Positions 1-64,000 of a DNA stretch of 64,000 nt are shown here, piece by piece (the stretch's first letter is position 1; the number at the start of each line of letters is the position of its first letter). The notes below the pieces were generated by a model. It was not told where the DNA came from, did no database searches, and was given only the letters and a program-made list of their open reading frames with translations. The stretch comes from Actinocatenispora sera (GTDB lineage: Bacteria; Actinomycetota; Actinomycetes; Mycobacteriales; Micromonosporaceae): the NCBI RefSeq assembly GCF_018324685.1, contig NZ_AP023354.1:4464001-4528000 (forward strand), written 5' to 3'. Position numbers and translations under genes: made by a program.

Positions 1-137
1 GCGACGCCCGCCACCACGGTCCGGCGGCGCCGTCGCCGACGCGCCGTTCGCAGCGCGGCCGGGCCCAGGTCCACCGACCTGGCCTGATCGGCCACCGCCT
101 GCAACGTGTCCCGCAGCGCCTCGTCCATGCGTGTCAC
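1..137 (-). CDS. Partial protein following the sigma factor, N-terminus only
   Basis: Only the first 40-odd residues are inside the window; the rest lies beyond base 1. Two starts are possible: a GTG at 137 that overlaps the stop of the upstream sigma factor (GTGA), or an ATG at 128 in the same frame. The visible part reads MDEALRDTLQAVADQARSV, then an arginine-rich stretch followed by a hydrophobic turn (TVVAGV), which suggests a short cytoplasmic head before a membrane segment. Genes coupled to SigE-family sigma factors in actinomycetes often encode such membrane proteins of unknown or anti-sigma-like role. Function is inferred from position only. Confidence 0.6.
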   Translation of the reverse strand, partial: MTRMDEALRDTLQAVADQARSVDLGPAALRTARRRRRRRTVVAGV

Positions 138-649
138 GGCCCGACCCCCTCGGCGTCCAACAACTCCCGCAGCTCGGGGGCGACCACCCGCAGCCGGGCG
201 AGCGCGCGGGAGGTCTGGCTCGCCACGGTGCCGGGGCGGCAGCCGAGGATCTCGGCCACCTCCCGTTCGCTCCGGTCCTCCAGGTAGCGCAGCACGAGCA
301 CCGCCCGCTGCCGATGGCCGAGCCGGGACAGCCCGCCGTACAGCACCAGCCGCATCGTGCTCGCGGTCGTGCTGTCCGGCGCCAGCCGGTCCGGCAGCGC
401 TCCGGTCGGCGTTTCGTGCGTCGAGCGTCGCCGCCACCAGGAGGCGAACTCGTGGTAGAGCACCTTGCGCGCGTACGGCTCGGGATCGGTACGGATGCGT
501 CGCCAGCTCGCGGCGGTCTTCGCCAGCGCGGCCTGGACCAGGTCCTCGGCGCTCTGCTGCTGGCCGCTCAGCGCATACGCGGAGCGAAGGAGCGCGACGG
601 TCCGGGTCCGCGCGAACTCCAGGAACTCCCGCTCTGCCACCGAGTCCAT
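134..649 (-). CDS. SigE-family ECF RNA polymerase sigma factor
   Basis: Alternative sigma factor of about 171 residues that would direct RNA polymerase to a small regulon. The protein has a region 2 (SAYALSGQQQSAEDLVQAAL, then WRRI, DPEPYARKVL) and a region 4 helix-turn-helix (RQRAVLVLRYLEDRSEREVAEILGC, continuing into GTVASQTSRALARLR), the layout of the actinobacterial SigE family. The frame runs on to 679, but the ATG at 649 has GAGGGGG upstream at suitable spacing and starts where the family starts, so I prefer it. The next gene begins with an overlapping GTGA, so the two are translationally coupled. No sequence signal for its trigger is visible. Confidence 0.85.
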   Translation of the reverse strand: MDSVAEREFLEFARTRTVALLRSAYALSGQQQSAEDLVQAALAKTAASWRRIRTDPEPYARKVLYHEFASWWRRRSTHETPTGALPDRLAPDSTTASTMRLVLYGGLSRLGHRQRAVLVLRYLEDRSEREVAEILGCRPGTVASQTSRALARLRVVAPELRELLDAEGVGP

Positions 650-839
650 CGACACCCCCTCACGGGAATGACGCGCCACGCCCTCCGATACCTTGCACCT
701 GCCCCGCCGCTTTCTGCGTCAGGGGGGCCGCTGCTCGCCATCCGGTGGGGCACCCGCGCGGGCGCATCGAGCCCCGGTACGAGGATGCGCCCGGTGCCGT
801 GGGGTCTCGCGTGTCCGGGCCGGGACGGCCGGACACGAC

Positions 840-875
840 GGTGGCCCGCACCCGGGTCAGCGGGTACGGGCCACC
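840..875 (-). terminator. Hairpin after the small lipoprotein gene
   Basis: Perfect 9-bp inverted repeat GGTGGCCCG / CGGGCCACC with an 18-nt loop, starting 4 bases beyond the lipoprotein stop. There is no T-run, as is usual for actinomycete terminators. Confidence 0.5.
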
Positions 876-879
876 GGGG

Positions 880-1185
880 TCACTTGACCTTGTCGGCGCA
901 CTTCTGGCCGGCGGCCTCGGCGTCCTTGCTGTCCATGCCGCCCACGTAGTCGATTCGGATCTTGCCGTCCACGTACTTCTGCAGGTCGTCCTTGTCGCCG
1001 TACTTGAGCATCGCGTCGGCGAAGCAGTCGGTGACCGAGCTGGGCAGGCCCTTGAAGTCCGACTCGGTCTTCAGCTTGGCGGTCAGGTCCGACTTGTCGA
1101 CACCGCCGCAGGCGGTCAGGCCGAACGCGAGGCCGACACCGACGGCGGTGAGTACGACGGAACGGACGAGAGTGGAGCGCATCAT
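880..1185 (-). CDS. Small secreted lipoprotein, unknown function
   Basis: A 101-residue protein with a short n-region, a hydrophobic core and a lipobox (LTAC, cysteine near residue 26), so it is probably lipid-anchored outside the membrane. The mature part is charged and contains two further cysteines (DCFADAM and QKCADKVK) that could form a disulfide. Two adjacent ATGs (1185 and 1182) follow AAAGG; the second has better spacing. It lies 31 bases after the membrane-protein gene on the same strand, so the two are likely co-transcribed. I do not recognise the family; many actinomycetes have similar short Cys-containing lipoproteins. Confidence 0.7.
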   Translation of the reverse strand: MMRSTLVRSVVLTAVGVGLAFGLTACGGVDKSDLTAKLKTESDFKGLPSSVTDCFADAMLKYGDKDDLQKYVDGKIRIDYVGGMDSKDAEAAGQKCADKVK

Positions 1186-1216
1186 GGTGCCTTTCGAGGG
1201 ATTCGGTTCGGGGGAG

Positions 1217-1759
1217 TCAGGCGGTACGGGTGGCCCTGCGCGCGGCCTTGCGGGCCTTCGCGTAGCGGCCGACTGCGGGAAGGAACAGCAGCGTCGGGAT
1301 CGCGAGCGACAGGATTACCAGCAGCACCGTGGTGACGGTGAAGCCGGCCGGTCCGGTGCCGAGGGTGGTCAGCCGGGTCGTGTCGCTGAGCAGCAGTACC
1401 AGGGTGACGAGCACCCGGGCCCAGGTGGCGCCGTTGCGGGCGAAGGCCGCGAACAGCAGCGCGAAACCGATCGCGACCAGGTCCAGGACGGCCCGGTTGA
1501 CCAGCAGCCCGTACGCGGTGTCGACGGCGTCGGCGTGGTCGAACGCGCCGGCCGCGTGTTCGCTGAGATAGGAGCTGCCGGCACTTTCGACGAAGTCGCG
1601 ACCGGTCGCGAAGACGACGACCGCACCGACGACGGCGACGAGCGCGGCGGCCAGCATCGCGTACCACGCGACGCGCAGTACGGTGGGTCGTGCGACCGGC
1701 GGCCCGGCGGGCACGACGCCACCGATGGGCGCGGTGTAGGCCGGCTGTTGTGTTGCCAT
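1217..1759 (-). CDS. Four-helix membrane protein, unknown function
   Basis: 180 residues with a Pro/Ala-rich N-terminal tail (QQPAYTAPIGGVVPAG) and about four membrane segments, including AWYAMLAAALVAVVGAVVVF, LLVNRAVLDLVAIGFALLFA and FTVTTVLLVILSLAIPTLLF, ending in a basic tail (AKARKAARRATRTA). The start at 1759 is the only ATG before the N-terminal tail. It precedes the small lipoprotein gene by 31 bases on the same strand. Proteins of this layout are common in actinomycetes and have no assigned role. Confidence 0.7.
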   Translation of the reverse strand: MATQQPAYTAPIGGVVPAGPPVARPTVLRVAWYAMLAAALVAVVGAVVVFATGRDFVESAGSSYLSEHAAGAFDHADAVDTAYGLLVNRAVLDLVAIGFALLFAAFARNGATWARVLVTLVLLLSDTTRLTTLGTGPAGFTVTTVLLVILSLAIPTLLFLPAVGRYAKARKAARRATRTA

Positions 1760-1875
1760 GGTTGCGGTGAACTCCAGACATGATGGTCGGGAAGACGTCG
1801 TTCTCCCCGGGTGCGCAGAGTGTCGACGGGCCCGCCACACCGGCGCCACATCGCCGCCACACGCGCCGGCGCGCG

Positions 1876-4800
1876 TCAGTCGGTGGTGTTCCCGGCGGCC
1901 AGGCGCAGCAGCAGGCGGGTGGACAGGGTGCGCGGCGCGCCGGTCCCGTCGTACCCGTCGAGACCGGCCGCCTCGGCCCGGGCCCGCTCGGCGTCGGCGG
2001 CCCGGTCCAGCGCGTCGTAGGCCGCGGCGAGCACCCGCAGCCCCTGGGCGACCCGCCGCGGCTGGGACAGCTCCCGGAACGTGCGCACGCACCGTTCCAG
2101 CACCGGTACCGACTCGTCCGGCCGGCCGTCGGCGATCCAGCTCGTCGCGACGACCACGGTGCCGAACGCGGCGATCTCCGCGTCGCCGTACGCGAGGGCG
2201 TCGGCGCGCGCCGACGCGAACCGGCGTACCGCCTCGTCGTGGTGGCCGAGGGCGAGGTCGGCCAGGCCGATCTGGCACTGCGCCTGCAGCCCGCCGACCC
2301 GGTCGTCGAGCCGGCGCAGCGCGGCCAGGCACTCCAGCCCGGCCTCCCGGGCCTGCGCGTACCGGCCGGCGCCCATCGACCAGACGCCGTATCCGTTGAG
2401 TACCAATGCCTGCAGTGCCGGGTCGGCCAGCTCGCGGGCGCCGGCGACGGCCTGCTCCAGTACCGCGAACGCCTCGTCGGAGCGGCCGGCCCGGTTGAGT
2501 GCCAATGCCAGCTCGCGCTGCGCCGCGGTCGCCGCGGCACGGTCGCCGAGCTCGGCGAACAGTTCGACCGCCCGCCGGGCGTACCCGAGGCTGTCGTCGG
2601 CGTCGGTCGCGGTGCTGCGCAGCAGGTGGCCGCGGGTGGCTAGGCAGCAGGCGAACAGGTGCGTCAGGCCGAGGCGTTCGGCCTCGTGCTCGCAGCGGGT
2701 CACCGCCCGCAGCGCGGCGTCGTGCTCGCCGCGCCGGGTCAGCACCCGGCCGAGCAGGTACTCGGTGCGCAGCCGGGCGGGTTCGTCGCCGGTGGCGCCC
2801 GCCGCGTCGCGGATCGCGGTGTGCAGCCGGATCAGGTCCTCGGTGCGGCCGTCCAGCCACAGTTGCGGATGCAGGTGCCCGGCGAACCACGCCGCCTGTC
2901 CGGTACGCCCCTGGCCGGCGACGTGGATCGCGGCGGCGATCAGGTTCGCCCGTTCGGCGTCGAGGAACGCCCGCGGGTCGCGCCGGATCCGGTGCACCAG
3001 CGGCCCGGTCGCGGTGGGTGCCGGCGGATCGTCCGGCAGCCGCGGCACCGGTTCCTGCCGCGGTACGCCCTCGTCGGCCAGTACGGTCAGCGTCGCGGCG
3101 CGGTGGAACAGCCGGCGTATCGCGGCGCGCCGCGCCTCGACCGGATCCTCGGTCCGGGCCCGCTCCCGACCGTAGGTGCGCAGCAGGTCGTGCAGCCGGT
3201 AGCGGGGCTGCCCCGCCCGGTCTCGTCCGACGGGGTCGAGCAGGTTCGCCGCGAGCAGGGCGCCGACGACCCGGTCGGTGTCCGCCTCGCTCGCCTCGCC
3301 GTGCTCGGCGGTCGGATCCGCGCCGCCCAGCAGCGCGGCGATCGACCAGTCCGCGACCGTCACCGGATCCAGCAGCGCCAGCAGGCGCAGTCCCCGCCGT
3401 ACCGGGGCGGCGAGGCCGGCGTAGCTGAGCGAGAGGCTGGCCCGTACCTCGACGTCGTCGACGGCCAGCTCGTCCAGCCGGCGCTGCTCGTCGTCGAGCC
3501 GGTCGGCCAGCGTCTCCACCGCCCAGTCCGGTCGGTCGGCGAGCCGGGCGCCGGCCACCCGCAGCGCCAGCGGGAGCCGGCCGCAGGCGGCCAGGATCCG
3601 GTCGGTCGCCTCGGGTTCCGCCGCAAGCCGGTCGGCGCCGACCGCCGCCGCCAGCATCGCCCGCGCCTCGGCGGCTCCGAGCGGGCCGAGCCGTACCGGG
3701 TGGGCGTGCCCGGACAGCCCGGGCAGCTGGCGCCGGCCGGTCACCAGCACGGCGCTGCCCGGGGTGCCCGGCAGCAGTGGCCGCACCTGGGCGGCGTCGG
3801 TGGCGTCGTCGAGCACGACCAGCACCCGCCGGCCGGCGAGCAACGACCGGTACGCGGCGGCGCGTTCGGCCAGGCCGTCCGGCAGGCTCGGCCCGGCCAC
3901 GCCGAGCGCGCGCAACAGCTCGGCGAGGATGTCGGCCGGATCACGCGGTCGCCCGGAACCGCCGGCCAGGTGCGTGAACAGCTGCCCGTCGGGATAGTGC
4001 GCCCGCACCGAGTGCGCCGCCCGTACCGCAAGGGCGGTCTTTCCGCCGCCCGGCGTGCCGGTGACGACCGCGACCGGCACCGTGTCGGTGGCGGCGGACA
4101 GCAGCGCGGTCAGCGCGGCGAGCTCGTCTCGCCGGCCGGTGAAGTCCGGTACCTGCGCGGGCAGCTGGCAGACCGACGCCGGTGTCAGGGTCGGCCGCGG
4201 CGCGGGCGCGGCGACGATCTCGCCGCGCAGGATGCGGGTGTGCAGCTCGCGCAGCTGCGGGCCGGGCTCGGTGCCGAGCGCGTCGGCCAGCTCGTCTCGC
4301 GCCCGCGCGTACGCCTCGAGCGCCTCGGCGGTGCGCCCGGACGCGGCGAGGGCACGCAGCAGCTGGCCGCGCAGGCGTTCCCGGAGCGGGTGCTTGCCGA
4401 CCAGGGCCTGCAGCTCGCCGACCAGGTCGGCATGCCGGCCGCCGGCCAGCTCCGCCTCCATGCAGTCCTCGACGACGGCGAGCCGGTCGTCCTCCAGCGC
4501 GTCGGCGTCCGGTTCCAACAGCGGCACGTCCACGTCGACCAGCGGCCGGTCCCGCCACAGGCCGAGCGCGGCGCGCAGTCCAGCCGCCGCGGCGGCCGCG
4601 TCGCCGGCGGCCAGTGCCGCTCGGCCGGCCTCGACCCGGGCCGCGTACACCGACAGGTCGAGCTCGTCGTCGGGCACCGTCAACCGGTACGCGCCGTACG
4701 CGTGGGTCAGCGACACCGCCGGTAGGAGCCGGCGCAGCCGGGACACGTACGTCTGGAGGTTGGAGGCGGCCGAGTCCGGCGGCGCGCCGTGCCACACCGC

Positions 4801-4944
4801 CTCGGTCAACACCGACACCGGCACCGGCCGGTTCGCGTGCCACAGCAGGACGGCGAGCACCGCGCGGCAGCGCTCGCCGGGCACCGGCACGGCGGTACCG
4901 TCGGCGGCCCGCACCGACAGCGGCCCCAGCACGGCGAACCTCAT
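1876..4944 (-). CDS. AfsR/SARP-type transcriptional activator with NB-ARC and TPR domains
   Basis: A 1022-residue regulator of the AfsR/DnrI/RedD (SARP) class. The order is an OmpR-like winged helix (about 1-90, FAVLGPLSVRAADG and VSVLTEAVWHGAPPDSAASN), a bacterial transcriptional activation domain (about 95-245, ending at LHTRILRGE), an NB-ARC STAND ATPase with Walker A GTPGGGKTAL near residue 297 and a GRRVLVVLDD Walker B, then TPR repeats to the C-terminus. Such proteins usually activate specialised-metabolism or morphology genes after ligand- or ATP-driven assembly. A GTG at 4950 is also in frame, but GGGGCG is better spaced for the ATG at 4944. No biosynthetic cluster is next to it; its target is unknown. 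Confidence 0.88.
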   Translation of the reverse strand: MRFAVLGPLSVRAADGTAVPVPGERCRAVLAVLLWHANRPVPVSVLTEAVWHGAPPDSAASNLQTYVSRLRRLLPAVSLTHAYGAYRLTVPDDELDLSVYAARVEAGRAALAAGDAAAAAAGLRAALGLWRDRPLVDVDVPLLEPDADALEDDRLAVVEDCMEAELAGGRHADLVGELQALVGKHPLRERLRGQLLRALAASGRTAEALEAYARARDELADALGTEPGPQLRELHTRILRGEIVAAPAPRPTLTPASVCQLPAQVPDFTGRRDELAALTALLSAATDTVPVAVVTGTPGGGKTALAVRAAHSVRAHYPDGQLFTHLAGGSGRPRDPADILAELLRALGVAGPSLPDGLAERAAAYRSLLAGRRVLVVLDDATDAAQVRPLLPGTPGSAVLVTGRRQLPGLSGHAHPVRLGPLGAAEARAMLAAAVGADRLAAEPEATDRILAACGRLPLALRVAGARLADRPDWAVETLADRLDDEQRRLDELAVDDVEVRASLSLSYAGLAAPVRRGLRLLALLDPVTVADWSIAALLGGADPTAEHGEASEADTDRVVGALLAANLLDPVGRDRAGQPRYRLHDLLRTYGRERARTEDPVEARRAAIRRLFHRAATLTVLADEGVPRQEPVPRLPDDPPAPTATGPLVHRIRRDPRAFLDAERANLIAAAIHVAGQGRTGQAAWFAGHLHPQLWLDGRTEDLIRLHTAIRDAAGATGDEPARLRTEYLLGRVLTRRGEHDAALRAVTRCEHEAERLGLTHLFACCLATRGHLLRSTATDADDSLGYARRAVELFAELGDRAAATAAQRELALALNRAGRSDEAFAVLEQAVAGARELADPALQALVLNGYGVWSMGAGRYAQAREAGLECLAALRRLDDRVGGLQAQCQIGLADLALGHHDEAVRRFASARADALAYGDAEIAAFGTVVVATSWIADGRPDESVPVLERCVRTFRELSQPRRVAQGLRVLAAAYDALDRAADAERARAEAAGLDGYDGTGAPRTLSTRLLLRLAAGNTTD

Positions 4945-5080
4945 AGCCACCGCCCCGATCGACCGCGCGTCGCGACCCGCGCCGCCTGCCCAGGCGAATG
5001 ATCATAGGCGGTGGTCGAGCTTGCGCCGCCGCCGGTACGCGCACCGTCCACGGTGGACGCCCGGGGCGACACCCACCCCG

Positions 5081-7471
5081 TCAGCTCTCGTCGAGGAAGC
5101 GGAGGTTGTCGAGGAACAGCGGCACCGGATCGAAGGACTGGAAGCCGTACAGTTCCAGCCGGCCGACGGCGGTGCGGTCGATGGTGACCCGGTGCAGGTC
5201 GATCCGGATCTCGTTGGCGCCGGGGGCGAACCAGACCGGATGCTTGTCGTCGGCGCTGCCGTCGGCGCCGTGGAACTTCGCGTACAGCACCGGCGGCACC
5301 CCGTCGTTCGGGTTGTACGCGTCGAACGCCAGGTAGTGGTGGGCCGACCAGTCTGCGCCGCCGAGATGCTTCGCCGCGTCGAACGAGATGCCCGGCCAGG
5401 CGACGTTCGCCGGGTAAGTGGCGGCGAGGCTGCACGACCCGCTGGTGGCGTGCTGGTCGGAGCGGGTGACCGTGACGTGGTTGAGCGTCATCCGGGTCAG
5501 GTCGGCGTCGGTCTCGAAGTCGTTGACCGGCACCGTCCGCAGTGCCGGCTCGGGCGCCGCGACGAGCACCTGGCGGTGCTGGTGCGAGCGGCGCGCACCG
5601 TCGGTGAGCTCGATGTCGAGCTGGTGCACCCCCGCGGGCAGCGGCAGCGCGGCCCGCCACACCGCGGCGTCCCCGGCGGCGCGGTGCCGGACCGCGTGCC
5701 GGCCGTTCACCCGCACCCGGGTGGTCGCCGCCGCGTACACGTCGACCAGCACGCCGTGTTCGACCGCCGACGGCACCGTCACCAGCGCCGGTACGCCCCG
5801 GGCCAGGTCGACGATCTGCCCGGCGACCTCGTCCCGGGCGGCGGCGAGCCGGGCCGGATCCTCGGTGTAGTCGTTGAGCGCCGTGTAGAGCCGGTCGAAC
5901 ACCGGCCGGGTCACCGCGCGGTGGTCCAGCGCGTCGCCGAGGCCGAGCCGGTCGGTGACCGCGGCGATCCGGCTCTCCCACAGCACCAGGTACTCCAGGT
6001 CCTCCAGCCCGTCGCGCAGCGCCTCGGCCCGCAGCGTACCGACGGGCCCGTCGATGCCGACCTGCTTGCCCGGGTAGAGCAGGAACCCGTCCCCGTTGGT
6101 CTTCGGGTACCCGGTGGGGTCGGCCCAGGTGTCGCGCGGGACGTAGGCCGTGCCGTTCCATTTCTCGAAGATCGTCGTCGACCAGTAGAGCAGCCCCTCG
6201 ATGCCGAGGTCGTGCTGCAGCCAGCCGATCAGCCGGGTACCGAGCAGGCTGTCGTCGATGAACACGCTCGGCAGCGGCCAGCTCGTGCCCACCAGCGGGT
6301 ACCACCAGGCGTGCTTGCCGGCGGAGCGCACCCAGTCGGTCATCGGCTGCCCGTAGTGGCCGAACGGCACGCACCAGGTGGCCACGTCGTCGGCGAGCGC
6401 GGCGACCGGGGTGGTCGTCACCACGTGCGGCACCTCCGGCGCGATCTGCTCGACCTGCCGGCACAGCTCGCGCACCCGGTCGTAGTCGGCCGGCTTCGGC
6501 TCGTCGATCAGCCCACCCAGGTAGAAGAAACCCTTGTGCAGCAACCCCTTCGCGCGCAGGATGCCGACCAGCTGCGCGGTCCTGCCGAGGATGTCGCCGC
6601 CGTAGTACGGGATCCGGAAGCAGCGGACCCGCTCGTCGGTCAGGTACGGCTCGGCCCGCTCCGCCCACTCGGCCGGCGCCAGGTCGGTGCCGATCGGCAG
6701 GTCGTCGGGGAACAGCCGCTGCTCGACCTGGAACCAGTAGTACCGGTCCATCAGCGCCGCGTACTCCTCGGTGCCGGCGGTGACGCCGTGCGCCCAGGCG
6801 ACCTGGTCGTACCAGATGGTGAACGCGGTCGGCGCCGACGTGGTGACCGGCAGGTCGAAGTCGCGGACCGTCAGGTGCACCGGGATTCGCAGCGTGGTCC
6901 CGGCTGCGGTGATGCTCAGCGCGCCCGTGTACGGCCCGGCGGCCTGCCCGGCGGGCACCCGCACCCGCAGCCACAGGCCCTGGTTCTGCCCGGCGGTGAC
7001 CGGCACGGTGCCGCCGGATCGCAGCGGTACCAGTGCATCCGGGTACCAGCCGGCCGGGTAGCGGGTGTTCTCCGGCGCGGTCACCTGGATGTAGTGCTGC
7101 CGGAACAGTTCCACCGCGTCGGCCGGCAGCGCGCCGTGCGGCCCGCGCAACCCGCTGACCGACACGGTGGCCTCCAGCGGGTCGCCGGCGGCGCGCAGCA
7201 GCAGCTGGGCACTCTCGTACTCGTTGCCGGCGGCGCTGAGCTCGATCGTCCCGGGCGCGCCGGTGGGGGACTCGTCGCGCAGCACCTTGCTGGTGTTCGC
7301 CGGCAGCCAGTACCGCAGCCCACCGGCGGTTCGTGGCCGGCCCGGCGCGGCGGACGCCGGTGCGCCGGGAAGCAGTGTCGCGCCGGCACCGAGGGCCAGC
7401 CCGGCGCCGAGCGCCGCGCCCAGCGAGAGGACCTCGCGCCGGCTCGCGCCGGCCGAATCCGTTGTGGTCAC
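5081..7471 (-). CDS. Tat-exported DUF4091 (glycoside-hydrolase-like) protein
   Basis: 796 residues. The N-terminus has a twin-arginine signal (ASRREVLSLGAALGAGLALG, then an Ala-rich region and a likely cleavage at ASA-A), so the protein is folded before export. The central part is the DUF4091 domain, which resembles (beta/alpha)8 glycoside hydrolases (TAFTIWYDQVAW, EWAERAEPYLTDERV, GGLIDEPKPADYDRVRELC, WTRTIFEKW-like region). The C-terminal part, from about 620 on, looks like beta-sandwich domains (NDFETDADLTRMTLNHVTVT). The GTG at 7471 is chosen because GAGGAAGG lies 10 bases upstream. A ROK repressor gene lies directly upstream on the same strand, which suggests sugar-controlled expression. 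The substrate is unknown. Confidence 0.8.
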   Translation of the reverse strand: MTTTDSAGASRREVLSLGAALGAGLALGAGATLLPGAPASAAPGRPRTAGGLRYWLPANTSKVLRDESPTGAPGTIELSAAGNEYESAQLLLRAAGDPLEATVSVSGLRGPHGALPADAVELFRQHYIQVTAPENTRYPAGWYPDALVPLRSGGTVPVTAGQNQGLWLRVRVPAGQAAGPYTGALSITAAGTTLRIPVHLTVRDFDLPVTTSAPTAFTIWYDQVAWAHGVTAGTEEYAALMDRYYWFQVEQRLFPDDLPIGTDLAPAEWAERAEPYLTDERVRCFRIPYYGGDILGRTAQLVGILRAKGLLHKGFFYLGGLIDEPKPADYDRVRELCRQVEQIAPEVPHVVTTTPVAALADDVATWCVPFGHYGQPMTDWVRSAGKHAWWYPLVGTSWPLPSVFIDDSLLGTRLIGWLQHDLGIEGLLYWSTTIFEKWNGTAYVPRDTWADPTGYPKTNGDGFLLYPGKQVGIDGPVGTLRAEALRDGLEDLEYLVLWESRIAAVTDRLGLGDALDHRAVTRPVFDRLYTALNDYTEDPARLAAARDEVAGQIVDLARGVPALVTVPSAVEHGVLVDVYAAATTRVRVNGRHAVRHRAAGDAAVWRAALPLPAGVHQLDIELTDGARRSHQHRQVLVAAPEPALRTVPVNDFETDADLTRMTLNHVTVTRSDQHATSGSCSLAATYPANVAWPGISFDAAKHLGGADWSAHHYLAFDAYNPNDGVPPVLYAKFHGADGSADDKHPVWFAPGANEIRIDLHRVTIDRTAVGRLELYGFQSFDPVPLFLDNLRFLDES

Positions 7472-7567
7472 CGCAGGTCCACCTTCCTCGCCGGATGGCG
7501 GGCGCCGGATCGACCCGGGCACCGCCGAGTCCGCGGCGATGGCCGGTCACCGCTATTTCGCTAGTGT

Positions 7568-7587
7568 CCACCATTAAAGGAAGGTGG
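7568..7587. promoter_or_regulatory. Inverted repeat between the ROK gene and the DUF4091 gene, possible operator
   Basis: CCACC ... GGTGG arms flank an A-rich core (ATTAAAGGAA) in an otherwise GC-rich gap. It sits just after the ROK stop and before the hydrolase gene. AAAGGAA-type half sites are seen near actinomycete ROK-regulated sugar genes, so an operator is possible; a weak terminator is the alternative. Confidence 0.3.
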
Positions 7588-7598
7588 TGAGCCGCCTG

Positions 7599-8762
7599 TC
7601 AAGAAGCGGCCGGTGCGGCCAGCGGACGGTCGGTGCCGGCCAGGTGCGACTCCAGCCGGTCCTGCGCGAGACACACCCCACCCAGCGCCACCGCGTCGGC
7701 GCCGAGCGTGGACACCCGTACTTCCGGCGGGCGCAGGCACAGCAGCGCGAGCTCCTCGACCAGCGGCGGCAGCAGCACATCACCGCGGCGCGACAGCGAT
7801 CCGGCCAGTACCAGCGCGACCGGGTCCACGATCGCCACCGCCGCGGCGGCCGCGCCCGCCATCGTTCGCACGTAGCGGCGCACCGCGCGCGTCGCGGCGG
7901 GGTCGCCGGCACCGGCCGCCGCCAGTACCGCGTCGATCCGGTTGCCGGCCAGCACGCCGGTCGGCGGCAGCGGGCACTGCCGCAGGAACTCCACCGCCGA
8001 CTCCCACTTCAGCGTCGGCAGCAGCGACAGGTCGCCGGCCACCCCGCCGGCGCCGCGGTGCAGCCGGCCGTCGATGACCAGGCCGATACCGGTGCGCCGG
8101 CCCGCCTGCAGCAGCACCATGTCGGGCACCCCGCGGCCCGCGCCGCGGCGCTGCTCGGCCAGCGCGGCGAGCTTGCTGTCGTTCTCCACCAGCACCGGGC
8201 CGGGCAGCGCGGCCGACAGGTGCCCGGCCAGGTCGACGCCGGACCAGTCGGGGATGGCGTTGGCGAGCACCACCCGACCGGCCCGGTCGACCCAGCCGGT
8301 GGTGCCGACCCCGGTCACCCAGACAGCGCCGGGGTTCGTGTCGGCCGCGGCGAGGCAGTCGCGGACCGCGGCGTCGAGCGCCGCCAGCCGGCGCGACCGG
8401 CTGGACCGCGGGGTCGAGGCCGTCCGCACGCTCGCGAGCACGGTGCCGTTCAGGTCGGCCACCGCCGCGCGGATGTTGTACGCGCCGATGTCGATGCCGA
8501 GCAGCCGACCGGCCTCGCCGCGGAACCGGTACCGGCGGGCCGGTCGGCCACGGCCCACCGCGACCGGTGCCTGCTCGGCCAGCCATCCGCGTTCGATCAG
8601 GCCGCGCACCACGTCCTCGACCGAGGCGCGGGACAGGCCGGTGTCGGCGGCGATCTCGGCGACCCGGCGCGCGCCCGCGGCGCGCACCGCGGTCAGCACC
8701 GCCTGCTCGTTGAACCGGCGCAACCGCGCCAGATCCGCCCCGCCGCCCTGCTGCACCGCCAT
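7599..8762 (-). CDS. ROK-family transcriptional repressor / sugar kinase-like protein
   Basis: 387 residues. It has an N-terminal MarR-like winged helix (LRRFNEQAVLTAVRAAGARR, then VAEIAADTGLSRASVEDVV) followed by an actin-like ROK fold (LLGIDIGAYNIRAAVADLNG, VLVENDSKLAALAE, GAGGVAGDLSLLP). The zinc-binding CxCGxxxC motif of ROK kinases is not present, and the usual catalytic region is altered, so it is probably a regulator and not a kinase. The ATG at 8762 follows GGGGAG closely. It is the only regulator next to the exported DUF4091 hydrolase and likely controls it in response to a sugar or sugar phosphate. Confidence 0.8.
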   Translation of the reverse strand: MAVQQGGGADLARLRRFNEQAVLTAVRAAGARRVAEIAADTGLSRASVEDVVRGLIERGWLAEQAPVAVGRGRPARRYRFRGEAGRLLGIDIGAYNIRAAVADLNGTVLASVRTASTPRSSRSRRLAALDAAVRDCLAAADTNPGAVWVTGVGTTGWVDRAGRVVLANAIPDWSGVDLAGHLSAALPGPVLVENDSKLAALAEQRRGAGRGVPDMVLLQAGRRTGIGLVIDGRLHRGAGGVAGDLSLLPTLKWESAVEFLRQCPLPPTGVLAGNRIDAVLAAAGAGDPAATRAVRRYVRTMAGAAAAAVAIVDPVALVLAGSLSRRGDVLLPPLVEELALLCLRPPEVRVSTLGADAVALGGVCLAQDRLESHLAGTDRPLAAPAAS

Positions 8763-8913
8763 GCGCTCCCCGTCGCCCGAAGCCGCTCCACCCAAATCAG
8801 CTGGAGACCATCGTATATCCGACCGCCGGTGGGGTGCGCCCGCTGCGGTCGTGTGCGGCGGTGCGAGGCTGGACCGGCCGTACCGAGAGGTGCCCGACCA
8901 CGAGGAGGAGACC

Positions 8914-9360
8914 GTGTCCGCTCACGGCCAACGACCGGCGACCGCCGAACTGCTCGACCTGCGCCCGCACCCGGAGGGCGGGTGGTACCGGGAGACCTGG
9001 CGCAGCGACGTGCCGGTGCGTCCGGACGGGTACCCCAGCGAGCGGCCGGCCGGCACCGCGATCTACTTCCTGCTGCGTCCGGGCGAGCGGTCCCGGTGGC
9101 ACACGGTGCGCTCGGCCGAGCTGTGGCTGTGGCACGGCGGCGGCCCGCTGGAGCTGCGCCTCGGCGGCACCGGTGAGAACCCGGACGCCTCGCCGCGCAC
9201 GGTGCTGTTGGGTGGTGACCTCCGGCGGGGGCAGCGACCGCAGGCGGTGGTGCCGCCGGGCTGCTGGCAGTCGGCCAACCCGGCCGGCCCGGCCGAGACC
9301 CTGGTCAGTTGCGTGGTCACCCCGGGCTTCGACTTCGCGGACTTCCACCTCGCGCCCTGA
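8914..9360 (+). CDS. Cupin-fold protein of the DUF985 (YML079w-like) family
   Basis: 148 residues. The start GTG at 8914 follows a strong GAGGAGGAG. The sequence LLDLRPHPEGGWYRETWRSD, then TAIYFLLRPGERSRWHTVRSAELWLWH and PGCWQSANP is characteristic of the DUF985 cupin family, a small beta-barrel protein. Members bind metals or small ligands in the barrel, but no enzymatic role is generally established. It is divergent from the ROK regulator and convergent with the FBP protein. Its role here is unknown. Confidence 0.8.
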   Translation: MSAHGQRPATAELLDLRPHPEGGWYRETWRSDVPVRPDGYPSERPAGTAIYFLLRPGERSRWHTVRSAELWLWHGGGPLELRLGGTGENPDASPRTVLLGGDLRRGQRPQAVVPPGCWQSANPAGPAETLVSCVVTPGFDFADFHLAP

Positions 9361-9426
9361 CGAGGCGCGGTGGCGACCGACGTCGTGACGGCCGGCGATC
9401 CGGCTGGCGGCGCCGAGGACCCGAGG

Positions 9427-9921
9427 CTAGGCGGTGGTGCGGGAGAGGAAACCGGTCAGGTTGGTGGTGAGCCGGTCGACCTTCTCCGGCACGCTCAGCG
9501 ACTCCTGGATCTTGCCGGCCGCCCAGATCTCCTTCTTGCCGCGCAGGTAGAGCGAGCAGGCGAGGTCGCTGCAGGCGTACAACCCGACCGAGTTGCCCTG
9601 CTGGCCGGCCTTGCCCGCCCGCCGCGCGGTCAGCAACGACACGCCGCCGGCGGTGTGCGTGGTCAGGCACAGCGAGCACATGGTGCGCCGCATCCGGCCG
9701 GCGCCACCGCTCGCGCGCCGCAGCGCCACGCCGAGCGGTCCGTCGCCGAACTCGGCCACCAGGTACGCCCGGTCGGGTGCGGCCCCGTCCTGCCAGCCGA
9801 GGAAGTCCAGGTCGTCCCACGGGGCGGCGGCGAGGTCGCGAGGGAGGGCCAACCGCTTCGCCTCGCCCTTGGTGCAGTTGACGAACGAGGCGCGAATGTC
9901 ACTCTCGGCGATCGGTCTCAT
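9427..9921 (-). CDS. FBP-domain zinc protein (elongation factor G-binding type)
   Basis: 164 residues ending in the treble-clef zinc finger typical of FBP_C proteins: MCSLCLTTHTAGGV, then a second CxxxxC pair (YACSDLACSLYLRGKKE). In the Staphylococcus FusB family this finger binds EF-G and frees stalled ribosomes in the presence of fusidic acid. The actinobacterial versions are usually shorter and lack a proven resistance role. The N-terminal part (FVNCTKGEAKRLALPRDL, DDLDFLGWQD) matches the family. Start ATG at 9921. Confidence 0.82.
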   Translation of the reverse strand: MRPIAESDIRASFVNCTKGEAKRLALPRDLAAAPWDDLDFLGWQDGAAPDRAYLVAEFGDGPLGVALRRASGGAGRMRRTMCSLCLTTHTAGGVSLLTARRAGKAGQQGNSVGLYACSDLACSLYLRGKKEIWAAGKIQESLSVPEKVDRLTTNLTGFLSRTTA

Positions 9922-10065
9922 GCCGGCGAAGCTAACCGCCCCCGATCCGGGGCCGCAAACGGTTAAGCACTCCGGCCACGGCGCCACGGCGACTACCCCG
10001 CAGCCGGGGCGAAACCCGGCAGCTGCCGACGACCAGGACGTACAGGGCACAGGCCGCCCTCATGG

Positions 10066-10470
10066 GTGGCACCAAGGCCGCCGGCACGCCGGCCGGCACC
10101 AGCTACCGGGCTGCTGGTGTTCGCGTTCGGGCTGGAGCTGACCAGCGGTGCGCTCGCGGTGCTGCACGCGGCGACCACGCCCGGCCGGGTACTGGAGTTC
10201 GCGGTCCTGGTGGCCGCGAACCTGGTCGCGACGGCGCTGCGGTTCGTGCCGCTGCGCGGCTGGGTGTTCGGCCGGCCCGAGCCGATCCGCACCGCCGCAC
10301 CACCCGCCGAAGCCGGCGAAGTGCCGCCGCGCCAGACGAGCGTGCGTCCCGCGCGGCCGGACGGCACCGAACGGCCGCCGGGTGCCGACGACGTCGAGGA
10401 GCAGGCAAGAACGAGCACGCGCGAGCCCACCACCAGTACCCGGCGAACGGTGCGACGGGGGAGGGGCGCA
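10066..10470 (+). pseudogene. Remnant of a GtrA-type membrane domain (GT2/GtrA protein)
   Basis: Only the last part of a GtrA domain is recognisable: GLLVFAFGLELTSGALAVLH (about 10108 on), then FAVLVAANLVATALRFVPLR and GWVFGRP. In actinomycetes this ending belongs to bifunctional GT2/GtrA membrane glycosyltransferases of about 400 residues. No GT2 catalytic domain precedes it, and the FBP gene occupies the DNA upstream, so at least three quarters of the gene is gone. The frame then drifts into an unconserved Arg/Thr-rich tail up to the next gene's start. Bounds are approximate. Confidence 0.55.
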
Positions 10471-10471
10471 T

Positions 10472-11504
10472 ATGAGCGCGACGACGCGCGGCGTTCGCCC
10501 GTACCGCCGACCGGCCCGGCTGGGCCCGCCCGGCGCTCGTGGTGCTGCTGCCGGGCACCGCCGCGCTGTACCTGGTGAACCTGTCCGCGAACGGCCACGC
10601 CAACTCGTTCTACGCCGGCGCCGGGCAGGCCGACACGATCAGTTGGAAGGCGCTGCTGTGCGGCGCGGTCGACGCGGGCTCCGGGATCACCGTGGACAAG
10701 CCACCCGCCTCGATCTGGCTGATGGCGCTGTCCGGCCGCGTCTTCGGCTTCTCCTCGTGGAGCATGCCGGTACCGCAGGCGCTGCTCGGCGTCGCGTCGG
10801 TGGCGCTGCTGTACGGGGCGGTGCGCCCGGTGGCCGGGTACGCGGCAGGCCTCGGCGCCGGCGCGATCCTCGCACTGACCCCGGTGGCGGTACTGACGTT
10901 CCGGTTCGACGACCCGGACGCGTTGCTGGTGCTGCTGATGGTGGCCGGAGCGTGCGCGGTAACCGGGGCGCTGGTACGTCGCGCTGGTCGAGCTGTGGCC
11001 GGCCGGCTCCCGGCTGTACATCGGCGGGTCGACCGACAACAGTCTGCTGCAACGGGCCCTCGGGTACAACGGGCTGAGCCGGCTCACCGGTGGCTCCGGC
11101 GGTGGCCCGGGCGGCGGTGGCATGCCCGGCGCGGCGAGGGAGGTATTCACCGACGGCGGCAGCGTGACGCCGGTGCGGGAGGTGTGCACCGGCGGTGGCG
11201 GCCCGGGCGGCGGTGGCACCGCGATGTTCGACGGTGCGACCGGGCCGAACTGGAGCTCGCCGTGGACAGTGCTTCGGTGCTCGGCATCGGCGGGCTCTCC
11301 GGCAGCGACGCCCACCCGACGGTGGCGCAGTTCCGGCGATACGTCGCGGCCGGCGAGGTCCGGTACTACGTCGCCGGCGGGATGGGCGGCGGCCGCGGCG
11401 GGCCCGGCGGTACCAGCTCGATCGACAGCTGGGTGGCGGCGCACTCCACCGAGAAGACGGTTGGCGGTGGCACGATCCACGGCCTGTCGAAGCCGGCCGA
11501 CTGA
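10472..11504 (+). pseudogene. Decayed GT39 (PMT-like) membrane glycosyltransferase
   Basis: GT39 proteins are about 600-700 residues; about 340 codons remain. An ATG at 10472 with GAGGGG upstream opens MSATTRGVRPYRRPARLGPP, then the family sequence continues one frame away (LVNLSANGHANSFYAGAG, ITVDKPPASIWLMALSGR). After about residue 150 the sequence jumps near 10977-10985 to WYVALVELWPAGSRLYIGG in a new frame, which lies far downstream in intact proteins. Near 11255 it jumps again to the C-terminal module (VLGIGGLSGSDAHPTVAQF), then a Gly-rich stretch and a stop at 11504. At least one frameshift and two internal deletions are therefore visible, and the protein cannot be functional. Confidence 0.75.
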
Positions 11505-11572
11505 CACCGCCCGCCACCCGGCGCCGGGCCGGCGACACCGCCGAGCCTCCGCCCGGCGCCGGGCCGTCGACA

Positions 11573-11618
11573 CCGCGGTGCGGCGGCCGGTGCCCCCGTC
11601 GGGGCCGCCGCACCGCGG
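11573..11618. terminator. Strong hairpin between the GT39 remnant and the kdp operon
   Basis: Perfect 16-bp arms (CCGCGGTGCGGCGGCC at 11573-11588, its complement at 11603-11618) with a 14-nt loop. It lies 69 bases past the GT39 remnant stop and just before the kdp promoter repeats, so it probably insulates the operon. Confidence 0.65.
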
Positions 11619-11631
11619 GCGCCGCCCGTAC

Positions 11632-11685
11632 GCGTCAAGAACGCGTCAGGAACTCCCTTGGGGCCGTTGTTTTCGCGTCAAGGAC
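11632..11685. promoter_or_regulatory. Direct repeats upstream of kdp, likely KdpE binding sites
   Basis: Three copies of an 11-bp motif: GCGTCAAGAAC (11632-11642), GCGTCAGGAAC (11643-11653) and GCGTCAAGGAC (11675-11685). The first two are exactly one helical turn apart and the third lies 32 bp further on, so all face the same side of DNA. Tandem 11-bp spacing is typical of OmpR/PhoB-class regulators, and KdpE of this operon is such a protein. Confidence 0.6.
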
Positions 11686-11771
11686 CGTGGCCCGCAGCCC
11701 CGGGCGGTACTTCACTCGATCACGGCAAGCCCATCGGGGCGCGAACCGATCGAGGGGAGGGACCAGGCGCG

Positions 11772-11855
11772 ATGGCTGACGTGGCTTTCGTGCTCGTGAC
11801 GCTGGCGTCGTTCGTACTGCTGGCGTTGACGGTCAGGGCGGTGGCGCGGCTGTGA
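11772..11855 (+). CDS. 27-residue membrane peptide at the head of the kdp operon
   Basis: [20 protein letters not shown] followed by VRAVARL: a single membrane helix with a basic cytoplasmic end. GAGGGGAGGG lies about 10 bases before the ATG, an excellent ribosome binding site. Its TGA overlaps the GTG of kdpF (GTGA), so it is coupled to the operon. Similar tiny ORFs sit before kdpF in other actinomycetes as I recall, usually unannotated. It could be an extra small subunit of the Kdp pump or a translated leader. It was chosen from the upstream possibilities because of the strong binding site. Confidence 0.65.
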
Positions 11856-11944
11856 TCGTCGTCGACGTGGTGGGCCTGGTCGTCGTGGTGGCGCTGGTCG
11901 GGTACCTGGTGGCCGCCCTGCTGTGCCCGGAGCGTTTCTCGTGA
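11852..11944 (+). CDS. kdpF: KdpF, small stabilising subunit of the Kdp potassium pump
   Basis: 30 residues ([20 protein letters not shown], then [10 protein letters not shown]). The single helix followed by a PERF-type ending is the hallmark of KdpF, which stabilises the KdpABC complex in the membrane. It begins with a GTG that overlaps the preceding ORF's stop and ends in a TGA that overlaps the GTG of kdpA, so all three are translationally linked. It is too short for most gene callers. Confidence 0.85.
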
Positions 11945-13602
11945 GCGACACCGGTGCGGGCATCCTGTTCGCAGCTTCCCTGGTCGTCGCGCTGGCGCTG
12001 GTGCACCGGCCGCTCGGCGACCACCTGTACCGGGTGGTGACCGGCACCCGGCACCTGCGCGTCGAGCGCCTCGCGTACCGGCTGATCGGGGTGCGCGCCG
12101 ACGGCGAGCAGACCTGGTCGGCGTACGCCCGCAGCGTGCTCGCGTTCGCCGCCGCCTCGATCCTGTTCCTGTACCTGATGCTGCGGCTGCAGCACCAGCT
12201 GCTGCTGTCGCTGGGCATGCCCGCCGTCGCACCCGCCGGCGCCTGGAACACCGCGGTCAGCTTCGTCACCAACACCAACTGGCAGTGGTACTCCGGCGAG
12301 TCGACGCTGGGCTACCTGGTGCAGATGGCCGGACTGGCGGTGCAGAACTTCGTGTCCGCCGCGACCGGGATCGCGGTGGCGGTGGCGCTGGTCCGCGGGT
12401 TCGCCCGCAGGCGCACCGACGAGCTGGGCAACTTCTGGGTCGACCTGGTGCGCATCACCGTCCGTATCCTGCTGCCCATCGCGGTGCTCGGCGCGGTCGT
12501 GCTCGTCGCCGGTGGTGCGATCCAGAACCTCTCCGCCGGTACCGACGTGCACACGATCGCCGGTGGCGCCCAGCACCTGACCGGCGGCCCGGTGGCGAGC
12601 CAGGAGGTCATCAAGGAGCTCGGCACCAACGGCGGCGGGTTCTACAACGCCAACTCGGCGCACCCGTACGAGAACCCGACGTCATGGACCAACTGGGTGG
12701 AGATCTTCCTGATCCTGCTGATCGCGTTCAGCCTGCCGCGCACGTTCGGTCGGATGGTCGGCAACCGCCGGCAGGGGTACGCGATCGTCGCGGCGATGGC
12801 GGTCCTCGCGATCGGCAGCGTGGTGCTGATCAACGTCGCCGAGGGCATGCACCCCGGTACGGTGCCGACCGCGGTCGGCGGTGCCACCGAGGGCACCGAG
12901 ACCCGGTTCGGGGTGCTGAACTCGGCCACGTTCGGTGCGGCGACGACGCTCACCTCGACCGGTGCGGTCGACTCGTTCCACGACTCGTACACCGCGCTCG
13001 GCGGCGGGATCACGATCGGCAACATGCTGCTCGGTGAGGTCGCGCCGGGCGGCGTCGGCTCCGGCCTGTACGGGATGCTGATCCTCGCCGTGCTCACGGT
13101 GTTCCTGGCCGGGCTGATGGTCGGCCGCACCCCGGAGTACCTGGGCAAGAAGATCGGCGCCCGCGAGGTCAAGCTCGCCAGCCTGTACTTCCTGACCGTG
13201 CCGGCGCTGGTGCTGGTCGGCACCGCCGCTGCGCTCGCCACCGCCTCCGGCCGGGCCGGCATCCTCAACTCCGGCGCGCACGGGCTGTCCGAGGTGCTGT
13301 ACGCGTTCGCCTCGTCGGCCAACAACAACGGCTCCGCGTTCGCCGGCCTGAGCGTCGGCAGCAGCTGGTACGACACCGCGACCGGGCTGGCGATGCTGTT
13401 CGGCCGGTTCCTGCCGATCGTGTTCGTGCTCGCGCTGGCCGGCTCGCTGGCGAAACAGTCCCCGGTACCGGAGTCGCCCGGCACGCTGCGCACCCACCAG
13501 CCGCTGTTCGTCGGGATGCTCGTCGGCGTCACGGTGATCCTGGTGGCGCTGACGTTCCTGCCGGCGCTCGCGCTCGGCCCGCTGGCCGAAGGTGTGCGAT
13601 GA
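11941..13602 (+). CDS. kdpA: KdpA, potassium-binding channel subunit
   Basis: 553 residues with about ten membrane helices. KdpA is a member of the SKT superfamily and holds the selectivity filter through which K+ enters. Filter-like loops are visible, including [29 protein letters not shown] and [13 protein letters not shown]. The GTG at 11941 overlaps the kdpF stop; an in-frame ATG at 11923 would lie inside kdpF and is less likely. It overlaps kdpB by ATGA. Length is normal. Confidence 0.96.
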
Positions 13603-15785
13603 AACCCCAGACGACACAACAGAAGGACGTCATGTCCGTCCGTGAAGTCGCGGTACCGGCCGTCACCGGGCCGGCGCCACGGGTGCGGGCCGGTGGGCTG
13701 CTGGACCGCCGGCAACTGCTCGCCGCGCTGCCGCAGGCGTTGCGCAAGCTCGACCCGTTGACCCTGTGGCGCAACCCGGTGATGCTGGTCGTCGAGGTCG
13801 GCTCGGTGTTCACCACGGTGCTCGCCGCCGCGTCGCCGAGCGTGTTCGGGTGGGCGATCGCCGGCTGGCTGTGGCTGACCGTGCTGTTCGCGAACCTGGC
13901 CGAGGCGGTCGCCGAGGGCCGGGGCAAGGCGCAGGCCGACGCGCTGCGCCGGGCGAAGACCGACACCCTGGCCCGTCGGCTCGTCGACTGGAGCCCGGGT
14001 GCCACCGACCCTGCCGAGCAGCCGGTGCCGGCGCCGCAGCTGGCCCGCGGCGATGTGGTACTGGTCGAGGCCGGCCAGGTGATCCCCGGCGACGGCGACG
14101 TCGTCGAGGGCATCGCCAGCGTCGACGAGTCGGCCGTCACCGGCGAGTCGGCACCGGTGATCCGCGAGTCCGGCGGCGACCGGTGCGCGGTCACCGGCGG
14201 TACCCGGGTGCTGTCCGATCGGATCGTCGTGCGGATCACCCAGCGGCCCGGGGACAGCTTCATCGACCGGATGATCGGCCTGGTCGAGGGCGCGAACCGG
14301 CAGAAGACGCCGAACGAGATCGCGCTGAACATCCTGCTCGCCACGCTGACGATCGTGTTCCTGCTCGCGGTCGCGACCATGCAGCCGATGGCGGTCTTCG
14401 CCCGGCACGCGCAGGCGTTCGCACCCGACAGTGCGACCATCGACGCGCACGGCGTGACCGGGGTCGTCCTGGTGGCGCTGGTGGTGTGCCTGATCCCGAC
14501 CACGATCGGCGCGCTGCTGTCCGCGATCGGCATCGCCGGAATGGACCGGCTGGTGCAGCGCAACGTGCTCGCGATGAGCGGCCGGGCAGTCGAGGCCGCC
14601 GGCGACGTGGACACGCTGCTGCTGGACAAGACCGGCACCATCACGCTGGGCAACCGGCAGGCGAGCGGCTTCGTGGCGGCCGACGGGGTGTCGGCGGCCG
14701 AGCTGGCCGACGCCGCACAGCTGTCCAGCCTCGCCGACGAGACGCCCGAGGGCAGGTCGGTGGTGGTGCACGCGAAGAGCGAGTACGGGCTGCGCGAGCG
14801 CGCGGCCGGCGAGCTCACCGGCGCGGTGTGGGTGCCGTTCACCGCGCAGACCCGGATGTCCGGCGTCGACCTGCCGGCCGGCACCGGTACCCGGCAGCTA
14901 CGCAAGGGCGCCGCCGCCGCGATCACCGACTGGGTACGCGCCGCCGGCGGTGCGGTGCCGGACCGCGTCGCCGCGATCGTCGACGACGTCTCCGCCGCCG
15001 GCGGTACCCCGCTGGTGGTGGGGGAGCTGACCGGCGGTGTCGCCCGGGTGCTCGGCGTGATCCATCTCGCCGACGTGGTCAAACAGGGGATGGCGCAACG
15101 GTTAGACCAGCTGCGCCGGATGGGCATCCGGACCGTGATGATCACCGGTGACAACCCGCGTACCGCGGCCGCGATCGCCACGCAGGCCGGGGTGGACGAC
15201 TTCCTCGCCGAGGCGACGCCGGAGGACAAGCTCGCGCTGATCCGGCGTGAGCAGCAGGGCGGTCGGCTCGTCGCGATGACCGGCGACGGTACCAACGACG
15301 CGCCGGCGCTGGCCCAGGCCGACGTCGGGGTGGCGATGAACACCGGTACCTCGGCGGCCAAGGAGGCCGGCAACATGGTCGACCTGGACTCCGACCCGAC
15401 CAAGCTGATCGAGGTCGTGGCGATCGGCAAGCAGCTGCTGATCACCCGCGGCGCGCTCACCACGTTCTCGATCGCGAACGACATCGCCAAGTACTTCGCG
15501 ATCATCCCGGCGATCTTCGCCGCGCTCTACCCGGGGCTGGACGCGCTGAACATCATGCGGCTGCACAGTCCGACCTCGGCGATCCTGTCCGCGGTGATCT
15601 TCAACGCGCTCGTCATCGTGGCGCTGATCCCGCTGGCGCTGCGCGGGGTGCGCTACCGGCCCGCCAACGGGGCGTCGATGTTGCGACGCAACCTGCTGGT
15701 CTACGGCCTCGGCGGGATCGTCGCGCCGTTCGTCGGGATCAAGCTCATCGACCTTGTCATCCAGTTCGTTCCGGGGATCTCGTGA
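13599..15785 (+). CDS. kdpB: KdpB, P-type ATPase subunit of the potassium pump
   Basis: 728 residues. The phosphorylation motif [10 protein letters not shown] has its aspartate at residue 343; the TGES loop ([20 protein letters not shown]), [20 protein letters not shown] hinge and [11 protein letters not shown] nucleotide-domain signatures are all present. It hydrolyses ATP and drives uptake through KdpA. The ATG at 13599 overlaps the kdpA stop (ATGA) and GAAGG lies upstream. It contacts kdpC through a TGATG junction. Everything needed for activity is there. Confidence 0.97.
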
Positions 15786-16666
15786 TGCGTGTACCGTCCT
15801 GGATCAGAGCGCATGTCGCCGCGTTGCGCGCCGTGCTCGTGCTGACCGTCCTCACCGGCGTCGCCTACCCGCTGCTGGTCACCGGCCTCGTGCAACTGCC
15901 CGGCCTGCGGGACGCCGCGAACGGGTCGCTGCTCCGGCAGGACGGCCGTGCCGTCGGCAGCTCGCTGATCGGCCAGTCGTTCACCGACGCGCACGGCCGG
16001 CCGCTGGTGCAGTACTTCCAGTCCCGGCCGTCGGCCGGCGGCTACGACCCGACCGCGACCGGCGCGTCCAACCTGGGGCCGGAGAGCGTGGTCGACACCT
16101 TGCGCAACCCGGCCGACAAGCACGATACCGGTACGCCCAGCCTGCTCAGCCAGGTCTGCGCGCGCAGCCTCGCCGTGGGGCGGCTGGAGCACGTGGACGG
16201 CGCCCGGCCGTACTGCACCTCCACCGGGGTCGGCGCGGTGCTCGGGGTCTTCCGTACGCACGGTGACAGCGGCGCGGTCACCCGGGTGGTCAGCCTCGAC
16301 CAGCAGTGCCCGGCGACCCCGTTCCTGACCCGGTACCACGGGGTGCGGGTGGCGTGTGCCCGGTACGGCGCCGACTACTCCCGCGCGGTGGTCACGCCGG
16401 TCCGGGGCGACGCTCCGGCGCACCCCGCGGTACCGGCGGAGGCCGTCACCGCCAGCGGCAGCGGCCTGGACCCGCAGATCAGCACCCGGTACGCGGAGCT
16501 GCAGGTGCCCCGGATCGCCCGCGAGCGGCACGTCGCCCCGGCCACCGTCAGGGCGCTGGTCGACCGGTACACCACCGGGCGGGCGCTGGGGTTCATGGGC
16601 GAGTCGGCGGTCGACGTGGTTGAGCTCAACCACGCACTAGACGCGAAGTACCCTTACCGACAGTGA
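15785..16666 (+). CDS. kdpC: KdpC, with an extra internal segment
   Basis: 293 residues against about 190-220 for most KdpC. The N-terminal helix (LVLTVLTGVAYPLLVTGLVQ) and the C-terminal core (AVTASGSGLDPQISTRYAEL, then GRALGFMGESAVDVVELNHA) are standard. Between them, from about residue 105 to 205, lies an additional segment with four cysteines (QVCARSLAVGRL, RPYCTSTGVGAV, DQQCPATPFL, RVACARYGADY). As I recall, some other actinobacterial KdpC proteins have a similar insertion. It faces the outside of the cell. The ATG at 15785 overlaps the kdpB stop; a GTG at 15782 is possible. Confidence 0.93.
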   Translation: MRVPSWIRAHVAALRAVLVLTVLTGVAYPLLVTGLVQLPGLRDAANGSLLRQDGRAVGSSLIGQSFTDAHGRPLVQYFQSRPSAGGYDPTATGASNLGPESVVDTLRNPADKHDTGTPSLLSQVCARSLAVGRLEHVDGARPYCTSTGVGAVLGVFRTHGDSGAVTRVVSLDQQCPATPFLTRYHGVRVACARYGADYSRAVVTPVRGDAPAHPAVPAEAVTASGSGLDPQISTRYAELQVPRIARERHVAPATVRALVDRYTTGRALGFMGESAVDVVELNHALDAKYPYRQ

Positions 16667-16694
16667 TCATGAACGCGAGAGGCTCGGCCAGGCG

Positions 16695-19454
16695 ATGACG
16701 CAGGGACTGTTGCGCGTCTACCTCGGCGCCGCGCCGGGCGTCGGCAAGACCTACCGGATGCTGGAGGAGGGCCGCCGGCGCGCCGAGCGCGGCACCGACG
16801 TGGTCGTCGGCCTGGTCGAGACGCACGGCCGGCCGCAGACCGAGGCGATGCTCGGCGAGCTGGAGGTGGTGCCGCGGGCCACGCTGGAGTACCGGGGGGC
16901 CAGCTTCACCGAGCTGGACCTCGACGCGGTGCTCGCCCGCTCGCCCGAGGCGGTGCTGGTCGACGAGCTGGCGCACACCAACGTGCCCGGCTCGCGCAAC
17001 GCCAAGCGCTGGCAGGACGTCCAGGAGCTGCTGGCCGCCGGCATCGTGGTGATCACCACGCTCAACATCCAGCACCTCGAGTCGATCAACGACGTGGTCA
17101 CCGAGATCACCGGGGTACCGCAGCGCGAGACGGTGCCGGACGCGATCGTGCGCCGGGCTGACCAGATCGAGCTGGTCGACCAGACGCCGGAGGCCCTGCG
17201 GCGCCGGATGGCGCACGGCAACATCTACCGGGCCGAGAAGATCGACGCGGCGCTGGCCAACTACTTCCGGGTCGGCAACCTGACCGCGCTGCGGGAGCTC
17301 GCGCTGCTCTGGCTCGCCGACAAGGTCGACGACCAGCTCGACCGGTACCGGGCCGAGCACCGCATCTCGCAACCGTGGGAGACCCGGGAACGGGTGGTGG
17401 TGGCGCTGACCGGAGGGCCGGAGGGTGGCACGGTGATCCGCCGCGCCGCCCGGATCGCCGAACGCACCACCGGCGCCGACCTGCTCGCCGTGCACGTCAC
17501 CCGCAACGACGGACTGGTCGGCGGCGCCGACCCGGCCGACCTGACCGCGCAGCGCACCCTGGTCGAGGACCTCGGCGGCACGTACCACCAGGTCGTCGGT
17601 AACGACATCGCCACCGCACTGCTGGACTTCGCCCGGGGCGTCAACGCCACCCAGCTGGTGCTCGGCGCCAGCCGGCGCAACCGGTTCGCCCAGATCCTGT
17701 CCCGTGGGGTCGGGGTGACCACGACTGCCGCGTCCGGCTCGATCGACGTGCACCTGGTCACCCACGAGCAGGTGCACCGCGGTCGGGGCCGGTCGGCACC
17801 GCCGGCCGCGCTCAGCGCCCAGCGCCGGCTGTTCGGCTTCCTGTTCGCGCTGGTCGGGCTGCCGTTGCTGACCCTGGCGCTGACCCAGCTGCGCGGCGAG
17901 CTGACCCTGACCAGCGACATCCTGCTGTACCTGGCCTGGGTGGTGGTCGTCGCTCTGGTCGGCGGGTTGTGGTCGGCGCTGACCGCCGCGGTGCTCGGCT
18001 CGCTGCTGGTCAACTACTTCTTCGCGCCGCCCTACCACACGCTCACCATCAACCAGCGGGAGAACGTCCTCGCAGTCGCGGTGTTCCTCGCGATGGCGGT
18101 GGCGGTCAGCGTCGCGGTCGACGTCGCCGCCCGCCGTACCCGGGAGGCGGCCGGTGCCCGGGCCGAGGCGGAGACGCTGTTCACGCTGGCCGGCAGCGTG
18201 CTGCGCGGCTCCCCGGCGGTGCGAGCGCTGCTCGGCCAGCTGCGCGAGACGTACCGGTTCGCCGCGGTGACGCTGCTGGAGCGCCGCACGGACGTACCGG
18301 ACGGCCCGGACGTGCAGCACGACCGGCAGGCCTGGTCGGTCGCCGGCACCGTCGGCGCGCCGCCGTGCCTGACACCGGGGGAGGCCGATGCGGACATCCT
18401 GGTCGACGGCGACACGTGCCTCGCGATGCGCGGTCATCCGCTCGCCGCCGCCGACCGCCGGGTCGTCCAGGCGTTCGCTGCCCAGGCCGCGCTCGCGCTG
18501 CGCGAGCAGCGGCTCGCCGAGCAGGCCGCCACCGCCGGCTCGATGGCCGAGGTGGACCGGCTGCGCACCGCCCTGCTGTCCGCCGTCAGCCACGACCTGC
18601 GCACCCCGCTGGCGGCGGCGATGGCCGCGGTCGACGGGCTGCGCAGTCCCGGTGTCACGCTGTCGGCCGCCGACCGGGCCGAGCTGGTCGACACCGTCGC
18701 CGAGTCGCTGGGCCGGCTGCACCGGCTGGTCGACAACCTGCTGGACATGAGCCGACTGCAGGCCGGCGCGCTTGCCATGCGGCCGCAGCCGATGAGCGTC
18801 GCCGAGGCCACCGCCGCCGCGCTCGACGAGGTCGGTGCCGCGGCCCGGCCGGTACCGGTGCGGATCCCGGACGACACCCCGGAGGTACTGGCCGACCCGG
18901 TCCTGGTGGAGCGCATCCTGGCGAACCTGCTGCGCAACGCGCTGCGGTACAGCCCGGCGGAGCGGCCGCCGCAGCTGTCGGTCAGCGAGCACGGCGGGTA
19001 CGTGGCGGTGCGGGTGGTCGACCGGGGCCCGGGCATTCCGGCGAGCAAGTGGGACACCGTGTTCCTGCCGTTCCAGCGGCTCGGCGACCGGGACAACGAG
19101 ACCGGTGTCGGGCTTGGCCTGGCGCTGTCGCGGGGGCTCGCCGAGGCGATGCACGGCACGCTCGACCCGGAGCACACGCCGGGCGGGGGGCTGACCATGA
19201 CCCTGCGGCTGCCGGTGGTCGAGGATGCGCTCGGCGGCGCGGACCAGCCTCCGGCCGACGCCGCGCTGCGCCGGGTCGCCGCCTGGCGACGCGGCCGGGA
19301 CGTCGACGCGCGGCTCGGCCCGGACGCCGCTGCGCTCCTCGGCGGCGATGCTGATGCGCGGCCCGGCGGCGATGCTGATGCGCGGCGCGGCCGGGGTGCG
19401 CGGCGCGGCGACGTCGAGGCGGCCCGGGTACGAGACGACGAGGAGCGGGCATGA
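16695..19454 (+). CDS. kdpD: KdpD, turgor/K+-sensing histidine kinase
   Basis: 919 residues. An N-terminal KdpD domain holds the Walker A AAPGVGKTYRML and DELAHTNVPGSRN. It is followed by a universal-stress-like domain (to about 355), four membrane helices (about 375-480, DUF4118), a GAF-like region, the HisKA box with His633 (SAVSHDLRTPLAAAM) and the ATPase N box (NLLRNALRYSP) and G boxes (DRGPGIPASKW). It would phosphorylate KdpE under potassium limitation. After the usual end at about residue 838 there is an extra 80-residue Arg/Asp/Gly-rich tail that includes two GGDADAR repeats. It overlaps kdpE by ATGA. Confidence 0.95.
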   Translation: MTQGLLRVYLGAAPGVGKTYRMLEEGRRRAERGTDVVVGLVETHGRPQTEAMLGELEVVPRATLEYRGASFTELDLDAVLARSPEAVLVDELAHTNVPGSRNAKRWQDVQELLAAGIVVITTLNIQHLESINDVVTEITGVPQRETVPDAIVRRADQIELVDQTPEALRRRMAHGNIYRAEKIDAALANYFRVGNLTALRELALLWLADKVDDQLDRYRAEHRISQPWETRERVVVALTGGPEGGTVIRRAARIAERTTGADLLAVHVTRNDGLVGGADPADLTAQRTLVEDLGGTYHQVVGNDIATALLDFARGVNATQLVLGASRRNRFAQILSRGVGVTTTAASGSIDVHLVTHEQVHRGRGRSAPPAALSAQRRLFGFLFALVGLPLLTLALTQLRGELTLTSDILLYLAWVVVVALVGGLWSALTAAVLGSLLVNYFFAPPYHTLTINQRENVLAVAVFLAMAVAVSVAVDVAARRTREAAGARAEAETLFTLAGSVLRGSPAVRALLGQLRETYRFAAVTLLERRTDVPDGPDVQHDRQAWSVAGTVGAPPCLTPGEADADILVDGDTCLAMRGHPLAAADRRVVQAFAAQAALALREQRLAEQAATAGSMAEVDRLRTALLSAVSHDLRTPLAAAMAAVDGLRSPGVTLSAADRAELVDTVAESLGRLHRLVDNLLDMSRLQAGALAMRPQPMSVAEATAAALDEVGAAARPVPVRIPDDTPEVLADPVLVERILANLLRNALRYSPAERPPQLSVSEHGGYVAVRVVDRGPGIPASKWDTVFLPFQRLGDRDNETGVGLGLALSRGLAEAMHGTLDPEHTPGGGLTMTLRLPVVEDALGGADQPPADAALRRVAAWRRGRDVDARLGPDAAALLGGDADARPGGDADARRGRGARRGDVEAARVRDDEERA
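19341..19386 (+). repeat. 24-bp tandem repeat in the kdpD tail
   Basis: Two copies of GGCGGCGATGCTGATGCGCG plus GC start at 19341 and 19365, giving an 8-residue protein repeat (GGDADARP / GGDADARR). The length is a multiple of three, so copy-number change would keep the frame. Confidence 0.8.
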
Positions 19455-20134
19455 CGCGGGTGCTGATCGTGGACGACGAGCCGCAGCTGCTACGCGCGTT
19501 GCGGATCAACCTGACCGCCCGCGGCTACCAGGTGGTGACGGCCGCCGACGGCGCGCAGACCCAGCGGGCCGCCGCCGACGAGCACCCCGACCTGGTAGTT
19601 CTCGACCTGGGGCTGCCCGACATCGACGGCGCCGAGCTGATCCGCGACCTGCGTACCTGGACACCGGTACCGATCGTGGTGCTGTCCGGCCGGTCCGACG
19701 CGATCGACAAGGTGGAGGCGCTGGACGCCGGCGCGGACGACTACGTGACGAAACCGTTCAGCATGGAGGAGCTGGTGGCCCGGCTGCGCGCGGTGACCCG
19801 GCGGCTCGGGCCGGCCGACGAGCCTCCGGCGGTACCGATCGGCGCGCACACCGTCGATCTGGTCGGACGGCGGGTGTACCGCACCGACGACCCGGCGCGG
19901 ACGGTGCACCTGACCAGGACCGAGTGGCAGCTGCTGGAGGTGCTGCTGCGCTCGCCCGGCAAGCTCGTCGGCCAGCGCCAGCTGCTGCAGCAGGTGTGGG
20001 GGCCGACGTACCGCGACGAGACCCAGTACCTGCGGCAGTACCTGGCGCAGCTGCGCCGGAAGCTGGAGGCCGACCCGAGCCGGCCGGTGCACCTGATCAC
20101 CGAACCGGGCATGGGCTACCGCTTCCAGCCGTGA
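19451..20134 (+). CDS. kdpE: KdpE, OmpR-family response regulator for kdp
   Basis: 227 residues. The receiver (RVLIVDDEPQLLRALRINLT) carries the phospho-acceptor Asp52 in VVLDLGLPDID and the conserved Lys in DYVTKPFSMEELVARLRAV. The C-terminal winged helix contains RTEWQLLEVLLRSPGKLV and the recognition region QYLRQYLAQLRRKLEADPSR. Phosphorylated by KdpD, it would activate the kdp promoter through the direct repeats at 11632-11685. It overlaps kdpD by four bases and is the last gene of the operon. Confidence 0.95.
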   Translation: MTRVLIVDDEPQLLRALRINLTARGYQVVTAADGAQTQRAAADEHPDLVVLDLGLPDIDGAELIRDLRTWTPVPIVVLSGRSDAIDKVEALDAGADDYVTKPFSMEELVARLRAVTRRLGPADEPPAVPIGAHTVDLVGRRVYRTDDPARTVHLTRTEWQLLEVLLRSPGKLVGQRQLLQQVWGPTYRDETQYLRQYLAQLRRKLEADPSRPVHLITEPGMGYRFQP

Positions 20135-20143
20135 GGCGCTGCC

Positions 20144-20169
20144 GATCGGGCGCCGAGGCGGCGCCGATC
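20144..20169. terminator. Hairpin after kdpE
   Basis: GATCGGGCGCC and GGCGCCGATC pair with one bulge around a 5-nt loop, 10 bases after the kdpE stop. Likely the end of the kdp transcript. Confidence 0.5.
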
Positions 20170-20281
20170 ATGCGGTCCGCGACCGCCGCCGAAGCGCCGG
20201 ACGGATTTCCGCGTATCGATCTGCCGGAAGGCCGGCCGCCCTAGGATCGACGCGTCGGTCACGACGTATCCGGGGGGACGA

Positions 20282-20812
20282 ATGAGTGATCTGGCGGCGA
20301 TCGCCTACCGTGACGTGGGCACAGCCGAGCAGGCCCGCGAGAAGCTGTTCGAGCTGCAGAAACAGGGGTTGATCTCGATCCGGGACGCGGCCATCGTGGA
20401 GGCCCAACCGGACGGCAAGGTCAAGCTGCACCAGGCCCGCAACATGACCGGGGCCGGCGCGGCCGGTGGGGCGTTGTGGGGTGGCCTGATCGGGCTGCTG
20501 TTCTTCGCGCCGTTCCTGGGCATGGCGCTGGGCGCGGCCGGCGGCGCGGTCGCCGGCAAGTTCACCGACGTCGGAGTCGACGACGGCTTCATGAAGAAGG
20601 TCGGCTCGGAGCTGCGCCCGGGTACCGCGGCGCTGTTCGTGCTGGTCGACCAGGTGACGATCGACAAGGTCGCCACCGAGCTCGCCCAGTACCAGTTCGG
20701 CGGCAAGATCCTGCACACCTCGCTGAGCACCGAGGCCGAGCAGCATCTGCGCGACGTCTCGCAGCGGGCCCAGGACGCCGCGCGCGCCCAGGGCGCCCGG
20801 GCCGCCGGCTGA
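20282..20812 (+). CDS. DUF1269 membrane protein
   Basis: 176 residues. The sequence AREKLFELQKQGLISIRDAA, then HQARNMTGAGAAGGALWGG and LIGLLFFAPFLGMALGAAGG, GRFTD-like VGVDDGFMKKVGSELRPG and ALFVLVDQVT match the DUF1269 family, which has a central Gly/Ala-rich membrane hairpin. Members are often linked to stress or low-pH responses, but no biochemical role is agreed. GGGGGGACGA precedes the ATG. A terminator hairpin follows, so it is probably a single-gene unit. Confidence 0.85.
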   Translation: MSDLAAIAYRDVGTAEQAREKLFELQKQGLISIRDAAIVEAQPDGKVKLHQARNMTGAGAAGGALWGGLIGLLFFAPFLGMALGAAGGAVAGKFTDVGVDDGFMKKVGSELRPGTAALFVLVDQVTIDKVATELAQYQFGGKILHTSLSTEAEQHLRDVSQRAQDAARAQGARAAG

Positions 20813-20822
20813 CGATCGGCAT

Positions 20823-20857
20823 CGGCACCGACCCACGGACTCCGCGGGTCGGTGCCG
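20823..20857 (+). terminator. Hairpin after the DUF1269 gene
   Basis: Perfect 12-bp arms CGGCACCGACCC (20823-20834) and GGGTCGGTGCCG (20846-20857) with an 11-nt loop, 10 bases after the stop codon. Confidence 0.75.
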
Positions 20858-20929
20858 TTCGGGCGGTGCGACCGGCGCTGTTGGGCGGAAACCGCGCCGG
20901 CGGCGGGACCGGCCAACCACACTGAGCGG

Positions 20930-21724
20930 ATGATCACGGTCGCGGTGCTGCTCGCCGTCACGATCCTCTGGTACCTGCTCCGCGCGGTCGCCCGGATCTT
21001 CGCGCCGGCGGCCCGGCTGGTGCGCCGCCTCGGTCGGTGGACCGGCCGGCTGCATGCCTGGGTGCTGAGCGCACCCGCCACCTTCGCCTACTGCGCGATC
21101 TTCACCGCCTCCACGCTGGTGCAGCGGGCCGCACCGCCCCGGCTGATCACCGTGCTGACGACGATCCAGTCCACCAACCTGGTCGGGCTGCACGCCAAGC
21201 CGATCAGCGTGCTGGTCGCAAGCGGGCTGTGGGTCGCCGACCGTGGTGCCGGGCTGATCGGCTACCTCGCCGTGTTCACGGTCGTTGCCGCGTACGCCGA
21301 GCGCCGCTACGGCACGCCCCGGCTGGTGCTGATCGGCCTCGCGGGGCACGTACTGGGGTCGCTGCTGACCGCGGTGGTCGAGTTGCACGCGATCCGGACC
21401 GGTGCCGCGCCGCGCTCGCTCGCGCTGTCCACCGACGTCGGCGTCAGCTACGTCATGGTGGCCTGCTGTGCGGCGGCGATCCTGGTACTGCCCGGCTGGC
21501 TGCGGGTCGCCGGTGCCGTCGTGCTCGCGCTCGGGGTGCTCGCACCGGTACTGGTGCACGGCACGATCTGGGACCTGGGGCACCTGCTCGCCACGCTGTG
21601 CGGGCTCGGCGCCGCGCTGCTGCTGCTCGCGATCCGGCCGACCCGGGTACCGCTGCCGGTCGACGATCTCGCTGCTCGCCTCGCCGTCCGCCGACCCCCG
21701 CACCCCGGAGCCCCGCGGCCCTGA
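20930..21724 (+). CDS. Rhomboid-like membrane protein
   Basis: 264 residues with about six membrane helices. The actinobacterial rhomboid-like family has a degenerate GxSx motif and a C-terminal histidine helix; here these look like DVGVSYVMVACCAAAILV and WDLGHLLATLCGLGAALLLL. The rhomboid serine is kept but the second glycine of GxSG is a tyrosine, so protease activity is uncertain. The ATG at 20930 follows GAGCGG. The last codons run into a 15-bp tandem repeat whose first units contain the stop codon. Confidence 0.65.
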   Translation: MITVAVLLAVTILWYLLRAVARIFAPAARLVRRLGRWTGRLHAWVLSAPATFAYCAIFTASTLVQRAAPPRLITVLTTIQSTNLVGLHAKPISVLVASGLWVADRGAGLIGYLAVFTVVAAYAERRYGTPRLVLIGLAGHVLGSLLTAVVELHAIRTGAAPRSLALSTDVGVSYVMVACCAAAILVLPGWLRVAGAVVLALGVLAPVLVHGTIWDLGHLLATLCGLGAALLLLAIRPTRVPLPVDDLAARLAVRRPPHPGAPRP

Positions 21725-21810
21725 GCTCACCGCCCCTGAGCTCACCGCCCCTGAGCTCACCGCCCCTGAGTTCCGCGGCCCTGACCTCCGCGCCCCTGAC
21801 CGCCGCGATC
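21721..21810. repeat. 15-bp tandem repeat array at the end of the rhomboid-like gene
   Basis: Six units in phase: CTGAGCTCACCGCCC three times perfectly (21721, 21736, 21751) followed by three increasingly diverged units (21766, 21781, 21796). Each begins with CTGA. The first unit contains the gene's stop codon. It looks like slippage growth and not a functional array. Confidence 0.85.
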
Positions 21811-21854
21811 GGGTGGATCGGACCGCGTCGTGGTGGGTGAGCTGGGCGCGGGCG

Positions 21855-22289
21855 CTACCGCGGGGCGGCGCGTTCCCAGTCCTCGACGGGGCCGGCCACC
21901 ACCACGAACGACGGATGCGGTGACACCACCGCCGGCAGCAGTACCGCCCGGTCGGGGTTGCGGTCGGCGAGCTTGGCGGCGAGGTGCCGGCGCTCGTGGT
22001 CGAGCTGACCGCGGGTCACCGGGATCGTCGGCGCCGTGCCGGCGCACTGTTCGATCCGGCCCCGGTCGAAGCGGTAGCCGCGCCGGTCCGCCTCGTCGGC
22101 GAGCCCGGCCAGGTACCGGCCGATCGCCGCCACCGGGTCCGGTTGGGCCCGGAACCGGTGCAGCTGCGGGTGGTTGGTGTAGCCGCGGCCGGGACGCACC
22201 AGGACCCGCTGCGCGAGCAGCGCCTCCCGCCAGCAGGTGAGCAGGCCCTGCCGGTCCAGGTAGCGCGGATGCAGCGACCACAACCGCAC
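21855..22289 (-). CDS. Pyrimidine dimer DNA glycosylase (T4 endonuclease V-like)
   Basis: 144 residues of the Pyr_excise family: RLWSLHPRYLDRQGLLTCWR, EALLAQRVLVRPG, YTNHPQLHRFRAQPDPVAAI, then GRYLAGLADEADRRGYRFD. Homologues cut at cyclobutane pyrimidine dimers and act as UV-repair glycosylase/lyase. The start GTG at 22289 gives the family N-terminus (Val/Met-RLWSLHP) and follows GGGGGTGGCGAGG. The frame remains open far upstream through repetitive DNA, but that part is not conserved. It is convergent with the rhomboid-like gene. Confidence 0.8.
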   Translation of the reverse strand: MRLWSLHPRYLDRQGLLTCWREALLAQRVLVRPGRGYTNHPQLHRFRAQPDPVAAIGRYLAGLADEADRRGYRFDRGRIEQCAGTAPTIPVTRGQLDHERRHLAAKLADRNPDRAVLLPAVVSPHPSFVVVAGPVEDWERAAPR

Positions 22290-22449
22290 CGCCTCGCCAC
22301 CCCCTCGACCGGTCGGGCGGCGCGCTTCCGCGCCGGGTGCCCGGCCGCCTGCACCGAGCGTAGCGATCCCGAACCGGCCGATCCGTGCGGCGCCGGAACC
22401 GGCGGGTGGTTGGTGCCGGCACGAACCGTACCGACGATCCGACGGGCCT

Positions 22450-22570
22450 CCCGGCGTCCCGGCGTCCCGGCGTCCGGCGCCCCGGCGTCCGGGCATCCGG
22501 GCGTCCCGGCGTCCCGGCGTCCCGGCGTCCGGCGCCCCGGCGTCCGGGCATCCGGGCGTCCCGGCGTCCG
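22450..22570. repeat. GC-rich nested tandem repeat (10-bp units in a 55-bp period)
   Basis: The 313-base gap 22290-22602 holds no gene. It is dominated by CCCGGCGTCC-like 10-mers. A longer segment starting CGTCCGGCGCCCCGG recurs exactly 55 bases later (22471 and 22526), so the array is about two copies of a 55-bp block plus fragments. It lies between the protease stop and the glycosylase start, both on the minus strand. Repeat expansion by slippage is the simplest explanation. Confidence 0.8.
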
Positions 22571-22602
22571 GGTGGCCGGCATGGCGGCCACCCGGAACCC
22601 GG

Positions 22603-24588
22603 TCAGCGGTGCGAGGTGACGGCGAGGCCGGCGAAGAACAGCGGCCCGCGGGGGCTGCCGACACCGGTCTCGGCGTCGTACCCGGGGGTGCTGTGGATGG
22701 TGCTGGTCTGCACGTCGATCGTCTGCAGCTGGTAGCTCTTGCCGTCGGTGGCGTCCACGCCGTTGACCAGGTTGGTGCGCACCTCGGCGAGCGGGGCGCG
22801 CGGCGCGGTCACGTCGTAGAGCGCGGGGGTGCGCAGCAGCCGGTAGTAGGCCGGGTTGACGAACCCGAGCGAGCGGTGCGTCAGCTGGTCGGCCATCGCG
22901 ACCACGCCGGCGAGCAGCGGCGAGGACAGGCTGGTACCGCCGATGCGGTACTGGTCCCAGTAGGTACCGTCCGGGAACACCTGCGTCTCGCCGACGACCA
23001 TGCCGGTGTTCGGGTCGCCCACCATCGAGATGTCCGGCACCGCGCGCATCGGCGCGCCGCCGTTGGTCTGCGAGATCGAGCTCGGCACCCGACCCTGCTG
23101 GTAGAACGGCTGATCGAACAGCACGCTGGTGCCGCCGCCACCGCCGGAGGAGTACGGGCCGGGCAGCTCGCCCCAGGAACCGTCGGTCAGGTCGGCGTAC
23201 GAGGTCTGCCAGCCGTGCTCGAAGATGCGCCGGCCGTGCGAGTCGATGCCGATGCTGGTGCCACCGACGCCGGTCACGTACGGCACGTCGGCCGGGAACT
23301 CGACCGTCTTCGCGCCCAGGTCGGTACCGCCGGCGGTGTGGTCGCCGGCGTCACCGGAGGAGAAGTTGACCGTGATCCCGGTCAGCGCCGCCTCCAGCGA
23401 GAACTGGTCGTAGAAGTCGACGTAGTCCTGGCCGAGCAGCGACACGTCGTCGGTGCCGTCGGTCCACGAGTTGGTGACGACGTCGGCGACGTGGTCGTCG
23501 ATCGTCCTCGCCCACGCGTCGTCCAGCCCGGACGAGCAGTCCTTGGCGCCGACGTACACGATGTTCGCGCCGGGCGCCATCGCGTGCACCGCCTCCACGT
23601 CGAGGGTCTCCTCGCCGTACCAGCCGTTGCCGCCGCACTCGTCGATCATGTCGTAGCCGTCCGGCCCCGGTGTGATCTGCCGGAACTGGCCGGGCCGGAA
23701 CTTCGGCTGGTGGTGCACGCTGTTGTACTGCTGGGCGTCGGCGTAGATCGTCGGCGCCGCGTACGCGTCGGTGATCGCCACGGTGACGCCGCGGCCGGTG
23801 ATGCCGGCGCGCAGCAGCGCGCTCTCCCCGTACGCCGACTGCAGTTGCTGGGGCCCGTAGCCGCAGGACGCGTACGGCTGCTTCTTCCCGTACGCGGCGG
23901 GTTTGTCGGTGGCGGTCTGCTGCCCGAAGTAGGCCGAGCAGGGCTTGACGTCGACCCCGTAGCGGGCGCCGTCCGGCGGGCCGGGCGCCTCGTCGGCCGG
24001 CTTGTGCAGCTGGGAGCCCTGGTCGACGCCGAGCACGCCGGCCACCGCGTGGGTGACCTGCGCCGGCGTACCGGCCGGGAACGACAGCGCGCCGTCGTTG
24101 GAGCGCACCCGCACGCCGCGGTACGAGTAGGTCTTGAGGGTGGTGGCGAACGCGTGCTCGACCTGCTTCGCGGTGCCGCTGGCCTCGACGTACATGCCGC
24201 CGCCGAGCGAGTCGCCGACCCGGAAGCCCTGGCCGGACAGCCAGCTGCGCACCGCGGACACGTCGGTCGCGGCCGGCGCGTACCGGGACCGGAACTGGGC
24301 CGAGCTCAGCCACCTGCCGTAGTGCGCGCTGGTCGGGTCGGACACGTCGCGCAGTGTGTCGACGGCGCCGGCATGGTCGCGCATGTGCAGCAGGACGCCG
24401 AAGTCGACCCGGCTGGCCGCGGCGGTGTCACCGAGCGCGTGCGCGTGGGGCAGCCACCGAGGCGTGCTGTCGGCGATCTGGTGTCGTCCCCCGGCCCAGG
24501 CCGGTGCGGACAGGACGGTGAGCCCGAGTGCGGTGGTGGCGACGAGCGAGCCGACGATCAGCCGCCCGGGCCGCACGGTTCTTCCCAT
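22603..24588 (-). CDS. S53 family serine peptidase (sedolisin/kumamolisin type), secreted
   Basis: 661 residues. A signal peptide (LIVGSLVATTALGLTVLSAP, cut after AWA) is followed by an activation prodomain (about 60-210, RYAPAATDVSAVRSWLSGQG) and the catalytic domain. Catalytic signatures are the Glu/Asp pair in GEETLDVEAVHAMAPGANIV, the oxyanion Asp in NFSSGDAGDH and the nucleophile Ser553 in GGTSLSSPLLAG. The C-terminal calcium site is at about DVTAPRAPL onward. Such enzymes are acid-active secreted endopeptidases that self-process. The ATG at 24588 has an AAGGAGG 7 bases upstream. It is transcribed toward the repeat array. Confidence 0.93.
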   Translation of the reverse strand: MGRTVRPGRLIVGSLVATTALGLTVLSAPAWAGGRHQIADSTPRWLPHAHALGDTAAASRVDFGVLLHMRDHAGAVDTLRDVSDPTSAHYGRWLSSAQFRSRYAPAATDVSAVRSWLSGQGFRVGDSLGGGMYVEASGTAKQVEHAFATTLKTYSYRGVRVRSNDGALSFPAGTPAQVTHAVAGVLGVDQGSQLHKPADEAPGPPDGARYGVDVKPCSAYFGQQTATDKPAAYGKKQPYASCGYGPQQLQSAYGESALLRAGITGRGVTVAITDAYAAPTIYADAQQYNSVHHQPKFRPGQFRQITPGPDGYDMIDECGGNGWYGEETLDVEAVHAMAPGANIVYVGAKDCSSGLDDAWARTIDDHVADVVTNSWTDGTDDVSLLGQDYVDFYDQFSLEAALTGITVNFSSGDAGDHTAGGTDLGAKTVEFPADVPYVTGVGGTSIGIDSHGRRIFEHGWQTSYADLTDGSWGELPGPYSSGGGGGTSVLFDQPFYQQGRVPSSISQTNGGAPMRAVPDISMVGDPNTGMVVGETQVFPDGTYWDQYRIGGTSLSSPLLAGVVAMADQLTHRSLGFVNPAYYRLLRTPALYDVTAPRAPLAEVRTNLVNGVDATDGKSYQLQTIDVQTSTIHSTPGYDAETGVGSPRGPLFFAGLAVTSHR

Positions 24589-24775
24589 ACGGTGCCTCCT
24601 TGAGGACACGGGAACGAACAGACGCCGCCAGCAAACTCTCGGCGGGAATCCGGGTCAAGCGCCGCGCCGCGCTCGTGGCCGAGTCGAGCCACGCTTAACC
24701 GTCCTCGAACCTTGGCCCGCTCCAATCGGGGATCCGCGCCGGCTTCGGGGGACGGCCGTCACGTCCTGCGGGCGG

Positions 24776-25252
24776 TCAGCCGGCGGGGGAGAGGCGGATG
24801 ACCGCGACGCCGTCGAGCACCCCGAGGGTGGCGATCTCCAGCCCGTTGAGGGTGGCGATGGCGTACCCGCCGCCCTGCGCGGAGACCGTCGCCTGACCGG
24901 TGCTGCCGTTGGTGCCGACCGTGTCCACCCGCATGCCCTGCGCGGTGATCGAGGTGACCGTCAGCTTGGCGAAGCCGGTCTTCGGCGACAGCGGGATGCG
25001 TTGCGGCGCGCGAACACGGACCTCGCACCGCCCGTCGTAACAGGCGTGGATGTCGGTACCGTCGGCGGCGGCCGGCAGGGTCGGCCCGGTCCGGCTCGGG
25101 CTCGGCGCGCTGGGGCTGGCGGCCGAGCTGGCCGGTGCGGACGGCCGGTGGCTGCGGGCGCCGGCTGCGGTGTCGTCGCCGGAGCCGCCGCAACCGGCGA
25201 CCGAGACCGTCGCGGCGGCCGCGACCAGCAGGGGGAGTACCGGACGGGACAT
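24776..25252 (-). CDS. Putative lipoprotein, unknown function
   Basis: 158 residues. The N-terminus has a lipobox (VSVAGCGGSG) and then a Ser/Pro/Ala linker (RSHRPSAPASSAASPSAPSP), so the globular part is held off the membrane. That part (IHACYDGRCEVRVRAPQRIP, then VTSITAQGMRVDTVGTNGST) is beta-rich with one cysteine pair that could form a disulfide. The start at 25252 follows GGAGG. It is divergent from the Ser/Thr kinase gene with only 120 bases between them, so a shared promoter region is likely. No family is recognised. Confidence 0.75.
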   Translation of the reverse strand: MSRPVLPLLVAAAATVSVAGCGGSGDDTAAGARSHRPSAPASSAASPSAPSPSRTGPTLPAAADGTDIHACYDGRCEVRVRAPQRIPLSPKTGFAKLTVTSITAQGMRVDTVGTNGSTGQATVSAQGGGYAIATLNGLEIATLGVLDGVAVIRLSPAG

Positions 25253-25372
25253 TGTTACCTCCGAGGTGCGAGCCGCACGATGCGGCCGTTCTGGTTGAAT
25301 TCGTGGTACCGATGAGGATGGCGCGGCGACTGCCGCCGGTGCCGGCGCGGTGGGCGTGGGCAGGAGGTTGAG

Positions 25373-27853
25373 GTGGATCCGACCGTTCCGCCGTTCCGCG
25401 ACGCCGCCGACGTGGCCCGCGCGATCCCCCGGTACCGGATCGTGCGGCGGCTGGCGCAGACCGCGATGAGCGAGGTGTACCTGGCCCGCGACACCGGCCT
25501 GCACGACCGGCTGGTCGCGGTGAAGATCCCGGCCGACGGCGCCGACCCGGCCCGGTTCGCCCGCGAGGTGTCGGTGGCGGCCCGGCTGACCCACCCGAAC
25601 ATCATCCCGCTGCTCGCCGATGCCGGTCCGACCGAGCGTCCGGGCTACCTCGTCATGCCCTACGTGCCGGGCGACGGGCCGGGCGGGCCGGACCTGCAGA
25701 CCAGGCTCGACGCCGACGGTCCGCTCGGGCTGGAGCGCACCCTGCACCTCGCCGCCCAGCTGGCCTCCGCGCTGGACTACGCGCACGAGGCCGGTGTGGT
25801 GCACCGGGACGTCAAGCCGCGCAACGTGCTGATCGCCGGCGGTACCGACCATGCCTACCTGTGCGACTTCGGCATCGCGAGGATCGCGGGCGAGCAACTG
25901 ACCGTGCCGGGCAGCGCGCCGTTCGGCACGCCCGGGTTCTCCGCGCCGGACCAGGTCGCGGGCCGCCGCGGTGACGTGTACTCGCTCGGCGCCGTGGTCT
26001 ACGCATGTCTGGCCGGCACCCCGCCGTTCGAGTCGTCCGACACGCACGCCGTGCGGGCCAGCCAGCTGAGCACCGATCCGCCACCCGTCTCGTCGCGGGT
26101 GGCCGGCCTGCCGCCGGCGCTGGACGCGGTCGTGGCCCGGGCCATGGCGCGCGACCCCGCGCAGCGCTACCCGGCCTGCGGCGAGTTCGTCACCGCACTG
26201 CGCGCCGCCGCCACCGGTACCGCGGGGCGTGCCGACCGGTCGCCGTGGCGCGGCACCCGACGGGGCGGCCCGCTCTCGGTTCGCCGCCCGCGCCGGTTCG
26301 CGCCGGCCCGCCGGCTCGCGCCGGCCCGCCGGCTCGCGCGGGTCCTTCCGCTCGCGCGGGTCCTTCCGCTCGCGCGGGTCCGGCCGCTCGCGCCGGTCCG
26401 GCGGCTCGGCGGAACGGCCCGGCGGTACCGGGTCCTCGCCGGCCTGCTCGCGGTGGCACTGGTCGGGGCGGTGGGCGGGGCGGTCTGGTACGGCCTGGAG
26501 CCGCGGGTCGGTGACCGGCCGGATTCCGCCACGCTGCACCGGATCCCCGGCGCGCTGCGGGCCGACTGCCGCCTCGCCGCACCGACCGGCCGCCTCGCCG
26601 CCGCGGAGATCGCGCTGGCCTGCCGCTCCGGTACCCGCACGGTTCGGTTCGGGTTGTACGACGCGAAGTCCGCGCAGGATGCCGCCTACCGGGCGGCGGT
26701 CCGGGCGGCCCGGGTGCCCAGCGGTAGCGGGGACTGCGCCACCGGCACCGACGGCGAGCACCGGTACCCGGCGACCGGGACCGGCGCCGGCCGGGTGCTG
26801 TGCGCCACCGGGTACGGCGAGACGGCGCTGACCTGGACCGACGTGCACGCCCGCACCGTCGGTACGGTCGTCGGCGGCGATGCCCGCGCGCTCGGCGCGG
26901 CGTGGTCGGGCTGGGTACGGCTGGCCGCCTACCCCACCACGGCGGAACGCGCGCTGACCAGCCTCATCGCACTGTCCGGCTGTCGCCGCACCGCCGCCGG
27001 TAGCGCCGACGACCTGCCCGGCCTGACCGCCGCCGTCACCTGCGATCCGCCCGATGAGGGCGCGAGCTCGGTGTCGTACTACCAGTTCGGCAGCGACGCG
27101 GCGCTGACCGCGGCGATGCGCCGCCGGTCCACCGCGGTCCGGGCGCCGGGCGGCGTCGACTGCAGCGACGGCGCGGCGCCCGGGTTCCTCGGCGTGCGGT
27201 CGCTGGACCTGCGCAGCGTGCCGATCGGCCAGCTGCTGTGCCACCGCGGCGAGCACGGCGCCCCGGTGCTGACCTGGAGCGTCGAGCCGCTGAACCTGCT
27301 CGCCACCGCGACCGGGACCAAGGCCGCCGAGCTGGCCCGCTGGTGGCGCGGCTACTACGGTTTCGCCGCGCCGACCGCGACGATCGCCGCCACGGTGAAC
27401 GCGCATGCCGACCCCGTGTTCCCGACGGCGGCCGAGCGCGCGCTGCTCCGGCACGTACCGGCCGCCTCCCGGGTGGACTGCATGCGCCCGCCCCCCGACC
27501 AGATCACCTCGAACGTCGGCGACGCGCGGGTGACCGCGGTGGTGTGTGGCCCGACCCGCGGCACCAGCATCGTGTTCTACTACCAGTTCGACGATGCGGC
27601 GTCGATGAATGCCGCGTACGCGGCGAACGTCGGCATCAGCGGTCCGCGCTGCACCGACTCGCCGGCCGACTTCCACGGCGACGCGCCGTACCACAACGAC
27701 GGCGCCCGCGGCCGGCTCGGCTGTGCCCGGCACGCGGGCAGCTACACGCTCGCCTGGACCGACGATCACCTGGAGATCCTCGCCCTGTCGTTCGGCGCCA
27801 CCAGCCCCGACGTGCTGCTGGACTGGTGGCGCTTCGACGCCGGTCCGCGCTGA
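25373..27853 (+). CDS. Transmembrane Ser/Thr protein kinase with a three-repeat outer region
   Basis: 826 residues. The kinase domain (about 20-280) has Lys51 (VAVKIPADG), HRDVKPRNVL with Asp146 and CDFG at 164-167, but the glycine-rich loop is LAQTAMSEVY and not GxGxxG. A linker of six 6-residue repeats (about 308-343) leads to one membrane helix (AGLLAVALVGAVGGAVWYG, about 358-376). The outer part is three related modules of about 140-150 residues, each with paired cysteines, a VxYYQF-like or RFGLYD-like strand, and LTW/LAWTD before WWR-type helices. GGAGG precedes the GTG start. The convergent FHA protein is a plausible partner. Confidence 0.88.
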   Translation: MDPTVPPFRDAADVARAIPRYRIVRRLAQTAMSEVYLARDTGLHDRLVAVKIPADGADPARFAREVSVAARLTHPNIIPLLADAGPTERPGYLVMPYVPGDGPGGPDLQTRLDADGPLGLERTLHLAAQLASALDYAHEAGVVHRDVKPRNVLIAGGTDHAYLCDFGIARIAGEQLTVPGSAPFGTPGFSAPDQVAGRRGDVYSLGAVVYACLAGTPPFESSDTHAVRASQLSTDPPPVSSRVAGLPPALDAVVARAMARDPAQRYPACGEFVTALRAAATGTAGRADRSPWRGTRRGGPLSVRRPRRFAPARRLAPARRLARVLPLARVLPLARVRPLAPVRRLGGTARRYRVLAGLLAVALVGAVGGAVWYGLEPRVGDRPDSATLHRIPGALRADCRLAAPTGRLAAAEIALACRSGTRTVRFGLYDAKSAQDAAYRAAVRAARVPSGSGDCATGTDGEHRYPATGTGAGRVLCATGYGETALTWTDVHARTVGTVVGGDARALGAAWSGWVRLAAYPTTAERALTSLIALSGCRRTAAGSADDLPGLTAAVTCDPPDEGASSVSYYQFGSDAALTAAMRRRSTAVRAPGGVDCSDGAAPGFLGVRSLDLRSVPIGQLLCHRGEHGAPVLTWSVEPLNLLATATGTKAAELARWWRGYYGFAAPTATIAATVNAHADPVFPTAAERALLRHVPAASRVDCMRPPPDQITSNVGDARVTAVVCGPTRGTSIVFYYQFDDAASMNAAYAANVGISGPRCTDSPADFHGDAPYHNDGARGRLGCARHAGSYTLAWTDDHLEILALSFGATSPDVLLDWWRFDAGPR
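26295..26402 (+). repeat. 18-bp in-frame repeat in the kinase linker
   Basis: Six units of 18 bp (starts 26295, 26313, 26331, 26349, 26367, 26385), variants of GGCTCGCGCCGGCCCGCC and CGCTCGCGCGGGTCCTTC. They encode a basic juxtamembrane linker rich in Arg, Leu, Ala and Pro. Confidence 0.85.
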
Positions 27854-27963
27854 CCGACCCCAGCCGGGCCGCGGCACAACCACACCGTCGGGCCCGCGCC
27901 GGCCCGCCCCGCGCCGGTTCACCCCGCCGGTTCGGCCCGCACCGGCTCGCCGCACCGCGCCGA

Positions 27964-28755
27964 TCAAGCGTCCGGGCCGTCCAGCCGGGCCAGGTCGGCC
28001 GGGGTCAGCGTGGCGGAGCGCAGCAACGCCTGGATCAGGGTCGCGTTGACCGCGTTGCCCAGCGGTACACCGAGCTCGTCCGGCGACGGCAGGTCCGGGA
28101 TGCCGGCCCGGATCCGGGCGACCGCGTTCGCGACCGCCCGCTCGTTCCACGGCTGCCCGTTGCCGCGCGGCAACCGCAGCGCGTTCAGGTCGTCGACCAC
28201 CTGCTTCCAGGCCACCGGCGCCGCGTGCGGCTCACCCCGCAGGTACCGCTGGGCCAGCGAGGCGAGCAGTACCCGTTCGGTGTCGTCCAGCGGGTAGGCG
28301 CTCGGATCGGCCCGGGTCGAGGCGCCCGGCACACCGCGGGTGTCGGCCGGCCCGCGGCCCACCAGCCGCAGCTCCACCAGGTGCGACCGCTTGCCCCGCC
28401 CGATCAGCAGCGGCAGGTAGCCCGGAGCCACCGGCATCTCCTGACCGCACAGCAACAGCGCGTCGGCCGGCAGTCGGATCGGCAGCCGGCCGGCGTTGCG
28501 CAGCCACCACCGTTCGCCGTCGCACATCAGTCGGCCGTGGCAGCGACTGATGTACGGATCGTCGGTACCGACCGGGACGTGCACGTCGCCGTCCTCGCTA
28601 CCGCGGCCGAACAGCAGCGTGAACCGGCGCGGCGGCATCGCGTAGCCGCCCTGCTCGGACAGCACGAACAGCGTCCCGGGCGGGGCCGCCGGTACGCCCC
28701 GGGCCAGGCTCGGGGTGCTCGACGGCAGGTAGTGCGGGATGAACTCGTCGGCCAT
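27964..28755 (-). CDS. FHA-domain-like protein
   Basis: 263 residues. Residues 45-130 resemble an FHA fold: FTLLFGRGSEDGDVHVPVG, then DPYISRCHGRLMCDGERWWL and RNAGRLPIRLP. FHA domains bind phosphothreonine. The C-terminal half (DDTERVLLASLAQRYLRGEP, WKQVVDDLNALRLPRGN, NERAVANAVARIRAGI) looks helical, like a small DNA- or protein-binding domain seen in other actinobacterial FHA proteins. The ATG at 28755 follows GAAGGGACAG. It ends 110 bases from, and convergent with, the Ser/Thr kinase gene, which suggests a functional link but does not prove it. Confidence 0.75.
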   Translation of the reverse strand: MADEFIPHYLPSSTPSLARGVPAAPPGTLFVLSEQGGYAMPPRRFTLLFGRGSEDGDVHVPVGTDDPYISRCHGRLMCDGERWWLRNAGRLPIRLPADALLLCGQEMPVAPGYLPLLIGRGKRSHLVELRLVGRGPADTRGVPGASTRADPSAYPLDDTERVLLASLAQRYLRGEPHAAPVAWKQVVDDLNALRLPRGNGQPWNERAVANAVARIRAGIPDLPSPDELGVPLGNAVNATLIQALLRSATLTPADLARLDGPDA

Positions 28756-28845
28756 GGCTGTCCCTTCGTCTCGCCTGGCGCGCGGTGGGGTCGGGGCGCG
28801 TGCCGTGCGACCGCGCCGCCCCGGGCGGCTCCGGTCAGCACAGGT

Positions 28846-30498
28846 CTACCGGTCCTCGGGCGGGACCCCTCCCGGGTCGGCCGGCGTCGGATACACCCGG
28901 GTACCGCCGAGCCAGGTGCCGACCACCGCCAGGTCGGCGAGCCGTCCCGCCGGTACGGTGCGCGGATCCTCGGCGAGCGCGACGAAGTCGGCGAGCTGGC
29001 CGGCCGCGATCCGACCCTTCGTCGCCTCCTCGCCGGAGGCGTACGCGGAGCCGGTGGTGTAGACGGCGAGGGCCTGGTCGACGGTGATCGCCTGGCGCTC
29101 GCCGAACGGGGTGCCGGTCCTGTCCCGCCGGGTGACCAGGCTCTGCAGCGCGTAGAGCGGCTCGTACGGCCCGCACGGGTGGTCGGAGGAGCCGGCCACC
29201 GGGACCCCGGCGTCCAGCAGCGTGCGGTGCGCGAACATCCGCTCGATCCGGTCGGCGTCGTAGAACCGGCGCAGCTTGTCGCCGTGCGCCGCCGGGTACT
29301 GCCCGAACGGCACCGCGACCACCCGCAGCGCCCGCATCGCCGCGACGATCTCGTCGTCGACGATCGCGACGTGCTCGATGCGATGCCGTACCTGTGGCCG
29401 CGGCCGGCGCTGCTGCGCCGCCTCGACCGCCGCGAGCACCTCCGCGATCGCCCGGTCGCCGTTGGCGTGGACCGCGATCGTGCCGCCGCGCTCGTGCACG
29501 TCCGCGACCACCTGGCGCAGCTGCGCCGGTGACATCCGCGGCTGGCCGGGCGCCTCCGCCGCCGGCACCGGCTGCTTGGTCCAGGCGACGCCGCCGTTGA
29601 CCGCACCGTCGGCGAACGCCTTCACCCCGCCTACCCGCAGCCGGTCGGTCGGTACCGGAGCCGGCAGCTCCAGCGCCCGGAACGACTCCCAGTGCTCGTA
29701 GCCGACCAGCGCGTTGACCCGCAGCGGCAGCTCGCCGGCGGCGGCCAGCCCGGCCAGCGTCTCCCACGACTCGGGGCCGACCATCGCGTCGCCGACCGAG
29801 GTGATGCCGGCCGCGTGCAGCCGGCCGGCGAACCGCACGAAGGCCCGCTGCGCCGCCGCCCGGTCCGGCCGGGGCACGACGGTCGCCCGCCGGGTGAACG
29901 CCGGGAACGCCACGTCGTACAGCGCCTGGTCGACCAGCACCCCGGTCAACCGCCCCGCCGCGTCGTGCCCCAGCTCACCGCCGCTCGGTGCGTCGTCGAT
30001 CCGCCGGTACCCGGCGAGCGCCAGGCCGGCGCTGTTGAGCACGCCGGCGTGCAGCGTCACGTCGACCACCAGCACCGGCTGGTGCGGGCAGGCCGCGTCC
30101 AGCTCGGCGGCGGACAGCGGCACGCCGCCGAGGCTGCGCGCCGGGTCGACCCCCACCCCGACGATCCACTCGCCGGCCGGGGTGTCCGCGGCCCGCTGCG
30201 CGAGCGTGGCCAGCATCGACGCCCGGTCCGGCACCCGCTGCGGGGAGAGGTCGAGCTGCAACAGCTGTTCGGCGCAGACGGTCGGGTGACTGTGCGCGTC
30301 GTTGAAGCCGGGTACGAGGGTCACCGCGCCGAGGTCGACGAGCGTCGCGCGCGGCCAGGCCGCCCGCAGCGCCGCGACCGGCCCGGTCTGCCTGATCCAC
30401 TCGCCGGCCACGACGAACGCCTCGGGCTCGGTCCCGTCCCCGGCGACGATGCGCCCGGCGGTCACGATCTGCCCGGCGTACGGCTCGCTGTTCGACAT
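28846..30498 (-). CDS. YtcJ-like amidohydrolase
   Basis: 550 residues of the metal-dependent amidohydrolase superfamily (Amidohydro_3). Metal ligands are visible: HSHP in VPGFNDAHSHPTVCAEQLL, the histidines in GTIAVHANGDRAI and RHRIEHVAIV, and the aspartate in GSSDHPCGPYEPL. Family members hydrolyse amide or related C-N bonds in small molecules, and the substrate cannot be read from sequence. The ATG at 30498 has GAGGGGGG upstream. It is the gene upstream of the FHA gene on the same strand, 90 bases away. Confidence 0.88.
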   Translation of the reverse strand: MSNSEPYAGQIVTAGRIVAGDGTEPEAFVVAGEWIRQTGPVAALRAAWPRATLVDLGAVTLVPGFNDAHSHPTVCAEQLLQLDLSPQRVPDRASMLATLAQRAADTPAGEWIVGVGVDPARSLGGVPLSAAELDAACPHQPVLVVDVTLHAGVLNSAGLALAGYRRIDDAPSGGELGHDAAGRLTGVLVDQALYDVAFPAFTRRATVVPRPDRAAAQRAFVRFAGRLHAAGITSVGDAMVGPESWETLAGLAAAGELPLRVNALVGYEHWESFRALELPAPVPTDRLRVGGVKAFADGAVNGGVAWTKQPVPAAEAPGQPRMSPAQLRQVVADVHERGGTIAVHANGDRAIAEVLAAVEAAQQRRPRPQVRHRIEHVAIVDDEIVAAMRALRVVAVPFGQYPAAHGDKLRRFYDADRIERMFAHRTLLDAGVPVAGSSDHPCGPYEPLYALQSLVTRRDRTGTPFGERQAITVDQALAVYTTGSAYASGEEATKGRIAAGQLADFVALAEDPRTVPAGRLADLAVVGTWLGGTRVYPTPADPGGVPPEDR

Positions 30499-30537
30499 CG
30501 GCCCCCCTCACGACGACTGGACCCCCAGTGAAACACC

Positions 30538-30565
30538 GAGCCGGACCGGTCTGCCGGTCCGGCTC
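30538..30565. terminator. Hairpin between the 401-aa secreted protein gene and the amidohydrolase gene
   Basis: Perfect 12-bp arms GAGCCGGACCGG and CCGGTCCGGCTC with a 4-nt loop, 50 bases past the secreted protein's stop. It separates this gene from the amidohydrolase gene. Confidence 0.8.
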
Positions 30566-30615
30566 GATCACGAGGTCCTCGGCGGCAGCCGCTCCGGCCG
30601 GGACCGCGGTGCGGG

Positions 30616-31821
30616 TCAGGGCCCGTAGGTGGCCTGGGTGACCGCGAAGACGTTGCGGTGGCCGCTGGGCTCCTGCAGCGACCACAGCAGGTCCGGACCG
30701 GACGCGTCCTCCCAGTAGCTGAGGCTCTCGCCGCCGCCGAGCCAGCTGTAGGTGTGCGAGCCGGTCGACGGTGTCCAGTAGTACAGCTTCTTCGCGCCCG
30801 AGGAGTTGAACCACCAGCGCCCGTTGTGCGAACCGACCCCGTTCAGGTTGTACCAGGGCAGTTGCAGCGCCTGGCTCGCGGTGGTCGTCGCGGCGAAGGT
30901 GGTGGCGCCGGACGCGAACGGGAAGCGCAACGCCCGCGGTGCCCGCTGCGGGTAGTTCGTGCAGCTGGCGCAGGTGTACTCGGTCATCACGATCGACTTG
31001 CTCACCCGGTCCAGCGAGATCGTCGACCACACCACGGAGGTGCCCGAGGTGGTGTGCGAGGTGATCGTGCCGACCTGCGGGAGCACGTAGGCGTAGTTGT
31101 GCGCGTGGTAGGTGCCGTCGGACTGGCGGCCGATCTCGCTCGCGCTGCCGCTGGTGTCGGTCTTGAGGATCTTCTTCATGTTGAACACCCGCATGCCGTG
31201 CCCGGTGTCGGCGACGTAGAGGTAGTCGCCGTACCACGAGACGCCGCCGGCGTGGATCGGGATGTCGGTGAAGTTCGGCGTGGTGGCCGTGCCGGTCGGC
31301 TCCACCAGCAGGATCTTGCGGTACGTGTTGGGCCAGGTGGCGTCCCAGTCGACCAGCGTGATCCGGCTGCGTGCCTGCGCGCCGTCGCAACCTGCCTTGG
31401 TGTACCAGCTGACGAGGACCAGCTGGTGACCGTCGTAGTTGCCACTGTTCGCGGTACCGACGGCGTCCCGGCTGGTGGTGATGCCCTGCGGGTAGTTGGT
31501 GCAGTCGGAGTTGTCGCCGGAGTCGAACCTGAACCCGGTCTGGTAACCGGCGATGCCGAGGGAGTCGGTGATGCCGGTGCGGGTGTGGTTGGCGTTCTTC
31601 ATCACCGTGTCGACCGAGGCGGTGCCGAGCTTGCTCACCAGTGCCGAGTCGAGCGCGTCGTAGGCGTGGTAGTCGGAGGTCAGCGTGAACTGGCTGGTCG
31701 GCAACGTGGTCGGGCCACTCGCGGCGGAGGCGACGGTGGACGTGGTGGCGGTGAGTGCCGCGCCGGCCAACAGCACCGCTCCGGTGGCGGCGAGCGCCAC
31801 GAGTCTCTTCCGGACTGCCAT
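30616..31821 (-). CDS. Secreted protein of unknown function, probably a beta-propeller
   Basis: 401 residues with a Sec signal (LVALAATGAVLLAGAALTAT, cut near ASA). The mature part is rich in Ser, Thr, Gly, Tyr and Trp and contains repeated strand-like units (HAGGVSWYGDYLYVADTGHG, VFNMKKILKTD, LPWYNLNGVGSHNGRWWFNS, KLYYWTPSTGSHTYSWLGGG), as expected for a six- or seven-bladed propeller. Pairs of cysteines (NSDCTNYPQG and YTCASCTNYPQRA) may form disulfides; the CTNYPQ motif occurs twice. No catalytic motif is obvious. It is divergent from another secreted-protein gene. Function unknown. Confidence 0.8.
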   Translation of the reverse strand: MAVRKRLVALAATGAVLLAGAALTATTSTVASAASGPTTLPTSQFTLTSDYHAYDALDSALVSKLGTASVDTVMKNANHTRTGITDSLGIAGYQTGFRFDSGDNSDCTNYPQGITTSRDAVGTANSGNYDGHQLVLVSWYTKAGCDGAQARSRITLVDWDATWPNTYRKILLVEPTGTATTPNFTDIPIHAGGVSWYGDYLYVADTGHGMRVFNMKKILKTDTSGSASEIGRQSDGTYHAHNYAYVLPQVGTITSHTTSGTSVVWSTISLDRVSKSIVMTEYTCASCTNYPQRAPRALRFPFASGATTFAATTTASQALQLPWYNLNGVGSHNGRWWFNSSGAKKLYYWTPSTGSHTYSWLGGGESLSYWEDASGPDLLWSLQEPSGHRNVFAVTQATYGP

Positions 31822-31976
31822 GACGGAACCCCTTGTCGCTGAGCCGAAATGGGGCTCTCACGGTATCTCGCGGTGGATGTAGTTCGCTGCCCTTGTTAAC
31901 CGGAATCTCGTAATTTTCCGCCAAATTCGCCCGGTGGCGAGCGGGCGCCTACCACCTGTCGCGCGGATCGGCAAGG

Positions 31977-32004
31977 TTGTCCACAGGGGTGCCGGTTGTG
32001 CACA
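31977..32004. promoter_or_regulatory. Two DnaA-box-like sequences between divergent secreted-protein genes
   Basis: TTGTCCACA (31977-31985) matches the actinomycete DnaA box and TTGTGCACA (31996-32004) differs at one base; they start 19 bases apart in the same orientation. The surrounding 281-base gap (31822-32102) also contains an AT-rich promoter-like stretch near 31895-31925. Two boxes could be chance or DnaA-dependent regulation. Confidence 0.3.
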
Positions 32005-32102
32005 GATCCGTTGCGGCGCAGCCGATCTCGCCCACGGCGGATCGACGATGGATGCCGTCCGACCCGCCGTGCGGGTCCCACCACGAACGAAACGGAGCAG
32101 TC

Positions 32103-32663
32103 ATGTCGCTGCAGCTCTCCCGTCGCCTGTCGATCGCCGGCCTGGCGGTCGGCGCGGTGTGCGCGGTCGCCCCGGCCCTGCCCGCCCACGCCGGTCCGGC
32201 CGCCTCCGGCGCCCCCGACCGGACGCCGGCCGCCGCGGCGTCGCGTCCGGCCGCCGCACATCCGGCGCCGGTGCTCGACGGCTTCCGCCTCACCCATCTG
32301 CCGGCGGGCCTCGGCACCCCGTCGGACTTCGCCTACGAGTGGGACGACGTCGCGTTCTGCTCCCGTGACTGGGAGAGCCGGTACGGCGACGGCTGGCGGG
32401 TCGAGCTCACCGTCGAGACGTTGCGCGGCGACCGGCTGGCCAGCCTGGCCGCGCTGCGTGCCTACCTGACCGACTACCTGGAGCAGGGCCCGGACTGGCG
32501 GCTGACCCCGGTGTCGATCGGCCACCACCCCGGCCTGCGCACCGACGACCGGGTGTTCTGGCTGGTCCGCCCGGGTGTCGCGGTTTCGGTCAGCATCGAT
32601 CCCGAGCGGTACGGCGTGGCCGAGTTGCTGCGCACCGCCCGCGGCGTGCGCGAGCGGAGCTGA
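32103..32663 (+). CDS. Secreted protein of unknown function
   Basis: 186 residues. A Sec signal (RLSIAGLAVGAVCAVAPALP, cut after AHA) is followed by a Pro/Ala linker and a compact domain of about 120 residues (LTHLPAGLGTPSDFAYEWDD, VELTVETLRGDRLASLAALR, RTDDRVFWLVRPGVAVSVSI). The ATG at 32103 follows a GGAG; longer upstream in-frame starts would destroy the signal peptide. Similar proteins of unknown function occur in actinomycetes. It is divergent from the propeller-like gene. Confidence 0.7.
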   Translation: MSLQLSRRLSIAGLAVGAVCAVAPALPAHAGPAASGAPDRTPAAAASRPAAAHPAPVLDGFRLTHLPAGLGTPSDFAYEWDDVAFCSRDWESRYGDGWRVELTVETLRGDRLASLAALRAYLTDYLEQGPDWRLTPVSIGHHPGLRTDDRVFWLVRPGVAVSVSIDPERYGVAELLRTARGVRERS

Positions 32664-32757
32664 GCCGGGGCCCGGCGGATCCGGCGTGCCGCCGCGGGCG
32701 GCTCAGCCGGCCGGCCGGCCCGCTGTTGCCTCCCGGGGATCCGCTGGACCGGTGCCG

Positions 32758-33078
32758 TCAGGTGCTCGGCCGCCCGCCGTAGTTGCGCCGGTCCATCGGG
32801 TGCGGCGGCGCATGGTGCGGCGGGTACGGCGCGCGCCACAGCGACAACAGGACCGCCGTGACGCCCGCGAACACGGCACCGAGCACGATGCCGACGATCC
32901 ACTGGAACTGGCTGATGCCGGTCTGTGCGCCGATCAGCACGCCGAGTTCGCCGCCGACGAGGCCGGCGAACGCGGTGATCGCGCCCTCCACGACCCGGGG
33001 GCGCGGCACGAGGATCCGGATGACCACGCCGAGCACGATGCTGACCACCCCGACCGCGATGCTGATGCTCAACCCCAT
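32758..33078 (-). CDS. Small membrane protein, unknown
   Basis: 106 residues. Three hydrophobic segments (LSISIAVGVVSIVLGVVIRI, then VVEGAITAFAGLVGGELGVL and WIVGIVLGAVFAGVTAVLLS) are followed by a Pro/His-rich tail (APYPPHHAPPHPMDRRNYGG). The start at 33078 gives a membrane N-terminus; the frame upstream is unlike a protein. It resembles the GlsB/YeaQ type of small membrane protein in layout, but I cannot assign the family. Its neighbours do not reveal a role. Confidence 0.6.
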   Translation of the reverse strand: MGLSISIAVGVVSIVLGVVIRILVPRPRVVEGAITAFAGLVGGELGVLIGAQTGISQFQWIVGIVLGAVFAGVTAVLLSLWRAPYPPHHAPPHPMDRRNYGGRPST

Positions 33079-33213
33079 GATGTCCGTCCACGGTGTCGTC
33101 GACCGGTCCCGGGCGGTGCACCGGCCGCCGGTCGGTGCACCGCCGAGACGCACTTACTCAACTACCCACGGCTGGGCCCTGCCATCCGTTCGAACCGCGG
33201 AACATTCCGTCGA

Positions 33214-33846
33214 TCAGCAGGCGCGGCTGGCGGTGGTCGCCGCACCCCGGATGATCACGTTCAGGCAGTCGCGGAACAGGTCGTCGGGCGTCCGGCCGTC
33301 CTGGAAGTACTCGGTGATCCCGGCGACGACGGTCGGATGGGCTTGCGTGAAGGCTTCGAGGTCGAAGTCCGGTGCGGAGGTCGCGGCCGGACGCCCGGCC
33401 TGTTCCTCCAGCACGTGGCCGACCGTGAAGTGCTCCACGGTCAGGACGATCAGCCGCGCCTGCCGCAGCGGGATCTCGCGGGCCACCAGAGTGCTGATCG
33501 CGAGCTCGGAGATGGCGGCCATGCGCAAAGACAGCTGTGAGAGGGAGATGAGCCGGGCACCGTCGGGATGGGCCAGCAGCGCCCGGCGCAACCGCTCCGC
33601 CAGCCCGACCAGCCACTCCTGCCAGGGCTCCGCGGGCTGCGGCGGCGCCAGCTCGGGGAACTGCTCCTCGAGGATGGCGTCGGCGACCGCGGTGAGCAGG
33701 GCGGCCTTGTTCGGCAGGTGCCAGTAGAGGGTGGGTTGCTGGACGCCGAGCCGGGCGGCGAGCTTGCGCAGGGTCACGCCGCTCAGGCCGTCCGCGTCGA
33801 GCAGCGCGACGGCCTCGGCCACGATCTGCCGCTTGTCCAACGCCAT
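33214..33846 (-). CDS. TetR-family repressor (TetR C-terminal type)
   Basis: 210 residues. The helix-turn-helix is GVTLRKLAARLGVQQPTLYW, then HLPNKAALLTAVADAIL, and the C-terminal half has the helical ligand-binding domain with histidines (LTVEHFTVGHVLEEQAG). It probably represses itself and the divergent oxidoreductase operon through the palindromes at 33866-33923, and releases on binding a small molecule. The ATG at 33846 follows GTGAGGCCG. The longer frame to 33909 would run through the operators, so it is rejected. Confidence 0.85.
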   Translation of the reverse strand: MALDKRQIVAEAVALLDADGLSGVTLRKLAARLGVQQPTLYWHLPNKAALLTAVADAILEEQFPELAPPQPAEPWQEWLVGLAERLRRALLAHPDGARLISLSQLSLRMAAISELAISTLVAREIPLRQARLIVLTVEHFTVGHVLEEQAGRPAATSAPDFDLEAFTQAHPTVVAGITEYFQDGRTPDDLFRDCLNVIIRGAATTASRAC

Positions 33847-33865
33847 CGGCCTCACCCCGCGCCAC

Positions 33866-33923
33866 CCTATCAGCGATTGAGAAGCCTCTCTATCGATGAT
33901 AGAGTCCATCTATCACCGATAGA
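33866..33923. promoter_or_regulatory. Cluster of tetO-like operators
   Basis: CTCTATCGATGATAGAG (33888-33904, perfect 7-bp arms) and TCTATCACCGATAGA (33909-33923, perfect 6-bp arms) lie between the TetR gene and the divergent ORF, centres 20 bp apart. A degenerate third copy, CCTATCAGCGATTGA, is at 33866-33880, 23 bp from the first. On the opposite strand the first site nearly equals the classic Tn10 tetO1 (ACTCTATCATTGATAGAGT). Confidence 0.8.
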
Positions 33924-33944
33924 GAACCGAAGGGAAGTGGCACC

Positions 33945-34181
33945 ATGTCCGACCCCCGGGCGCCGCTCGACGCCCTACACCAGGCGACCCACCGCGCCCC
34001 CGGCGTTCCACTGCACCGGGAGCGGGCGGCCGGGCACCAGGGCGAAACCCGCCACGGCCGCGCGCCGCGCACGACCACCGACAGTCGTGCGCCCGGCCGG
34101 AACCACTCGCCGGCCCGGCCGCCCCGGGTTCTCGTGGCCTGGCAGCGGCGCATCGCCGCCGTCTTCGGGCAGGCGCTGTGA
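33945..34181 (+). CDS. Short ORF of unknown meaning before the oxidoreductase gene
   Basis: 78 residues, rich in Arg, Pro, His and Ala (ATHRAPGVPLHRERAAGHQG) and without a recognisable fold. AGGGAAG lies 7 bases before the ATG and the stop overlaps the start of the oxidoreductase (TGATG), so it would be translated and couple to it. It may be a leader ORF, a decayed gene or a small unknown protein. Low complexity argues against a conserved function. Confidence 0.4.
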   Translation: MSDPRAPLDALHQATHRAPGVPLHRERAAGHQGETRHGRAPRTTTDSRAPGRNHSPARPPRVLVAWQRRIAAVFGQAL

Positions 34182-35140
34182 TGAAGGCCGCGGTGGTGCA
34201 CGAGGTCGGCGGCGTCCCCCGGTACGAGGACTTTCCGGATCCGGTGCCGCGCGAGGGTGAGGTCGTGGTCCGGGTACGGGCGGTCGCGGTGGAGAACGTG
34301 GACCGGGCGATCGTCGCCGGCCAGCACTACGCCGCTGCGAGGTACCTGACCGAGCTGCCCATGATCCCGACGTTCGACGGCGTCGGCGAGCTGGCGGACG
34401 GGACGCTGGTGACCTTCGGCGACCTCCGCCCGCCGTACGGCGCGCTCGCCGAGCTGTGCGCGGTGGACGCGCGGCTGACCCGGCCGATTCCGGCCGGGAT
34501 CGACCCGGCCGTGCTGTCGGCGCTGAGCTCGGCGGTCACCGCCATGTCGATCCGGACGGCCGGTGAACTCGACCGTGGCCAGACGGTGCTGGTGCAGGGT
34601 GGGACGGGGGTGGCCGGCCGGCTCAGCATCAAGATCGCCAGACTGCTCGGCGCCGGACGCATCGTGGCCACCGGCCGCGACGACGACCAACTCCGCGAGC
34701 TGCGCGAGCTCGGTGCCGACACGGTGATCAACACCGCGGTACCCGACGACGACCTGCTGCGGGCCTACCGGGGCGCGCTGGGCGACGGCTACCACGTGAT
34801 CGCCGACTACCTGTGGGGCAGGCCCACCGGCCTGCTGCTGCGCGCGTTGATCCCGGAGACGTTCGCGCTCGGCCAGCGGACCCGGCTGATCCAGATCGGC
34901 GAGCTGGCCGGTGCCGAGGTCGCGCTGCCCGCTGCCAGCCTGCGCACCTCCGGACTGCAGATCGTCGGCGCGGCCACCGGGTTCGACGCCGACACCTTCG
35001 CCGCGGTGTACGAGCAGGTGCTGTCCTGGATCCGGGCCGGCGAGCTCACCATTGAGCTGGAGACCGTGCCGCTGCGCGACATCGAGGCCGCGTGGTGCCG
35101 CACCGACCTGCGCGGCAGGCGGCTCGTGGTGACGCCCTAG
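34181..35140 (+). CDS. MDR-superfamily quinone oxidoreductase-like protein
   Basis: 319 residues. It has the medium-chain reductase layout: an N-terminal GroES-like part (AAVVHEVGGVPRYEDFPDPV, then GEVVVRVRAVAVENVDRAIV) and a Rossmann domain with VLVQGGTGVAGRLSIKIARL and the NADPH-type TGRDDDQL. The zinc ligands of true alcohol dehydrogenases are absent, as in quinone oxidoreductases. The ATG at 34181 overlaps the stop of the short ORF; a GTG at 34178 is possible. It is divergent from, and probably controlled by, the TetR repressor. Confidence 0.85.
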   Translation: MKAAVVHEVGGVPRYEDFPDPVPREGEVVVRVRAVAVENVDRAIVAGQHYAAARYLTELPMIPTFDGVGELADGTLVTFGDLRPPYGALAELCAVDARLTRPIPAGIDPAVLSALSSAVTAMSIRTAGELDRGQTVLVQGGTGVAGRLSIKIARLLGAGRIVATGRDDDQLRELRELGADTVINTAVPDDDLLRAYRGALGDGYHVIADYLWGRPTGLLLRALIPETFALGQRTRLIQIGELAGAEVALPAASLRTSGLQIVGAATGFDADTFAAVYEQVLSWIRAGELTIELETVPLRDIEAAWCRTDLRGRRLVVTP

Positions 35141-35192
35141 GGTCCGTTTCGGAGCCCCGGCTTGCGGCACGCGGGACTCCGAAACAGACCCT
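35139..35192. terminator. Bidirectional terminator between the oxidoreductase and histidine kinase genes
   Basis: Arms of 20 bp (AGGGTCCGTTTCGGAGCCCC against its complement with two C/T differences) around a 14-nt loop. The left arm starts inside the stop codon region of the oxidoreductase. It lies between convergent genes, so it can serve both strands. Confidence 0.8.
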
Positions 35193-35202
35193 GGCCGCGG
35201 CC

Positions 35203-36618
35203 CTAGCGGGTCGGCGCGGCCAGCGGGAGGCTGATCCGGAAGCGGGTGTCGCCCGGGCGGGAGATGACCTGCAGATCGCCGCCGTGCCGCTTGACCACGA
35301 TCCGCCAGCTGACGTCCAGACCGAGACCGGTGCCCTGGCCGATCGGCTTGGTGGTGAAGAACGGCTCGAAGATCTGCTGCTGCAGCTGCGCCGGGATGCC
35401 CGGCCCGGTGTCGCCGATCTCGACGACCGCCCGGTCGCCCTCCAACCCGGTTCGGATGGTCAGCGTGCCGACGCCGTCCATCGCGTCGACCGCGTTGTCG
35501 ATGATGTTGGTCCACACCTGGTTGAGCTCGGCGGCGTAGGCGGGCACCGGCGGCACCGTCGGGTCGTACTCCTTGACCACCCTGACGTTCTCGCCGAGCT
35601 TGACCGCCATCATCACCAGCGTCGAATCGAGCCCCTCGGTCAGGTCGACGACCCCGTGCGGCGCCCGGTCGAGCTGCGAGTACTGCTTCGCCGAGCCGAC
35701 CAGCGCGGAGATCCGGGAGACCGCCTGCTGGATCTCGTTCATCAGCGTCTCGGTCTCCACCGAGTAGCCCAGCCAGCGCAGCGCCGGTTCCAGGAATTCC
35801 GGCTCGGTACTGGCCGCCAGCAGGTCCAGGTCGTCCACGGTGATGCCGGCCGCGGTCAGCACCGGTGCCATCTCCCAGCCCCGGGCGATCTCGTGGTCGT
35901 CGAGCCAGTCGGTGATGGCGTCCTCGCGGTCGCTGGTCTCCAGCGCGGTCAGCGCCGGCGCCTTCGCGACCCGGGCGACGAACTCCTCCTGGACGCCGGT
36001 GAGGTGCTTGAGCTGCTGGACGTGCAGATCCCCGGAAGCGAGCAGCGACAGCTTGTGCCGCATCCCGGCGACCCGCTCGCGCAGCGCGTCGGTGGCCCGT
36101 ACCGCGGCGGCGGCCGGATTGTTCAGCTCGTGCGTCAGCCCGGCGGTCAGCTTGCCCAGCGCCAGCAGCCGTTCCCGCTGGGTCACCAGCTGCTCGGTGT
36201 TGCGCTTGCCGGCGAACATGCCCTGCAGCAGGTGCACCGCCATCGGGAACCACCGGCCGAACGCGGCGTTGAACTCGTCCGCCGGCAGCGCGTAGAACAC
36301 GCAGTCGGTCACCGCGCGCACGCTGCTGTCGTAGGACTGTTCGATCTGGTCGCCGAAGTAGAACCGCACCGCTCCGCAGTACGACCCGACATGGGCGGTG
36401 CGGTTGAGCTCCACCTCGTCGCCGCGCACGGTGCGAAACAGCGACAGGGTGCCGGAGCGCAGCACGTAGAAGCACCGGGCCGGCTCGCCCTCCCTCAGCA
36501 GCATCTCGCCGGCCGCCACCCGTACCTCGTCGGCGTGTGCGGCGATCCAGTCCGTCTGCTCGTCGCTGAGGTGCTCGAACAGCGCCATCCCGGCCAGCTG
36601 CGACCGATCGATGCTCAT
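35203..36618 (-). CDS. Histidine kinase with an N-terminal cyclic-nucleotide-binding-type domain
   Basis: 471 residues. Residues 15-135 form a cNMP-binding fold (LFEHLSDEQTDWIAAHADEV, GEPARCFYVLRSGTLSLFRT); then comes a HisKA-type helix with His163 (GKLTAGLTHELNNPAAAA) and an ATPase domain (NQVWTNIIDNAVDAMDGVGT, DTGPGIPAQLQQQIFEPFFT, GQGTGLGLDVSWRI). There is no membrane segment, so it senses an internal signal. It follows the receiver-flavoprotein gene, its probable partner. The ATG at 36618 has AAGGAGG inside a hairpin loop that abuts it. Confidence 0.9.
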   Translation of the reverse strand: MSIDRSQLAGMALFEHLSDEQTDWIAAHADEVRVAAGEMLLREGEPARCFYVLRSGTLSLFRTVRGDEVELNRTAHVGSYCGAVRFYFGDQIEQSYDSSVRAVTDCVFYALPADEFNAAFGRWFPMAVHLLQGMFAGKRNTEQLVTQRERLLALGKLTAGLTHELNNPAAAAVRATDALRERVAGMRHKLSLLASGDLHVQQLKHLTGVQEEFVARVAKAPALTALETSDREDAITDWLDDHEIARGWEMAPVLTAAGITVDDLDLLAASTEPEFLEPALRWLGYSVETETLMNEIQQAVSRISALVGSAKQYSQLDRAPHGVVDLTEGLDSTLVMMAVKLGENVRVVKEYDPTVPPVPAYAAELNQVWTNIIDNAVDAMDGVGTLTIRTGLEGDRAVVEIGDTGPGIPAQLQQQIFEPFFTTKPIGQGTGLGLDVSWRIVVKRHGGDLQVISRPGDTRFRISLPLAAPTR

Positions 36619-36698
36619 GAGCGTTCCTCCTTCGTCGGAACGCTCAGGAGGCACCACGATGCGCGATGCCCATGGCTCGCTCGCTGTCGCTTGCTCAT
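36615..36698 (-). CDS. 27-residue leader ORF ahead of the histidine kinase
   Basis: MSKRQRASHGHRASWCLLSV then PTKEERS, preceded by GAGAAAGGA and starting in GCTCATGAGCAAG. Its TGA overlaps the kinase ATG (ATGA), and it reads through the hairpin that holds the kinase ribosome binding site. Translating ribosomes would open that hairpin, so this fits a coupling or attenuation leader. It is not known to me as a conserved family. Confidence 0.5.
   Translation of the reverse strand: MSKRQRASHGHRASWCLLSVPTKEERS
36619..36645 (-). promoter_or_regulatory. Inverted repeat enclosing the kinase ribosome binding site
   Basis: Perfect 9-bp arms GAGCGTTCC and GGAACGCTC (minus strand) around the loop GACGAAGGA; the AAGGAGG lies across the loop and the right arm, and the right arm abuts the ATG at 36618. 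In RNA this would hide the ribosome binding site. A very similar element is at 38625-38651. Confidence 0.65.
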
Positions 36699-36739
36699 GA
36701 GCGGTCCTTTCTCGCCGGCACGCTTTCTCGCCGGCCGGG

Positions 36740-38413
36740 TCACTGGTCCTCCAGGTACCGGTGGACCAGGGTGACGGCCATCGCGCCCTCGCCGACGGCG
36801 GCGGCGACCCGCTTCACCGACTCCGACCGCACGTCGCCGGCGACGAACACGCCCGGCAGGCTCGACTCCAGGTAGTAGGGGTCCCGGTCGAGCGTCCAGC
36901 CGGCCGGGCGCTCCCCGCTGACCAGAAGGTCGGGCCCGGTGCGGACGAAGCCCAGCGGATCGCGTTCGACGACCCCGTCGAGCCAGTCGGTGTGCGGTCG
37001 CGCGCCGATGAACACGAACAGGTGGTTGGACTCCACCTCGTCCACGGCGTCGGTGAGCCGGTCGCGCAGCCGCAGCCGGACGAGGTGGTCGTCGCCGACC
37101 ACCTCGTCGACGATGGTGTTCGGCCGCACCGCGATCGTGTCGATCGCCTCGATCTGCTCGATCAGGTAGTGCGACATCGAGCGCTTCAACGACTCGCCGC
37201 GGACCAGGATCGTCACCGAGCGGGCGTGCCGGGAGAAGAACACCGCCGCCTGGCCGGCCGAGTTGGCGCCGCCCACCACGTACACCGCCTGCCCGGCGCA
37301 GGACGGCGCCTCGGTGTTCGCCGAGCCGTAGTAGACGCCGCGGCCGGTGAGCCGGTCGGACCCGTCCGCGTCGAGCGTGCGGTACGCGACACCGGTGGCG
37401 AGGATGACCGCGTGCGCGGCGACCTCGGTACCGTCGCCGAACCGGACCACCCGGGCCGAGCCGCGGGCCTCCAGCGCCACCACGTCACGGGCGGCGAGCA
37501 CCTCGGTACCGAACTTGACCGCCTGGCGGCGGGCCCGGTCGGTCAGCTGGGAGCCGGAGACGCCGTCCGGGAAGCCGAGGTAGTTCTCGATCCGGGAACT
37601 CTGCCCGGCCTGGCCGCCGGTCGCCTCCCGCTCGACCAGCACGGTACGCAGCCCCTCGGAGGCGCCGTAGACCGCGGCGCCGAGCCCGGCCGGACCCGCG
37701 CCGATCACGATCAGGTCGTAGAAGTCGGCGGACGGTGCGGTGGACAGCCCGACCGCGCCGGCCAGTTCGACCTCGCTCGGGGTGCGCAGCACGCGGCCGT
37801 CCGGGGTGATCACCACCGGGATGTCGTCGGGCGTGGCGCCGGCCGCGGACAGCAGCCGCTGACCCTCCGGCTCGTCGACGCTGAACCACCGGTACGGCAC
37901 GGTGTTGCGGGCCAGGAACTCGCGGGCGGCGAACGAGGGCGCCGACCACCGGTGCCCGACGACCTTCACCTCGTCGACCGGCGACTCACCGGTGGCGCGC
38001 CACATCTCGATCAGCGCGTCGACCACCGGGTACAGCTTCTCCTCGGGCGGGTCCCACGGCTTGAGCAGGTAGTGGTCGACGTCGACCACGTTGATCGCCT
38101 GGATCGCCGCGTCGGTGTCCGCGTACGCGGTGAGCAGCGCCCGGCGCGCCCGGGGAAACAGGTCCATCGCCTGCTCGAGAAAGTCGATGCCGGTCATTTC
38201 CGGCATCCGGTAGTCGGCGAGCATCGCGGCGACCGGCTCGCCGCGCAGCTTGAGCTCCTTCAGCGCGTCGAGCGCGTCCCGGCCGGAATCGGCCCGGACG
38301 ATCCGGAAGTCCTCGCCGTACCGCCGGCGCAGGTCGCGCGCCACCGCCCGGGACACGCCCGGATCGTCGTCCACGGTCAGCAGCACCGGCTTCGCCGCTC
38401 GGCGATCGATCAT
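36740..38413 (-). CDS. Response-regulator receiver fused to a thioredoxin-reductase-like flavoprotein
   Basis: 557 residues. The receiver (about 10-135) has acidic residues 15-17, Asp67 in MLADYRMPEM and Lys in LLKPWDPPEEK. A thioredoxin-like linker region (about 155-215, GHRWSAPSFAAREFLARNTV, IPVVITPDG) leads to the FAD domain (DLIVIGAGPAGLGAAVYG) and NADPH domain (YVVGGANSAGQAAVFFSRHA). The redox CxxC of thioredoxin reductase is replaced (YYGSANTEAPSCAGQ), so it is a related reductase, not a thioredoxin reductase. GGGGAGG is 8 bases before the ATG. It precedes the cNMP-type histidine kinase in one operon; together they look like a two-component redox circuit. Confidence 0.88.
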   Translation of the reverse strand: MIDRRAAKPVLLTVDDDPGVSRAVARDLRRRYGEDFRIVRADSGRDALDALKELKLRGEPVAAMLADYRMPEMTGIDFLEQAMDLFPRARRALLTAYADTDAAIQAINVVDVDHYLLKPWDPPEEKLYPVVDALIEMWRATGESPVDEVKVVGHRWSAPSFAAREFLARNTVPYRWFSVDEPEGQRLLSAAGATPDDIPVVITPDGRVLRTPSEVELAGAVGLSTAPSADFYDLIVIGAGPAGLGAAVYGASEGLRTVLVEREATGGQAGQSSRIENYLGFPDGVSGSQLTDRARRQAVKFGTEVLAARDVVALEARGSARVVRFGDGTEVAAHAVILATGVAYRTLDADGSDRLTGRGVYYGSANTEAPSCAGQAVYVVGGANSAGQAAVFFSRHARSVTILVRGESLKRSMSHYLIEQIEAIDTIAVRPNTIVDEVVGDDHLVRLRLRDRLTDAVDEVESNHLFVFIGARPHTDWLDGVVERDPLGFVRTGPDLLVSGERPAGWTLDRDPYYLESSLPGVFVAGDVRSESVKRVAAAVGEGAMAVTLVHRYLEDQ

Positions 38414-38603
38414 CTGGTGGTCCTCCCCGCCGCCGGCGCGTCCCGCGCCGGTTCGCCACGAGCAACGATACGGCGGTGCGGCGATCGCCGGGCCGGCGTC
38501 GGCCACGGCCCGGACATGACCCCCACCACGGTGGCGCGGCCGGTCTCCGGACGGCGCCGGGCCGTGTCCCCGTCCGTTCCGCCGGTGCTGGTATGAAGGG
38601 CGG

Positions 38604-39983
38604 ATGAACGACGTGGCGCCGCAGGACAGTTCCGATGAAGGAGGAACGGTCCTGAGCACGACCGATTCCGGGCCGATTCCGGCCGCCGCGACCGACGAGG
38701 TGGTGCGGATCTGCCAGGAGCTGTTGCGCATCGACAGCACCAACACCGGCGACAACGACACCAGCGTCGGCGAGCGGGCCGCGGCCGAGTACGGGGCGGC
38801 GCAGCTGGCCGAGGTGGGCATCGACTCGTTCCTGACCGAGAGCGCGCCGGGACGCGCGTCGCTGCTGGCGCGCATCCCGGGCGCCGATGCCTCCCGCCCG
38901 CCGCTGCTCGTGCACGGCCACCTCGACGTGGTGCCGGCCGACCCGTCCGAATGGCGGGTACACCCGTTCTCCGGGGAGGTCCGCGACGGGTACGTGTGGG
39001 GCCGCGGCGCCGTGGACATGAAGGACTTCGACGCGATGGTGCTGGCGCTGGTCCGCCAGTGGCGGCGCACCGGCTGGGTGCCGCCGCGCGACATCGTGCT
39101 GGCGTTCTTCGCCGACGAGGAGGCGGGCTCGACCTACGGCGCGCACCACGTCATCGAGCACCACGCCAGCTGGTTCGAGGGCGTCACCGAGGCGATCGGC
39201 GAGGTCGGCGGCTATTCCGTCTCGGTCTCCGACGACCTGCGGCTCTACCTCATCCAGACCGCCGAGAAGGGTCTCAACTGGATGCGGCTGACCGCCCGCG
39301 GCGCGCCCGGGCACGGCTCGATGGTGCACGACGACAACGCGGTCGCCGCGCTGTGCCGGGCGGTCGCCCGGATCAGCGCGCACGAGTTCCCGGTCGAGCT
39401 GACCCCGACGGTGCGCCGGTTCCTCGACGAGGTGTCCGACGCGTACGGGGTCCCGCTCGATCCGGAGAAGCCCGAGCAGGTGATCGCCACGCTCGGGCCG
39501 ATGGCCCGGGCGATCGGCGCCACCGTGCGCAACACGGCCAACCCGACGATGCTCTCCGCCGGGTACAAGACGAACGTGGTGCCCGGCGAGGCGCACGCCA
39601 CCGTCGACGGCCGGGCACTGCCCGGGCACGAGGACCGTTTCCTGGCCGAGATCCAGCGGCTGGCCGGAGCCGGCGTCGAGATCGCCTACGAGCAGCACCA
39701 GCCGGCGCTGGAGACCGACTTCAACGGGCCGCTGGTGGACGCGATGGCCGAGTCGCTGCGGCATTACGACGCCGGTGCCCGGCCGGTGCCGTACATGATG
39801 TTCGGCGGGACCGACGGCAAGGCGCTGAGCCGGCTGGGCATCCGGCACTTCGGGTTCGCGCCGCTGAAGCTGCCCGCCGACCTGGACTTCACCGGCTTGT
39901 TCCACGGGGTCGACGAGCGGGTACCGGTCGACGCCCTGCGGTTCGGCGTCCGGGTCCTGGAACGCTTCTTCGCCCACTGCTGA
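38604..39983 (+). CDS. M20-family metallo-hydrolase (peptidase/dipeptidase type)
   Basis: 459 residues from the first ATG, or 443 from the CTG at 38652. Metal ligands are seen in VHGHLDVVPADPSEW, GRGAVDMKDFDAMV and FADEEAGSTYGAHH, with a dimerisation domain in the middle (TAEKGLNWMRLTARGAPGHG). M20 enzymes cut peptide or amide bonds of small substrates using zinc. The CTG start is attractive because AAGGAGG is 7 bases before it and the sequence matches the element before the kinase gene; the ATG at 38604 has AAGGG close by. It is divergent from the receiver-flavoprotein gene. Confidence 0.9.
   Translation: MNDVAPQDSSDEGGTVLSTTDSGPIPAAATDEVVRICQELLRIDSTNTGDNDTSVGERAAAEYGAAQLAEVGIDSFLTESAPGRASLLARIPGADASRPPLLVHGHLDVVPADPSEWRVHPFSGEVRDGYVWGRGAVDMKDFDAMVLALVRQWRRTGWVPPRDIVLAFFADEEAGSTYGAHHVIEHHASWFEGVTEAIGEVGGYSVSVSDDLRLYLIQTAEKGLNWMRLTARGAPGHGSMVHDDNAVAALCRAVARISAHEFPVELTPTVRRFLDEVSDAYGVPLDPEKPEQVIATLGPMARAIGATVRNTANPTMLSAGYKTNVVPGEAHATVDGRALPGHEDRFLAEIQRLAGAGVEIAYEQHQPALETDFNGPLVDAMAESLRHYDAGARPVPYMMFGGTDGKALSRLGIRHFGFAPLKLPADLDFTGLFHGVDERVPVDALRFGVRVLERFFAHC
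38625..38651 (+). promoter_or_regulatory. Second copy of the ribosome-binding-site inverted repeat
   Basis: GACAGTTCC and GGAACGGTC (8 of 9 paired) around GATGAAGGA, with AAGGAGG in the loop and right arm, directly followed by CTGAGCA. The stretch GTTCCGATGAAGGAGGAAC differs at one base from the copy at 36619-36645, which is followed by ATGAGCA. Confidence 0.6.
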
Positions 39984-39988
39984 GCCCG

Positions 39989-40015
39989 CGGCGGCGGCCG
40001 GCCGGGCCGCCGCCG
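39989..40015 (+). terminator. Hairpin after the M20 hydrolase gene
   Basis: Perfect 11-bp arms CGGCGGCGGCC and GGCCGCCGCCG around a 5-nt loop, 6 bases after the stop codon. Confidence 0.65.
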
Positions 40016-40037
40016 ACCGCACCCATCGGAGGAGTCG

Positions 40038-40658
40038 ATGACCGACCCCGATCTCGAAGCCGCGCTGGACCAGGTGGTCGAGGCCGCGCGGGCTCATCTC
40101 GCCGCGGTCCGCGCCGCCGGTGGGCGCTCGGACGACGAGGCGGTGTGGCGCAGTTACGTGGCGCTCAACAACGCCTCGTTCGGCTACGACGAACTGCTGC
40201 TCGACACGTTCGGTGAGGTCACGCCGTGGGACCTGGAGCCGATCGATCCGACCGAGGCGGACCGGCAGTGGGCGCCGGTGCCCGACGCCGAGTCCGACCA
40301 GCAGGTCACCATCTCGGTCCGGCAGCGCCGGGACTTCACCGTACCCAGCGTGGCCGCGCTGCTGCGCGCCGCGGAGACGATCCGCCGGGTGGCGCCCCGG
40401 GGCGACGGTTCGGCCGAACCGATCGAGACCGTCGGGGCGGCGGTGGCGGAGCTGATGCAGTCCGGTGACGGGGCGCTCGGCTCGCTGGACGTGCCGGAGT
40501 TGGAGCCGCTGCGCGGGGTGGTCACGGTCAGCCAGCTGCCGCCGGGTGCGGTGGAGTCCGACGACGAGGACGAGGACGACCCGTTCGTCGCCGATGCGGC
40601 CGAACTGCCGCTGTTCCGGTTCGACGAGTACGTCGAGGAGTCGCCCGAACCACGGTGA
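40038..40658 (+). CDS. Conserved-looking acidic protein, unknown function
   Basis: 206 residues. GGAGGAG precedes the ATG. The N-terminal half is helical (EAALDQVVEAARAHLAAVRA, AVWRSYVALNNASFGYDELL) and the sequence continues with EVTPWDLEPIDP; the C-terminus is very acidic (ESDDEDEDDPFVAD). This arrangement occurs in actinobacterial proteins of unknown role. No motif suggests a catalytic function. It follows the M20 hydrolase gene by 54 bases with a hairpin between. Confidence 0.7.
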   Translation: MTDPDLEAALDQVVEAARAHLAAVRAAGGRSDDEAVWRSYVALNNASFGYDELLLDTFGEVTPWDLEPIDPTEADRQWAPVPDAESDQQVTISVRQRRDFTVPSVAALLRAAETIRRVAPRGDGSAEPIETVGAAVAELMQSGDGALGSLDVPELEPLRGVVTVSQLPPGAVESDDEDEDDPFVADAAELPLFRFDEYVEESPEPR

Positions 40659-40703
40659 TCCGGCGGCGGCCCCGTCGCGGGTCGCCGCTGGACGGTGGCC
40701 GCT

Positions 40704-40907
40704 TCAGTAGGAGAGGCCGGGCAGCGGGGTCTCGGCCTGTCTGCGCCGGCGGCGCAGCATCACCTGGCGACTGCCGTCGCGGAACAGCCGGACCGTGGCC
40801 AGCTCCCAGCCGCCGAACTCGGCCTGGATGGCGAGTCGGACGGCCGCGGTGAGCCGGTCCACGTCCGGCGGGATCCGAAGCGGGACGTACTCGTAGTCGG
40901 ATGGCAC
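40704..40907 (-). CDS. DUF5703 family protein
   Basis: 67 residues: PSDYEYVPLRIPPDVDRLTA, then AAVRLAIQAEFGGWELATVR and LFRDGSRQVMLRRRRR. The YEY...R(I/L)P...GGWEL.R(V/T)RL(F/Y).DG.R.V.LRRR pattern is that of DUF5703, a short actinobacterial family of unknown role. The start is a GTG at 40907. The gene is on the same strand as, and just downstream of, the aldo/keto reductase gene. Confidence 0.8.
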   Translation of the reverse strand: MPSDYEYVPLRIPPDVDRLTAAVRLAIQAEFGGWELATVRLFRDGSRQVMLRRRRRQAETPLPGLSY

Positions 40908-40962
40908 CCCCCGATCCTGCCCAATACTGTCGGCGGATCGCCAGTCCGGACTCATCGGGTGC

Positions 40963-41931
40963 TCACCCCGGGCCGATGCCGCCGAGGGCGGGGGAGGAGA
41001 CGTCGTCCAGCGCGTACTGGATCTCCGGCGGCAGGGTGAGCGCCTCGGCCTGCAGCGAGCCGAGCAGCTGCCCGACGGTTCGGGCGCCGACGATCGGGGC
41101 GACCACCCCGGGCTGGTCGCGCACCCAGGCGAGGGACACCGCAAGGGGGGACACGCCGAGCCCGTCGGCGGCGGTGGCGACGGCCTCCACGATGCCGGCC
41201 GACGTGTCGTCCAGGTAGCGCTCCACGAACCGGTCGAACTGGGGCGACGCGGCCCGCGAGTCGGCCGGCGTGCCGTGCCGGTACTTGCCGGTCAGCACCC
41301 CGCGGCCGAGCGGCGACCAGGGCAGGATGCCGATGCCGAGGTCCTGGCAGGCCGGCACCACCTCGCGCTCCGCGCTGCGCTCCACCAGCGAGTACTCCAC
41401 CTGCGCGGACACCAGCGGGGTGCGGCCCGGCCAGGCCCGCTGCCAGGTGGCCGACTTCGCGGTCTGCCAACCGGAGAAGTTGGAGATGCCCACGTAGCGG
41501 ACCCGGCCGGAGGAGACCGCGTGGTCCAGCGTCGCGAGCGTCTCCTCCATGGGCGTGAGCGGGTCGTAACCGTGCAACTGCCACAGGTCGACGTAGTCGG
41601 TGCCGAGCCGGGCCAGGGACGCGTCCAGGGTGCGCAGCAGGTGCACCCGGCTGGAGTCGCGGCGCCGGTTGGTGCTCGGCCGCAGCCCGGCCTTGGTGGC
41701 GATGACCAGCTCGGAGCGGGGGACCAGCGCGCCGAGCAGGTTGCCGACGATCTGCTCGGCGTCGCCGTCGGCATACACGTCGGCGGTGTCGATCAGCGTG
41801 CCGCCGGCGTCCACGAACGACTTGAGCTGCGCAGCGGCGTCGTCCGGGTCGGTGTCGCGTCCCCAGGTCATGGTGCCCAGCCCCACCCGGGACACCCGCA
41901 GGCCGGTGCGGCCGAGCGCGCGCTGCTCCAT
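40963..41931 (-). CDS. Aldo/keto reductase
   Basis: 322 residues of the NADPH-dependent (beta/alpha)8 aldo/keto reductase superfamily. Catalytic-tetrad residues are visible in TLIDTADVYADGDAEQ (Asp and Tyr), VIATKAGL (Lys) and LWQLHGYDPLTP (His). The cofactor-binding end is VVAPIVGARTVGQLLGSL. It would reduce a carbonyl group on a small substrate; actual substrate unknown. The ATG at 41931 gives the family N-terminus EQRALGRTGLRVSRVGLGTM. It is divergent from the LLM oxidoreductase gene. Confidence 0.9.
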   Translation of the reverse strand: MEQRALGRTGLRVSRVGLGTMTWGRDTDPDDAAAQLKSFVDAGGTLIDTADVYADGDAEQIVGNLLGALVPRSELVIATKAGLRPSTNRRRDSSRVHLLRTLDASLARLGTDYVDLWQLHGYDPLTPMEETLATLDHAVSSGRVRYVGISNFSGWQTAKSATWQRAWPGRTPLVSAQVEYSLVERSAEREVVPACQDLGIGILPWSPLGRGVLTGKYRHGTPADSRAASPQFDRFVERYLDDTSAGIVEAVATAADGLGVSPLAVSLAWVRDQPGVVAPIVGARTVGQLLGSLQAEALTLPPEIQYALDDVSSPALGGIGPG

Positions 41932-42076
41932 GCAGCGGACGGTACCGGCGCGCATCCACCCACCGGCGGCGACCCGCCGCGCCCGCGCCAGTACCCTGCA
42001 CGCTCAGGAGCCGCCGGGCAGCGCGGGATCGCACGGCCTGTCGGTAATGTCGGGCATGTCGGTGATCGGAGGCACG

Positions 42077-43156
42077 ATGGGGATGCGGCTCGGACTCAAC
42101 CTCGGGTACTGGGGCGCCGGCAACGACCCGCGCGCCCACCTGGCCCTGGCCCAGGAGGCCGACCGGCTCGGCTACTCGGTGCTCTGGGCCGCCGAGGCGT
42201 ACGGGTCGGACTCGCCGACGATGCTCGCCTGGCTCGCCGGCCAGACCGAACGCATCGACCTGGGCAGCGCGATCATGCAGATCCCGGCCCGATCCCCGGC
42301 GATGACCGCGATGACCGCGGCCACCATCGACGGCATCTCGGGCGGCCGGTTCCGGCTCGGTCTCGGCGTCTCCGGCCCGCAGGTCTCCGAGGGCTGGCAC
42401 GGGGTCCGGTTCGCCAAGCCGCTGGCCCGCACCCGCGAGTACGTCGACATCGTCCGGCTGGCGCTGCATCGCAAGCCGGTCGCCTACGACGGGCAGTTCT
42501 ACCAGCTGCCGCTGCCGGACGGGCCGGGCAAGGCGCTGCGCCTCACCGTGCACCCGACCCGCGAGATCCCGCTGTACCTGGCCGCCGTGGGCCCCCGCAA
42601 CCTGGAACTCGCCGGCGAGCTCGTCGACGGCTGGCTCGCGGTGTTCCTCGCGCCGGAGTTCGCCGCCGAGCAGCTCAGGCACGTCGAGGCCGGTCGCGCC
42701 AAGGTCGGCAAGAGCCTCGACGGCTTCGACGTGGTACCCACCGTGCCGGTGGTGGTCGGCGACGACGAGCAGGCCTGCGCCGAGCCGATCCGCGGGTACG
42801 CGGCGCTCTACGTCGGCGGGATGGGCTCGCGCGAGCAGAACTTCTACAACCGGCTCGCGGTACGGATGGGCTACGAGCAGGCCGCGGCGCAGGTGCAGGA
42901 CCTGTTCCTCGCGAAGAAGCACCGGGAGGCGATGGCCGCGGTGCCGTTCGAGTTCATCGACCGCACCTCGCTGCTCGGCACCCCGGACCGCATCGCCGAC
43001 CGCCTCGTCGCGTTCGCCGAGGCCGGGGTGACGACGCTGACCGTCGCGCCGTACCCGCCGCCCGGGGTGACCGAGCCCGCGCAGATCCTGGCGCACGCGA
43101 CCCACACCCTGCGGGTACTGGTCGAGGCGCTGGAGCGCGCCGGCGTGGGCGCCTGA
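42077..43156 (+). CDS. LLM-class (F420-dependent type) oxidoreductase
   Basis: 359 residues. The TIM-barrel pattern of the luciferase-like monooxygenase family is clear: LGLNLGYWGAGNDPRAHLAL, LGYSVLWAAEAYGSDSPTML, GSAIMQIPARSPAMTAMTAA, GRFRLGLGVSGPQVSEGWHG. This F420-dependent subgroup is common in actinomycetes. The start may be 42077 (GGAGG four bases away) or the ATG at 42083. It begins the conserved block that continues with the phosphomutase, DUF3090 and SCO1664 genes. Confidence 0.88.
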   Translation: MGMRLGLNLGYWGAGNDPRAHLALAQEADRLGYSVLWAAEAYGSDSPTMLAWLAGQTERIDLGSAIMQIPARSPAMTAMTAATIDGISGGRFRLGLGVSGPQVSEGWHGVRFAKPLARTREYVDIVRLALHRKPVAYDGQFYQLPLPDGPGKALRLTVHPTREIPLYLAAVGPRNLELAGELVDGWLAVFLAPEFAAEQLRHVEAGRAKVGKSLDGFDVVPTVPVVVGDDEQACAEPIRGYAALYVGGMGSREQNFYNRLAVRMGYEQAAAQVQDLFLAKKHREAMAAVPFEFIDRTSLLGTPDRIADRLVAFAEAGVTTLTVAPYPPPGVTEPAQILAHATHTLRVLVEALERAGVGA

Positions 43157-43207
43157 CCCCGCGCCGGCACCTCCGGTGCCCGACCACGCCCCGGTTAGGG
43201 TTGCGCC

Positions 43208-43903
43208 ATGGCGATCCTGGTACTGCTGCGGCACGGTCGCACCACCGCCAACGCCGAGGGGGTGCTGGCCGGCTGGACCCCGGGCGTCGGGCTGGACGAC
43301 ACCGGACGTGCCCAGGCCGCGGCGGCGGCCACCCGGCTCGGTGCGTTGCCCTGGCGCGCGGTGCTCAGCAGCCCGTTGCAGCGCTGCCGGGAGACCCTGG
43401 AGGTCGTGCTGGGCGACCGCGCCGACCTGGCCCCGGTCACCGACGACCGGATCGGGGAGTGCCGGTACGGCGACTGGGAGGGCAGGCCGCTCAAGCAGCT
43501 GGCCAAGGAGCCGATGTGGAAGGTCGTCCAGGCGCATCCGGCCGCGGCGGTGTTCCCCGGTGGCGAACCGCTCGCCGCGACCTCGGCCCGCGCGGTCGCC
43601 GCGGTGCGCGAATGGGACGGCCGGATCACCGCCGAGTACGGGCCGGACGCGCTCTGGCTGGCCTGCAGCCACGGTGATGTGATCAAGGCCATCGCCGCCG
43701 ACGCGCTCGGCCTGCACCTCGACCAGTTCCAGCGCATCACCGCCTCGCCGTGCTCGGTGACGGTGATCCGGTACACGCCGCTGCGCCCGTTCGTGATGCA
43801 CCTCAACGACCTCGGCAGCGACCTGTCCGGGCTGGTGGCGAAGAAACGGCGGCGGCGGCGCAAGCCGAGCTCCGACGCGGCGGTCGGTGGCGGCGCGACC
43901 TGA
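43208..43903 (+). CDS. Histidine-phosphatase family protein (MSMEG_4193 type phosphomutase)
   Basis: 231 residues. The catalytic RHG motif is in LVLLRHGRTTANAEGVLAG and the second histidine in WLACSHGDVIKAIAADALG; a conserved arginine is in VLSSPLQRCRETL. It would transfer or remove phosphate through a phosphohistidine. The C-terminus has a basic tail (AKKRRRRRKPSS). In actinomycetes this gene is usually followed by DUF3090 and SCO1664-type genes, as here. Substrate not known. Confidence 0.9.
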   Translation: MAILVLLRHGRTTANAEGVLAGWTPGVGLDDTGRAQAAAAATRLGALPWRAVLSSPLQRCRETLEVVLGDRADLAPVTDDRIGECRYGDWEGRPLKQLAKEPMWKVVQAHPAAAVFPGGEPLAATSARAVAAVREWDGRITAEYGPDALWLACSHGDVIKAIAADALGLHLDQFQRITASPCSVTVIRYTPLRPFVMHLNDLGSDLSGLVAKKRRRRRKPSSDAAVGGGAT

Positions 43904-43995
43904 CCGCGGCATCGTCGAGGAACCGGGGGCGGTTCGGGCGGCACGCCGGTGGGCGCGCGCGGGCGGTCGCCGCACCGGGCGGATAGGGTCGAAGG

Positions 43996-44586
43996 ATGTC
44001 ACGCCAGGTCTTTGACTTCGAGCCACCGGAGCGGTTCGTCGCCGGCACGGTCGGCGAGCCCGGTGACCGGACGTTCTTCCTGCAGGCCCGCGGGGGCGGC
44101 CGGGTGATCAGCGTCGCCCTGGAGAAGATCCAGGTGACGCTGCTCGCCGACAAGCTGGAGGAGTTGCTGGCCGAGGCGGCCCGTCGGTTCGACGCCGACA
44201 TTCCCGACTCGCCCGATCCGCTGACCACCGACAACGAGCCGCTGGACACCCCGCTCGACGAGGAGTTCCGGGTCGGCACGCTCGGCCTCGCCTGGGACTC
44301 CGACGACAACACGGTGCTGATCGAGGCCGTCGCCGCCGGTGCGGAGGGTGAGCTGCCGGCCGAGGAGGACGACGAGCCGGCCGGCTCCGACCTCGACGAC
44401 GAGACCCGCGACCTGCTGCGGGTGCGACTCGGCCCCCGGCAGGTGCGGGCGTTCATCGAACGGGCCCGGCGGGTGGTGTCCGCCGGCCGGCCGCCGTGCC
44501 CGCTGTGCGGCCTGCCGCTCGATCCGGACGGCCACCTGTGCCCGCGGCAGAACGGCTACCACCGGATGGTCCCGAGCGGCGAGTGA
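43996..44586 (+). CDS. DUF3090 family protein
   Basis: 196 residues: QVFDFEPPERFVAGTVGEPG, then DRTFFLQARGGGRVISVALE and KIQVTLLADKLEELL are the family signature. A C-terminal zinc-ribbon-like end (PPCPLCGLPLDPDGHLCPRQ) has four cysteines or histidines that could bind zinc. The family is restricted to actinobacteria and has no known activity. It stands between the phosphomutase and the SCO1664-family gene. Confidence 0.92.
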   Translation: MSRQVFDFEPPERFVAGTVGEPGDRTFFLQARGGGRVISVALEKIQVTLLADKLEELLAEAARRFDADIPDSPDPLTTDNEPLDTPLDEEFRVGTLGLAWDSDDNTVLIEAVAAGAEGELPAEEDDEPAGSDLDDETRDLLRVRLGPRQVRAFIERARRVVSAGRPPCPLCGLPLDPDGHLCPRQNGYHRMVPSGE

Positions 44587-44806
44587 CTCCGCCCGCGTCC
44601 GTGGTTCGCCCGACCCGCCGCGCGGCACAATGGCAGCACGCGGGCGATCTGACTGGGGAGGTCGGGATGGCACGGTGCGCTCCCGCACCGGGAGGACGGC
44701 GGCCCGTCGCCGTGCTGGGCTGGCGGCGCGGCGCACCCACCTCGGGCCACCGGTACCGGTCGTGCGCGGTGCGGGCGCCCGGACCGCGCGCGGCGGGGCG
44801 GTGCCG

Positions 44807-45634
44807 GTGAGCGACCCGGTGGCCGACCCGGTCCGTACCCCGCGGCTGGACGACGAGGCGGCGCAGCGGCTGCTGCGGCACGGGTCGATCGAGCCGGAGG
44901 GGCTGCTGCCCGGCTCGTCCAACGCCAGCATGCGGGCGGTGATCACGCTCGACGGCGTGCGCGCCCGCTGCGTGTACAAGCCGGTGCGCGGCGAGCGCCC
45001 GCTGTGGGACTTCCCGGACGGCACGCTCGCCGGTCGCGAGGTCGGCGCGTACCTGGTGTCGGCGGCGACCGGCTGGGGAGTGGTGCCGCCGACGGTGCTG
45101 CGGGACGGCCCGTTCGGCCCGGGCGCCTGCCAGCTGTGGATCGACACCGACGACGACGCCGACCCGGTCGGCTTCGTGCCGGCCGACGCGGTACCGGACG
45201 GGTGGCGGCCGATTGCGGCGGCCCGCGGCGAGGCGGGCGAGCCGTACGTGTTGGCACACGCGCCGGACGAGCGGCTGGCCCGGATGGCGGTGTTCGACGT
45301 GGTGGTCAACAACGCCGACCGCAAGGGCGGGCACGTGCTGCCCGGCACCGACGGCCAGTTGTACGGGGTGGACCACGGCGTGTGCTTCCACGCCGAGGAC
45401 AAGCTGCGCACCGTGCTGTGGGGCTGGGCCGGCGAACGGCTGCCGGCCGGCGTCACCGACACCCTGCGCGAGCTGCGCGACGCGCTGGTTGCCGACCTCG
45501 GCGACCACCTGTCCGAGCACCTGACCCGCATCGAGGTGCGGGCCACCCGGGTACGGGTCGACCGGCTGCTCGCGGCCGGTCGGTTCCCGCTGCCCGGCGA
45601 CGACTGGCCGGCGCTGCCCTGGCCCCCGGTCTGA
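44807..45634 (+). CDS. SCO1664-family kinase-like protein
   Basis: 275 residues. The sequence EGLLPGSSNASMRAVITLDG, RCVYKPVRGERPLWDFPDGT, then FDVVVNNADRKGGHVLPGTD and YGVDHGVCFHAEDKLRTVLW is that of the SCO1664 family, related to phosphatidylinositol-3/4-kinase-like folds; the Lys, NNADR and VDHG motifs would form the active site. Its substrate is unknown. A GTG at 44807 is preferred; GTG at 44801 is in frame. It is the third gene of the conserved trio. Confidence 0.88.
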   Translation: MSDPVADPVRTPRLDDEAAQRLLRHGSIEPEGLLPGSSNASMRAVITLDGVRARCVYKPVRGERPLWDFPDGTLAGREVGAYLVSAATGWGVVPPTVLRDGPFGPGACQLWIDTDDDADPVGFVPADAVPDGWRPIAAARGEAGEPYVLAHAPDERLARMAVFDVVVNNADRKGGHVLPGTDGQLYGVDHGVCFHAEDKLRTVLWGWAGERLPAGVTDTLRELRDALVADLGDHLSEHLTRIEVRATRVRVDRLLAAGRFPLPGDDWPALPWPPV

Positions 45635-45713
45635 GCAACCGGCTCGCCGACCGGCCGGACCCGGTGTCGCGGGTCGCCCGGGCGGCGTCGGCGGCCGACG
45701 GTGCCCGCGGCGG

Positions 45714-46697
45714 TCAGCCGGTGGCGAGGGGGAGCCAGCCGGTGCGGACCCGCCAGTGCCGGCCGGCCCGCAGGTGGTCGACGACCGCGCGCTGCAGGGT
45801 GGTGTCCCGGGGCAGCCGGTCGAGGTCCGGGCCGATCCGGCGGAACACGAACTCCAGCACGTTCGCGTCGCCGTCCAGGCCGTCCGCGAACCCGTCGTCG
45901 ACCAGCCGGAACCGCCGCTGGAAGCGCAGGATGTTCGACTCTGCCGGCAGGTAGTCGGCGAGCTGGTCGTCCAGCAGCCACGAGGTGCAGGTCGCGACCG
46001 GGTACCGGGTGCCGAAGTGCGCGGCGAAGAACCCGGGCGCGGCGGCGAACGACGCGTCGCAGTCGGCCGGCGCCATCGGCCCGGTCTCCGGGATGTGGGT
46101 GCCCAGACACGGCGTGCCCGGGGCGAGCGTGTCCGCCTCGTCGCGGACCCGGGAGACGTTGAACTGCAACCGGCCCAGCGCGTACAGCAGGCCACGGTAG
46201 TGCAGCGTGAACCAGTCCTGCTTGTCCAACCCGGCCTCGCCCCGGGTGCGCCGGCGCAGCGCCGCCTTCGACCCGAGGTCGGCCAGCGTGGCGGCGCTCA
46301 CCGCGGAGTCGACGCCGTGCCGTTCGTGGTAGTCCAGCAGCTGCGGCGTCGCGGCGAGGAACGTCCACAGGTAGAACCAGCGGCCCGCCGCGCCCAGCCG
46401 TTCCGGCAGCTCGGGCCAGCTGGCCAGCGGGGTCTGGTCGCCGAGACGCTGGTCGAGCAGCCGCCGGCCGTGCTGCAGCAGCCACCACAGCTGCGGGTCA
46501 CGGTCCGGGTGCGGCGCGGCGGCGAGCGCCTCGGCGTGGTCGCCGGCGGGGATGTCCAGCAGCGTGAGCAACCGTCGTGCCTGCGTCTCGCCCGGCAGCG
46601 GAAGGTCCGGCCCGGTCGCCGCGGCCAGCTCGGCCAGCCAGGCGGACTCCTCCGGCGGCAGCGCCACGAAGCGCGCCAGCTCGGCGATCTCGGCCAT
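45714..46697 (-). CDS. GNAT-like acyltransferase-domain protein
   Basis: 327 residues. The C-terminal part ([20 protein letters not shown], then [40 protein letters not shown] and [13 protein letters not shown]) matches the GNAT-like C-terminal domain family found with a helical N-terminal partner domain. This suggests acyl transfer from acyl-CoA to an unknown acceptor. The ATG at 46697 follows AGGGAGGG. It lies between, and points opposite to, the SCO1664 and mshC genes, so it is a separate unit inserted in the conserved block. Confidence 0.72.
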
Positions 46698-46827
46698 CGA
46701 TGAACCACCCTCCCTGTGTCCGGCAAGATTGTTTCCCACCGACGCCGGCGCACCCTGCGGAGTGTGCCCACGCTCACCCCCACCCGGTACCGGGTGGGCA
46801 TCGGTGGCTGTCGTTACGCTGGCGGGT

Positions 46828-48051
46828 ATGGATACCTGGTCGGCGCCCGAGCTGCCCCGTCTTCCCGGCTCCGGAACGCAGCTGCGGCTGTACGACACGG
46901 CGAGCCGGTCCGTGCGCCCGGCCGCGCCGGCCGACGCGGGCCGGATCTACGTGTGCGGCATCACGCCGTACGACGCGACCCATCTGGGCCATGCCGCCAC
47001 GATGATCGCCTTCGACCTGATCAACCGCGCCTGGCGGGACAACGGCCACCCGGTGCGCTACGTGCAGAACGTCACCGACGTCGACGACCCGCTGCTGGAG
47101 CGGGCCGAGCGCGACGGCATCGACTGGACGGCGTTGGCGGAGCGGGAGACCGAGCTGTTCCGTACCGACATGGCCACGCTGCGGGTGCTGCCGCCGGACC
47201 ACTACGTGGGTGCGGTGGAGTCGATCCCGCGCATCGCCGAGCTGGTCGGCCGGCTGCTCGCCGTCGACGCCGCGTACCGGATCGACGACGGGACCGGCGA
47301 CGTCTACTTCGACGTGGCCGCGGCGAAGCGCTTCGGGTACGAGTCGAACTACGACCGGGAGACGATGCTCGCGCTGTCCGCCGAGCGGGGCGGCGACCCG
47401 GAACGGCCGGGCAAGCGCGACCCGCTCGACCCGCTGCTGTGGCGCACCGCCCGCGACGGCGAGCCGAGCTGGGAGTCCGAACTCGGCGCCGGCCGCCCGG
47501 GCTGGCACATCGAGTGCGCGGTGATCGCGCTCCAGCAGTTGGGCAACCGGATCGACGTGCAGGGCGGGGGCAACGACCTGATCTTCCCGCACCACGAGAT
47601 GTCCGCCGCGCACGCGGAGACGCTCACCGAGGCGTGGCCGTTCGCCGAGCACTACGTGCACGCCGGGATGATCGGCTGGCAGGGCGAGAAGATGTCCAAG
47701 TCCAAGGGCAACCTCGTGCTGGTCTCCACCTTGCTGGCCCGGGGCGAGGAGCCGGCGGCGATCCGGCTCAGCCTGCTGTCCGGGCACTACCGCGATGACC
47801 GGGAGTGGACCGAGCAGCAGCTCGACACCGCCCGCGAGCGGCTCGCCGCCTGGCGGGCCGGGGTGGCCCGGCCGGCCGGACCGGACGGTGCGGCGCTGGT
47901 GGCGCGGCTGCGCGAGCGGGTCGCCGACGATCTGGACACCCCGGGAGCGCTCGCCGCGGTCGACGACTGGTGTCGCGACGAGGGTACCGACACTGCCGCG
48001 CCGGCGCTCGTCGCCGACGCCGTCGACGCGCTGCTCGGCATCCACCTCTGA
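46828..48051 (+). CDS. mshC: MshC, cysteine:glucosaminyl-inositol ligase (mycothiol synthesis)
   Basis: 407 residues. MshC joins cysteine to GlcN-Ins with ATP, the third committed step to mycothiol, the main thiol of actinomycetes. It is a paralogue of cysteinyl-tRNA synthetase: the HIGH-type motif is [14 protein letters not shown] and the KMSKS motif [12 protein letters not shown], with zinc ligands in YVCGITPYD and [14 protein letters not shown]. The length (about 410) and the lack of the C-terminal tRNA domain separate it from CysRS. The ATG at 46828 gives the usual [10 protein letters not shown] start. Confidence 0.93.
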
Positions 48052-48241
48052 CCGTCCGCCCGCGCAACCGGGCTGTCCTCCCGCCACCGGTCCGGTCTCG
48101 GTACTGAGCCGTCCGCGCTACCGTGCGGTCTCGCTACCGGGCCGGTCTCCCGCTGCTGCGTCGGCCGCCGCGCCACCCGGTCTCCGGCAACCGGGCGGTC
48201 TCTCGCTGCTCGCCCGGCCTTCCGTTGCGGGCCCCCTGCTG

Positions 48242-49171
48242 CTACCGGGCCGGCCGGGCGGCACGGGCGGCGTCGAGCGAGGCGGCGATGCCGTCTACCG
48301 ACGGGGTCGGTGCCAGCGCGAACGTCGTCTCGAACGCGGTCGAGTCGAACAGGTACGGCGCGGTGTACTGGTAGGCCATCTCCAGCGTCTCCCGGGCGCC
48401 GCTGTTGACCAGCGCGCCGAGCCGGATGGTGCCGGTGCCCATGATCCGGCCGGACCCGCCGGCCAGCTCCAGGTACCGGCGGCCGGTGAGCGCGGGCGCG
48501 GTCGGCAGGTGCCAGGTCCGTCCGCGGGCCGCGGGCTGCGTACCGAGGATGGCGAGCGCGGCACCGATGTCGGGGGTGTAGGTCATCGAGTGCGGCTGGT
48601 CGCCGTCGAACAGCCAACTGCCGGCCCTGCCCGCGACGATCCGGTCCACCGCGTAGGTGTTGAACACGCTGGTGGTCGCGCCGGGCCCGTAGAAGTCGGC
48701 GCTGCGTGCGACGGTGCGCACCAGCCCCTGCTCGGCCGCGGCCCGGTCGAGCAGGTCGATCGCGCCGGCCCGTACCCGACCCTTGCGGCTGGTGGGGCGG
48801 ATCGGGGTCTGCTCGGTCATCGGGCCGTCGACCCGGCCGTAGGCGTAGACGTTGTCGAAGTACACCAGGTGGGTGTCGTGTGCGAGTGCCGCGGCGATCG
48901 CATTGCGCACGATGACCGGCCACTGCTCGCCCCAGATCCGCGCGGAGTAGGGCAGCCCGGCGGTGAGGTAGGCGACGTCGGCGCCCGCGACGGCACGCTT
49001 GACGGCGCCGGCGTCGAGCAGGTCGGCGCGGATGTTCCGTACGCCGTCGACGCTGGCGGGCCGGCGGCCGACGGACGCGGCGTCCAGCCCTCGGTCGAGC
49101 AACGCGCGGACGGTCTCGCGGCCGACGATGCCGTTGCCGCCGAGGACGACGTGGGTACTGCTACTGGTCAT
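48242..49171 (-). CDS. NAD-dependent epimerase/dehydratase family protein
   Basis: 309 residues. The Rossmann start HVVLGGNGIVGRETVRALLD holds the GxxGxxG motif, and YFDNVYAYGRVDG with its nearby tyrosine resembles the SDR active site though the usual YxxxK is not clear. Later parts (TWHLPTAPALTGRRYLELAG) fit extended SDRs. It may be a nucleoside-sugar or similar epimerase, or a reductase of another small molecule. It is followed downstream by no close gene on its strand; its neighbour upstream is the DUF849 remnant. Confidence 0.82.
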   Translation of the reverse strand: MTSSSTHVVLGGNGIVGRETVRALLDRGLDAASVGRRPASVDGVRNIRADLLDAGAVKRAVAGADVAYLTAGLPYSARIWGEQWPVIVRNAIAAALAHDTHLVYFDNVYAYGRVDGPMTEQTPIRPTSRKGRVRAGAIDLLDRAAAEQGLVRTVARSADFYGPGATTSVFNTYAVDRIVAGRAGSWLFDGDQPHSMTYTPDIGAALAILGTQPAARGRTWHLPTAPALTGRRYLELAGGSGRIMGTGTIRLGALVNSGARETLEMAYQYTAPYLFDSTAFETTFALAPTPSVDGIAASLDAARAARPAR

Positions 49172-49265
49172 GTCCGGTCCCGTTTCCGTGGGTCGATGCG
49201 GCGGGGTCCCGCCGCCGCCCATGGTGCCGGCCGGACGCTCGCTCGGGCGACGTCAGCCGACCGCC

Positions 49266-49697
49266 TCAACCGGTCGCGACGGCGACGCGCACCAGCGCGG
49301 CGTTGTCGGCCGCGATCGAGCCGTCGGGCAGTCGCAGGGTGTCCTCCAGGCCGATGCGGGTGTCGAGGCCCCGGCGGAGTGCCAGCCGCAGCACCGGCCA
49401 GGCCCCACCGTCCTCGCCGGGCAGCACCGGGAAGCGCGAGCCAGCGATCTCGTCGAGCAGCCGTACCGCGGTGCCCGCGGCGCTGTCCGGGTCGGTGTCG
49501 GTGACCTCGGCGGGGATCCGCAGCACCGGCAGCCGCCCCGTCCGGGTGCGGAACCGTTGCGCGCCGGGGTCTGCGACCACAACCCGGGCGCCGGCGGCGA
49601 CCGCCCCGCGCGCCGCGCGTGCCCGCTCGGCCGGAGTGATCGGCAGCGCCGGGCACTCGTCCCGGTTGTGGGCGCCGTTCAGGCAGACCTGGAGCAT
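49266..49697 (-). pseudogene. Internally deleted DUF849 / 3-keto-5-aminohexanoate cleavage enzyme
   Basis: 143 codons against about 250-300 in the BKACE family. The N-terminus is present (LQVCLNGAHNRDECPALPIT), breaks off after AARGAVAAGARVVVADPG, and resumes near the C-terminus (SRFPVLPGEDGGAWPVLRLA, then LRRGLDTRIGLEDTLRLPDG). The middle of the barrel, which carries the zinc-ligand HxH motif, is missing, so it should be inactive. The frame is kept, so a shortened protein could still be made. The ATG overlaps the GntR gene's stop. Confidence 0.65.
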
Positions 49698-50503
49698 CAG
49701 GCGAGCACGATGTCGAAGCCGCCGTCGTCCTCGCGCGGGTCGGGGCGCTCCGGCCCCTGCGGCACCGGGTACTCGTCGACCAGCATGGTGCCCGGCCCCG
49801 GCCAGGTGGCCTGGCTGACCTCCAGCACCTCGCCGCGCTCGTCCCGGGCCACGTGCAGCAGCGCGAGCACCGGCGTGTCCGGCCGGATCTGCAACAGCTC
49901 CGCCTCGGTACGGCTCGGCTGCCTGGCGGTGATGTGGTCGCTGGCCTTGGTGTAGCGCCGGCCGGTGGCCTCCTCGACGGCCAGGTAGAGCGGCCCGCGC
50001 GGCGCGTCCAGGGTGTCCAGCCCGCTGCCCGCGACGTCGGCCGGCCGCAGCCAGCTCGCCCCGACCTCCGCCGGCTGGTCGCCCAGGTAGAGCACGTGCC
50101 GGCGCAGGACGAGCGGGGTGCCGACCTCGACGCCGAACGCGCGGGCCACGTCGTCCGGGCAGGCCTCGGTGCCGGCCGAGATGACCCGCTGCCGGTACCG
50201 CACCGGCATGTCGCGGTGGTACCCGCGGGCCCGCCCGTACCGGGAGCGGGACAGCCGGTGCATCTGCCGGCGGCTGCCGCGCACGAACGTGCCGGAGCCG
50301 GGCTTGGTCAGCACCAGTCCCTCGACGCGCAGCTGGTCGAACGCGCGCTGCACGGTCTGCCGGGCGACCCCGTAGCTCGCCGACAGCGACGGGATCGACG
50401 GCAGCCGGTCGCCGGGCTGCAGCGAACCGGACCGGATCGCCGCCCGCAGGTGTTCGGCGATCTGCCGGCTGGGTGCCTCCGCCGTACCGGGGTTGATCGT
50501 CAC
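49697..50503 (-). CDS. GntR-family regulator with a UTRA domain (HutC type)
   Basis: 268 residues. The winged helix is SRQIAEHLRAAIRSGSLQPG, then DRLPSIPSLSASYGVARQTV and QRAFDQLRVEGLVLTKPGSG. The C-terminal ligand-sensing UTRA domain includes RRHVLYLGDQPAEVGASWLR and EAELLQIRPDTPVLALLHVA. The GTG at 50503 follows GAGGAGG. It is coupled by ATGA to the truncated DUF849 gene, which it probably regulated. An upstream palindrome (50541-50554) may be its operator. Confidence 0.88.
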   Translation of the reverse strand: MTINPGTAEAPSRQIAEHLRAAIRSGSLQPGDRLPSIPSLSASYGVARQTVQRAFDQLRVEGLVLTKPGSGTFVRGSRRQMHRLSRSRYGRARGYHRDMPVRYRQRVISAGTEACPDDVARAFGVEVGTPLVLRRHVLYLGDQPAEVGASWLRPADVAGSGLDTLDAPRGPLYLAVEEATGRRYTKASDHITARQPSRTEAELLQIRPDTPVLALLHVARDERGEVLEVSQATWPGPGTMLVDEYPVPQGPERPDPREDDGGFDIVLA

Positions 50504-50540
50504 GGCTCGCCTCCTCGCGTCGCTGCGGGTCAGCATAAGC

Positions 50541-50554
50541 CCTAGCTTCCTAGG
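50541..50554. promoter_or_regulatory. Palindrome upstream of the GntR gene
   Basis: CCTAGCTTCCTAGG has perfect 5-bp arms (CCTAG/CTAGG) and lies 38 bases from the GntR start, in an AT-richer patch. The remainder of 50504-50799 (296 bases) holds no gene that I can support. Confidence 0.35.
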
Positions 50555-50799
50555 ATGGCATGCACGACGCGCCGGGCGTCACCAACCGAGCGCGAGGCCG
50601 GCCGCGGCCACCACGGTCCCCGGCCCTACCCGGTCGGGCGTCCGGCCCGCCGGCCGGAGCGCTCGACCGCGGGACGTTCGGCGTTCGGCTGGACGGCCGG
50701 AGCACTCGACCGCGGGGCGCACCGATGGTCGAGCCGGCGACGCCACGCACAGCGCCCCGGCGCCGGGGATCGGCGCCGGGGCGGGTGGGCGAGGGTAGG

Positions 50800-51657
50800 T
50801 CAGCGGGCGGCGGGGCCGCCGCCGCGGCGCCGCAGGTACTTCTCGAACTCCTTGGCGATCTCGTCGCCGGACAGCGGCTCCAGCCCGGGCTCGTCGTCGC
50901 GCTGCTCCAGCGACTGCACGTACTCGGCGATCTCGGAGTCGGAGGCGACCAGCTCGCGCACCTGCTCCTCCCAGTCGGCGGCGTCGGCCTCCAGATTGCC
51001 GGTCGGCACCGGCAGGTCGAGCACCTCCTCGACCCGGTGCAGCAGCGCGAGGGTTGCCTTCGGGCAGGGCGGCTGGCTGACGTAGTGCGGCACGTGCGCC
51101 CAGAACGAGATCACGTCCAGCTCGGCGTGCTCGGCCGCCTCGTGCAGGACACCGACCACGCCGGTCGGCCCCTCGTACTTGGTGGGGGCGAGCGAGAGCC
51201 GGCGCATCAGGTCGGGGTCCTGGGTGCTGCCGGTGATCGGCAGCGGCTGGCTGAACGGCACGTCGGCGAGCAGCGCGCCGAGCAGCACCACCTGGTCGAT
51301 CTCCAGCCGGTGGCACACGTCGAGGATGTCGTCGCAGAAGCTCTTCCACCGCATGTTGGGTTCGATGCCGCGCAGCAGCACCACGTCGTGCTCGGCCTCG
51401 GGCAGGTGGCACAGGTAGAACCGGCTGGTCGGCCACTCGATCACGTCCGGGCCGGATTCGGACATCGTCACGGTCGGCCGGGTGACCTGGAAGTCGTAGT
51501 AGCTCTCCGGGTCGATCTGGTCGATCGGCCGCGCCTGCCACGCGGTACGCAGGTGGTCCACCACCGCGGTCGCGGCGTCGGCGGCATCGTTCCAGCCCTC
51601 GAACGAGGCGATCAACACGGGGGAGCGCAGCACGGGAAGTCCGTCGAACTCGGTCAC
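50800..51657 (-). CDS. PAC2-family protein (proteasome-assembly-chaperone-like)
   Basis: 285 residues. LRSPVLIASFEGWNDAADAA, then IEPNMRWKSFCDDILDVCHR, LEIDQVVLLGALLADVPFSQ and KYEGPTGVVGVLHEAAEHAE are diagnostic of the PAC2 fold. In eukaryotes PAC2 proteins help assemble the proteasome core; the actinobacterial ones are encoded near mshC and metH and their role is not shown. The start is a GTG at 51657 (TEFDGLPVLRSP). It is divergent from metH across a 181-base gap. Confidence 0.92.
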   Translation of the reverse strand: MTEFDGLPVLRSPVLIASFEGWNDAADAATAVVDHLRTAWQARPIDQIDPESYYDFQVTRPTVTMSESGPDVIEWPTSRFYLCHLPEAEHDVVLLRGIEPNMRWKSFCDDILDVCHRLEIDQVVLLGALLADVPFSQPLPITGSTQDPDLMRRLSLAPTKYEGPTGVVGVLHEAAEHAELDVISFWAHVPHYVSQPPCPKATLALLHRVEEVLDLPVPTGNLEADAADWEEQVRELVASDSEIAEYVQSLEQRDDEPGLEPLSGDEIAKEFEKYLRRRGGGPAAR

Positions 51658-51838
51658 GCGGCCAGCCTACGTCGAGCCACCGACACCGGCCGCGGGCGCT
51701 CCGGCGACACGCCGATACAAGGATGAACCGGATTATCTACGCATTAGGCGACGCTGGGTGTCCCGCCGCCGGTCCACCCGGTGATGGGCGGGGAGTGCCG
51801 GTCGAGCGGCGTGGCTGGCGCGCCGCTAGCCTTGGCGG

Positions 51839-54800
51839 GTGGCAAACGCGAAGCTGTTGGACATCGTCCGTGACCGGGTGCTGCTCGCCGACGGCGGGAT
51901 GGGCACCATGCTGCAGGCCGCCGACCCCACCTTGGACGACTTCCAGGGCCACGAGGGCTGCAACGAGATCCTCAACGTGACCAGGCCCGAGGTGGTGCGC
52001 GGCATCCACGACGCGTACTTCGCGGCCGGTTCCGACTGCGTCGAGACGAACACGTTCGGCGCGAACTTCGGCAACCTGGGCGAGTACGGCATCGTCGAGC
52101 GCACCACGGAGCTCGCCGAGGCCGGCGCCCGGCTGGCGCGCGAGGTCGCCGACGGCTGGTCCAGTCCGGACCGGCCGCGGTTCGTGCTCGGCTCGATGGG
52201 GCCCGGCACGAAGCTGCCCACGCTCGGCCACGCGCCGTTCGCCACCCTGCGCGACTCGTACCAGCAGGCCGCGGCCGGCCTGATCACCGGCGGCGCCGAC
52301 GCGCTGATCGTGGAGACCTGCCAGGACCTGCTGCAGGCCAAGTCCGCGGTGATCGGGGCCAAGCGGGCGATGGCCGCGGCCGGTGTCACGGTGCCGCTGA
52401 TCTGCCACGTCACGGTCGAGACGACCGGAACCATGCTGGTCGGCAGCGAGATCGGCGCGGCGCTGACCGCGCTGGAGCCGCTGGGCGTCGACTTCATCGG
52501 CCTCAACTGCGCGACCGGCCCGGCCGAGATGGCCGAGCACCTGCGCTACCTGTCCCAGCACGCCCGGGTGCGGCTGTCGGTGATGCCCAACGCCGGCCTG
52601 CCGGAGCTGACCCCGGACGGCGCCCGCTACCCGCTGACCCCGGACGAGCTGGCCGCCGCGCTGGACGAGTTCGTGTCCGACTACGGTGCGTCGCTGGTCG
52701 GCGGCTGCTGCGGCACCACGCCGGAGCACATCGCCCGGGTGGCCGAGCGGGTCGCCGGCACGACCCCGGCTTCGCGGACGCCGAGCACCGAGCCCGGCGT
52801 GTCCTCGATGTACCACCACGTGCCGTTCCGGCAGGACGCCGGCGTGCTGATGATCGCCGAGCGCACCAACGCCAACGGCTCGAAGGTGTTCCGGGACAAG
52901 ATGCTCGCCGGCGACTTCGCCGGCTGCGTGGAGATCGCCCGGGACCAGGCCCGGTCCGGTTCGCACCTGCTCGACCTGTGCATCGACTACGTCGGCCGGG
53001 ACGGCAGCGTGGACATGCGCGAGATCGCCGGCCGGTTCGCCACCGCGAGCACGCTGCCGATCATGCTCGACTCGACCGAGCCGGCGGTGATCGAGGCCGG
53101 CCTGGAGACGCTCGGCGGCCGGTGCGTGGTCAACTCGGTCAACTACGAGGACGGCGACGGGCCGGAGTCCCGGTTCGCCCGCGCCATGCCGATCATCCGC
53201 GAGCACGGCGCCGCGGTCGTCGCGCTGACCATCGACGAGGAGGGCCAGGCGCGGACCGCGGAGTGGAAGGAACGCGTCGCGGTCCGCATGATCGAGGACC
53301 TGACCGGCAACTGGGGCCTGTCCACCGCCGACATCCTGGTCGACTGCCTGACCTTCCCGGTGTCCACCGGGCAGGAGGAGACCCGGCGCGACGCGCTGGA
53401 GACGATCGAGGCGATCCGGCGCATCCACGCCCGGTACCCGGAGGTCAACTTCACCCTCGGCGTGTCGAACGTGTCGTTCGGCCTGAACCCGGCGGCCCGG
53501 CAGGTGCTCAATTCGGTGTTCCTGCACGAGTGCGTGCAGGCCGGGTTGTCCTCGGCGATCGTGCACGCGAGCAAGATCCTGCCGATGTCGAAGATCCCGG
53601 ACGACCAGCGCGAGGTCGCCCTCGACCTGGTGTACGACCGGCGCCGGGAGGGCTACGACCCGCTGCAGAAGCTGATCGAGATGTTCGAGGGCGTCGACGC
53701 GGCGTCCGCGCGGGCCAGCCGGGCGGAGGAGCTCGCCGCGTTGCCGCTGGTCGAACGGCTCAAGCGGCGCATCATCGACGGCGAGCGCAACGGCCTGGAC
53801 GACGATCTCGCCGCGGCGCTGGCCGAGGGGTACAGGGCGCTCGACATCGTCAACGACATCCTGCTGGACGGCATGAAGGTGGTCGGTGACCTGTTCGGGT
53901 CCGGCCAGATGCAGCTGCCGTTCGTGCTCCAGTCGGCCGAGGTGATGAAGGCCGCGGTGGCCTACCTGGAGCCGCACATGGAGGCCACCGACGAGGCCGG
54001 CAAGGGCACGATCGTGCTGGCCACGGTCAAGGGCGACGTGCACGACATCGGCAAGAACCTGGTCGACATCATCCTGTCCAACAACGGGTACACGGTCGTC
54101 AACATCGGCATCAAGCAGCCGATCGCGGCGATCCTGGAGGCGGCCGAGCAGCACCAGGCCGACGTCATCGGCATGTCCGGCCTGCTGGTCAAGTCGACCG
54201 TGGTGATGAAGGACAACCTGGCCGAGATGATGGCCCGCGGGCTGCACTCGCGCTGGCCGGTGATGCTCGGCGGCGCCGCGCTGACCCGGGCGTACGTGGA
54301 GGACGACCTGCGCGGCCAGTTCGAGGGCGACGTGCACTACGCCAAGGACGCGTTCGAGGGCCTGTCGCTGATGGACAAGGTGATGGCGGCCCGCCGCGGC
54401 GGCGCACCGGTCATCGACCCGGAGCGCGAGGCGCAGCTGGCGAAGCGGCGCGAGCGCCGGGCCCGGCAGCAGTCCATGGTCGCCGACACCGCCCCCGACC
54501 TGTACGACGCGTCGGTGCGCTCGGACGTCGCGACCGACGTGGACGTGCCCCGGCCGCCGTTCTTCGGGACCAGGGTGGCCAAGGGCATCCCGCTCAACGA
54601 CTACGCGGCGATGCTCGACGAGCGGGCCACCTTCCTCGGCCAGTGGGGGCTCAAGCCCACCCGTGGCGGTGACGGCCCGTCGTACGAGGAGCTGGCCGAG
54701 TCCGAGGGCCGGCCCCGGCTGCGGTACTGGCTGGAGCGGCTCGCCACCGACAAGCTCATCGAGGCGGCCGTGGTGTACGGGTACTTCCCGTGCTACTCGG

Positions 54801-55360
54801 AGGGCAACGACCTCGTCGTGCTGGACGAGAACGGGCACTCCGAGCGGGCCCGGTTCACCCTGCCGCGGCAGCGTCGGGACCGCCGGCTGTGCATCGCCGA
54901 CTTCTTCCGCCCGAAGGAGTCCGGCGAGCTCGATGTGGTGGCGTTCCAGCTGGTCACGGTGGGCCCGGCGATCAGCGACTACACCGCGAAGCTGTTCGCC
55001 GACAACGCCTACCGCGACTACCTGGAGGTGCACGGGCTGTCGGTGCAGCTGGCCGAGGCGCTCGCGGAGTACTGGCACCGCCGGATCCGCACCGAGCTGG
55101 TGCTGCCCGGCGGCACCACCGTCGCCGACTCCGACCCGGGCGATCTCGCCGGCATGCTGAAGACCGAGTTCCGCGGCTGCCGGTACGCGTTCGGCTACTC
55201 GGCCTGCCCGGATCTGGAGGAGCGGGCGAAGGTGGTCTCGCTGCTCGACCCGGACCGGATCAACGTCTCGCTGTCGGAGGAGTACCAGCTCAGCCCGGAG
55301 CAGTCGACCGACGCGCTGGTCGTCCACCACCCCGAGGCGAGCTACTTCAACGCCCGCTGA
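51839..55360 (+). CDS. metH: MetH, cobalamin-dependent methionine synthase
   Basis: 1173 residues with all four modules: the homocysteine domain with zinc cysteines (IGLNCATGPAEMAE and GASLVGGCCGTTPEHIA), the methyltetrahydrofolate domain (TLPIMLDSTEPAVIEAGLET), the cobalamin domain with His735 in VKGDVHDIGKNLVDI, and the activation domain (YGYFPCYSEGNDLVV, YRFGYSACPDLEE-like end). It transfers a methyl group from methyl-THF to homocysteine. The GTG at 51839 is the only start that matches. No cobalamin or SAM riboswitch was seen upstream. Confidence 0.95.
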   Translation: MANAKLLDIVRDRVLLADGGMGTMLQAADPTLDDFQGHEGCNEILNVTRPEVVRGIHDAYFAAGSDCVETNTFGANFGNLGEYGIVERTTELAEAGARLAREVADGWSSPDRPRFVLGSMGPGTKLPTLGHAPFATLRDSYQQAAAGLITGGADALIVETCQDLLQAKSAVIGAKRAMAAAGVTVPLICHVTVETTGTMLVGSEIGAALTALEPLGVDFIGLNCATGPAEMAEHLRYLSQHARVRLSVMPNAGLPELTPDGARYPLTPDELAAALDEFVSDYGASLVGGCCGTTPEHIARVAERVAGTTPASRTPSTEPGVSSMYHHVPFRQDAGVLMIAERTNANGSKVFRDKMLAGDFAGCVEIARDQARSGSHLLDLCIDYVGRDGSVDMREIAGRFATASTLPIMLDSTEPAVIEAGLETLGGRCVVNSVNYEDGDGPESRFARAMPIIREHGAAVVALTIDEEGQARTAEWKERVAVRMIEDLTGNWGLSTADILVDCLTFPVSTGQEETRRDALETIEAIRRIHARYPEVNFTLGVSNVSFGLNPAARQVLNSVFLHECVQAGLSSAIVHASKILPMSKIPDDQREVALDLVYDRRREGYDPLQKLIEMFEGVDAASARASRAEELAALPLVERLKRRIIDGERNGLDDDLAAALAEGYRALDIVNDILLDGMKVVGDLFGSGQMQLPFVLQSAEVMKAAVAYLEPHMEATDEAGKGTIVLATVKGDVHDIGKNLVDIILSNNGYTVVNIGIKQPIAAILEAAEQHQADVIGMSGLLVKSTVVMKDNLAEMMARGLHSRWPVMLGGAALTRAYVEDDLRGQFEGDVHYAKDAFEGLSLMDKVMAARRGGAPVIDPEREAQLAKRRERRARQQSMVADTAPDLYDASVRSDVATDVDVPRPPFFGTRVAKGIPLNDYAAMLDERATFLGQWGLKPTRGGDGPSYEELAESEGRPRLRYWLERLATDKLIEAAVVYGYFPCYSEGNDLVVLDENGHSERARFTLPRQRRDRRLCIADFFRPKESGELDVVAFQLVTVGPAISDYTAKLFADNAYRDYLEVHGLSVQLAEALAEYWHRRIRTELVLPGGTTVADSDPGDLAGMLKTEFRGCRYAFGYSACPDLEERAKVVSLLDPDRINVSLSEEYQLSPEQSTDALVVHHPEASYFNAR

Positions 55361-55361
55361 C

Positions 55362-55395
55362 GGTCGGCGGCGTCCTTACCGGGACGTCGCCGACC
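55362..55395. terminator. Hairpin between metH and the methyltransferase gene
   Basis: GGTCGGCGGCGTCC pairs with GGACGTCGCCGACC (13 of 14) around a 6-nt loop. The loop contains the stop codon of the convergent methyltransferase, so the structure can end both transcripts. Confidence 0.65.
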
Positions 55396-56158
55396 CGGCG
55401 TGCCGCAGCACCGCGAGATACTCGTGCGCGCGGTGCAGCAGCGTGGCGTTCCCGGCGTGGTCGGCGGTGAGCTCCAGCGGCTCGCCGTCGACCCACAGCT
55501 GGTCGAGGCGCAGCCCGGTGGTCTCCAGCAGCAGCACCAGGTCGGCCGGGCTGTAGCACCGGCCGACCTGGGTGATCGCCTCGTCCGGCCGGTCGGTCTC
55601 CCACCAGGTGTCGGTGTAGCGGCTGCGCACCGGGTCGAAGTCGGTGCGCTCGTCCACCGTGTACGCGTAGCCGTTGGCCGGGTCGGCGTCCTGGTGTTCC
55701 CGGTCGCCGGCCCACCGCGCCCACACGAACGGGTTCATCACGTCGATCAGCGCGCTGCCACCCGGCCGCAGCCACTCGGTGGCGATGCGCCGCAGCAGCC
55801 GGCGCTGGTCGGTGTCGGTCCCGATGCCGAAACCGTTGAAGTAGCACACCGCGTCGTACCCGCCGGGCAGCTCGACGGCGTAGAAGTCCTCCTGCACCAC
55901 CTGCAGCCGCGGACCCACGTACCGCTGCGCCTGCTCGGCCCGGTCGCTGATCTCCACCGCGGTCACGTCGTGCCCGTGTTCGGCGAGCGCGGCGGCCGTG
56001 TTGCCGAAGCCGGCGCCGAGTTCGAGAACCCGGTACGGCCCGGCCCCGCAGACGCGGTCCACCAGCGCGGCGCGACGGCGCTCACGCTGGCCGATGCCGG
56101 CCATCGCGGGCGCCCACCACCGGCCGGTTGTCGAGTAGAAGTCCCTTACCCAGTCCAT
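55376..56158 (-). CDS. Class I SAM-dependent methyltransferase
   Basis: 260 residues. The SAM-binding motif I is VLELGAGFGNTAAALAEHGH, motif II includes VTAVEISDRAEQAQRYV, and the post-motif region EDFYAVELPGGYDAVCYFNG. It would methylate a small molecule or macromolecule using SAM, with no clue to the acceptor. The N-terminus (MDWVRDFYSTTGRWWAPAMA) matches a group of actinobacterial methyltransferases. It is convergent with metH and divergent from the VOC-protein gene. Confidence 0.87.
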   Translation of the reverse strand: MDWVRDFYSTTGRWWAPAMAGIGQRERRRAALVDRVCGAGPYRVLELGAGFGNTAAALAEHGHDVTAVEISDRAEQAQRYVGPRLQVVQEDFYAVELPGGYDAVCYFNGFGIGTDTDQRRLLRRIATEWLRPGGSALIDVMNPFVWARWAGDREHQDADPANGYAYTVDERTDFDPVRSRYTDTWWETDRPDEAITQVGRCYSPADLVLLLETTGLRLDQLWVDGEPLELTADHAGNATLLHRAHEYLAVLRHAGSATSR

Positions 56159-56230
56159 CGGGGTAGCCCATCAACGATGAAAGCGGCACGCCATCGAGTT
56201 TCCGCGCGGCCCGCGGTGCACCATGGGCGC

Positions 56231-56635
56231 ATGGACGGACGCCTCGACGGAAGCGGCCCGCGAGAGAGCCGGCACGACTACTGGGGCGTCGTGCTCGACG
56301 CACCGGACGGCCCGGCGCTGGCCCGCTTCTACGCCGATCTGCTCGGCTGGCAGCTCGCCTCGAGTGGGCCGGAGTTCGCGACGGTCGGCCCGCCGGACGG
56401 CGTCGCCTACCTGGCCTGCCAGAGCTCACCGGAGTACCGCCCGCCGGTGTGGCCGCCCGCCGGGGACGCCCAGCAGATGATGCTGCATCTCGACTTCGAG
56501 GTGTCCGATCTGCCCGTCGCGGTCGCGGCGGCGGGGCGGCTGGGTGCCCGGCTCGCCGAGTTCCAGCCGCAGGAGTCGGTGCGCGTGCTGCTCGACCCGG
56601 CCGGCCACCCCTTCTGCCTGTACGTGGACGGGTGA
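56231..56635 (+). CDS. VOC-superfamily (glyoxalase/bleomycin-resistance-like) protein
   Basis: 134 residues. HDYWGVVLDAPDGPALARFY, ADLLGWQLASSGPEFATVGP and MLHLDFEVSDLPVAVAAAGR, with VRVLLDPAGHPFCLYV at the end, are typical of the small paired-beta VOC fold. Such proteins are metal enzymes or small-molecule binders; specificity cannot be read. The ATG at 56231 fits the domain start. It is a single-gene unit between the methyltransferase and the HAD gene. Confidence 0.85.
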   Translation: MDGRLDGSGPRESRHDYWGVVLDAPDGPALARFYADLLGWQLASSGPEFATVGPPDGVAYLACQSSPEYRPPVWPPAGDAQQMMLHLDFEVSDLPVAVAAAGRLGARLAEFQPQESVRVLLDPAGHPFCLYVDG

Positions 56636-56904
56636 CGGCCGCCGCTCGCTTCCCGGCGCTGCCCCTTGTTTCCCGGCGCCCGCCCGCGCGGCACGACGGA
56701 CCGAGTGGTACGGCCGGTTCCGACCCGTCCTGGCGCCGGCCCGGGCGCCACCTGGGTCGACCCGTGCGGCACCTGGGTCGACGGGTACCGCCCGTTCTGG
56801 CGGCATCGGTTCAGTTACCTAGGCTGCATAGCGGGCAGTGACGCGCGCCACGCCGGACCGGCGGGTTGCGGCGCCGGCCGGCGCCGACCGGCAGGATCGG
56901 GGCC

Positions 56905-57573
56905 ATGCAGACGACCACCGATCTCGCCGCCGTGCTGTTCGACATGGACGGCACCCTCGTCGACAGCGAGAAGGTGTGGACCATCGCCCTGTACGAGCTG
57001 GCCGGCAAGCTCGGCGGCCGGCTCTCCGACCGGGCCCGCGCCGACATGGTCGGTACCAACATGAGCCGGTCGATGGTGATCCTGCACGAGGATCTCGGCC
57101 TGCCGCTGGACGACACCACCGCCAGCGTCGCCTGGCTGGAGGACCGGATGGGCGAACTGTTCGCGGAGGGCCTGGTCTGGAAGCCGGGCGCCCGCGACCT
57201 GCTCGCCGCGGTCCGGGCCGCCGGTGTACCGGCGGCGCTGGTCACCGCGACCCGCCGCCGCCTGGTGGAGAAGGCGCTCGACACGATCGGCCGCGACTTC
57301 TTCACCGCGGTGGTCTGCGGCGACGACATCGCCGAGACCAAGCCGGACCCGGCGCCGTACCGGCACGCCGCGCAGCTGCTCGGAGCCGACCCCGCGCACT
57401 GCGTGGCGATCGAGGACTCGCCGACCGGCCTGGCGAGCGCCCGCGGCGCCGGCTGCGTGGTCCTCGGCGTACCCAGCGAGGTGGACCTGTCCGGCATCGC
57501 CGGCGTCACCCTGGTCGGCAGCCTGGTCGACGTGGACGTCGACTACCTGCGCCGCCTCGCCGCCACCCGCTGA
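56905..57573 (+). CDS. HAD-family hydrolase (beta-phosphoglucomutase-like phosphatase)
   Basis: 222 residues. The HAD motif I nucleophile is in VLFDMDGTLVDSEKVWTIAL, motif II in AALVTATRRRLVEKALD, motif III Lys in DIAETKPDPAPYRHAAQLLG and motif IV in CVAIEDSPTGLASARGAGCV. It would be a phosphatase or phosphomutase on a small metabolite. The ATG at 56905 follows GGGGCC; an ATG upstream would add an unconserved Arg-rich leader. Before it, 56636-56904 has no gene; it contains a direct repeat of CACCTGGGTCGAC. Confidence 0.9.
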   Translation: MQTTTDLAAVLFDMDGTLVDSEKVWTIALYELAGKLGGRLSDRARADMVGTNMSRSMVILHEDLGLPLDDTTASVAWLEDRMGELFAEGLVWKPGARDLLAAVRAAGVPAALVTATRRRLVEKALDTIGRDFFTAVVCGDDIAETKPDPAPYRHAAQLLGADPAHCVAIEDSPTGLASARGAGCVVLGVPSEVDLSGIAGVTLVGSLVDVDVDYLRRLAATR

Positions 57574-57689
57574 GGTTCGCCGCACCCGCCGACGAGACCT
57601 ACGTGGCCACCGGATCGTGCTGACACAGCGGGCGAGCGCCGACGGACGCCGCGCCGCCCTGGCGGGGAGATGGGCCGCGCTGGCGGGCG

Positions 57690-58932
57690 TCAGGCCTGGC
57701 CGGCGAGCGGGACCCCGGCGTCGGCGCCGGACCGGTCGGCGAGCCGGACCTGCCACAGCACGAACGGCAGCAGCACGACGCCGAGCACCCCGCCGGCCGC
57801 GATGACCGTCGGTACCGGCAGTACGTCGGCGGCGGCGCCGGCCACGGTCATCGCGAGCCCCTGGGCGGTCATCTGGCCGGCGGTCAGCAGGGTCAGGGCG
57901 CTGCCACGCAACGACTCGGGCACCGCGGCGAGGAACCGCCGGTCCAGCCCGAGGCTGTAGGTGATCGCGAGCCCGGTCGCCACCTGGCAGGCGACGCAGA
58001 GCCACAACGGTGGATCGAACGCGTACGCCAGCGAGGGCACCGCGGCCCACAGCGCGGCCGGCGCCATCAGCCGCGCCCGCCCGCGTGGCCCCAGCAGGGA
58101 GCCGGCGAGCGTCTCGCCCAGCACCGCGCCGACCGGCATCCCGCACATCAGCAGGCCGAGCCAGGCGGACGAGGCGTGCGCGGCGGCGGCGAGCGGGGTC
58201 AGCAGCGCCTCGCCGACCACCACGAACATCGGCGGTACCCAGGCGAAGACCAGCAGCGACCGGATCCGCCCGTCGGCGAGCAGCCGCCGCACCGCGCCCA
58301 GCGAGGAACCGACCAGCGCGCCGGTGGTACCCTGGGCCGGCCGGCCGGGCGCGGGTACCGAGCCGCAGCACGGTCGCCGAGGCGAGGAACGTCGCCGTGG
58401 TCACCGCGAGGACGCCGCGAGGCGACACCGCGAGCAGCAGCAGTCCGCCGATCCCGAACCCGGCCAGCTGCGCCGACTGCGACACCAGCCGGATCACCGA
58501 CCGGCCGAGCACGTACCGGTCGCCGGTGCCGAGGATGTCGGTGAGCGTCGCGGCCCGGGTACCGGTGAACACCGGCGCCACCGCAGCGAGCAGGCACCGC
58601 AGCACGAGCAGGGCGGCGACCGGCATGCCCGGTACGACCAGGCCCGCGGCGCCGGCGGCGCACAGCAGGTCGCAGCCGACCAGTACCCGGCGGGTGGGGA
58701 AGCGGTCGGCGATCGACGACAGCAGGGTGCCGCCGAGCGCGTACGGGAGCAGCCCGAGTGCCAGGCTCAGCGCACTGAGCAGCGGTGACCCGGTCAGCCG
58801 GTACACCAGGACGGACAGGGCGATCTCGGCGAGCACCTCGCCCAGCATGGACAGGACGTGGGCGGCGAACACGGCCCGGAACTCCGGTACCGCGAAGACG
58901 GAGCGGTAGCCGGCACTGCGCGCGGACGACAT
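57690..58932 (-). pseudogene. MFS transporter interrupted by a frameshift
   Basis: Two halves of one 12-helix MFS protein lie in different frames. The N-terminal half starts at 58932 (RSVFAVPEFRAVFAAHVLSM, LGEVLAEIALSVLVYRLTGS) and reads to about residue 198; the C-terminal half reads 58331-57690 (RRLLADGRIRSLLVFAWVPP, VPTVIAAGGVLGVVLLPFVL). The switch falls near 58335-58346, in a (GGCC)3 tract, so loss or gain of a unit would shift the frame. A sequencing error, a recent mutation or phase variation are all possible. Intact, it would export small molecules under the divergent ArsR-type regulator. Confidence 0.7.
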
Positions 58933-58971
58933 GGCGGGCAGCGTGCCGGGCGCGGCCGGCGCGACCTACTG

Positions 58972-58989
58972 TTTCGGCTGGAGCCGAAA
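58972..58989. promoter_or_regulatory. Perfect palindrome in the ArsR/MFS divergent promoter
   Basis: TTTCGGCTGGAGCCGAAA has 8-bp arms with a 2-nt centre. It lies 40 bases before the MFS start and 16 bases before the ArsR-type gene start. It is the only strong symmetry in the gap and is likely the operator. Confidence 0.7.
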
Positions 58990-59004
58990 GATGGGGGAGC
59001 GGCC

Positions 59005-60000
59005 GTGCCGTTGCGGATCCGGTTCGGGGTGGACGACCTGGCGCGGTGCCGGTTCGCGCTCTCACCGCTGTGCGAGACGCACGAGGCGGTCCGGACGCTG
59101 CGCCGCGCCGGGCGGCACGCCTACCACCTGCCGTGGTTGCGGCGGACCCGGGCCGCGGCGCGCGGCCTGGACCTCACCGAGCTGTCGCTGCTGATGCCGG
59201 ATGCCGGCTACACGCCGGACTTCCTCGGCCCGCCGCCGGCGACGCCGTACACGACGGTGGCTTCCTTCGCGGACGAACTCGACCGGCTGGCCGCCACCGA
59301 CCCGGAGCTGGCGCGTACCGAGCTGCGGCGATCGCTCGACACCTCGCCGGGCGCCGCCGACTCGGTCGCGGGGCGCCGGCTGCTGGCCGACCCCGCCGCC
59401 GCGATCCGCCGGCTCGCCGCCGTCACCGAGCAGGCGTGGCGGGCGCTGGTCGCCCCGGACTGGCCCCGGATCCGTACCGTGCTGGAGGCCGACATCGCTC
59501 ACCGGGCACGCAAGCTGGCGGTCGGTGGGCTACAGGCGCTGTTCGCCGACCTGCATCCGCGGCTGCGGTTCGTCGACGACACGCTGAGCGTACTGACCGC
59601 CGACGGCACGCCGCGCCGCCAGGAACTCGCCGGCCGTGGCCTGCTGCTGATGCCCAGCGTGTTCTGCTGGCCGGAGCCGATCAGCGGCTTCGCGCCGCCG
59701 TGGCAGCCGACCGTGATCTACCCGGCCCGCGGCATCGACGGGCTGTGGCGGCCCGGGCCGACCACGTCGGCGTCGCTGGCCCGCCTGCTCGGCGCGAACC
59801 GCGCCGCGATCCTCGCCGCTCTGACCGAACCGGCCACCACCACGGCGCTCGCCGCGCGGCTGCGCCTGGCCGTCTCGTCGGTCTCGGCGCATCTCGCGGT
59901 ACTGCGCGACGCCGGCCTGGTCACCGCGCACCGCACCGGCCGCCACGTCTGCTACGAGCGCACCGCCGTCGGCGCCATCCTCACCACCGACCCGCACTGA
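59005..60000 (+). CDS. ArsR-type winged-helix regulator with an N-terminal DUF5937 region
   Basis: 331 residues. The C-terminal winged helix is LLGANRAAILAALTEPATTT, then ALAARLRLAVSSVSAHLAVL and RDAGLVTAHRTGRHVCYERT. The long N-terminal part (VDDLARCRFALSPLCETHEA, RAAARGLDLTELSLLMPDAG) matches the DUF5937 region that accompanies this domain in actinomycetes. It has no clear metal-binding cysteines, so the ligand is probably organic. It is divergent from the MFS gene, which it likely controls. The GTG at 59005 follows GGGGGAG. Confidence 0.87.
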   Translation: MPLRIRFGVDDLARCRFALSPLCETHEAVRTLRRAGRHAYHLPWLRRTRAAARGLDLTELSLLMPDAGYTPDFLGPPPATPYTTVASFADELDRLAATDPELARTELRRSLDTSPGAADSVAGRRLLADPAAAIRRLAAVTEQAWRALVAPDWPRIRTVLEADIAHRARKLAVGGLQALFADLHPRLRFVDDTLSVLTADGTPRRQELAGRGLLLMPSVFCWPEPISGFAPPWQPTVIYPARGIDGLWRPGPTTSASLARLLGANRAAILAALTEPATTTALAARLRLAVSSVSAHLAVLRDAGLVTAHRTGRHVCYERTAVGAILTTDPH

Positions 60001-60079
60001 CCGCGTCCGTGTACCGGGTCCCACGCACGGGTCTGCCACCGGCGCCCCACCTGCCCAGTACGGCGGCGCCGGCGGAGGC

Positions 60080-60397
60080 TCAGGCGATCGCGGCGATGTT
60101 TCCATCGTCGAAGTAGATCGCCTGGTGAAGCTGACCACCCAGCGCAACGGCGAACCTCGCGACGACGTCCTGTCCGGAGATCTTGCCCCGCTCGATCTGC
60201 GAGATTCTGCCCTTGGTCACCCCCATCCGGTCGGCGACCTGCTGCTGGGTGAGGCCCCGCTGCCGTCGGATCTCCGCGAGGCGCGACCCGATGAGTTCGG
60301 CGAGAACCTGCTCCTTCTCCGACCGGAACGCCGCTTCGCCACCGGCCTGCTCGACGTACTCGTCGCGTAGGTCGCTCCACCGAACCTGGCTACTCAT
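60080..60397 (-). CDS. XRE-family antitoxin (HigA-like)
   Basis: 105 residues. The helix-turn-helix is LAEIRRQRGLTQQQVADRMG followed by VTKGRISQIERGKISGQDVV, typical of the HigA or XRE class. It overlaps the upstream toxin gene by 8 bases and would bind and neutralise it and repress the operon. The ATG at 60397 has GAGGGTGACG upstream; a GTG at 60406 is possible. It is the second gene of a toxin-first operon, as in higBA. Confidence 0.85.
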   Translation of the reverse strand: MSSQVRWSDLRDEYVEQAGGEAAFRSEKEQVLAELIGSRLAEIRRQRGLTQQQVADRMGVTKGRISQIERGKISGQDVVARFAVALGGQLHQAIYFDDGNIAAIA

Positions 60398-60761
60398 CGA
60401 CGTCACCCTCTTCCTGCCTGCGTTCGTACAGGTATCTGTCGTACCGAAACTCCGCCAAGGGAATCGACTCGCGGTACCAGGTGGTCCATTGTCCGGCTTT
60501 GTCCCCGGCGACCAGGAGAATGATCGACCGCCACGGATCGAACACGAACAGCACGCGGATGCTTCCGGCCCGCAGCTCCTTCAGGTTGGGTAAACACGAC
60601 GCCTGCAGCGTATCGACGGCCGGTCTGCCCAGGCCCGGCCCATGCTCGGCCAGTAGATCGATCGCTGCGGCCACCCGAAGACGAACGTCGTGCTGGCGTG
60701 CGTCGAGCCACTCGCGGACCTCGTTGACGACATAGATTTCCCATTCTCCGCCAGCGGACAT
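60390..60761 (-). CDS. RelE/HigB-like toxin
   Basis: 123 residues. NEVREWLDARQHDVRLRVAA, then DLLAEHGPGLGRPAVDTLQA and LKELRAGSIRVLFVFDPWRS match the phage-derived Gp49-like/HigB family, including the basic residues of the RNase active site (LRAGSIRVLFVFD). Such toxins cut mRNA on ribosomes. It precedes the antitoxin gene. The ATG at 60761 has no good ribosome binding site, and a TATACT -10 element ends 6 bases before it, so the mRNA is probably leaderless. Confidence 0.82.
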   Translation of the reverse strand: MSAGGEWEIYVVNEVREWLDARQHDVRLRVAAAIDLLAEHGPGLGRPAVDTLQASCLPNLKELRAGSIRVLFVFDPWRSIILLVAGDKAGQWTTWYRESIPLAEFRYDRYLYERRQEEGDVDE

Positions 60762-60767
60762 CGCCGA

Positions 60768-60773
60768 AGTATA
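60768..60773 (-). promoter_or_regulatory. Leaderless promoter -10 for the toxin-antitoxin operon
   Basis: TATACT on the minus strand ends 6 bases before the ATG at 60761, so the usual start of transcription would fall on the A of that ATG. The flanking gap is unusually AT-rich for this window (ATTGGTATACTTCGG). No convincing -35 hexamer was seen. Confidence 0.55.
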
Positions 60774-60884
60774 CCAATCACTAAACCTGAGCGTCTGGAA
60801 GGCGGGTGCCGGCGCGGGATGGACGCTCGGGCCAGACGGGTTCCGTCGGGCGAGTTTTGTCGCAGTTCGCGTCAGAGGCTCGGG

Positions 60885-61745
60885 TCAGCGGGCCAGGGCG
60901 GTGGTGAGGGCGCGGATCTCGGCGAGCGGATCGGCGGTGAGCGGGCGGACCGCGACCGTGTCGACGCCGGCGTCCCACAGCGCGCGGACCCGCTCGGCGG
61001 TGACGGCGGGCGCGCCCACCGCGGAGTACAGGTCGGCCTCCGCGACGCTGAGCCAGCCCACCTGACCGGCGACCAGTTCGCGAAACGCCGGAAGGTCGGG
61101 GTCGGGTGCGAGGTAGGTGAAGACGGTCAGCTGGTGCGGGCCGGGTGCGTCGATGTGGGTGCGGGCGGCGATGGCACGGTCGGGGCCGATGCCCTCCGGC
61201 AGGATCGTGCCGTCGGCGACCCGGCCGGACAGCGCCAGCGAGCGCGGCCCGACCACCCCGGCCACCACCGGCGGGACTACCTCGGGCGGGTGCACCAGCC
61301 GGACCCCGTCGACGCGAACCGCCTCGCCGTGCACGGTCAGCGTCTCGCCGCGCAGCAGAGTACGCACCGCGGTGATGGTCTCGCCCAGCAGCGCCAGCTT
61401 GCTCGGCGTGCCGGCGCCGACCTGCGCCATCCACCCCCCGACGCCGTGACCGATGCCGGCGGTCAGCCGCCCCGGGTACACCCGGGCGAGGGTGGCGAGC
61501 TCCATCGCCAGCAGGACCGGGTTGCGCAGCGGCGCCGGCGCGATGCCGTACCCGACGTGCAGCCGGCGGCTGGCGCCGAGCGCGATCGCCGCCGAGGTGG
61601 CGCCGCCCGCCCAGCCCAGATCCTCGACGACCCACAGATCGTCGACCGGCAGCTCGTCGAGCCCGCGGGCGAACGCGGGCAGTCCTTCCGGCGGGCGATC
61701 CCGGTCGTACATCACGCCGAGCCGGCGCCGGGTGTTCTCGCTCAT
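60885..61745 (-). CDS. LLM-class (F420-dependent type) oxidoreductase
   Basis: 286 residues, shorter than the first LLM protein. LGVMYDRDRPPEGLPAFARG, DDLWVVEDLGWAGGATSAAI, RLHVGYGIAPAPLRNPVLLA and MELATLARVYPGRLTAGIGH belong to the luciferase-like TIM-barrel family. Members use reduced F420 or FMN to act on a range of substrates. The ATG at 61745 opens MSENTRRRLGVMYD. It is a single-gene unit before the ABC permease gene. Substrate unknown. Confidence 0.85.
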   Translation of the reverse strand: MSENTRRRLGVMYDRDRPPEGLPAFARGLDELPVDDLWVVEDLGWAGGATSAAIALGASRRLHVGYGIAPAPLRNPVLLAMELATLARVYPGRLTAGIGHGVGGWMAQVGAGTPSKLALLGETITAVRTLLRGETLTVHGEAVRVDGVRLVHPPEVVPPVVAGVVGPRSLALSGRVADGTILPEGIGPDRAIAARTHIDAPGPHQLTVFTYLAPDPDLPAFRELVAGQVGWLSVAEADLYSAVGAPAVTAERVRALWDAGVDTVAVRPLTADPLAEIRALTTALAR

Positions 61746-61936
61746 CGCGTGACCGTAGCAGCCACCGATGACGCGTGGGCGGCACCGACGCCCCGACTAT
61801 CCACAGTGGACTTCGACGTGCGGTACGCCGAGGTAGCCCGCCGGCGTGGCCGGGCCGCCGCCGCCGGCTGGGGCCCGGCCGACTGGACGAGACCGCCGCC
61901 GACCGGGAGGCGGTCGGCGGCGGTCAGGTCGCGCCC

Positions 61937-64000
61937 CTACTCGTACGCGATGGCGTTGAGCACGTTGAGCCGGGCGGCGCGGATCGACGGCAGGATCGCC
62001 GCCAGCACGCCGATCACGGCCGCGAGGATCAGGTACGCCACCATCAGCCCCCAGGAGAAGCTGAGCTGGGTGATCCCCTGGTCGTGCAGGGCGCGCACCA
62101 CCGCCGCACCCAGCCCGGCGCCGACCGCGAGCCCCAGTACCGCGCCGAACACCGAGATGGTCACCGACTCCACGGTGATCATGCCCATCACCTGCCGGCG
62201 CTTCATCCCGATGGCCCGCAACAGCCCCAGTTCCCGGGTGCGTTCGATCACCGACAGCGCCAGCGTGTTCACCACCCCGAGCGCGGCGATGATGATCGCG
62301 AGCGTCAGCAGGATCTGGATCATCGTCTGCACCGTGTCGAACGTCGACGTCTGCTGGTGCACGTAGTCGCTGCGGTCGGCCACGGTGATCAGCGGGTTGT
62401 CCGCGAGCAGCGCGTCCACCTGCTTCTTCACCGAGGCGGTCGAAGCGGAGCCGGACACCGTGACGTACGCCGAGGTCGGGTTGGTGAGCCCGAACCCGCC
62501 GACCGCGGCGTGCGGCAGCAACCAGCCGGACATGCCGCCCTCGCGGGACGAGTAGATCCCGGACACCGTGTAGGTGCCACCACCGCGCGGCAGCCGCACG
62601 CGTACCGTGTCGCCGACCTTCAGGTGGTCGGACCTCGCGGTCTTGCTGTCCACGATCGCCTGGTGGTCACCGAGGCCGGAGATCGAGCCCGACGAGCGGT
62701 GCAGGCTCAGCGACGTCCCGAGCGCCGCGAGGTCGTCGGTCGCGGCCACCGCGGTGTTCTTGCCGTCGACCTGCGCGCTCGACCGGTAGATGCCGGCGAC
62801 CGAGGAGACCCCGGAGATGTCGCGCATCTGGCCCAGCAGTGCCGTGTCGAAGCTCGGCGGTACCTCGGAGGTCTGCTGGCCGGAGACGATCAGATCGGCC
62901 CTGATCTGCTCGTTGGCCAGCTTGTCGATGCTGGTCTGTACCGACGAGAGCACCGTGGACACGCCGGTGATCAGCGCGATGCCGACCATCAGGGCCGCCG
63001 CGGTCACCGCGGTACGCCGCGGGTTGCGGGCCGAGTTGCGCCGGCCCAGCTTGCCGGGCGTGCTGAACGACATGAGCCGGCCGATCGCGCCGACCACCGG
63101 CCGGGCGATCAGCGGGGTCAGCAGCGCCACCCCGATGAAGGCGATCAGCACACCGGCGAGGATCGCCCACAGCGTCGCGGTACCCGACAGCGAGCCGAAC
63201 AGGCCGAGCCCGAGCACCACCGCGCCGCCCACGAACACCACGCCGCCGGCGATGCTGATCCGGGTCAGCGGCCGGTCGGGCGTCGCGGCGTCCCGCATCG
63301 CCGCCACCGGCGGGATCCGGGAGGCGCGCAGCGACGGGAACAGCGCCGCCACCACGGTGATCACGATGCCCACCGCGAACGAGGCGATGACGGCGCTGGC
63401 CGGTACCCCGATCGACAGTTGCAGGTTGCCGCCGCCGACGTGGGTGAACACGTACCCCAGGGCGGCGCCGACGCCGATACCGGCCAGCAGGCCCAGCGCG
63501 CCGGCAAGGACGCCGATCACCACCGCCTCCAGCAGCACCGAGCCGATCATCTGCCGCCGGCTGGCGCCCAGCGCCCGCATCAGCGCGAGTTCCCGGGTGC
63601 GCTGCGCGACGATGATCGAGAACGTGTTGAGAATCAGGAACGCGCCGACGAACAACGCCACCCCGGCGAAGCCGAGCAGGATGTAGTTGAGGAACTTCAG
63701 CCCTTCCTTCAACGAGTCCGTGGTCTTCTTCGCCAGTTCCTGGCCGGTCTGCACCTTGTACCCGTCGCCCAGCCGGCTGCCGATCCGGTCGGCGAGCGTC
63801 TGCTGCGACACGCCGGCGGCCGCGGTGACCGTGACGTCGCTGTACACCCCGGTGCGGCCGAGCAGCAGACGCTGTGCGGTGGGCGTGGTGAACTGCATGC
63901 TCGTCTCGCCGCCGAGCGAGTCCCGGTCGCCCGAGTAGCCGTAGATGCCGACCACGCGGAACGCGTGGGGCTTGCCGTTGATGATCGCCTTGATCCTGTC
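61937..64000 (-). CDS. FtsX/MacB-type ABC transporter permease, N-terminus beyond the window
   Basis: The last 687 residues are present and the reading frame runs open to base 64000, so the true start is outside. Two FtsX modules can be seen: an MacB-like periplasmic region (TPTAQRLLLGRTGVYSDVTV), four membrane segments (FLNYILLGFAGVALFVGAFL), LAQRTRELALMRALGASRRQ, and a second copy (QILLTLAIIIAALGVVNTLA, RTRELGLLRAIGMKRRQVMG). The repeated RTREL...A(L/I)G signature is typical of these permeases, which usually work with an ATPase to move lipids, lipoproteins or peptides. Codon use is ordinary. Confidence 0.93.
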   Translation of the reverse strand, partial: DRIKAIINGKPHAFRVVGIYGYSGDRDSLGGETSMQFTTPTAQRLLLGRTGVYSDVTVTAAAGVSQQTLADRIGSRLGDGYKVQTGQELAKKTTDSLKEGLKFLNYILLGFAGVALFVGAFLILNTFSIIVAQRTRELALMRALGASRRQMIGSVLLEAVVIGVLAGALGLLAGIGVGAALGYVFTHVGGGNLQLSIGVPASAVIASFAVGIVITVVAALFPSLRASRIPPVAAMRDAATPDRPLTRISIAGGVVFVGGAVVLGLGLFGSLSGTATLWAILAGVLIAFIGVALLTPLIARPVVGAIGRLMSFSTPGKLGRRNSARNPRRTAVTAAALMVGIALITGVSTVLSSVQTSIDKLANEQIRADLIVSGQQTSEVPPSFDTALLGQMRDISGVSSVAGIYRSSAQVDGKNTAVAATDDLAALGTSLSLHRSSGSISGLGDHQAIVDSKTARSDHLKVGDTVRVRLPRGGGTYTVSGIYSSREGGMSGWLLPHAAVGGFGLTNPTSAYVTVSGSASTASVKKQVDALLADNPLITVADRSDYVHQQTSTFDTVQTMIQILLTLAIIIAALGVVNTLALSVIERTRELGLLRAIGMKRRQVMGMITVESVTISVFGAVLGLAVGAGLGAAVVRALHDQGITQLSFSWGLMVAYLILAAVIGVLAAILPSIRAARLNVLNAIAYE

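Follow-up and report, generated by a model that had tools for sequence, protein, structure and literature searches.

A dispersed repeat with a leader ORF and a covarying ribosome-site hairpin before a histidine kinase gene of Actinocatenispora sera: a probable MIRU-like translational-coupling element

Introduction

The window analysed here is a stretch of 64,000 nucleotides from Actinocatenispora sera (contig NZ_AP023354.1, positions 4,464,001 to 4,528,000), a genus placed in Micromonosporaceae (NCBI). On its minus strand, a gene for a 471-aa histidine kinase with a cyclic-nucleotide-binding domain (35203–36618; Pfam cNMP_binding and HATPase_c) follows a gene for a 560-aa protein in which a response-regulator receiver is fused to a thioredoxin-reductase-like oxidoreductase (36740–38422; Pfam Response_reg and Pyr_redox_2; the TRX_reduct model scores below its cut-off on this gene). 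The gap between them holds a short ORF that ends on the kinase start codon and a hairpin that takes in the kinase ribosome-binding site. Does this leader belong to the kinase and tune its level, as a sequence-only reading had proposed, or does it have a more general origin and role?

Leader ORF and hairpin at the kinase start codon

The leader ORF (36615–36698, minus strand) comprises 27 codons and a stop and encodes MSKRQRASHGHRASWCLLSVPTKEERS. Its ATG is at 36698–36696, its own ribosome-binding site, AAAGGA, is at 36705–36710 (minus strand), and its TGA (36617–36615) shares a 4-nt ATGA overlap with the kinase ATG (36618–36616), just as the sequence-only reading had it. The reductase stop is overlapped by a GTG at 36743 (GTGA), which is in frame with this leader, so the whole reductase–kinase gap can be one ORF of 42 codons (36615–36743, minus strand), running from the reductase stop to the kinase start (ATGA).

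The kinase Shine-Dalgarno sequence AAGGAGG (36626–36632, minus strand) lies in the loop and right arm of an inverted repeat, which had been described as a perfect 9-bp stem touching the kinase ATG. The coordinates of that stem are right: on the minus strand, the left arm GAGCGTTCC occupies 36645–36637, the loop GACGAAGGA 36636–36628, and the right arm GGAACGCTC 36627–36619, adjoining the ATG. The stem is longer than was described: it has an unbroken run of 10 pairs, and 13 paired positions out of 14 when 36650–36637 is set against 36627–36614. The full hairpin (36614–36650, minus strand) thus has a 14-position stem with one mismatch and a 9-nt loop. Because the stem reaches 36614, the kinase start codon is also paired. 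In RNA folding, the leader region is steadier than shuffled sequences (z −3.4).

A dispersed repeat

The 80-nt segment that starts with the leader ATG and ends at the base just 5′ of the kinase ATG (36619–36698, minus strand) is one copy of a dispersed repeat. Its core, TTCCGACGAAGGAGG, has 20 exact matches in the 7.04-Mb genome and 40 when one mismatch is allowed; the reversed control pattern has none. A covariance model (R1) matches the kinase locus at 36607–36706 with 107.5 bits (E 2e-26 genome-wide, E 2.1e-28 within the window). It finds 76 copies in this genome (G000) at E ≤ 0.1, and 75, 24, and 74 copies in the genomes G001, G002, and G003, respectively, at E ≤ 0.001; three Actinocatenispora species have approximately 60–75 copies per genome. 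The consensus of the element is ATGAGCGAGCGTCAGCGAGCGAATCATGGGCATCGCGCGTCGTGCCTCATCGGCGTTCCGACGAAGGAGGAACGGCG, followed by the ATGAGC of the target gene. The copies examined lie on the same strand as the next gene and directly 5′ of it. The element is approximately 65–104 nt long (65, 68, 71, 74, 77, 80, or 104 nt, usually 77 or 80), and some copies form tandem arrays. One array (G000:C1:4021736-4022299; L041–L046 and L160–L163), with at least seven units of 78 bp before the gene of a hexapeptide-repeat protein, is a candidate variable-number marker. At L301 (genome G056), the tandem copies are one ORF of repeated 27-aa units (RSERSERLMGAATSVVV...), as if arrays were becoming protein repeats. 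The window contains a second, degenerate copy before an M20 peptidase gene (38585–38663, plus strand; R1 34.9 bits, E 2.7e-8). It has CTGAGC at the start-codon position, and its leader is in frame into the peptidase ORF and may now be the N-terminus of the peptidase.

A second model (R2) was built on distant copies. At E ≤ 1e-4, its matches are present in 44 of 61 sampled genomes of Micromonosporaceae, the family of some genomes being inferred, and in 9 of 40 other sampled genomes of the order. Several genomes have at least 40 R2 copies each, and these per-genome counts are lower bounds. In a phylum-wide sample, 8 of 246 genomes match, and the four of these outside the order match weakly. The 5′ half of the element (ATGAGCGAGCG..AGCGAGCGAATCATGGGC) is conserved across genera. 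A sub-family (L178, L195, L197, and L198 in G019, G021, and G026) has an extra small inverted repeat 3′ of the leader start (AGC-TT-GCT, GGC-TT-GCC, or CGC-TT-GCG) that apparently covaries too. Literature searches gave no description of the element in Micromonosporaceae, and one representative copy had no plasmid or phage matches.

The genes that follow the element have no common theme: they include ABC transporters, adk, rpsQ, ilvN, narH, LacI-type regulators, and chorismate mutase. Copies precede the core genes ilvN (L210, with the G003 ortholog in L268), adk (L202), and rpsQ (L217) in G000, and the copy before ilvN is conserved between species. The sequence-only reading had tied the leader to the kinase. 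The geometry that it described stands; the feature is a mobile repeat and is not specific to the kinase.

Insertion at start codons

Orthologous empty sites in G003 and G002 place the insertions immediately 5′ of [AG]TGA starts. Before a gene for a 190-aa protein (MSVATLPARPDSPP...), the empty site of G003 reads ...ggaagggactcgca/ATGAGCGTTGCC, and at the slash itself G000 and G001 have an insert of 68 nt or of 80-nt units in tandem. An ABC permease gene is preceded by the element or a diverged form in G000 and G001 and by none in G003; in G002 the upstream stop/start overlap is uninterrupted (GC-ATGA-GCC). For two G001 insertions (L234/L337 and L226/L334), the empty sites of G003 are at GTGA starts. 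At these filled sites, the old start context and its ribosome-binding site now precede the leader. Some of the presence/absence differences could be deletions. When the contexts of the two ATGs were compared, there was no clear target-site duplication beyond DTGA. A long duplication was rejected, as the contexts are slightly more alike than by chance (4.43 vs 3.66 of 9) in G000 only and not in G001 or G003.

Covariation of the hairpin

The stem shows strong covariation, suggesting that its pairing is under selection while the arms differ between copies. In an alignment of 18 copies, 90% of stem cells pair, with 23 double-sided changes compared to 8.7 in shuffled alignments; one stem position is C-G in nine copies and G-C in the other nine. 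Among 105 distinct copies there are 131 double-sided changes compared to 43, a result that carries less weight because the alignment was fitted to the model. Nineteen copies, 18 from other genera of the family and one from another family of the order, were aligned independently with MAFFT; here 88% of cells pair, there are 32 double-sided changes compared to 8.2 (0 of 500 shuffles), and 10 of the 14 pairs covary. G-U cells exceed A-C cells by 81:26 and 14:4 in two copy sets, and by approximately 43:15 in the first set without the start-codon columns (counted from the table), which is the pairing expected for RNA. In five of ten copies with a GTG start pairing here, the opposite arm has the compensating C.

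Conservation of the leader frame

In 83 of 90 distinct Actinocatenispora copies the leader stays in frame and its TGA overlaps the gene start (ATGA), and 37 of 42 matches from other genomes keep the overlap; as the copies are related by descent, these counts are not independent events. The overlap is not a strict requirement, being broken in seven of the 90 copies. Copy lengths differ mostly by multiples of three, and 12 of 19 copies of unusual length are in register (p 0.007). Of 76 called upstream genes, 32 extend over the leader start. The peptide is not kept. Codon positions 1/2/3 of the leader body have changed about equally often (103/78/91 and 70/55/73), and many leaders of other genera read MSERSERIMG... 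in a different frame. Since the frame is kept while the peptide varies, the leader ORF seems to be retained as a track for ribosomes rather than as a source of a peptide.

These counts also bear on the proposal that the leader tunes the kinase to amino-acid status, which is not supported. Such leader-peptide attenuation, in which the speed of translation at particular leader codons would sense amino acids or ribosome stress and set the kinase level, has in its favor the resemblance of a leader ORF and ribosome-site hairpin to the general layout of translational attenuators, and yet it is very improbable, because there is no conserved run of regulatory codons, the equal changes over codon positions speak against amino-acid sensing, other genera have another frame and peptide, and the same leader stands before unrelated genes.

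The reductase–kinase gap in related genomes

Many actinobacteria, and genomes beyond them, conserve the pair of receiver–thioredoxin reductase and cNMP-type kinase (35203–38422), in most cases with the stop of the first gene overlapping the start of the second. Among 53 kinase loci analysed, most of them from other genera, 34 have the kinase start directly on the reductase stop (−4/−1). In all four Actinocatenispora species, an unbroken chain of −4-overlapping ORFs of differing lengths leads from reductase to kinase, even where the repeat has decayed: GTGA-42 codons-ATGA in G000, GTGA-35-ATGA in G001, GTGA-30-ATGA in G003, and GTGA-20-ATGA-26-ATGA in G002. Absence of the ORF and hairpin from close relatives, which would have counted against the coupling geometry, was not observed. 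G001 has both, with compensatory changes in the arms; in G003 the leader sequence is past recognition, and a 30-codon overlapping ORF is in its place. These unbroken chains are the clearest sign that ribosome hand-over from reductase to kinase is what has been conserved. In two decayed G003 leaders (at the kinase and L213 loci), the ORF is kept and the hairpin is partly or wholly gone, so the hairpin may count for less than the overlap.

Discussion

We read the kinase leader as a copy of a mobile, MIRU-like element for translational coupling whose ribosome-site hairpin covaries, and we give this reading a probability of roughly 80%. It draws on the repeat family, the orientation, overlap, frame conservation, stem covariation, and orthologous empty sites documented above. 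The element inserts immediately 5′ of [AG]TGA starts, often where a start overlaps the stop of the preceding gene, and brings a leader ORF whose stop falls on the target start (ATGA), together with a hairpin containing a new ribosome-binding site and the start codon. At the kinase locus, ribosomes would come from the reductase gene or initiate at the old ribosome-binding site before the leader. Translating the leader would take them through the hairpin, which they would open, to the UGA; after stopping there they would initiate again at the kinase AUG. Because gene-to-gene translation continues, the insertion would be tolerated. Translational coupling of leader and kinase, which the sequence-only reading had seen in the geometry of a single locus, is strongly supported at the level of sequence by the overlap and frame counts, the compensatory stem changes, and the ORF chains of the four species.

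The closest known kind of element is the mycobacterial interspersed repetitive unit (MIRU; Supply et al. 1997, as described in PMC12548453). MIRUs are 46–101 bp in size (PMC3914561). They are scattered, partly tandem, and apparently mobile; they insert at start codons, and the ORF inside them is coupled to the target gene at −4 spacing, so that this gene would stay expressed (PMC12548453). The Actinocatenispora element is similar in its unit size, in its tens of dispersed and partly tandem copies, in the −4 spacing of its leader ORF (a likeness of geometry only), and in its insertion at [AG]TGA sites compared to the DTGA-type starts of MIRUs. It differs in where it was found, in Actinocatenispora and related genera rather than in mycobacteria. 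As to homology, R2 has no significant match in the single Mycobacterium MAG that was scanned, and some mycobacteria may lack MIRUs. The element also differs in having a covarying hairpin that encloses the new ribosome site together with the start codon, a conserved addition for which PMC12548453 and PMC3914561 describe no counterpart. The element is MIRU-like by architecture, likened through published descriptions rather than sequence, and may be related to MIRUs. The 1997 description by Supply et al. reportedly found strong dyad symmetry to be absent from MIRUs; the Actinocatenispora elements do have a covarying stem.

Other known systems share single features with the element. In the bicistronic design, ribosomes are carried through inhibitory structure by a short translated leader, within which lies the ribosome site for the second gene (PMC12548453). 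The stop of this synthetic leader cistron likewise overlaps the start codon of the gene to be expressed, but the design is engineered and has no mobile genomic repeat or conserved start-codon hairpin. In phage-type coupling by RNA unfolding, as for f1 genes VII and IX, the downstream start is blocked by a hairpin until ribosomes from upstream open it (PMC12548453). That case is a single locus with full genes, whereas Actinocatenispora has a repeated leader cassette. REP and BIME sequences are also short dispersed repeats with dyad symmetry. REPs, however, are extragenic and are not start-codon fusions with an ORF.

A different casting of the same observations is possible, and we hold it tentatively. 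The repeat would be a family-wide element that inserts ready-made cistrons at operon junctions, capturing the host ribosome-binding site for its mini-gene and locking the host start in a hairpin opened only by its own translation. The host gene would become dependent on the element, and selection would repair the hairpin by compensatory change and keep only the frame. Such elements would not share descent with MIRUs and would be a class of their own, as translational parasites or adaptors.

It is improbable that the leader-hairpin is a cis-regulatory RNA through which a shared protein, small RNA, or metabolite tunes dozens of genes, the repeat having spread because this regulation is useful. 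The 5′ half is conserved across genera beyond the needs of coupling alone, and the hairpin pairing is maintained, which speaks for a regulon; the former could equally reflect recent common ancestry. The missing theme among target genes argues against a dedicated regulon, and in G003 two leaders, at the kinase gene and at L213, have decayed in sequence but retain the overlapping ORF. Rfam 15 gave no match above the gathering score in 18 loci and none relevant in the window region; the riboregulator sX8 was rejected as its match is far below its cut-off.

Selection on the inverted repeat as DNA, for example as a single-stranded hairpin for a REP-type Y1 transposase with coupling as a by-product, is very improbable. 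The element is mobile and has a stem, and REP elements of other bacteria move via hairpins recognized by Y1 transposases. Y1_Tnp (PF01797), however, is absent from G003, despite its 74 copies, and from G002, G009, and G018. Its presence does not track copy number, so we rejected Y1/REP mobilization, and no mobilizing enzyme was found. Moreover, the stem takes in the target start codon, G-U exceeds A-C, and frame conservation would be left unexplained.

For gene finding, leaders such as MSERSERIMG... or MSERQRANHG... are insertion-derived mini-ORFs that can shift annotated starts, and the tandem arrays could become strain-typing markers. The MIRU idea of a repeat that survives by coupling to the gene on which it lands has been little studied, and the present element extends it to another actinobacterial family. 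In non-pathogenic strains, with copies numbering up to tens in a genome, empty sites that are clean, a covarying structure, and conservation of the frame only, the hypothesis of 1997 becomes directly testable.
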